A stretch of DNA of 26,878 bases, taken from positions 1 through 26,878 of IMG/VR virus record IMGVR_UViG_3300046804_001515; one strand, 5' to 3'. Positions 1 through 26,878 of this stretch are shown here, piece by piece. The notes under the pieces were generated by a model. It worked only from the letters and a program-made list of their open reading frames with translations, was not told where the DNA came from and searched no databases. The position numbers and the translations under genes are program-made. Numbering within the stretch: position 1 is the stretch's first letter; every line of letters begins with the position of its first letter. This DNA is from a virus.

Positions 1-3000
1 TGCAACAGCAGATGGGACTGTACAACCCAGCGGAGTTCAATCCGTCCAATCAGGAAGTGTCCCTGAAGGATCGCTTGGTCTCCAAACTGGACAGTTATCA
101 GGAGAAGGAATACGGACTGGCACCAGTACAGATGCCAATGTTGGCAATGGTAACGCGCCGTCGCAAGTAACTGCCAAACCAGCGCCTGAGACTAATCAGT
201 TACTACGCCAAATATTTGGAGACTCGTATGCCATCGATGAAAAAGTTCCACCGGCCTCAATCGGCCCCGCAACAAGGGTCGCTGGTAAAGCTGGGCAAGT
301 TTACGTACAACCAAGCCAAACAAGACAATCCGGACTTTCTGAGTCAGTTCCAGCAAGCATGGCAGGAGAACGGGTTGTCAAGCGTAAGCGCAGATGGAAC
401 GCCGCAGACAGCGCCCCAATCCCAGGCACCAACCAATACTACAGCAGTGCTGTAGAACACATCCACCCAACAAAACGTTCTGAGATTATCTTAGGCATTT
501 TTGTCAAAGCGTTGGAGCCACAGACCAACAGGGGTGATGAGTTTCCTGCCATTATTCGTGCTCAAATCTTAAAAATGTCGCTTATGGAGCAGATGACCTC
601 TGCTCAAATTTCTCAGCATTTTGCAGAGCAAGAGACACCACTAGATATACCGGCCAAATCAATTGATACGCAACGTCGCCGCATGGGACTCGCGGATGAT
701 CGCGGTGTACGTGGAATTTATTTCGATACGGAAAAAGAAGCTGGCAGACAATTAATGCAGGATGTAGTAAAAGCTGCTTCTGAATTTAAAACTGATGCAT
801 TTCCAGATGGTATTGGCCCTGACCAACTTAAAGGTTTTTACGCTGCCAAGAATTCGTTTGCCGCTGGTAATGAAGTTGTTGAGCTAAGTGATGAAGTTTT
901 TGAAGAACCAGTCAGCCGTACTACTGACGTTAAACTGCAAGAAGAACTTTATAAGTCCACTAGCGAAAACGAAGCCACTCAGTCTATGGGGCAAATTGCT
1001 TCTGCCGGTGGTTCACAAGGTAACGTAGACTCATTAAAACAGACGCGAAAAGACAAGAAGACTGGCAAAGTTTATAAAGATATTGGTGCACTTGCACGAA
1101 TTGAAGAACTGACAAACGAGGCCGACACCATTCGCGATACGCTGATGGACATGGCTCCAAAAGACCCGCGCCGTGAAGGGCTAGTCTCCCGCTTGGAAGC
1201 TATTGGTGACGTAGACAAAGGGGAAATTGCTGCCCTATTCCAAGACTACAACAAAGCTCAACGACTGCGATCTGCAGAAGCTGAAGAAGCTGGCGTGGTC
1301 AAGAAAGAAGAAGTTGAAGCCACTAAACAAGAATTGACAGGTGAAGAACTTGCCGCCTCAGAGCGGGAAGACGAGCGTCGCAAAGACGCGGAAGAAAAGG
1401 CAAAAGCTGACCAAGAAGGAGAATCAAATGCCGTTCAAGTCGAAAGCGCAGATGAGGGAAATGTTCGCGAATCAGCCGGAGGTGGCAAAAAGGTGGGCAA
1501 AGGAAACGCCAAACCCAAAAAGTCTGCCGGAAAAACTGAAGTCAAAGTCGAGCCCAAGCAAGAAGCCAAGCCCGAAGAAATAAAGACACCTGCTGAGCAG
1601 TGGTCTGAAGTATCTAAACTAGCACCGGAGTTGCCACCATATGACGTTCTTAGAAAATCTGAAAAAGATCGCTGGGATGATCTCGTCCATCGTGGACAAG
1701 CTAATCTTGCTGCTGCTGTCAAAATCATCGGTCAAGGTGCTCAACCTACTGGCACAGTATTGGCCAACGAAAAGCCTGAGACAACAGGCACTAATGGAAC
1801 TGCTGAAGCGGTAACCGCTGAAAATGAAATTCCAGCACCCAAACCAATCTTGTTTTCCAAGACAAGTGAATCTGAGCCAGTAACTCAAGCGCCTAAACTT
1901 GTAGAAAACGGGCGTACTGTTGATTTAGTTGTAAATGGTAAAGTAACAAAAACATTTGAGTTGGTAAGCCAAGGCCTATGGGACGCCTATAAAGGCAGAC
2001 CAGAATCTCAAGAAAACTTGTTGCAAAGCGCCGCAGCAAGAAAAGTCAGAGACGAAGCCAGTCAAGCGTTGAAAGATTCTAATTGGGTTTATTCAGAGCA
2101 AGCTCCATTATCACGAGTTGAACAAGAAGCTATTAAAGCTTTGGCAAGTAATGACACGTCCATGATGCAGCGTATTGTTACTAATCTAACAATTAGAGAC
2201 TCTGTTTTGCGAATGTTGTCTTCAGCGTTGTCCTTTCCTGGAAAACCATATAACGGGTTTAATGACTTAGCAGCAGCTAGTAAAGAAGACCCTCGTGCCA
2301 AACTTACTGCTGAGAACATTTTGCGTTATGCGCCTGAGTACATGCTTAAAGGTGCAAACATTCCGACCGAATTTAAATTTTCAAAAGCAAAAAATACTTC
2401 TGCCCAGAAGAATACAGTTTTTGATGTTTGGGAAACACTAGGCAATTTATTTGGTATTAAACAAAAAGACAGTGCGTACAAAGACTTTATCCGTGTATCT
2501 CAAACAGCGCAAGACGCCTATAAAGCTGCCGGTAAAAAAGTTCCTTTGGCCCAACTTCAGAACGCTCAAGCGTTTATTGATCCAACCGATGACCGCGTTG
2601 TACATCTGATTGCAGACAACATTACCAAAGGTAGTGAACTTGCAGTTCTACTTCACGAAGTTGGTGTCCACGTCGGGCTTAAAAACAAACTTGGCGCAAA
2701 CTTTAAGATTCTTGAAGGCCAAGTCAAAGCATGGGCTAATGCGCCCAAAAACAGTCTTGAGCGTCAAGTTTATGAACGTGCCATGGCGCGTGTTGCTGCT
2801 GCTCGTTTGGATGGTGCAGTGTCGGCTGATATTGCCGCTGAAGAATTGGTAGCCTATGCTGCTGAAGAAGCAGTCTTGGCAGGTGTTCAAGTCACAGACA
2901 AATCGCAATCCCGTTTACATGCATGGGTTAGAAAACTGCATGACATAGTTGAACAAGCACTCAAGAGTTTCTTGAATGTGGCGTCTGTTCCTAAGTTGAC

Positions 3001-6000
3001 AACTCAGGACCTGGTTAACTTTTCGTTTGCCGCTGCTCAAGAACACATGGAAGGTATTCGTTCAGAACGTGGTGCTGGTATTGGGGCGACCGACTTTGAA
3101 ATTGCCAAGTACTATGCTGGCCCCAAAGGGTCTTGGAACAATTCACGAATTGAATACGATACTTATGGACCAGGCCGAGAATCTTTCTATTGGGACCCAG
3201 AAGATACGTTTGGTCCATACACAGGAATTGCTACCCGAGGTTTCTATGAGCGTGCTAATTCACGCGGTTTTGGCCCACGTGCAACTGGTAGCCCTGAGTT
3301 GATGGCAATGGTTTTGACTTCTGCCGAGACAAGAGAATTTGGTGAACAGCAAGGTAATAGCCAAGACAAAGTTCTTTTGACACTTCAAGCTGTTCGTGAC
3401 CCAATAATCAATTCATGGTCTCTTACTGTAGCGGGTCCTGATACCGACAGTGCGCTCTATACTGAGTTGTATATTAATGGACAAGCCACAACCACTACAG
3501 ATAATACAGGCAACGAGTGGTCTCGCCTTGAGGGTATTCCCGCCAGTGCGATTATGCGTGTGTTGGCAGAGTTCCGCCGTCGTCTGACCCGCGTTAAAGA
3601 TGGGCAAATTCCAAACATTGACTTCACACGCGTAACTGGTTCAGGTGCTACCAAAGATGAAGGCAGACCGGGCTATTACTCTGCTGGCGTACTAGCTACT
3701 CGCTATTCCAAAGCGCCAACTGGGGAACAAGTTATTAAGGCTTTGCCCAAGCCCTTACAAGAAACAGCTCGTCGTCAGTTTACTAACATTAAGACATTGG
3801 CTAAACGCGGCTTCTATGCTTCTGCAATGACAGAAGATGTGGTCAGCATGGCTAAGAAGTACATGCCTTCAGCAACCAAGTTTTTGGATGCTCAGTACGC
3901 TCGATATGCCACTCGTGTTGAATTTGAAAACCGTATCAATCGAATCCTGACTGAATATGACAAACTGCCAGCCACCCTTAAAGGTGAAGGCAGTGGCAGC
4001 GTTAATGAATTTATTTTTGATTCCACACGTGAAAAGAAGTGGGGCTACTACCCGGGTGAACATCAAGTGGGCACTAAGCTGTTCACTATTGATCCAGACT
4101 TCAAGAAACGTTTTGAGTCATTCCCGCCTGCAGCTCAGAAGATTATTAAAGACGTATTCCAGCATGGATACGAAGCACTTCAGTTGAAGAAGCAATCTGC
4201 TAGAGACGCTGTCAATCGCGAATATGAGTCACGCGAGAAGGCTGCAGCAAACGATGCTGACTTGCTGGACGAGATCGCCAAGGAAAAAGCACGGGCGCTC
4301 AAACGAATTGCAAGCCTGCAGAACGTACAGGTCGGTGACCCTTATGCATACCTTGGTCGCTACGGCAACTACGTTGTGGTTGCTAAGTCACCAGAGTTCA
4401 AAGCTTATGAAGACGCTGCCTCAGGTGAAGAAAGCCGTGTCAAACACAATTTTGTCACTGGCGACCCACAGCAAGCCAAGAACTGGCTGCAAGACCACAT
4501 CTCGGACCCAAACCACTATGTTGTTGAGTTTGCTGAGACACAAGCTGAAGCCGATGAGATTGCTGCTCAACTAGGCGCAACTGGTCAATATGATGTGCAA
4601 CCCGAAGACGCTGCGGAAAAAGAAGCTCATGCGTCTTACGCAGGTGGTGCTGATTTAATGTATGGTCTGTCTCGCTTGCGCGGCATGGCTGAGCGCGGTG
4701 GTGAGGATACTAATCCTGCTTTGACCAAAGCTATTGGTGATCTGTATCTAATGGTTGTGGCTGAGTCCAGTGCCCGTCAACGTAAGAATGTGGCTGGTGC
4801 TTCTAAGAACATGATGCGCAACTTGGCTACCAGTGGCCGTGCCGATGCACACTTCTTGGCTTCCATGGCAAGTAACGATGCCATCTCTGATTCATTAGAG
4901 TCAATGCGTGTCGAAGCTCAGAAGAATTTGAAAGAAGCACGCCCCCTGTACAACGAGTTGTATGCCCGCAATGCGCTCAGTATGGATTACAAACCAGTCA
5001 GCGACTTGGTAACTGCCTTAACACGCATGACAAGTCTGTGGACTTTGTCCACTAACCCAGCGTTCTATCTCCAGCAGATGGTGCAGACCATGGTGCTTTC
5101 TCAGCCATACATGGCAGGACGTCTTGGTTACTTCCGTACAGGTCGTGCGCTTAAGCGTGCCTACAGCGATATTGCCCCATTGACCAAAGACATTGGGATT
5201 GAAGGCCACATTGACTTTAACCAAGCTCCCTCTGATGTGCGCAATATGCTCAACACATTGGTTGGCATGGGTAAGATCGACATTGGTATTGAGACAGACA
5301 TCAAGGCACGCACAGAAGAACGCGGTCCCTTCGAGGTAGCCATGGCTAAACTCAAAGGTGTCAATACACGTATTGAGTCAATCAATCGTGCTGCCGCTGC
5401 CGTAGCTGCTTATCGTGGATACCTTGAGCGTTATAAGAACGGTGATACGGCTGCTGCTACCAAGTACGCTGCTGAAGTTATTGACAATACTCACGGTTCA
5501 TACACTTCCACAAGTGCGCCTCGCATACTGCAAGGAAACACAGCTTCTTTATTGGGGCAATTCAAACGCTTCCAAATTATTCAGTTGTCCATGTTGATTA
5601 AGTTGATTAACAACTCATTCCGTGGCGCAAGTAAAGAAGAAAGAGCTGTAGCGTTTGCTTCATTGAAATTCATTGTTGCGCACATGGCAGTTCTTGGCGG
5701 TGCTTTGGGCGTGCCGTTTGTTTCACAGATTGCTTGGCTTGCATCGAAAGCGTTTGGTGACCCCGATGAACCCGATGATTACGAGTACAAACTACGTCGC
5801 ATGATAGGTGACGGCCCTGCCGCTGACCTGTTGCTTCGCGGTGTGCCTGCTTATTTTGGTTTGGGGTCTTTGGGCAAGAAGCTGTCCATGGAAAACGTTG
5901 CGTCTCCATTCGGTCCATTCGTTGAACCTGACTTGGCTTCCCGCTCCGGTGCTGAGAAGATGTTGGTGGGTATGATGGGCCCAGCCGCAAGTATGGGGCT

Positions 6001-6523
6001 GAAGTTTGCAGATGCATTGGATTTGATTTCCAAAGGCAATTACTACAAGGGCCTAGAGATGGCGATGCCTAATGGCGTAGCCAATGTGATGAAAGCATAT
6101 CGTTTCCCAACCCAAGGGATTACGATGCGCAATGGGGATTTGGTGATGAGTCCTGATGAAGTCAGCATGATTGATGCTGGTTTCCAACTGGTTGGTCTCC
6201 CCACTTCGACCGTTACAGACAGACAATTCACTCAGAAAGTGGTTGCCGAGTTTGACAAGTTCTATGCAGAACGTGCCAAAGATATTAAAGCAAGTTATGT
6301 TGAAAGCTCTCGAGCAAGTGACTCAGCAGCAATGGCTGAAGCACGTGAAGACTGGCAGAAGTTGCAAGAGTCGAGAGTTAGGAACGGATACAAGCGTCAG
6401 CCAATGTCTGAGTTGTTCCGTGCACCGATTGAAGCGCGTAAACGCGAGCGAAGTGTTGTTGGTGGTGTAGAAACCACTAAAGCGAAACGCAGGTTTGTCG
6501 AGCAAGTAAGCTCAGTTTCATAA
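1..6523 (+). CDS. Giant polyvalent virion-type protein, 5' end outside window
   Basis: The frame is open from base 2 to the stop at 6523, giving at least 2173 residues. The first in-frame ATG (359) lacks a Shine-Dalgarno sequence, and the frame upstream is stop-free and strongly G-first in its codons, so the true start probably lies left of the window. Visible order: Gly/Ser/Thr-rich stretch (bases 2-160); helical region; Lys/Glu-rich disordered segment (about 1260-1600); a zincin-like segment with LLHEVGVHVGL (HEVGVH at 2654-2671) and an acidic EELVAYAAEEA about 60 residues later; an unassigned domain (about 3090-3650); long helical regions; and a C-terminal part (about 5000-6100) resembling the polyvalent-protein domain LPD38, with a hydrophobic stretch around 5640-5760. 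Such proteins are thought to be packaged and injected with phage DNA. That role is inferred from family knowledge, and the domain names are from memory. Confidence 0.85.
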   Translation, partial: ATADGTVQPSGVQSVQSGSVPEGSLGLQTGQLSGEGIRTGTSTDANVGNGNAPSQVTAKPAPETNQLLRQIFGDSYAIDEKVPPASIGPATRVAGKAGQVYVQPSQTRQSGLSESVPASMAGERVVKRKRRWNAADSAPIPGTNQYYSSAVEHIHPTKRSEIILGIFVKALEPQTNRGDEFPAIIRAQILKMSLMEQMTSAQISQHFAEQETPLDIPAKSIDTQRRRMGLADDRGVRGIYFDTEKEAGRQLMQDVVKAASEFKTDAFPDGIGPDQLKGFYAAKNSFAAGNEVVELSDEVFEEPVSRTTDVKLQEELYKSTSENEATQSMGQIASAGGSQGNVDSLKQTRKDKKTGKVYKDIGALARIEELTNEADTIRDTLMDMAPKDPRREGLVSRLEAIGDVDKGEIAALFQDYNKAQRLRSAEAEEAGVVKKEEVEATKQELTGEELAASEREDERRKDAEEKAKADQEGESNAVQVESADEGNVRESAGGGKKVGKGNAKPKKSAGKTEVKVEPKQEAKPEEIKTPAEQWSEVSKLAPELPPYDVLRKSEKDRWDDLVHRGQANLAAAVKIIGQGAQPTGTVLANEKPETTGTNGTAEAVTAENEIPAPKPILFSKTSESEPVTQAPKLVENGRTVDLVVNGKVTKTFELVSQGLWDAYKGRPESQENLLQSAAARKVRDEASQALKDSNWVYSEQAPLSRVEQEAIKALASNDTSMMQRIVTNLTIRDSVLRMLSSALSFPGKPYNGFNDLAAASKEDPRAKLTAENILRYAPEYMLKGANIPTEFKFSKAKNTSAQKNTVFDVWETLGNLFGIKQKDSAYKDFIRVSQTAQDAYKAAGKKVPLAQLQNAQAFIDPTDDRVVHLIADNITKGSELAVLLHEVGVHVGLKNKLGANFKILEGQVKAWANAPKNSLERQVYERAMARVAAARLDGAVSADIAAEELVAYAAEEAVLAGVQVTDKSQSRLHAWVRKLHDIVEQALKSFLNVASVPKLTTQDLVNFSFAAAQEHMEGIRSERGAGIGATDFEIAKYYAGPKGSWNNSRIEYDTYGPGRESFYWDPEDTFGPYTGIATRGFYERANSRGFGPRATGSPELMAMVLTSAETREFGEQQGNSQDKVLLTLQAVRDPIINSWSLTVAGPDTDSALYTELYINGQATTTTDNTGNEWSRLEGIPASAIMRVLAEFRRRLTRVKDGQIPNIDFTRVTGSGATKDEGRPGYYSAGVLATRYSKAPTGEQVIKALPKPLQETARRQFTNIKTLAKRGFYASAMTEDVVSMAKKYMPSATKFLDAQYARYATRVEFENRINRILTEYDKLPATLKGEGSGSVNEFIFDSTREKKWGYYPGEHQVGTKLFTIDPDFKKRFESFPPAAQKIIKDVFQHGYEALQLKKQSARDAVNREYESREKAAANDADLLDEIAKEKARALKRIASLQNVQVGDPYAYLGRYGNYVVVAKSPEFKAYEDAASGEESRVKHNFVTGDPQQAKNWLQDHISDPNHYVVEFAETQAEADEIAAQLGATGQYDVQPEDAAEKEAHASYAGGADLMYGLSRLRGMAERGGEDTNPALTKAIGDLYLMVVAESSARQRKNVAGASKNMMRNLATSGRADAHFLASMASNDAISDSLESMRVEAQKNLKEARPLYNELYARNALSMDYKPVSDLVTALTRMTSLWTLSTNPAFYLQQMVQTMVLSQPYMAGRLGYFRTGRALKRAYSDIAPLTKDIGIEGHIDFNQAPSDVRNMLNTLVGMGKIDIGIETDIKARTEERGPFEVAMAKLKGVNTRIESINRAAAAVAAYRGYLERYKNGDTAAATKYAAEVIDNTHGSYTSTSAPRILQGNTASLLGQFKRFQIIQLSMLIKLINNSFRGASKEERAVAFASLKFIVAHMAVLGGALGVPFVSQIAWLASKAFGDPDEPDDYEYKLRRMIGDGPAADLLLRGVPAYFGLGSLGKKLSMENVASPFGPFVEPDLASRSGAEKMLVGMMGPAASMGLKFADALDLISKGNYYKGLEMAMPNGVANVMKAYRFPTQGITMRNGDLVMSPDEVSMIDAGFQLVGLPTSTVTDRQFTQKVVAEFDKFYAERAKDIKASYVESSRASDSAAMAEAREDWQKLQESRVRNGYKRQPMSELFRAPIEARKRERSVVGGVETTKAKRRFVEQVSSVS

Positions 6524-6532
6524 AGGAAAGTT

Positions 6533-6793
6533 ATGGCTAAGTCACCAGCATGGCAACGCAAAGAAGGCAAGAATCCAAATGGCGGACTGAACGCCAAAGG
6601 TCGTGCATCTTACAACAAAGCAAACCCCGGCAAGCCCGGACTGAAACCGCCTGCTCCTCATCCCAAGACTGAGAAAGACGCTAATCGCCGTGCATCTTTT
6701 TGTGCTCGAATGTCAGGCATGCCCGGCCCTATGAAGGATGAAAAAGGTAAGCCAACTAGAAAAGCGTTATCATTGAAAGCATGGAACTGCTAA
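6533..6793 (+). CDS. Small basic conserved phage protein (DUF6321-like)
   Basis: This 86-residue, Lys/Gly/Pro-rich protein opens with MAKSPAWQRKEGKNPNGGLN and contains GRASYNKANPGK. I recall this signature in many phage hypothetical proteins, possibly under DUF6321; its function is unknown. The start follows AAAGGAAAG nine bases after the stop of the giant protein, so it is co-transcribed. Its end overlaps the start of the endonuclease VII-like gene by 13 bases. Two cysteines (in SFCARM and at the C terminus) are visible, but there is no clear metal site. The high charge and low complexity suggest a nucleic-acid-binding or structural accessory protein, which is only inference. Confidence 0.8.
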   Translation: MAKSPAWQRKEGKNPNGGLNAKGRASYNKANPGKPGLKPPAPHPKTEKDANRRASFCARMSGMPGPMKDEKGKPTRKALSLKAWNC

Positions 6794-7164
6794 CCTGCAC
6801 TAAATGTAAACTGAGTAAGCCTAGTACACTGGAGTTTTTTCCACCGCATAATAAAAAGCGGAATGGGCTAGACAGCTGGTGTCGGGCATGTAGGTCTATT
6901 TATAGAAACGCTAACTGTCGTGGGAAGTTTCGCGCTGTTATCTCTGATGCACAATTGGCAGAAATAAAAGCTACAGTAACAGAATGCGTGATTTGTGGGA
7001 GCAATGAACCATTGGTTGTAGACCATGACCACGTAACTGGTAAGGTTCGAGGTATGCTTTGCAATCACTGCAATAGAGGTTTAGGGCATTTTCGAGATGA
7101 TCCTGAATTGCTTAAATTTGCCGCGCAGTATCTAGAAGAACTTGGTGATAAAAAAACCCCCTAG
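6781..7164 (+). CDS. Recombination endonuclease VII-like nuclease (HNH/His-Me finger)
   Basis: The 127-residue protein has an N-terminal CTKCKLSKPSTLEFF and CRAC pair typical of these zinc-binding nucleases. The core follows: CVICG, then DHDHVTGKVRGMLCNHCNRGLGHF and a C-terminal helix. The DHDH..TG..RG.LC..CN pattern is the hallmark of the Pfam endonuclease VII family (T4 gp49 is the founder), which resolves branched DNA before packaging. The cysteine pairs would bind structural zinc and the first His of DHDH is the likely general base. It overlaps the preceding gene by 13 bases and its stop codon lies inside the hairpin that ends the opposing operon. It is the last gene of the rightward arm. 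Confidence 0.9.
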   Translation: MELLTCTKCKLSKPSTLEFFPPHNKKRNGLDSWCRACRSIYRNANCRGKFRAVISDAQLAEIKATVTECVICGSNEPLVVDHDHVTGKVRGMLCNHCNRGLGHFRDDPELLKFAAQYLEELGDKKTP

Positions 7165-7180
7165 TTTTTAGGCTAGGGGG
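7150..7180 (-). terminator. Intrinsic terminator of the leftward operon
   Basis: An 8-bp perfect stem, CCCCCTAG (7157-7164) with CTAGGGGG (7173-7180), encloses an 8-base loop. Read on the minus strand it is followed by seven T residues (7156-7150), the standard Rho-independent layout. It lies about 50 bases after the stop of the primase-helicase gene, as expected for the end of the long minus-strand operon. On the plus strand the hairpin is followed by TAAAT, so it would be a weak terminator for the rightward genes. Confidence 0.85.
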
Positions 7181-7228
7181 TAAATCCAACTTAGGAGAGC
7201 AAAACACACTAACAAAGGGCAACCTCAA

Positions 7229-10192
7229 TTAGTGAGCAGATGATACTGCACTTTCCTCAGTTTGTACAAGTGTTACTGGACCACTGGTATTTTCTACAGC
7301 ACCTTCCATGGCTGAGAAGTCAAACGCATAGCAAGTACAGCTACCAGTCGAGTGGGCTGTCCCCCTACCAATATTGAACTTTTCCTGCCAAGGAATAATC
7401 CAACCGTGCTTGACAGCGCATTTGACAAGTTCTTTGGGCTCCATCCGGTTCTTGGCACACCACTCGCCAAATTCTTTTTTGGCTAAGAACAGCTTACCGA
7501 TGTACTTGTCTTTGCCCTTGGTCGTCTGATTACCAATAATGCGTCGACCTGCGGGTGCACCAACGATTCTTGAGATTGAATCTTCAGGGCCACGAGCGTC
7601 TGTACGAATGTCACGGTACTCTGCTGTCACTATGATGCGGTTGGACAAGTCGCGGATCATGCGGTTCAGAGCGTCCTCAGGGGTTGTCATGTTGCCAGTG
7701 GTAACCGCTTGACTCATATCTACCATCAGTCGCTTGGTAAAAGCAACAAGCATGTCGTAGTCAAATTCCACAATCTTCAAGTCAATCAGGATGCGAGCTG
7801 CTGCCAGTGTTGCAGTGGCATGGCTACGCCAAAACCTGTATTCACTCTCTGGCAGGGCAACAGACATTTCAGACTCAATCTTAGACCACAGCTTGGAAAC
7901 TTCCTCTTGGTGTGTAACCACGTACTTTAAAAACACATCGCCTGCATGACCCCAGTTGTCCCGCATCTGATCAACAGCGGCAGAAACTTCCACAGCGTTT
8001 TTGAACACAGGTACACCATAAGTCTCGAAGTTGATGCCGATCATGCGCACACCTTCTGCCTGAGTATTTGCATTATGTGCGGCCAACTTAGAGTGCAAGT
8101 CTTCGTTAGCAGTTATACCTACTACAGACTTCCATGTATGCCTTTCAGCTACACTGACCTTGCCACCTGATGATGTAAGACGCACACGATCTGCGCCTTG
8201 GGAGACGGTATAGGCCATGCTACTAACTTCAGCCGCATCCAAGTCAGTCAATTCGTCCAACACGATTGGGATGTTTTTGTGTGTACCAATGGTATTCCAC
8301 CGAGCTTTCTGCGTCACCCCTTCTTTACCACCCACGATCAACTGGTTGGCATCAGCAAAGCCATACAGCGCGGCACGCCATACAGTCGTTTTACCTTTAC
8401 CCGAGTGGCCTGAGTTAACAGCGACCAATACACCGTTGTAGCTGTCTTCACCAAATGGCGTCAGGATTGAACCGTAGACATTGCAGAAAACATACTGAGC
8501 GGCTTCACTGCTCTCACGGTTGTAGACAAAATTAACAGCGTCGGAATACGCTTTAAGTGACCCACGAGGCGCAGGATAAACATTCTTATACGCAGAAGCC
8601 CCGCCACCTACATACACATGGCGAACTGAACCATCAGTGTGATACAGCCTGTCACCTAGTAAAAACCCTGACATGTTGTCACGCCAACCAAATGAAGTCA
8701 GTGTGTCCACCTCCCTCTGCTCGGTCATCAGCTTGGTAATTGAGTCACGAATATACGCAGTCAAATGCATCGTTGCATCCTTATTATTTGAAGGCATAAG
8801 TTCATACTTGGACATGGCCTTGAGTAAATCAGCCGATGAAGCAATGGATGCTGTGTCCACCTCAAATTCCCTGATTCGCTTGTCCGGCAAGTGCATACGA
8901 ATGGTAAACGCATACGCACCGTCAGCCTTACGAATACGCTGAATAGGATAGAACAACTGGTAGCAGAATGTAAAGGGCTGGTTTACACCATCCTTGTCCT
9001 TGATGAAACGAATCATCCGGTTATTCTGAAACTCATAGTTCTCAGGCAGTGGGGGCACAATGGTCTCTACGACTTCGTCATCATCCACAACTTCCATGAC
9101 CTGTTCAACAGGCTCAGGGATAACCCTACCTAAAACCATGGGGGTATTGATTTTCCCACGGTGAGGGCAACCAACACAGCCTGCAGGATTATCAGTTTCA
9201 AATCTGTCACAGGTAGTGGAACCTGCGTTCCATGTCTCGTATCGTGTGGTTACGTCAACATTAGAATGTTTAGCAGAACGGTTTTCACTCCACTCATGCG
9301 CAAGGTCAATGCCTTCAACACAGTGTCTAATAATCCCAATGACGTTAAACCATGTGTGGTATTCAACATCGCCCTTGGTATCCCGCATGATTCTTACCTG
9401 TTGGCAGTGGTCAGCAATCAACCGAGCAGAAGTCTCGTACTGTGGCCCATCGTATGGTGTGATCAAGTCATCATTTAAACCAGGCGCTGATGATTGCTTT
9501 GGTACATGAGCTTGGAGGGCCTTCACTGCGCGTGAGACTGTGGCTGCAAATTCTTGTGGCTCAACAAATGTGGGTTGAGTTTTGACCTTGACTTCACGGA
9601 CTTCACGTCCGGCTTTGCGATTATGTGAACCTACAGGTCGTAGGATAGAAGACAAGTCAGCAGTTCGGGTTGGGTCAACCAACAGTCCAGCGGCATTGAG
9701 TGCGGCTTTGAATTCGTTGGCAATGGTTCGCCAACTGTTAGGGCCAATGGGTTTAGTCAAAGGCCAGTAGCAATGTAGTCCACCGCCTGAATCAACAAGC
9801 ATGGGGTTAGGAAACTGGTGTGTCTTACAGAAACCAAGGATGGCTTTGGCGGCTTCTGTTTTATTCAGATAGCCTTTACCTTCAGCCGCTTTGTCTTCAC
9901 CGCAGTCGATATCAATCCAAAATGACTTGGCTTTATGCCAGTTCTGTGCGCCTCGGTATTTGGTTTTGGTTACGCCATTGACCTCAGCTTCGTAGCTTGC
10001 CGCCTTATAGGAACAGCATGCGTGGTAGACAATCAGGTTGCTTTGTGCATCATAAGATTCGATGGCTTTCGCCATGAGTTCAAGAGACTCATAGGCTTTG
10101 TGGGCAATACCATCGCGTCCAACACGTCCCAACCCTACGAACTTAAACCCCTCCTCAGGAAGGATTGTTTGCAGGAACTTGAGAGTGTCCAT
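7229..10192 (-). CDS. Primase-helicase: PrimPol-type domain plus DUF927-like ATPase
   Basis: This 987-residue fusion should prime and unwind DNA at the replication fork. The N-terminal archaeo-eukaryotic-type primase shows FWIDIDCGE (91-99, catalytic acidic pair), SGGGLHCYW (135-143) and DPTRTADLSSILRPVGSHNRK (173-193). A PriCT-like linker with Cys328, Cys339, Cys342 and His344 may bind zinc. The second half matches DUF927-type helicase proteins: FGWRDNMSGFLLGDRLY around 501-517, Walker A GHSGKGKTT (595-603) and Walker B IPIVLDELTD (641-650). The C-terminal 120 residues look like a DNA-binding extension. The start follows GGGGTG three bases after the upstream stop. It is the last gene before the terminator. 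The fusion architecture is typical of phages and integrative elements, and no motif looks broken. Confidence 0.9.
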   Translation of the reverse strand: MDTLKFLQTILPEEGFKFVGLGRVGRDGIAHKAYESLELMAKAIESYDAQSNLIVYHACCSYKAASYEAEVNGVTKTKYRGAQNWHKAKSFWIDIDCGEDKAAEGKGYLNKTEAAKAILGFCKTHQFPNPMLVDSGGGLHCYWPLTKPIGPNSWRTIANEFKAALNAAGLLVDPTRTADLSSILRPVGSHNRKAGREVREVKVKTQPTFVEPQEFAATVSRAVKALQAHVPKQSSAPGLNDDLITPYDGPQYETSARLIADHCQQVRIMRDTKGDVEYHTWFNVIGIIRHCVEGIDLAHEWSENRSAKHSNVDVTTRYETWNAGSTTCDRFETDNPAGCVGCPHRGKINTPMVLGRVIPEPVEQVMEVVDDDEVVETIVPPLPENYEFQNNRMIRFIKDKDGVNQPFTFCYQLFYPIQRIRKADGAYAFTIRMHLPDKRIREFEVDTASIASSADLLKAMSKYELMPSNNKDATMHLTAYIRDSITKLMTEQREVDTLTSFGWRDNMSGFLLGDRLYHTDGSVRHVYVGGGASAYKNVYPAPRGSLKAYSDAVNFVYNRESSEAAQYVFCNVYGSILTPFGEDSYNGVLVAVNSGHSGKGKTTVWRAALYGFADANQLIVGGKEGVTQKARWNTIGTHKNIPIVLDELTDLDAAEVSSMAYTVSQGADRVRLTSSGGKVSVAERHTWKSVVGITANEDLHSKLAAHNANTQAEGVRMIGINFETYGVPVFKNAVEVSAAVDQMRDNWGHAGDVFLKYVVTHQEEVSKLWSKIESEMSVALPESEYRFWRSHATATLAAARILIDLKIVEFDYDMLVAFTKRLMVDMSQAVTTGNMTTPEDALNRMIRDLSNRIIVTAEYRDIRTDARGPEDSISRIVGAPAGRRIIGNQTTKGKDKYIGKLFLAKKEFGEWCAKNRMEPKELVKCAVKHGWIIPWQEKFNIGRGTAHSTGSCTCYAFDFSAMEGAVENTSGPVTLVQTEESAVSSAH

Positions 10193-10195
10193 GGA

Positions 10196-10447
10196 TTACA
10201 CCCCTGTAATGATGCGTTTGTCTTGGGCTTCGGCCCCGATCTTGATGGTCTTGCCAATATGGGCAACAGCCACATTGAGAAGCTCACTTGCTTGGATTTG
10301 TGTCTCAGCGGCTTCAACAATGATGCGGCCCACTAACTCAGACAACCCAAGGATAACTTCACCATGATTGAAACCTTTGTCGTTCAAGGCCGCGTTAGCT
10401 TCCAAAACAACACCGACAACTTTTCTCTGATCTATTTGATATGACAT
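10196..10447 (-). CDS. Small hypothetical protein upstream of primase
   Basis: This is an 83-residue acidic, mostly helical protein without cysteines or membrane segments. I do not recognise a family. Residues 24-60 form an alternating hydrophobic/acidic pattern (GEVILGLSELVGRIIVEAAE) consistent with a helical bundle or dimer. It starts six bases after AGGA and its stop is three bases from the primase ATG, so the two are translationally linked. A role with the replication proteins on either side is suggested only by position. Confidence 0.75.
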   Translation of the reverse strand: MSYQIDQRKVVGVVLEANAALNDKGFNHGEVILGLSELVGRIIVEAAETQIQASELLNVAVAHIGKTIKIGAEAQDKRIITGV

Positions 10448-10524
10448 ATGTATTCCTGAAACAAAAGGGTGAGGGTACTAACCGCTCGTCCGCAAGCTAA
10501 GTTGCACGGCTTTCCCCTCGTTAA

Positions 10525-11412
10525 TTAGTCGTCGAAGTTCAGGTCGTCTAGGTTCAGATCGACTTCGGGTTCTGTAACCGCAACTGGCTTGGGTTCAGGT
10601 TTTGGCTCAGCCTTGGGTTTTGGTTTGGCTTCGGCCTTTGGCTTCTCAACCACTGGAGCAGGAGCTTCAATGACTGGCAGTTCATCAGCCTCGGTATGTG
10701 TACCGACAGTACCCAAGATGCTATGCACAACTTCGCTGTCCATGGCAGACTGCACTTCTTGGAACATGGCATCAGGCAACAGACCAACAGCTTTAAATGT
10801 CAGTTTAGGTGTAGCTTCTTCCATAACAAAGCCCACCTTGGTCACGACTGCACTGTAAGGTACACCGCGTTTAGCCAATCCACTGCCGTATTCGCTCAGT
10901 GCTTTGATGGATGCAGGGGGTACACGAATCAGGTATGGGTCATTGATGAGGCCAGGGGCTGCAATCGCCATACGCTTGGAATCCTGACATGCCTTGCCCT
11001 TGCCACCGTTGTCACCAATCTTGCTACCCCATTGGTTATGTGGGCAAGTTGCGCAAGATTTGGACTGGGGTTTGTCCACGCTTGAATCGGGTTTAGTGCC
11101 TTCATTGCTGAAGCAATCAGGCTTTTGGTTCTCGGCCTTCTCGTCGTAACCTTTGGCGTAGTACACCTTGGACAAGCCTTTGTTGGCTTTGATCAAGACC
11201 ACCTCAATCGCAGTTGCCGCGCTGTCAGGGTCTTTAGGGTTCATCATGGTTGTACGCTCACCACCACGTACGATGGTAAACACCTTGCCTTTGATAGAGA
11301 TAACTGGGAAGCCTGTATTGGCTGCTGCCAAGTCAGAGTTCAAGTCCTCAACGTTTACGTTCTTTAAGTATGCAGGCAGGTTGCCAGATTCAAATGGAAT
11401 GATTTCGCTCAT
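10525..11412 (-). CDS. Likely single-stranded-DNA-binding protein with zinc site and acidic tail
   Basis: A 295-residue protein starting eight bases after a GGAG. Residues 30-90 are beta-rich (FPVISIKGKVFTIVRGG), compatible with an OB-like fold. Cys100, Cys120, Cys123 (CATCPHNQWGS) and Cys142 form a probable zinc finger. A long Pro/Lys/Glu/Ala linker from about 245 ends in the acidic tip VDLNLDDLNFDD. An acidic C-terminal tail is the standard device by which SSB proteins recruit partners (bacterial SSB, T7 gp2.5), and the zinc insert recalls T4 gp32. Its position between primase and helicase genes fits. Assignment rests on architecture and context, not on a specific family match; an alternative is a recombination accessory protein. 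Confidence 0.6.
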   Translation of the reverse strand: MSEIIPFESGNLPAYLKNVNVEDLNSDLAAANTGFPVISIKGKVFTIVRGGERTTMMNPKDPDSAATAIEVVLIKANKGLSKVYYAKGYDEKAENQKPDCFSNEGTKPDSSVDKPQSKSCATCPHNQWGSKIGDNGGKGKACQDSKRMAIAAPGLINDPYLIRVPPASIKALSEYGSGLAKRGVPYSAVVTKVGFVMEEATPKLTFKAVGLLPDAMFQEVQSAMDSEVVHSILGTVGTHTEADELPVIEAPAPVVEKPKAEAKPKPKAEPKPEPKPVAVTEPEVDLNLDDLNFDD

Positions 11413-11432
11413 GTGTTTACTCCGGTTAAAAA

Positions 11433-11813
11433 TTATGATCTACGAACGTTGATGGTTCGTTCTACACGCCAGTCAATGCCGGGGGGCAGTGTCTCGTGTT
11501 CGTCTTTATATTGCTCGACTGCGGATTGCGCCACACGTTTTTGCAACATATGCCATGCGTTGTTTTCTTTACAAAACGTAATGAACGCATCGGGGTCTGC
11601 CACTGATGCAGTGGCTCGTGTAGATGTATACGCGGTGCCAAATTCTGTGCGAACAGAATCCATGCCTGTGGTCTCAAATGTTTTGAGCAGGGCCGCTTCA
11701 ATCTTGTCTAGTACTTCATCGACCTTGGCTATTTTGCCATCGTACTCAGCTTTCATCTGAGCTTTTTTGTCGCGTATTTCTACGTATTTTGCTACCAGTT
11801 CTGATATTTTCAT
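11433..11813 (-). CDS. Hypothetical coiled-coil replication-region protein
   Basis: The 126-residue product has an N-terminal helical coiled coil (residues 1-45, rich in Lys/Glu with regular hydrophobics), a short beta segment (SVRTEFGTAYTSTRATASV) and then DPDAFITFCKENNAWHMLQKRV. I remember similar unnamed proteins next to phage SSB and recombination genes, but I cannot give a function. The layout loosely resembles siphovirus Gp157-like proteins. The start is preceded by TTAGGATAAAT. It lies 20 bases upstream of the SSB-like gene, so the two are probably co-translated. Confidence 0.75.
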   Translation of the reverse strand: MKISELVAKYVEIRDKKAQMKAEYDGKIAKVDEVLDKIEAALLKTFETTGMDSVRTEFGTAYTSTRATASVADPDAFITFCKENNAWHMLQKRVAQSAVEQYKDEHETLPPGIDWRVERTINVRRS

Positions 11814-11870
11814 ATTTATCCTAAGGGGGTGTTAGCTTACTCTTATTTGGTGTGTTTGTGCTAAGTGTTT

Positions 11871-13436
11871 TCACTCATCTGATTCAATTCCTTTCATGAT
11901 TTCAAGTAGTGCACCTTGCAGTTTCTGCTTGGTGCGTAAGCGGGTGTAAATGCGTCTTTCAATATCCGATGCAGCAATGTGAGCAATCACTGTCGTTCTA
12001 GTCTGCCCAGGTCTTCGCACTCGTGCGCAGGCTTGTTCATACACATCGTTGCTGTGGATGGGTGCGTACCAAACAATATTGGTTGCCGCAGTTAATGTCA
12101 GCCCATGAGACATCGTGGCAGGGTTTGCCACCAGTACTCGCAGGCCAGTGCCGTTTTGGAATTCACCAAATATCCTGTCTCGCTCGGCCTTGCCAACGCC
12201 ACCATGGACAGCCGCAACTGACCACTCTTTAGACAGTTCCTCGACCAAGTGTTCAAGCACACCAGTCAGCGGTACGAACACAATGACTTTGCCTTCTGAA
12301 CCCTCGATCAATTCACGCAGTACGTCAAGCCTAGGCTTACTTGGTATGTTGATGTACTCACCGTCTTTGCCATAGGCAACTCCGCAAGCAATCTGCACAA
12401 GCTTGTTGGCTTTAACTGCCTCGTTGACTGCAAGGACCTCACCGCCTTCGTATTCAGTTATCAGCTTCTCAAGCATACCCTTGTATGCCACCTTCTGCTC
12501 ATCAGTCATCTCAACATCGCGGTTGATAAATGTTTGCTCAGGCAAGTCAATACAGTCGTCAAGTGCAAAACGTACAGCAGGTTGCATCACCTTCTTGACT
12601 GTCTCAACTGCATCGTGGCGAGGCACCCATTTGAACTGTGTGATCTGCTTCATGACCGAATCACGGAACTGACCAAAGTACTTAGGCACATCGGGGTTGG
12701 TTGGACATACGATACGGCATTGAGCCCATGCGTCTGTAGGTTCGTGTGGTGTGGGTGCACCAGTCAGAGCCCATATACGTCTGTGCGTCTGCTTGTTACA
12801 TATGCTGTTTAGAATCTTCCAACGCTCTGTACTGGCATTTCGGAACATCGCAATTTCATCGACAATAATTAAGTTAATGTCGGGGCGCTCGGCTAACTCT
12901 TCCTGAATCGTTTTGATACCGTCGGTATTGATGATGTAGATATCAGAGGGTTGAGCCAGTAACTTCTTGCGACGCTCTCGTGAGCCATACACAACTGTGG
13001 CGTCTAAGTGTGGGAACGTTCTAAAGACTTCATCAGCCCAAGTACGCTCCATCGTAGACAGTGGACAGATAACCAATGCTTTGTTGACCAACTTGGCATC
13101 TCGCATATAGTCATACGCCCATAGTGACGTAACTGTTTTACCCAAGCCCATGCTGTTCAAACAGAACGCACGATCATTCATGGATAAAAAGTTTGCAGTC
13201 TCGATCTGTGCAGCAAAAGGCTTGAAACGACCAGGCCACTTATAGTAGTAGCTCATTGGGTCAGGGGCGTTAAACCCCAAGTTTCTCAGCACCTTAACTT
13301 CATCAGGTCTGTGTGGGACAGCCACTAATGTCTGCCCTTTGTGCGTTACCAACTTAGCTGTTGGTATCGGTGTGGTTACTCTCGTTGGATGTTTTAGTTT
13401 GAGGATTAGCGCCCTCTTATCTTGTCTGACTAGCAT
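11871..13436 (-). CDS. SNF2-like superfamily 2 DNA helicase/translocase
   Basis: The 521-residue protein carries the full SF2 motif set. Motif I is SMGLGKTVTSLW (Walker A at 96-101), motif Ia is ALVICPLSTMERTW, motif II is IIVDEIAMFRN (DEIA 193-196) and motif III is ALTGAPTPH (225-228). In the second RecA lobe, KVIVFVPLTGVLEHLVEEL and ANPATMSHGLTLTAATNIVWY are followed by motif VI with QACARVRRPGQT. The lobe spacing and the ARVRRPGQ signature are those of Rad54/SNF2 translocases. Phage copies are thought to act in replication restart, recombination or protein displacement. Its ATG directly abuts the TAA of the HNH-like gene (TAAATG). No accessory chromatin-type domain is present, as usual for phage versions. 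Confidence 0.93.
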   Translation of the reverse strand: MLVRQDKRALILKLKHPTRVTTPIPTAKLVTHKGQTLVAVPHRPDEVKVLRNLGFNAPDPMSYYYKWPGRFKPFAAQIETANFLSMNDRAFCLNSMGLGKTVTSLWAYDYMRDAKLVNKALVICPLSTMERTWADEVFRTFPHLDATVVYGSRERRKKLLAQPSDIYIINTDGIKTIQEELAERPDINLIIVDEIAMFRNASTERWKILNSICNKQTHRRIWALTGAPTPHEPTDAWAQCRIVCPTNPDVPKYFGQFRDSVMKQITQFKWVPRHDAVETVKKVMQPAVRFALDDCIDLPEQTFINRDVEMTDEQKVAYKGMLEKLITEYEGGEVLAVNEAVKANKLVQIACGVAYGKDGEYINIPSKPRLDVLRELIEGSEGKVIVFVPLTGVLEHLVEELSKEWSVAAVHGGVGKAERDRIFGEFQNGTGLRVLVANPATMSHGLTLTAATNIVWYAPIHSNDVYEQACARVRRPGQTRTTVIAHIAASDIERRIYTRLRTKQKLQGALLEIMKGIESDE

Positions 13437-13700
13437 TTATTTTCCATAAGCACCTATTTGCCGTTTTCTCCAGCCTCGGTTGGTTTCTTTATCTACCACA
13501 CGCAAGTTTGATTTGGCATTGGTGCCGCCACCGTCCAGCATCTTCTTGTGGTCAACGTCTTTGCCATCGCCCTTGTGTACCTTGCCATCACGTGCCATCT
13601 CTGCTCGTGCTTGGTTACGCATCTCGCGTTTCTTAACTTGCTCAGGACGTGCGTTGTATGCCTTGTCATAAGCCGCTTTTGTTGGTCCGCCTTTGTTCAT
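13437..13700 (-). CDS. Small HNH-like protein
   Basis: An 87-residue, very basic protein. The C-terminal half reads DVDHKKMLDGGGTNAKSNLR, followed about ten residues later by NRGWR. This fits the minimal HNH pattern (DH...L..GG...NL.....N), with no zinc-binding cysteines. HNH proteins nick or cut DNA, and small phage forms often sit near terminase or recombination genes. The start follows GAGGTGAAGA and overlaps the end of the VRR-NUC gene by 35 bases; the stop touches the helicase start. The N-terminal 40 residues look unstructured. Catalytic activity is not certain because only part of the beta-beta-alpha-metal motif is obvious. Confidence 0.65.
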   Translation of the reverse strand: MNKGGPTKAAYDKAYNARPEQVKKREMRNQARAEMARDGKVHKGDGKDVDHKKMLDGGGTNAKSNLRVVDKETNRGWRKRQIGAYGK

Positions 13701-13983
13701 TCTTCACCTCTAAAAAGTCAATAAGTTGTTGAACATCATCGACCACGATAGACCATCCACCGTGATCAAAGATAGCTTCTAATGTACGTTCTTGGTTTGC
13801 AGTTGTACATCCCCGCTTCCCCGGGGCCTTAGTCTCTACACCAATAAACTGTCCACGATCGCAACAGATAAAGTCAGGTATGCCGACTACACCCATGCCG
13901 TTTTGCATCGGCATGAAGAACCAAATGTTGCGTTTCTTTAGTTCTTTCTTTACGGCTTCTTTAACTTTACCTTCAGGAGTCAT
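13666..13983 (-). CDS. VRR-NUC domain nuclease
   Basis: A 105-residue stand-alone VRR-NUC protein. NGMGVVGIPDFICC, GQFIGVETKAPGKRG and the following NQE supply the expected catalytic G..D, (E/D)xK and Q positions of this PD-(D/E)XK subfamily. Phage VRR-NUC enzymes are small structure-selective nucleases, and the family includes FAN1. I use the ATG at 13983 (MTPEGK) rather than a GTG at 14001 because it forms an ATGA overlap with the upstream stop. It lies in a block with another PD-(D/E)XK nuclease, an HNH-like protein and a helicase, pointing to recombination, branch processing or host-DNA degradation. Confidence 0.88.
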   Translation of the reverse strand: MTPEGKVKEAVKKELKKRNIWFFMPMQNGMGVVGIPDFICCDRGQFIGVETKAPGKRGCTTANQERTLEAIFDHGGWSIVVDDVQQLIDFLEVKNEQRRTNKSGL

Positions 13984-14297
13984 TTTCCACCCCCGCCCCA
14001 CTCCATATAAGTACTGCCTTTGTGTTGGTATACAGCCAAGCTAGGTACTTTGCAATTGCTTTCACACCAAAACTGAATTAACAATCCGTGTCTACGTCGG
14101 CTAGGATTGAGACTTTCTAATGAGTCTTCAGTTCGAACAGTAATTTCCCCGCTCTCAGCAACTTTTGTTACTGTGGTTTTCACTGCGTCTTCGTTGCGGT
14201 CAAAGACAAATACATCTGCGTGGTGCAGATTGGTTCCACCGCATACTGGGCATATAATTGCATCATCGTATTCGCTTGTTTGAATTAGTAATGTCAT
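13980..14297 (-). CDS. Zinc-ribbon phage protein of unknown function
   Basis: The 105-residue protein begins with a strand and then CPVCGGTNLHH; a second cysteine pair lies in FWCESNC after a beta-rich middle (residues 35-85). Two cysteine knuckles flanking beta strands suggest a zinc ribbon. The C terminus is YMEWGGGGK, a feature I have seen in unnamed phage proteins. It is joined to both neighbours by ATGA overlaps (14294-14297 and 13980-13983), so it is made together with the two nucleases and may be a partner of one. I cannot assign an activity. Confidence 0.75.
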   Translation of the reverse strand: MTLLIQTSEYDDAIICPVCGGTNLHHADVFVFDRNEDAVKTTVTKVAESGEITVRTEDSLESLNPSRRRHGLLIQFWCESNCKVPSLAVYQHKGSTYMEWGGGGK

Positions 14298-14947
14298 TGC
14301 TTATCCTTGTAGAACTCACACGTTTTAACTGGACACCATCCTTTACACAGACCCGAGGGTCGGCAAGGCCAAGCATCACGCTCGTAAGCTGATTCCAACT
14401 TACGCACCTTCGGAATGAATGTTTGCCAAATCATCGGCACTTGGTCCCGCGTAAACGTTTCCTTGTCGATCTTTTTGTCACGCATCCACACGAATCCAGT
14501 CACCACAGTATTGACCTGTGGGTATATTGCAAACGTATATCCGGCATACAGCATCAGTTGATGAGTCAGCTTACGCTTGCCTGTTTTGTAATCAAGGTTG
14601 ACTGCCTTGTCACCATTGACGATAAGTAAATCAGCGATACCTCGAGTCCAAGCGTTACCCCATGGAGCAGGTTGGAAATTCTCATCCAGTGCCATCTCAA
14701 CTTCACAGAACTTTTCACCCGCCATGTTGGATATCTTGGTAGCCAAACCTTCCCACTGAGTCATGCCCTCTGGCAAAGGCGTACCATCTTTGATACGATA
14801 TTCCATAGCTTCATGCACCCGCCCACCCCACAGCGTGGCTTCCGTGGGAGGCTCTACTACGTCTCGTTTGACACGCACGTGATAAAACTGTCGAGGGCAG
14901 TTCTCGAACTTTTCAAGCTGACTAAATGTCCAAGCGGGTATGCTCAT
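14294..14947 (-). CDS. PD-(D/E)XK nuclease of the RecB/Cas4 type with probable Fe-S cysteines
   Basis: The 217-residue protein has the RecB/Cas4 nuclease pattern: an N-terminal FSQLEKFENCPRQFYH with Cys17, WGGRVHEAMEY (His45), then GIADLLIVNGDKAVNLDYKTGKR, giving Asp106, Asp119 and Lys121, and HQLMLYAGY (Gln130, Tyr134). A C-terminal group Cys195, Cys201, Cys205 and Cys210 together with Cys17 provides more than enough ligands for an iron-sulfur cluster like those in Cas4 and AddB. Such nucleases resect DNA ends during recombination. The start follows GGAACATCT. A 77-base gap separates it from the polymerase stop upstream, and its stop overlaps the next gene (ATGA). Confidence 0.9.
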   Translation of the reverse strand: MSIPAWTFSQLEKFENCPRQFYHVRVKRDVVEPPTEATLWGGRVHEAMEYRIKDGTPLPEGMTQWEGLATKISNMAGEKFCEVEMALDENFQPAPWGNAWTRGIADLLIVNGDKAVNLDYKTGKRKLTHQLMLYAGYTFAIYPQVNTVVTGFVWMRDKKIDKETFTRDQVPMIWQTFIPKVRKLESAYERDAWPCRPSGLCKGWCPVKTCEFYKDKQ

Positions 14948-15024
14948 AGATGTTCCGCCCGAGGGGTAAAAACCTCAGGTATTGGTGTGTATGTTAGGGC
15001 ATCCATAGCGTATGTCAAGGGGTT

Positions 15025-16875
15025 TTATTTGGCATCTGCATAATTATTTCCAATGTCTCCTTCACACGACACTGGCAAGTTGGCACACCACTTCGGAGGC
15101 ACTGACATTGTGGTCGTCATAAACTCAAGCGCCCACTGTGCGGCACTTCGTGGAACTACACATACCACCTCATCGTGCACAGTCAGAGCAACTTTGTATC
15201 GGCAGTCGGCTAGTGGGTTGTCGTTCTTGCGCATCTCCATGTCGATTTTCGCCATCTGATCGAACACAACAATCCTGGCAAGTGCTTGGACTACGTTCTC
15301 AACTACCTTACCACCGTATATCTTGACAGGACCATAGCGACCTTTGTACTCGCATCCATCACCGGACTTACTCAGTTCAGGATAACGAATCATTGTGCCG
15401 TTGGGTAAGTGGATGCCTTCAGGTGTACAGCGTAACTCGATGCCAACACCGAATGTTGTCTCATAACCCTGTGCCATTTTGTCCAGTGCCTTCTGCGCAT
15501 CCTTCCATAGCTCGGCAATCATGGCGTACTTGGTTCGGTATGTCGTCACAGTCTGCTTGGCTTCGCCTGCATCCATATCAACTGAGATACCACCTTGACC
15601 AATCTTCAATGTACCTTGGAACTTATCAGGTCCCATGCCGTAGCCTAGGCCCAAGATGCAGGTCTTACCAACAAACCGTTCAACCTTGTCTGCTTTGGTG
15701 ACAGGCTTGCCATACACGATCGATGCAAACTTGGAATAAATATCCACGCTGTTGCGGAAGTCAACAAGCAAGTCTTCTTGGCCCGCCAGCCACGCGACAA
15801 CTCGTGCTTCAATCTGTGCTGAGTCCACTGCAACAAGTACATGGTTCTCAGGTACTGTGATTGAACGTCTAAGTGCACCGCCCCTTGGCAGGTTCTGCAA
15901 GTTCATCTTGTCACCACCCGATGCACGACCAGTGTGCGCACCCCAGTAGTTCAAGAGGATTGGCAGTGCCCCGCGATCAGCGATACCCAAAAACGATTCG
16001 GTCCTCGTTTCTTCCAGTGTGGATTTAATTCCAAGTCGTGCCGCAACGACAGCTTGTACTGCAGTGTTGGGATGCTCAAGCAGTGCCTTGAACTCGTAGT
16101 CAGTCTTACTGAACGCATACGCTTCTTTATTAGTGCGCAGGCTTGTCTTGACTGGCGGCTCAACGCCTAACTTCTTCAGCACTTCAGCAAACTGTGGGTT
16201 GGACATGAGTGCATCTCTACCAATCGACAGGTCAATACGCTCCATCAGTTTGGCTTTCTTGTCTTGCACACTGTTCAGGTGAGCAATCAATACATCCTTA
16301 TCCAACTCAAGCACTGGGTCAGTGAACATGCGTATCATCAGGTCTTGTATATACAGTTCCTTGGGAGGGTTGTCTTTCTTCAGGATGTTGTACAAAGTCC
16401 AAGTAAGTTCTGTATCGTTGTTGCAGTAGTCACCGTACTTGGCAAGGTCCTCAGGGGTAAAATTACTGCGTCTTTTACCAAGCGCATTTACTACCTCTGT
16501 GCCTTTTTGCCCGATGTCATACTTGTCAGCCAATGCCTTGAGTGAACCACCGACAGTCAAGCCTGTGATAGGTCGCGCCATGGACAGCGTATCTAAATAG
16601 TACTTGGGCATGATGTTGTAACGCCAAGCAAGGATGGCTCCATCAAACGCCATGTTGTGACAGATCAAGTAGCTGTTTGGAATGTCTAGTTCTTCCAGTG
16701 CCATAGCGATCTCGCCATTGGAACCAGTCACCCACTTGGCAGGCTCAGTGTTGATCTTGTATGAGAAGCCAATCACCTCGAACTGCGGGTCACGTATGTA
16801 CGCCTCGGTTGTCATCTTGGACAGACTAAACTCTTTTGAGTAGTAGGTCTCAAAGTCCAGTGTGATGTATTTCAT
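15025..16875 (-). CDS. polA-like: Family A DNA polymerase with 3'-5' exonuclease
   Basis: This is the replicative polymerase, 616 residues, without a 5'-3' exonuclease domain, as usual in podoviruses. Exonuclease motifs: LDFET (6-10), CHNMAFDG (72-79) and YCNNDTELT (150-158). Polymerase motifs: YWGAHTGRASGGDKMNLQNLPRG region (310-332), motif A VDSAQIEARVVAWL (350-363; Asp351 and Glu356), motif B with Arg400, Lys404 and GYG (411-413), and motif C TVHDEVV (Asp near 577). The position matching E. coli Pol I Phe762 is Leu408. The start lies after AGGAAC and overlaps the small HTH gene (ATGA). Glutaredoxin lies close upstream and the nuclease block downstream. All catalytic residues appear intact. 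Confidence 0.95.
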   Translation of the reverse strand: MKYITLDFETYYSKEFSLSKMTTEAYIRDPQFEVIGFSYKINTEPAKWVTGSNGEIAMALEELDIPNSYLICHNMAFDGAILAWRYNIMPKYYLDTLSMARPITGLTVGGSLKALADKYDIGQKGTEVVNALGKRRSNFTPEDLAKYGDYCNNDTELTWTLYNILKKDNPPKELYIQDLMIRMFTDPVLELDKDVLIAHLNSVQDKKAKLMERIDLSIGRDALMSNPQFAEVLKKLGVEPPVKTSLRTNKEAYAFSKTDYEFKALLEHPNTAVQAVVAARLGIKSTLEETRTESFLGIADRGALPILLNYWGAHTGRASGGDKMNLQNLPRGGALRRSITVPENHVLVAVDSAQIEARVVAWLAGQEDLLVDFRNSVDIYSKFASIVYGKPVTKADKVERFVGKTCILGLGYGMGPDKFQGTLKIGQGGISVDMDAGEAKQTVTTYRTKYAMIAELWKDAQKALDKMAQGYETTFGVGIELRCTPEGIHLPNGTMIRYPELSKSGDGCEYKGRYGPVKIYGGKVVENVVQALARIVVFDQMAKIDMEMRKNDNPLADCRYKVALTVHDEVVCVVPRSAAQWALEFMTTTMSVPPKWCANLPVSCEGDIGNNYADAK

Positions 16876-17120
16876 TTTTTGTTCCTAATGTGGTCGGGCT
16901 TGGGACAGTTATCGGGTACGTCGACAACAACCCACACCGCTGTCAAGTTATTCCTGTACCTTGCCGTGATATACCGATCAATATAGACACCAAATACAGA
17001 TTCAAGTGACTTCCTAACTGAGCGATAACTGATTCCAGTCATCTCTGAAATTTGTCGTGATGTCAAACCATCCGGATGCTCTATCAAAACTTTTCGGATG
17101 GTGTTGTGGTTACTTTTCAT
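16872..17120 (-). CDS. Small winged-helix DNA-binding protein
   Basis: An 82-residue protein. Residues 1-45 (HNTIRKVLIEHPDGLTSRQI, then SEMTGISYRSVRKSLES) read as a helix-turn-helix of the MarR/GntR-like winged type: a first helix, a DGLTSRQI second helix and a recognition helix after GISYRSV. A beta wing follows (YITARYRNNLTAVWVVVDV). It probably binds DNA, and its position just before the polymerase suggests either autoregulation or a replication role. ATGA overlaps join it to both the 31-codon gene upstream and the polymerase downstream. No ligand-binding domain is present. Confidence 0.75.
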   Translation of the reverse strand: MKSNHNTIRKVLIEHPDGLTSRQISEMTGISYRSVRKSLESVFGVYIDRYITARYRNNLTAVWVVVDVPDNCPKPDHIRNKK

Positions 17121-17212
17121 ACAGGGGCGTCTTCCTCGTTCTCAGGGTTGAACTTAGGCTTGCGTTGGTCTTTGTGCTTGGGGTTTGGAAAGGGTGGGAA
17201 AGGCCAAGTCAT
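17117..17212 (-). CDS. 31-residue proline-rich micro-gene
   Basis: A 31-codon ORF (MTWPFPPFPNPKHKDQRKPK at its N terminus, ending NEEDAPV) fills exactly the gap between the glutaredoxin and HTH genes. It has ATGA overlaps at both ends (17209-17212 and 17117-17120). That double coupling is the main reason to call it. The peptide is Pro-rich and basic, then acidic, and probably unfolded. I know no family. A chance ORF would be unlikely to match both junctions. Confidence 0.65.
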   Translation of the reverse strand: MTWPFPPFPNPKHKDQRKPKFNPENEEDAPV

Positions 17213-17436
17213 AGCTGTTCCAATGCGGCTTGTAGCCCCGCAAGTCCGCCAACACGTTGGTCATCAATGAATATCTGTGGCATCTGCCGCACATCAGGAT
17301 AACGCATGATCAGCTGCAGCATAACGTCAGGTTCACTAACATCCAATTCAGTGTAGTCCAAGTTGTTTGCCTTGAGCAGTTGCTTAGCCATCACACAGTT
17401 GGGGCAGTTGTGCTTTGTATAAACTTCAATCTTCAT
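17209..17436 (-). CDS. grx-like: Glutaredoxin
   Basis: A compact 75-residue glutaredoxin. MKIEVYTKHNCPNCVMAKQL carries the dithiol site CPNC (11-14), a cis-proline is in QMPQIFIDD and the glutathione-binding GG is in QRVGGLAGLQ. It would reduce disulfides, classically those of ribonucleotide reductase, supporting dNTP supply; no reductase gene is in this window. I chose the ATG at 17436 because AGAGG lies nine bases upstream; two ATGs at 17442 and 17445 are too close to that site. It sits two genes upstream of the DNA polymerase, an arrangement I recall from HMO-2011-like phages. Confidence 0.92.
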   Translation of the reverse strand: MKIEVYTKHNCPNCVMAKQLLKANNLDYTELDVSEPDVMLQLIMRYPDVRQMPQIFIDDQRVGGLAGLQAALEQL

Positions 17437-17596
17437 AGTCATCATCCTCTTCCATGTGTTCTTGAATGAGCTGAACCTTCACGATATCTAGGATGCCAAG
17501 TACGGTTGGCAAGATCATTGCGTCCTCGTACTTGTAGATTACCGCCAAGAGTTCACCGAGCATTCCATCGGCTAACTTGCCTTGTGATAAGTTCAT
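17426..17596 (-). CDS. Hypothetical 56-residue acidic protein
   Basis: The ORF begins MNLSQGKLADGMLGELLAVI and ends HMEEDDDYED. It starts in an ATGA overlap with the stop of the wHTH gene and runs 11 bases into the glutaredoxin gene. It is helical and amphipathic with an acidic C-terminal tip. No family is recognised. The gene fills a 150-base gap with no other coding explanation and uses the operon's usual overlap, so I consider it real. Confidence 0.75.
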   Translation of the reverse strand: MNLSQGKLADGMLGELLAVIYKYEDAMILPTVLGILDIVKVQLIQEHMEEDDDYED

Positions 17597-18141
17597 CCTT
17601 CAAATACCTTCTTGAGTTCAAGGTACACAGCTTTGGCCAAGCCAACAGACATTGAGTTAACAAGCTGTTCAGCACTTGGATTACTTGTGAGTGAAGTTGG
17701 TGGTATGGCCAGGGGCCCTGCAGTTGACAATACAGCCTGCTTTTTGGCTTTGTACTTGGCAGTGTACTGACGCTGTTTGTCGCGCTTGGCCTTCTTTTCC
17801 AACCGAACGGCATGTGCTTTGGCAAGTGCTTCGTGCCTGTTGAATGTCGGGTATACATCTCCAACTGCTTGATACACATACATTCCGCTATCGCTTTTCG
17901 AACGGCTAAGTATTCCACGGTCTAGCATCTGCTTGAGGCGAGTGGATATCCCAGTCATGTCACCATTGCTCACCGCGTTGGCTACCTGAATGCTTGAGAT
18001 GTCGGGAGTTGCTTTGATTGCATCCCAAATTTCTCTGCTGACGTTGGTTTTGTCAGTCGTGATAGGTGACGGTGCATCTACTACATCGTCGTCGAATTTA
18101 AGGTCGTTAAGTTTCATGAGTTCGCTCCGTAAGTCAGGCAT
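17593..18141 (-). CDS. Winged-helix protein with basic C-terminal segment
   Basis: A 182-residue protein starting after AAGGAG. Residues 35-95 (SREIWDAIKATPDISSIQVA, then a DMTGISTRLKQMLDRGILSR region and SGMYVYQAVG) form a credible winged helix-turn-helix. A very basic helix follows (KAHAVRLEKKAKRDKQRQYT), then a Pro/Ser linker and a short amphipathic C-terminal helix. It probably binds DNA and is a candidate regulator or nucleoid-type protein. It lies 11 bases after DUF3310 and overlaps the 56-residue gene by ATGA. I know no specific family. Confidence 0.8.
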   Translation of the reverse strand: MPDLRSELMKLNDLKFDDDVVDAPSPITTDKTNVSREIWDAIKATPDISSIQVANAVSNGDMTGISTRLKQMLDRGILSRSKSDSGMYVYQAVGDVYPTFNRHEALAKAHAVRLEKKAKRDKQRQYTAKYKAKKQAVLSTAGPLAIPPTSLTSNPSAEQLVNSMSVGLAKAVYLELKKVFEG

Positions 18142-18152
18142 GTAAGTTCTCC

Positions 18153-18389
18153 TTAGTTGTTGCGGTCAATATGCTCTAGTAATCGTTCAAGGTAATGGCG
18201 AGCTTTGAGGACATCCTTTACCCCATCTTTATCTTTGTATCTAGCGATGTACTTGATGACGTTGCCACGCAAGAAGCCTTCAAATTCATCTGCGCTCATC
18301 CAAGATTCCATGGCTGTCCACGGCTGAACATCTTTGCTTCGGTAGTGTTCGCCACCGATTTGTGTTTCACTGGCTAGTGGTTTATTCAT
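18153..18389 (-). CDS. DUF3310 family protein
   Basis: A 78-residue protein matching the pattern of DUF3310: GGEHYRSKDVQPWTAME, FLRGNVIKYIARYKDKDGVK and DVLKARHYLERLLEHI. The family is common in phages (sometimes labelled nucleotide-kinase-like); its molecular function is unknown. The HY, GN..KYI.RY.K and KA..YL positions are all present, so it appears complete. The start is preceded by GGAAATCAT and overlaps the end of the 64-residue ORF by 8 bases. Confidence 0.88.
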   Translation of the reverse strand: MNKPLASETQIGGEHYRSKDVQPWTAMESWMSADEFEGFLRGNVIKYIARYKDKDGVKDVLKARHYLERLLEHIDRNN

Positions 18390-18576
18390 ATGATTTCCGT
18401 TTCGGGTCGAGTTCTAAGTGAATCATAAGTTGGACAAGGCGAGACTCCATCCTCGCCAAGCGTCGCTCAATATTGGAAAGGCTGTTCAAGTCGCTTGACT
18501 TGCGGGAGACCGCGCCACTTGTCTCCGAGGGTTTTGATCGAAAGAATCCACTGACGTTGGTAATAGCGTTTAACAT
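18382..18576 (-). CDS. Hypothetical 64-residue protein with C-terminal coiled coil
   Basis: The ORF has a Ser-rich N-terminal half and a helical segment (NSLSNIERRLARMESRLVQL) that could form a coiled coil. Its end overlaps the DUF3310 start by 8 bases, like other genes here. However, its first 110 bases overlap, in another frame, the better-supported 57-residue gene 18467-18640, and its ATG has only a weak purine stretch upstream. Either both are read, or this one starts further inside. No family known. Confidence 0.5.
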   Translation of the reverse strand: MLNAITNVSGFFRSKPSETSGAVSRKSSDLNSLSNIERRLARMESRLVQLMIHLELDPKRKSYE

Positions 18577-18640
18577 GTTTTTCTACTTCATATGATTTAA
18601 ATGTGTTGATTGCTTTGCGCATGAGTTGGTACTCTGTCAT
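18467..18640 (-). CDS. Hypothetical 57-residue basic protein
   Basis: The ORF starts MTEYQLMRKAINTFKSYEVE and continues with KRYYQRQWILSIKTLGDKWR, an aromatic- and basic-rich composition typical of a folded small DNA-associated protein. Its ATG overlaps the upstream stop as ATGA (18637-18640), the dominant junction in this operon. It covers the 60-base hole that the 64-residue ORF leaves open. I recall similar short phage proteins with an RxYQRQW signature but no function. Confidence 0.7.
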   Translation of the reverse strand: MTEYQLMRKAINTFKSYEVEKHVKRYYQRQWILSIKTLGDKWRGLPQVKRLEQPFQY

Positions 18641-19281
18641 ACTTTGGCTCCTGCCATACGTGCACCGACTGCCGCAGCTACGGCATTGTCTGTGTCAATT
18701 TGTTTAAGGAATTCCGATGCCTTGCTGATCTTCTCAGCAGTGCGCTCAGACTTAGCCAACATACGCTCCATGTATGAGTTGGGGATATAGATGCGTACAT
18801 CAGGCCACAGCTTGACTGCCTCGTTAAGTGATTTGCAGTTGTTCAAGAAGTCTCTGATCTGAGACCGAATAGCTTTCCACTTCTTATTGTTCTCGTAGTA
18901 TGCAATGTCACGTTGCACAACTTCTGCAATGATTGGGTGGTCAGCAGGTATGTCAAAGTGTGCTGTATAGGTTGAAGTCTTGGGTGGTGCCGCAGTATTC
19001 ATGGCAGTCTTGATAGCCACCATGGATTTGAGTTCGGTACCATCGTGCAGGAACCTTGTGTTAGCACGAAATTCTTTGTTGTAGACTTTCCAGTCATCAG
19101 GAATTACATCCTTCAGGTGGTAGTGGCTACCCCACAGTAATTGTTCAAGATCGTTGGGTAATGTTTGGTAAGTGACCTCATCAATTGGTTTCTGAATAAG
19201 GTTTGCGTCTGCCTCCTTCATGCGGTTGATTTTGCTCTCGACTTCGTTCATAAGTGATGTGCTAATAGCTACATAAGCCAT
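18637..19281 (-). CDS. Hypothetical protein, 214 residues
   Basis: I use the ATG at 19281 (MAYVAISTSLMNEVESKINR), which has GGAG eight bases upstream; a longer frame to 19332 runs through a dyad and is less likely. The protein is soluble and mixed alpha/beta, with LLWGSHYHLKDVIPDDW near residue 50 and a helical C-terminal third (SERTAEKISKASEFLKQIDT). No cysteine motif, membrane segment or nucleotide site is visible apart from a single Cys. I do not recognise the family. Separated by a 69-base gap from the gene upstream, it may begin a sub-operon. Confidence 0.75.
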   Translation of the reverse strand: MAYVAISTSLMNEVESKINRMKEADANLIQKPIDEVTYQTLPNDLEQLLWGSHYHLKDVIPDDWKVYNKEFRANTRFLHDGTELKSMVAIKTAMNTAAPPKTSTYTAHFDIPADHPIIAEVVQRDIAYYENNKKWKAIRSQIRDFLNNCKSLNEAVKLWPDVRIYIPNSYMERMLAKSERTAEKISKASEFLKQIDTDNAVAAAVGARMAGAKV

Positions 19282-19314
19282 GGTGTTGCTCCGTTTAGTT
19301 AGTAAGTTTAAGTC

Positions 19315-19329
19315 ATTATCCGTGATAAT
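19315..19329. promoter_or_regulatory. Perfect dyad in a short intergenic gap
   Basis: ATTATC (19315-19320) and GATAAT (19324-19329) form a 6-bp perfect inverted repeat with a 3-base loop, about 35 bases upstream of the ATG at 19281. The gap 19282-19350 is one of few non-coding gaps in this operon. It could be a small operator or a -10-like element (GATAAT on the minus strand); no convincing -35 was found. Confidence 0.35.
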
Positions 19330-19350
19330 CAATAGGGACTAACCCCAAGA

Positions 19351-19740
19351 TTAATAATAAATTGAATGCCTAACGAGAGACATTCCATTTGTCAGGACTG
19401 TGTCTTTGTAGAGTTGCAGTCGCATCTCTGGTGTGTAATGCACCCACTGTCCTTCGTAGTAGCCACTAAGGTTCGGTGCTGAAGCATTGTTCAGACCTAG
19501 CTTAACGACTTTCTCTGCGTCCTTCCCTGTGGGGTTGGAGTAGTTGATATCTTTAGCGCTTACTGTATGGATGACATTCATGCCTGCCATTTGAAGCTTA
19601 AAGAGATGATCGAACGAACCCAAGCGGAGCATGACCTTGGTTAACTTGTACAGCACCGCAGTCTTTGCTCTCGCTTCATTGAATTGCTGTTCGCTTATGA
19701 CCCGATCAAGACTCGAGTTCGAAGTGGACGTTTTCACCAT
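19351..19740 (-). CDS. Hypothetical 129-residue protein downstream of VWA gene
   Basis: The start at 19740 (MVKTSTSNSSLDRVISEQQF) gives a 35-base overlap with the end of the VWA/metallopeptidase gene; the Shine-Dalgarno there is weak, so the start is uncertain. The frame contains a helical segment (ARAKTAVLYKLTKVMLRLGS), then a mixed region with NLSGYYEGQWVHYTPEMRLQ. The family is unknown. Overlap suggests joint production with the VWA protein, so it may belong to that module. Confidence 0.65.
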   Translation of the reverse strand: MVKTSTSNSSLDRVISEQQFNEARAKTAVLYKLTKVMLRLGSFDHLFKLQMAGMNVIHTVSAKDINYSNPTGKDAEKVVKLGLNNASAPNLSGYYEGQWVHYTPEMRLQLYKDTVLTNGMSLVRHSIYY

Positions 19741-20821
19741 AAGGCGCTTCGATCTCGCTACTAATACACCACACGACAGGGAAGCTAGGTTCACTTGCAA
19801 AGTCTGTGTAGCTATCGGTCAGACAGACAAACACATCGGGGTCGATGCCTTGGTCAGCACAGTAATCAAAGCCTGCAGGCATATGGGTACCGCCACCTGA
19901 ATAGAACTCGAGGCTGACTTCTTCGCCACAATCGAACTCTTGGTGCTTGACTACCTCAGTGTCGGTGTACAAGACATGAACCTTGGATGGTCTGCACTGC
20001 TCGATGATGCGTGATAGGTGACCATTGTAGTGATCAAGCTCAACCTTAGAGATGGACCCAGACACATCGACTTGCACAACAAGTTCACCCATCTGCGGTA
20101 GCTTATCTACGCTAGGCAAGTACACATCAGCAAAGCGACGATTGGGTCTACGCCATGATTGGCCTTGATTCACACGAGATACACAGTGCTTCTCGAGAAT
20201 CTCATACCATGGGGTCTTAGACTCGAGCATACCTGCAACCATATCCTGTAACTTGGCGGACAGCTTACCGCGCATCTTGGCGGCTTGTGCAGCTTCAGCG
20301 ATCTCGATCTTGATCTGACCCTCGAGTTCACGCACCTCATCTTGGGTCAGTGGTTTGCCACTTTCGCCATCACCATAGATCACATCATCACCAGTGCCAT
20401 CGTTGGTTGGTCCGTCACCATCATTACCATCGGGCAAGTTGTCATAGATGTTCTCGACTGTATCGTCTTTGGAACCCTTCATGTCCACAGTGTTGGGGAT
20501 ACGCTGACCTACATTGCTATCGTCTAGCATGTCGTTAATCCAAGCGTCACCTGCATAGTTCCACTTCTTACGATTACGGCTACCGACACGCAGTGCATGC
20601 TGACCAATAACGTGACCGACCTCGTGGCATAAGCCCCACACCACTTGAGGAACAGTGAGCCCCTCGATGAAGTCAGGGTTGATGTAGATACGCGCCCTTG
20701 CGTCCACTGCCAGTGTTGGGATATCACGTGTGATAACCATGGGGCGTTTAAGTAGGATGCTTGCCCAGAATGGATGGTCAAGTACGATTTGTGCTTTGGC
20801 TTTGTCTAGTTTGGTTGTCAT
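19706..20821 (-). CDS. Metallopeptidase-like plus VWA-like protein (DUF2201 type), MoxR partner
   Basis: A 371-residue two-domain protein. The N-terminal domain has GLCHEVGHVIGQHALR (HEVGH at 66-70, His75) followed by a YAGDAWIN segment, matching the zincin-like N-terminal domain of DUF2201 proteins. A Gly/Asp-rich linker (130-152) precedes helices and a VWA-like domain with the metal-site sequence VDVSGSIS (251-258), then VLYTDTEV and FVCLTDSYTD. Such proteins pair with MoxR AAA+ ATPases (gene 22909-23913 here) and are thought to act as metal-dependent chaperone or insertion systems. N4-like phages carry a comparable ATPase/VWA pair of unclear function. Whether it cleaves peptides is unknown; the HExxH residues look intact. 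It starts after AAAGG, two bases from the upstream stop. Confidence 0.88.
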   Translation of the reverse strand: MTTKLDKAKAQIVLDHPFWASILLKRPMVITRDIPTLAVDARARIYINPDFIEGLTVPQVVWGLCHEVGHVIGQHALRVGSRNRKKWNYAGDAWINDMLDDSNVGQRIPNTVDMKGSKDDTVENIYDNLPDGNDGDGPTNDGTGDDVIYGDGESGKPLTQDEVRELEGQIKIEIAEAAQAAKMRGKLSAKLQDMVAGMLESKTPWYEILEKHCVSRVNQGQSWRRPNRRFADVYLPSVDKLPQMGELVVQVDVSGSISKVELDHYNGHLSRIIEQCRPSKVHVLYTDTEVVKHQEFDCGEEVSLEFYSGGGTHMPAGFDYCADQGIDPDVFVCLTDSYTDFASEPSFPVVWCISSEIEAPYGENVHFELES

Positions 20822-20823
20822 GA

Positions 20824-21381
20824 TTAACCTTTAGTTATGTTGAATGTAAATACTTCATTGCGATCAACTGCTTCGCAAATCCGATACGCTTTGTCCAATT
20901 CTTCTTGGCTTCTTATTAGTGGGGTGATCTCTCGTGCCTTCTTCGCATTGACTACGTTGAAGAAGTTGTAGTCATATGCGTGCTTCTCAAACAACTGCTC
21001 GATCTCATGTGATACCTTCTTGGCACGCCATGTGTTGTACGATTGGTCGCCATGCTCCATACGCCAAGCGGCAAAGTCACCCATGATGAGTGCATGTATC
21101 TCATTCATCTGTGTGGTATTTAGGTTCTCACCTTGGGCATCATTGCTGCCATAGCTTCGCCTTATGTACATGCCATAGTGGTCAGCCAGTCCCTTGGCTA
21201 GAGTAACAGCCACCGATGAGTAGCCACCGCGTGCTACGCCCTCCATGATCATTCGCTTGACTGAATTCTTCATGCGAACAGTCCACCCTGCGGGGTCAAC
21301 GTGTGTAATGATGGAAGCCCCAGGAAGTTTACTGAGTCGGGCAACATCCCAGTAACTCATGTTTTGGTTGTGTATAGTCAT
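20824..21381 (-). CDS. Hypothetical 185-residue protein in MoxR/VWA block
   Basis: A soluble, mainly helical protein with a short repeated pattern of aromatic residues (YWDVARLSKLPG, DFAAWRMEHGDQSYNTW) and a basic stretch (WTVRMKNSVKRMIMEGVARG). I see no catalytic motif and know no family. It starts in an ATGA overlap with the small membrane-protein gene and ends three bases from the VWA-protein ATG. Position suggests it serves the ATPase/VWA module, for example as an adaptor; this is inference. Confidence 0.75.
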   Translation of the reverse strand: MTIHNQNMSYWDVARLSKLPGASIITHVDPAGWTVRMKNSVKRMIMEGVARGGYSSVAVTLAKGLADHYGMYIRRSYGSNDAQGENLNTTQMNEIHALIMGDFAAWRMEHGDQSYNTWRAKKVSHEIEQLFEKHAYDYNFFNVVNAKKAREITPLIRSQEELDKAYRICEAVDRNEVFTFNITKG

Positions 21382-21584
21382 ACTTTTTCCTTAGTTACGA
21401 TCACTTCGATGGTGTCGTTGTTGCGTTTGATTGTCAGTTCCTTGTCTGCAACACCTGCGATGATGCGTGATAGGTGCCACAGTAGCTCATCTTGAGTTTC
21501 GTTGCGGATGCGTTGCTTGAAGTACATGATTGCCACCCCAAGAAACGCTCCGATCAGTATGAGTTCAAAGTCTGAGAAGATCAT
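21378..21584 (-). CDS. Small single-pass membrane protein
   Basis: A 68-residue protein whose residues 6-22 (FELILIGAFLGVAIMYF) form one transmembrane helix near the N terminus. A basic KQRIRNE boundary predicts a cytoplasmic C-terminal domain by the positive-inside rule. The remainder is helical, then beta (LTIKRNNDTIEVIVTKE). ATGA overlaps link it at both ends, within the MoxR/VWA block, so it might anchor that complex to the inner membrane. It carries one copy of the GTGATAGGTG motif. Function unknown. Confidence 0.78.
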   Translation of the reverse strand: MIFSDFELILIGAFLGVAIMYFKQRIRNETQDELLWHLSRIIAGVADKELTIKRNNDTIEVIVTKEKV

Positions 21585-22483
21585 GGTTGTCCGTACAGTG
21601 CACCCATCTGCTGTGCAATATAGTCAAGCTTCTTAGCGGCTTGTTCACGAACGACTGGTGACTCACGCAGTACTTCTTTGTTGTCAGCGAATAGAGTGAC
21701 AGCCTCACCGATGACGCGGGCCATCTCAGCTACATCACTATCTCCACCAACATTGAGCCGCTTAGCCATCTCAACACCCTCGATCACATTCTGAATGGCA
21801 GAGTCTCGGAAGATAGCGCCATCAGTACCGATTGGTTTGTTAAGTTTATCGACCAAGTGTTTCAGTGGTTCCATCATCTTCTTAATGACTTCACCACGAG
21901 CCCGAACAGCCACATCTTGCATCGATGCCTCGAACGCTTGCTTGTCCTCATCGCTGATATCGAACAGGAAGTGACTTGCTTGTGGCAGTGGGGTAAAGCG
22001 TAGGTCATGTCCAATACGTGCTTGGAACTCTTCAGCAGTTGGATAGTCCGATGGGCTTGGTGCTACATACCTCGCAGGTTTAACCTTACCCGTATCGGCG
22101 AGCAGTCTAGATTGCACATCAAGTGCCACATACTTGTCATAGTCAGGCATGATGAGTGCCATGTATGTATCAACTTCAGCCATCAAGCTACGCATACTCT
22201 GCGTGTACTCGAAGTACTGTTCGTTGGGCAGTAGCCTTGGACCTTTGTCAATGTATGGCAATGTGCGCGATTTGTGATAGGTGTATATTTCACTGGCCTT
22301 GGCAAGCAGTCGATTGACTGGATTGTTCGGGTCACGAAATAGTTTCTTGTTTACCACGAATGCGGTATCACCCAATTCAGATTGCAGGTACTCCTCTGCC
22401 ATCATGTCGCGTGTTGTTAAGTTGGCTCTGCGTGTGGTCAGCTTGACCAACATCGCCTTATCTGCCAGTGTAGTTAATTGCAT
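21581..22483 (-). CDS. Hypothetical 300-residue protein in MoxR/VWA block
   Basis: I use the second of two adjacent ATGs (22483, MQLTTLADKAMLVKLTTRRA) because AAGGAG lies seven bases upstream; the frame could run to 22570 but that would overlap the preceding gene by more than 100 bases. The protein is soluble and helical throughout, with Tyr/Leu-rich segments around 70-110 and a C-terminal part rich in charged helices (EVLRESPVVREQAAKKLDYI). No nucleotide-binding or catalytic motif is apparent, and I know no family. It is followed by the membrane protein through an ATGA overlap. Confidence 0.78.
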   Translation of the reverse strand: MQLTTLADKAMLVKLTTRRANLTTRDMMAEEYLQSELGDTAFVVNKKLFRDPNNPVNRLLAKASEIYTYHKSRTLPYIDKGPRLLPNEQYFEYTQSMRSLMAEVDTYMALIMPDYDKYVALDVQSRLLADTGKVKPARYVAPSPSDYPTAEEFQARIGHDLRFTPLPQASHFLFDISDEDKQAFEASMQDVAVRARGEVIKKMMEPLKHLVDKLNKPIGTDGAIFRDSAIQNVIEGVEMAKRLNVGGDSDVAEMARVIGEAVTLFADNKEVLRESPVVREQAAKKLDYIAQQMGALYGQP

Positions 22484-22901
22484 CATCGCTCTCCTTGTTA
22501 AATAAGTAATTACCAGTAGTGGCTTCACCCACATGTATCTCACGAGTGATGTATACATCTGTCGGGTCATCCCCGAATCTGTCTATTTCAACATCGTCTT
22601 CCTCCTCACCCACATGAAGACGAGTCCCTGATAACCTAGGGTTCCCGCTCCAGTGTGTCCACAGACGCTCTAACCACTGAATGTCTGTGTAGCTTGAGTA
22701 CCATTTCCAGCCCTCAAATTCAAATTTAATATATGCGGCTATGTTGTCGCCATGTCTCGCTTTGTAAACTTCAAACGCATCGAACCCTAAGTCAGCCGAC
22801 CCCGCAGGGACGGGGTAGTTCATTCGTGCGCTCACCATTGCGGCAGTGATATCTTCCACAGTGCCGCGTATCAGCCATACGCCATCAGTTCTGTACCCCA
22901 T
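22458..22901 (-). CDS. Hypothetical 147-residue acidic protein next to MoxR ATPase
   Basis: The protein starts MGYRTDGVWLIRGTVEDITA after GAGGCAATC, seven bases from the end of the ATPase gene. The middle contains AAYIKFEFEGWKWYSSYTDI and the C-terminal third is acidic (VGEEEDDVEIDRFGDDPTDV). Its end overlaps the following gene by 26 bases. The alternating strands suggest an alpha/beta fold. No recognised family. It could be a substrate or adaptor of the ATPase, judged from location only. Confidence 0.75.
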   Translation of the reverse strand: MGYRTDGVWLIRGTVEDITAAMVSARMNYPVPAGSADLGFDAFEVYKARHGDNIAAYIKFEFEGWKWYSSYTDIQWLERLWTHWSGNPRLSGTRLHVGEEEDDVEIDRFGDDPTDVYITREIHVGEATTGNYLFNKESDDAINYTGR

Positions 22902-22908
22902 GATTGCC

Positions 22909-23913
22909 TCACAGTAAGACGTTGGCGTTCTTCACAGCCCACTGCATGAATGCCTTGGTGTTGCGAATCTCGGGTTTAAGTTTCTGTGCATCGAAGATAC
23001 ACATCACTTGGAAGTCAGCAGGCATGCGGTCAACATACTCAGCGACTCGGTCAAAGTTATCCTTGGATACTTTGTGTGCCAATGCACCAGTCAATGCATA
23101 CAGCACAGCAGGGTCAGTTGGTACAGCCGCTTTGGATGGATTGAGCAAGATACCCTCGATGTTGGGCAAGTTCTCAAAGATACGCTTGAAGCCTGTGTAC
23201 TCAGCAGCCGCACCCTCACCCACACAGCCAGCGATGTTGCTGAAGTAGAGATCGGATGAGAGTGATGTGTCCACCTCATTGGCAAACTCCCAAGTCCGTG
23301 GTGTTGGATTGATGTTGCGATTGGGGTCGAAGTCAGACAATAGGTTGGGTCTAAAGCGAATGAACTGAATCAGCTCAACTGCAATGTTGTTCTCCAATGC
23401 CCATGCACACCAGTCGTCTAGGTTCTCGTCATACTGTAACTCTTGCATACGATTGGATAGCTTGGTAGTCATGCGATTGGCACCAGACTTGTCCGATGTA
23501 CGATTACCTGATGCAATGATGTGTAGCTTGGGGTGCAACTTGAGCTCGCCAGCATAGTGATCCAAGATCACACGACACATGGGGTTCTGCATCGGTTGGG
23601 GTGCATCGGATAGCTCCTCGATGATGAGCGCACATGGCATGTCTGTACCATCGTCACGGATACGATAGAACTCGGGCATCGGTATCCACTTGGCTACATC
23701 GTTGTCAGTGCGTGGTACGCCCATAATGTCCACTGGGTCGCGAAGTGATGGATTGAACTCCGTCACACGCTCAGGTGGGATGCCAAGTTCTTTGATGATG
23801 TCACGACATAGCGCAGACTTGCCGCCCCCAGGTTTGCCAGTGATGTAGGGAACAAGTCGGTTACCCTTGGCGAAGTTAGCTAGGACAGATGTTTTGATAT
23901 CTGAATATTTCAT
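22909..23913 (-). CDS. MoxR-type AAA+ ATPase
   Basis: A 334-residue AAA+ protein. Walker A is TGKPGGGKSAL (GKPGGGKS 26-33), Walker B is CALIIEELSDA (Glu99/Glu100), sensor 1 is IIASGNRTS (132-140, Asn137), with the arginine-finger-like segment KLSNRMQEL after it. FNPSLRDPVDIMGVP before Walker B is typical of MoxR proteins, which work with VWA-domain partners to remodel or activate target complexes. The matching VWA-zincin gene lies four genes downstream. The Shine-Dalgarno is weak (GAAAGC). No N-terminal extra domain. The natural target in phage infection is unknown. Confidence 0.9.
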   Translation of the reverse strand: MKYSDIKTSVLANFAKGNRLVPYITGKPGGGKSALCRDIIKELGIPPERVTEFNPSLRDPVDIMGVPRTDNDVAKWIPMPEFYRIRDDGTDMPCALIIEELSDAPQPMQNPMCRVILDHYAGELKLHPKLHIIASGNRTSDKSGANRMTTKLSNRMQELQYDENLDDWCAWALENNIAVELIQFIRFRPNLLSDFDPNRNINPTPRTWEFANEVDTSLSSDLYFSNIAGCVGEGAAAEYTGFKRIFENLPNIEGILLNPSKAAVPTDPAVLYALTGALAHKVSKDNFDRVAEYVDRMPADFQVMCIFDAQKLKPEIRNTKAFMQWAVKNANVLL

Positions 23914-23922
23914 GGTTTGCTT

Positions 23923-24003
23923 TCAGTAAGTTGTGCCCGTAGGCGTTGAGATACGCACAAGTTCTACGCTTGTGTTCCAAATAATAGGGGAGTTGAGGCT
24001 CAT
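23923..24003 (-). CDS. Possible 26-residue peptide; frame continues upstream as a Gly-Pro-Thr repeat
   Basis: In the 149-base gap before the MoxR gene, one minus-strand frame is open from 24081 to a stop at 23923. Its upstream part reads GPTGPTGPRLQSNGSTGPTG, a collagen-like pattern, but the only ATG is at 24003, after the repeats. Translation of the repeats would need a -1 frameshift near the end of the gene at 24063-24344 or a non-standard start. I give the ATG-started part as a weak call. Confidence 0.25.
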   Translation of the reverse strand: MSLNSPIIWNTSVELVRISTPTGTTY

Positions 24004-24040
24004 ACCGGTTGGACCCGTTGAGCCATTTGATTGAAGTCGT

Positions 24041-24063
24041 GGACCAGTTGGACCAGTTGGACC
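24041..24063. repeat. Tandem 9-bp repeat GGACCAGTT
   Basis: GGACCAGTT is present twice head to tail (24041-24058), followed by GGACC; a related GGACCCGTT lies at 24011-24019. On the minus strand it encodes Gly-Pro-Thr units in one frame. It falls at the end of the gene 24063-24344, in an otherwise tightly packed operon. Confidence 0.8.
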
Positions 24064-24344
24064 TATTGACTTTGATCGAACCTACGTTTGACTAGGATAG
24101 CTTTCCAAGTCTCGTTGAAGCTTTCCAGTACTTGTGTGTACGCTTTGGATGGGTCTTGGTTTAACTTCACGGTCTCCAATAGAACAAGTCCATTAAGAGA
24201 ACCAAGATCGCTACTGCTAATAGAACGCGCTCGAACTTTTGCCATGCTGTGTGCATTGGTTGCCTCCGTGATAGGTGATTGGTTTACTCGTGCTCTAGCT
24301 TTGGCACGTTCATCTAGTTCATATTGCTCTGCTCGTCTGCTCAT
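24063..24344 (-). CDS. Hypothetical 93-residue charged protein
   Basis: The protein begins MSRRAEQYELDERAKARARV, a strongly charged helix, and has a C-terminal helical segment (KAYTQVLESFNETWKAILVK). It starts in an ATGA overlap with the preceding gene (24341-24344), which fixes the start. No family or motif recognised. Its stop is directly followed by the tandem GGACCAGTT repeat and the open collagen-like frame, so its C terminus deserves care. Confidence 0.72.
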   Translation of the reverse strand: MSRRAEQYELDERAKARARVNQSPITEATNAHSMAKVRARSISSSDLGSLNGLVLLETVKLNQDPSKAYTQVLESFNETWKAILVKRRFDQSQ

Positions 24345-24613
24345 GGATACCTCCGCAGTGATCTAATGAATGAATCACCATTACGCTCATTGATGTACGC
24401 CAGTTTGATCTCTAGCCCCTTGGCTTCCATTGCGTTCATGAAGGTTGACATGTCGCAGTCCTCCTCTAGGTATACATCGTTGCCTCTAATATAAGAGTAG
24501 CCACTGATTTTATCTGCGATGCCAAGTTCTTTGAGCTCGTCTAGCTTGACATGTAACCAGCCGTGCCCTGGATCGGAATAAAAGTCATAGGTAAGTGATG
24601 TGATTGTGTTCAT
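24341..24613 (-). CDS. Conserved small protein with YSDPGHGWLHV signature
   Basis: A 90-residue protein; the ATG at 24613 is preferred to 24646 because it forms an ATGA overlap with the upstream stop. The segments YDFYSDPGHGWLHVKLDELK and YSYIRGNDVYLEEDCDMSTF match a protein type I remember from phages and bacterial mobile elements; no function is known. The fold appears alpha/beta and the protein looks complete, ending in an Arg-rich IRSLRRYP. Confidence 0.82.
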   Translation of the reverse strand: MNTITSLTYDFYSDPGHGWLHVKLDELKELGIADKISGYSYIRGNDVYLEEDCDMSTFMNAMEAKGLEIKLAYINERNGDSFIRSLRRYP

Positions 24614-24792
24614 AATAGTCTCGTTATCTTCCAAAGTTGATTCCATGTTGCGAACTTGCCATACTTGTCATAGTAGCGATACGCTTCGCACACTATGCAT
24701 CCTTGTTCGTATGATTTGCATCGGTTACCAATGCTTGGTGGTCCGCCCGTCTTGCGATAGGCTTTGCGTTTAAGTCGTTTGCTTATCTTCAT
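24610..24792 (-). CDS. Hypothetical 60-residue basic protein with cysteine pair
   Basis: The N-terminal third is very basic (MKISKRLKRKAYRKTGGPPS) and the centre has Cys in RCKSYEQGCIVCEAYRYYDK, a possible zinc knuckle with CIVC. Start after GAGGTGAACG; it overlaps the 42-residue gene by 23 bases and the next gene by ATGA. A nucleic-acid-binding role is plausible from composition but unproven. Confidence 0.75.
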   Translation of the reverse strand: MKISKRLKRKAYRKTGGPPSIGNRCKSYEQGCIVCEAYRYYDKYGKFATWNQLWKITRLL

Positions 24793-24898
24793 CGTTCACC
24801 TCTATGCGTAGGATTCGTATGCCTTCAAAGATTTCCACGATTTCGTATTCGATGTCATGGTCATCCAGTAATTTGTACAGTTCTTCGGGTGTCATCAT
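24770..24898 (-). CDS. 42-residue acidic micro-protein
   Basis: The ORF begins MMTPEELYKLLDDHDIEYEI and continues with FEGIRILRIEV before a short acidic tail. It starts with GGAGGCAA before the ATG and an ATGA overlap with the zinc-finger gene upstream. The helix-then-strands layout (EELYKLLDDHDIEYEIVEIF) looks like a small folded domain, and I recall similar short phage proteins. No function known. Confidence 0.78.
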   Translation of the reverse strand: MMTPEELYKLLDDHDIEYEIVEIFEGIRILRIEVNDEDKQTT

Positions 24899-25116
24899 TT
24901 GCCTCCTTTGTGAGATGAGTTGAGATTGACCAGTAGTGATAAGTCAGTTACCACGATGTAGTTTGACTTGGGCATGGGCACGATGGTGTGCTTCTGTTGC
25001 TTAGCAATCTTTTCAGCACATTCCATACAGGTCGGGCGTGATAGGTGTTTGCGATGTGGCTCGACACGAACTGCATAGCAGTGTGTACATATAGGTAAGT
25101 GATAGTCTTCACTCAT
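24895..25116 (-). CDS. Small zinc-finger protein
   Basis: The 73-residue protein has ICTHCYAVRV and PTCMECAEKI, a four-cysteine zinc finger, followed by HTIVPMPKSNYIVVTD, a strand pattern I recognise from other phage zinc-finger proteins of unknown function. Its start lies inside the end of the small membrane-protein gene (8-base overlap) and its stop overlaps the next gene by ATGA. It holds one GTGATAGGTG motif. It might be a transcription or replication modulator, which is inference. Confidence 0.78.
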   Translation of the reverse strand: MSEDYHLPICTHCYAVRVEPHRKHLSRPTCMECAEKIAKQQKHTIVPMPKSNYIVVTDLSLLVNLNSSHKGGK

Positions 25117-25273
25117 CGTATGCCTCGATCACACACAATGCCAAGCCACCGAAACAGAAGCCTGAGAATACTTGGAGTGCTTGTTGGTAATAAGGTGTGT
25201 CTGAGTTGTATCCGAAGAATTGGCAGAGCAAGAAGCCTGCAGTGAAGCCAATGGCGTACAGAATGGATGGCAT
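25109..25273 (-). CDS. Small two-helix membrane protein
   Basis: The ATG at 25273 follows TAGGAG, giving 54 residues: a first hydrophobic helix (PSILYAIGFTAGFLLCQFFG), a short polar turn (YNSDTPYYQQ) and a second hydrophobic helix (VFSGFCFGGLALCVIEAY). A longer frame to 25384 overlaps the gene upstream and is rejected. Helical-hairpin inner-membrane protein of unknown role; candidates include a holin-like or superinfection protein, but no sequence evidence decides. Confidence 0.75.
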   Translation of the reverse strand: MPSILYAIGFTAGFLLCQFFGYNSDTPYYQQALQVFSGFCFGGLALCVIEAYDE

Positions 25274-25274
25274 G

Positions 25275-25454
25275 TTAGTGACTCCTAACTTGTTTATAGT
25301 ATTCGCGAAGTGCTGACTCGGGGTCGTCAGCGTCCATAGGATTGTCAACCGCACTGAATTCGAAGACATAGGGTGTGTCGTCAAGTGGGTCGGTGTAGTG
25401 TGGTTCGATGATGAGTGAATCCAAATGCAGGAACATGAGTTGAGTGTGTTTCAT
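25275..25454 (-). CDS. 59-residue acidic micro-protein
   Basis: This short ORF begins MKHTQLMFLHLDSLIIEPHY and has an acidic centre (DPLDDTPYVFEFSAVDNPMD). The ATG at 25454 has AGGT six bases upstream, and the TAA lies one base before the next gene's ATG. It exactly fills a 180-base gap in the operon. No family known. It is the first gene downstream of the large AT-rich intergenic region. Confidence 0.72.
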   Translation of the reverse strand: MKHTQLMFLHLDSLIIEPHYTDPLDDTPYVFEFSAVDNPMDADDPESALREYYKQVRSH

Positions 25455-25774
25455 GGTGTTACCTAAGTGAGTGAGTTGGATGTGAGGCTTACTTATGAGT
25501 TAAGGGTTCGCCATGCCCAAGCTTCCATGAACTACCTGTTCATGCCCGCCTCGAGGATTCAGTGCGTTGAATATTCCGACAATATTCCGATGTGCAGGTG
25601 GTGTGGAATATTCATGTTAGTGGTTCCTTACCTACGAGTCTGTGTGGTTGACACGTATTTTGGGTGCTGTATGGATATACAGGTAGAATTTTCAAATATT
25701 CTGTGATTTGCCGAGGGTCAGGCAGGTTTTATGAGATATATGTGTAATGTGAACATTAGACACATTGTGTTAGG

Positions 25775-25797
25775 ACATACGCGCCTCGCGTGTATGT
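25775..25797. other. Strong 10-bp hairpin
   Basis: ACATACGCGC (25775-25784) pairs with GCGTGTATGT (25788-25797), one G-T pair, with a CTC loop. Neither strand has a T-tract after it, so it is not a standard terminator. It could be an operator, a phage origin hairpin or an RNA structure. Confidence 0.7.
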
Positions 25798-25802
25798 GTA
25801 TA

Positions 25803-25831
25803 TTTATATGGAATATTTGAAAATTTGAAAA
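25803..25831 (-). promoter_or_regulatory. Possible weak sigma70-type promoter
   Basis: On the minus strand TTTTCA (25831-25826), a 17-base spacer and TATAAA (25808-25803) approximate -35 and -10 boxes. It would drive the micro-gene run starting at 25454. The region is AT-rich, so a chance match is quite possible. Confidence 0.25.
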
Positions 25832-25880
25832 TTCAATTAAGATTGGTTAATAAAATCAACAACTTATGAATTTTCCAGAC

Positions 25881-25908
25881 AATTTTCCACTTTGGACTGT
25901 GGAAAATT
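25881..25908. other. 10-bp perfect stem-loop at end of gene 25908-26120
   Basis: AATTTTCCAC (25881-25890) and GTGGAAAATT (25899-25908) form a perfect stem with an 8-base loop, touching the stop codon of the gene upstream on the minus strand. A further AATTTTCC copy lies at 25869-25876. No T-tract follows, so termination would be inefficient; an operator or mRNA-stability role is possible. Confidence 0.6.
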
Positions 25909-26120
25909 CACTTCACACGATATGTGATCGTGGCGCGAACCAGCTTTGAGTACTTGGTCAGGCGTGTTGGATTGTGTGAGTGCAGTGCAGTAAGCCTGCA
26001 GTTGGCTGAACGATACGGCTCAGGTGGCAAGCCACCCTGAACCTTGCGACCCACCTCGCCATCGCGAAGTTTGGGCATTGGTGCAATGTGAACTCCGCGT
26101 GGCAAGATGTGTGTTGTCAT
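25908..26120 (-). CDS. Hypothetical 70-residue basic protein
   Basis: The ATG at 26120 (MTTHILPRGVHIAPMPKLRD) follows GAGG and lies one base after the upstream stop; a longer frame to 26210 would overlap that gene heavily and is rejected. The protein is basic and Pro/Gly-rich at the N terminus, with a beta-like C terminus (RATITYRVK). No family known. It is the second gene of the operon and is followed by a stem-loop. Confidence 0.68.
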   Translation of the reverse strand: MTTHILPRGVHIAPMPKLRDGEVGRKVQGGLPPEPYRSANCRLTALHSHNPTRLTKYSKLVRATITYRVK

Positions 26121-26121
26121 A

Positions 26122-26526
26122 TTAAGCCTCAATGATTTCAGATGTGTTGGATTCAATGATGCGCTCGACCAAGTTGAACATGAAAGCCTTTTGACCTTTG
26201 AGCTCAGCACCCTTCAAGAGCACAGCAGATTGCACAGCAGAGCACAAGCTGATCAGGTTTGCACGATTCATTGGACCAGTTGCAGGCACTAAGCCAATGA
26301 CATAGGGTTGCGCTGACTTAGGAACTAAAGTATCAACAATGTCGCGAGCCAAGGGACGGAACTGTCCGTTTTGCAGTTGCTTCAAATAGATCGCATTAGC
26401 CAAACCCTTGCGTGATGCAGAGTCAGCGAAGGCAATGGCGCGAGCCAGTGAGCCAGTCTTCTCAGGCTTTTTGACGGACATTGTGAATGAAGCTGATGCG
26501 TCAATGATTGTGATTTCGGTGGACAT
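26122..26526 (-). CDS. Hypothetical 134-residue protein, first gene of the leftward operon
   Basis: The start at 26526 (MSTEITIIDASASFTMSVKK) has GGAG seven bases upstream; a longer frame to 26610 lacks such a site. The protein is mixed alpha/beta, with SLARAIAFADSASRKGLANA and a hydrophobic SLCSAVQSAVLLKGAELKG segment that is amphipathic rather than membrane-spanning. No motif is recognised. As the first gene after a long leader it is likely expressed immediately after infection and may act on the host, which is inference from position. Confidence 0.75.
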   Translation of the reverse strand: MSTEITIIDASASFTMSVKKPEKTGSLARAIAFADSASRKGLANAIYLKQLQNGQFRPLARDIVDTLVPKSAQPYVIGLVPATGPMNRANLISLCSAVQSAVLLKGAELKGQKAFMFNLVERIIESNTSEIIEA

Positions 26527-26805
26527 AGATTTCTCCAAGTAAGTGAATTTCAAGGAATACACTGCACCATGCAATGCACTCCACAAAATCGTCTCCCACA
26601 CTTTTGCCATTCATGTGTTTAAACCATGCCGTAAGGTTTAGGTTATAGAGACGAATTTCACCGCGCAGTTACTTCACCCAAACTGCGAAAACGCTACCAA
26701 ATTTTTAATGATCGACCGCATTGCATGATCTAAGGGTTATCCCTTGGCACCGATAGCGTGAGCCATGATGCAAAAAACGAAGGGCAATAAATCAAACAAT
26801 GTTGC

Positions 26806-26817
26806 TTGTTAAAGAGC
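26806..26817 (-). promoter_or_regulatory. boxA-type antitermination element
   Basis: The minus strand reads GCTCTTTAACAA, identical to the core of the E. coli rRNA-operon boxA, which recruits NusB/S10 and makes RNA polymerase resistant to termination. It is in sense orientation, about 280 bases upstream of the first gene of a 19-kb operon. Confidence 0.65.
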
Positions 26818-26826
26818 TCGGTATCG

Positions 26827-26842
26827 AGGGCACGATCGCCCT
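26827..26842 (-). promoter_or_regulatory. boxB-like hairpin just upstream of boxA
   Basis: AGGGC (26827-26831) and GCCCT (26838-26842) form a 5-bp stem with a 6-base loop. On the minus strand it precedes boxA by nine bases, the boxB-boxA order of rRNA leaders rather than the reverse order of lambda nut sites. Confidence 0.4.
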
Positions 26843-26878
26843 ACACCATAGGTTTTGACCCGACAAGCGGGTGGGGTG

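Follow-up and report, generated by a model that had tools for sequence, protein, structure and literature searches.

Paired rRNA-type boxA sites and covarying hairpins in the leader of a long phage replication operon

Bacteriophages use the Nus factors of their hosts mostly together with an N protein of their own. To our knowledge, few natural boxA targets outside rRNA have been tested. Recruitment of the rRNA antitermination factors requires boxA, and boxA suffices for it (PMC10250234, PMC5725501); its published functional consensus is GYTCTTTAANA (PMC5725501). Nus factors can prevent Rho termination or, in another context, promote it (PMC10250234, PMC5725501); rRNA as such has an intrinsic resistance to Rho, and boxA is also able to favor termination by Rho (PMC5725501).

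We analyze the early leader of a phage in a linear virus record of 26,878 bases, the whole stretch of which is referred to as the window. The phage family is uncultured and aquatic, and its replication operon of about 19–23 kb is headed by an untranslated RNA. This leader carries two boxA-type sites, conserved on the transcript strand and varying as boxA varies in rRNA leaders, among hairpins that covary. From these sequence features we put at roughly 55% the probability that it is an rRNA-type antitermination leader recruiting host NusB/S10. A search of the open literature found, by title and abstract, no paper on a phage leader of this kind; this does not prove novelty.

The early operon and its two boxA-type sites

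The operon is laid out on the minus strand as follows.

26610/26526 to 7229, minus strand: co-directional early/replication block, from ORF layout
26122 to 26526, minus strand: first conserved gene of the operon, 134 aa counted from a conserved Met (the ORF opens at 26610)
7156 to 7181, minus strand: strong terminator-like hairpin with a T-run, closing the early block

Products of the block include a phrog_1297 ATPase, DUF2201, a family A DNA polymerase, an exonuclease, an SNF2-type helicase, and a DUF927 protein. The earlier note on this DNA spoke of a 19-kb operon, a fair label because the layout is co-directional and a terminator-like hairpin stands at its end (7181-7156). A search run without a positive control found no single-subunit RNA polymerase. 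Elsewhere in the window, an open-ended ORF (2-6523, 2173 aa) matches DarB-like antirestriction phrog_10089 in its C-terminal part. The relative G002 has 57,955 bases and is apparently a complete genome, since its ends overlap by 127 bases; there the leader separates the early block, of about 23 kb, from a long block of genes that run the opposite way. No family A DNA polymerase ORF of about 616 aa is visible in the early block of this apparently complete relative G002 (L181-L183).

Two sites of the boxA type lie in the leader.

26802 to 26817, minus strand: boxA site 1, GCTCTTTAACAAGCAA, identified by consensus match and conservation in relatives
26699 to 26713, minus strand: boxA-type site 2, GATCATTAAAAATTT, conserved in relatives and absent from the earlier note

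The 12-base identity to the rrn boxA that the earlier note had reported in the right orientation is present, as GCTCTTTAACAA at 26817-26806 on the minus (transcript) strand, at the head of the co-directional 19-kb block. Its chance value of about 0.003 holds for the exact 12-mer on both strands by simple arithmetic; allowing one mismatch, 0.19 matches are expected in dinucleotide shuffles, so the identity is moderate evidence. GCTCTTTAACAA is the sole match in the window at 0 or 1 mismatch, and the functional consensus occurs once, at site 1 on the transcript strand (0.11 expected). Site 2 follows after about 105 nt, and both sites lie about 175–290 nt from the first start codon. In the window, site 2 (TCATTAAAAA) deviates at a core T of the functional consensus GYTCTTTAANA.

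Conservation in relatives and resemblance to rRNA leaders

Homologues of the first gene are encoded in 15 loci, and homologues of the ATPase in 36. Site 1 is found in every available close-relative leader, at the same place, about 200 nt ahead of where the match to gene 1 begins, and the flanking leader RNA has mostly diverged where boxA is kept. Four close relatives (L007, L009, L013, L014) carry GCTCTTTAAAAA, a C/A change at the consensus-free position 10; the more distant L040, L041, L052, L060, L167, and L176 carry GATCTTTAACAA, L056 carries GCTCTTTCACAA, and L137, L141, L144, and L152 carry GCTCATTAAATT/GTTCATTAAATT. The claim of a boxA thus survived the search for conservation by which it could have been refuted: the element is kept on the transcript strand only, in rRNA-type variants.

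At site 2, relatives have GTTCATTAAAAATT, GATCATTAACAATT, TTTCTTTAACAATT (L137), GATCTTTAACAATT (L202, L204), or GATCTTTAAAAATT (L216). The position alternates between TCATTAAAAA and TCTTTAACAA, which, read from sequence, is the behavior expected of a boxA. The arrangement of the window is reversed in L137, with the TCATTAAA form at site 1 (as in L152) and the TCTTTAACAA form at site 2. Paired boxA-type sites about 100 nt apart recur in the divergent leaders L056, L058, L060, L137, L152, L133, and L188.

In the region upstream of the ATPase in 50 more distant loci, the boxA matches that fall between genes are all on the transcript strand (7, with 0 on the opposite strand), and those inside ORFs are split 4 to 5 by strand. 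With a matrix derived from rRNA and a threshold of at least 8 bits, 29/57 loci score on the transcript strand and 8/57 on the other (Wilcoxon p 1.3e-4). These strand statistics are indications rather than exact probabilities, because the loci are not independent of one another, the motif had been found with the help of some of the 57, and the ORF calls are naive. The matrix scan found no clear boxA in several distant loci, some of which lack the leader in the available sequence, and the patterns used found none in KPP25 or Rollin. Other IMG/VR matches to the 16-mer GAGCTCTTTAACAAGC (L017, L019-L021, L023-L026) are coding-like and without leader context, and were set aside as chance.

For comparison, we took the sequence upstream of 16S genes in a phylum sample and in the order of G373. 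The boxA forms of these rRNA leaders include GCTCTTTAACAA, GATCTTTAACAA (L105, L106, L114), GCTCTTTAAAAA (L119), and GTTCATTAAAAA (L093); the last is the counterpart of site 2, and the 16S gene of L093 is nearest Comamonas (96.8%). The phage forms GATCTTTAACA, GCTCTTTAAAA, and GTTCATTAAAA are each found as boxA in the rRNA leaders of one Burkholderiales-like order; GCTCTTTCACA, from L056 (GCTCTTTCACAA), was not seen among the rRNA leaders of that order. Alphaproteobacterial rRNA leaders carry TTTGACA, including that of R. grahamii (GTTATTTGACAATTG). The cultured Rhizobium phage RHph_TM3_14A has a syntenic early block and, in the leader between divergent blocks, GCTCTTTGACA (GCTCTTTGACATCGTGAA), which is the alphaproteobacterial TTTGACA form with flanks unlike those of the R. 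grahamii leader. This motif alone is weaker evidence, because two other such matches occur in 46 kb; its exact 18-mer was found in none of 289 genomes of the class. For an extended 19-mer, compared with host rRNA leaders, the 3 matches in genome contigs (Tissierella, a Caulobacterales MAG, and a Patescibacteria MAG) indicate no single host. A match to Shewanella phage FishSpeaker has E=1 and lies at the record end.

Hairpins, upstream blocks, and the promoter

The boxA sites are embedded in a series of further elements, listed here in transcript order.

26867 to 26878, minus strand: 3' end of a C-rich, G-poor tract, cut by the contig end; the tract precedes the element in relatives
26851 to 26866, minus strand: conserved block TTGTCGGGTCAAAACC, then NNNNGTGTAGG, one exact copy per genome
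26820 to 26847, minus strand: hairpin 1, in a boxB-like position, with AUCG kept in the loop and the stem kept with changes in relatives
26664 to 26687, minus strand: hairpin 2, stem CGCAGTT/AACTGCG with invariant loop TGGGTGAAGT; 4/7 pairs change on both sides
26622 to 26644, minus strand: hairpin 3, AACCTAAACC..GGCATGGTT, containing CCUAA...GCAUGG as in the first LOOT RNA hairpin

Hairpin 1 reads GGTGTAGGGC-GATCGT-GCCC..GATACC and stands just before boxA at site 1, as in rrn-type leaders. The upstream hairpin and the boxB-boxA order proposed in the earlier note are real, and the order is kept in relatives; the hairpin is slightly larger than had been given (26847-26820). By folding energy, the 139-nt region is unremarkable (z -1.16). 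Hairpin 1 shows fewer informative changes in the automatic alignment, but L052 keeps it with a different stem (UAGGCAG/UUGUCUA).

Hairpins 2 and 3 are not in the earlier note. From site 2 to hairpin 3, 155/155 cells pair in 12 distinct leaders, and 6/13 pairs have compensatory changes; covariation reaches 0.557, compared with 0.136 for shuffles, and is lost when the partner is slid along. The structure was drawn from the same 12 leaders, a bias in its favor, but the compensation itself, with GC, CG, and AU at one and the same pair, is direct evidence. The covarying hairpins show that this stretch of the leader works as RNA on the transcript strand. Hairpin 2 is missing in L008 and L011. In hairpin 3, CCUAA...GCAUGG corresponds to what is invariant in the first hairpin of the orphan LOOT RNA (RF03000), and the scores, 15.7–18.0 bits, are below the curated cut-off of 46.4; at the gathering level, Rfam has no match in the window. 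Sub-threshold LOOT matches lie at the place of hairpin 3 in G002, G009, and G013, and we infer from leader position that those in G010 and G011 do so too. A similar hairpin (CCTAA...CATGG) is seen at L039:6436, about 5.5 kb downstream of the ATPase start.

A matrix scan for boxC 18–19 nt after boxA found nothing significant in the window and a weak candidate at site 2 of L137 (p 0.05). The AGTGTAGG block was considered as boxC and rejected: it is attractive in L041 and not significant in most leaders, including the window (p 0.01–0.79).

The window stops 12 bases upstream of the TTGTCGGGTCAAAACC block, so that relatives alone could serve for study of the beginning of the leader. Hairpin 1 ends 31 nt from the contig end, so the leader promoter probably lies outside the window. 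The TTGTCGGGTCAAAACC block is a possible promoter or operator part; a TTGTCGGGT..AAACC block occurs as two tandem copies on the transcript strand in the leaders L133:7174 and L157:4009, in L133 ahead of boxA. In 19 relatives, the 45 nt upstream of the element are 42–67% C and mostly 7–24% G, a composition that appears rut-like on the transcript strand. On the other strand, the tract (26867-26878; upstream in L002, L003, L060, and others) is a G-run and possibly a G-quadruplex.

Between the element and gene 1, no sigma-70-like promoter was found; the only strong one of the region is on the opposite strand, pointing away from the early operon. A divergent-gene promoter, TTGACA-N16-TACCAT/TAACAT, is present at L060:2078-2105 and L002:5576-5603 (minus strand), and some relatives have an Atu_At1-like RNA in its place. 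In several relatives, this Rhizobiales sRNA (Rfam RF02496) scores above gathering next to the leader; the matches are on the divergent strand and lie outside the window:

L009:4944-5050, L152:2713-2819, L043:2953-3059, minus strand: Atu_At1 (RF02496)
L045:1420-1526, L051:2032-2137, L157:3746-3852, minus strand: Atu_At1 (RF02496)

The conserved block TTGCTCAYNTAACAAGG of the divergent strand was rejected as a boxA; it is boxA-like in some phages and has lost the GCTC part in others.

Possible modes of action and known systems

Since boxA recruits the rRNA antitermination factors, the likeliest role of the element is cis recruitment of the host Nus complex, giving a processive polymerase along the early operon. 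The sequences establish the sites, their strand-specific conservation, their rRNA-type variants, and the covarying hairpins, and from these we infer an upstream promoter, transcription through the element, NusB/S10 binding, and read-through. Host RNA polymerase would emit the leader RNA, and one or both boxA sites would bind host NusB/S10 (NusE), which, with NusA, NusG, and SuhB where present, would stay looped to the polymerase. The looped complex would render the polymerase fast and Rho-resistant, such that the entire operon of 19–23 kb could be transcribed, and the leader hairpins may position or stabilize the complex. Because boxA is also able to promote Rho termination, antitermination is not the sole possible outcome. 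We entertain more tentatively a fuller version, in which a structured leader of about 330 nt mimics the rRNA leader: its pair of host-type boxA sites, together with dedicated hairpins of which one is LOOT-like, would load the Nus complex for the 19–23 kb operon with no phage protein, and boxA would follow the dialect of the host lineage.

The main rival is a nut-like system, in which a small basic early protein of the phage would bind a hairpin and, together with host Nus factors on boxA, render polymerase processive, as lambda N does. It holds this place because the early block encodes small basic proteins, in one of which an Arg-rich N-terminus is conserved. That protein, of about 93 aa (24063-24344), keeps MSRRAEQYEQxERAKARAR and has a fast-changing C-terminus; a second, of 60 aa (24610-24792), is very basic, and both are candidate RNA-binding proteins. 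Downstream of site 2, part of the family has a covarying hairpin whose loop is invariant, which gives the boxA-then-hairpin order of nut sites, and the loop of hairpin 1 keeps AUCG. Nevertheless, neither protein matches any antiterminator family, the 93-aa protein is detected in only 26 loci, and the lambdoid order of boxA and then a boxB hairpin is not what the leader has: at site 1 the hairpin comes first, and at site 2 it is not universal. We consider such a system unlikely. The reading of the earlier note is partly supported by conservation of the element; its further point, that host NusB/S10 would take the place of an N- or Q-like factor, is not supported: no known antiterminator family was found, but there are small early proteins with Arg/Lys-rich N-termini, and part of the family has the nut-like order at site 2.

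A timed brake is less probable still. Nus factors at boxA would restrain translation of the first gene and favor Rho termination, as boxA can in E. coli suhB (in Citrobacter koseri, a different gene is under Nus-factor control; PMC5725501), and a C-rich, G-poor, rut-like tract lies directly upstream; yet the sites are about 175–290 nt from the first start codon, when suhB insertions were tested up to 100 nt (PMC5725501), and the element heads a long operon, not a single gene. We give little credence to an RNA sponge, in which an abundant leader with two sites per transcript, in rRNA-type variants, would titrate NusB/S10 and slow host ribosome synthesis, but which would not have to stand in cis at the front of the replication operon. 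It is equally doubtful that the match is a DNA element, the promoter -35 hexamer TTAACA, and not an RNA signal: TTAACA-N17-TATGCT scored promoter-like in L060, but the -10-like hexamer is not kept in aligned relatives (TATTGC, CGTATG, GTGTCG, GTATCA), and the GCTC part of boxA, outside the -35, is kept, with covarying hairpins flanking boxA. Chance is the least credible reading; one near-consensus match per window is not extremely rare (0.11–0.19 expected), and the window by itself gives moderate evidence, but the site is conserved in relatives, with a bias in strand and with rRNA-type variants, which excludes chance.

A phage lineage with paired rRNA-type boxA sites, most variants of which are rRNA forms, would be a natural experiment on boxA recognition. 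With such leaders, it would become possible to test whether phages use the Nus complex without a protein of their own, and a hairpin like that of the orphan LOOT RNA would gain a genomic context.

Several known systems resemble this leader in part. With LOOT RNA (RF03000) it shares CCUAA...GCAUGG of the first hairpin, in hairpin 3; the other LOOT hairpins are absent from the phage leader, and the score is below the cut-off. HK022 put is likewise a phage leader RNA proposed to alter host polymerase without a phage protein; unlike the leader described here, it is not known to need Nus factors or boxA. The suhB-type boxA is also located outside rRNA, in a 5' untranslated region, and consists of one short leader linked to repression, whereas the phage has two sites and a long leader before a long operon (PMC5725501). 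Lambdoid nut sites with N are similar in that a phage early leader combines boxA with hairpins, site 2 having nut order in part of the family. They differ in that site 1 of the phage has the rRNA form and follows its hairpin, the loop of hairpin 2 is 10 nt and the hairpin not always present, and no N is recognized. The E. coli rrn leader (rrnTAC boxB-boxA-boxC) is alike in boxA sequence and its natural variants, in a hairpin before boxA, in an early place in a long operon, and in a second boxA further on. In contrast to it, the phage element belongs to an operon of protein genes, boxC is not established, and a single leader combines two boxA sites about 105 nt apart with an upstream TTGTCGGGTCAAAACC block and extra covarying hairpins.
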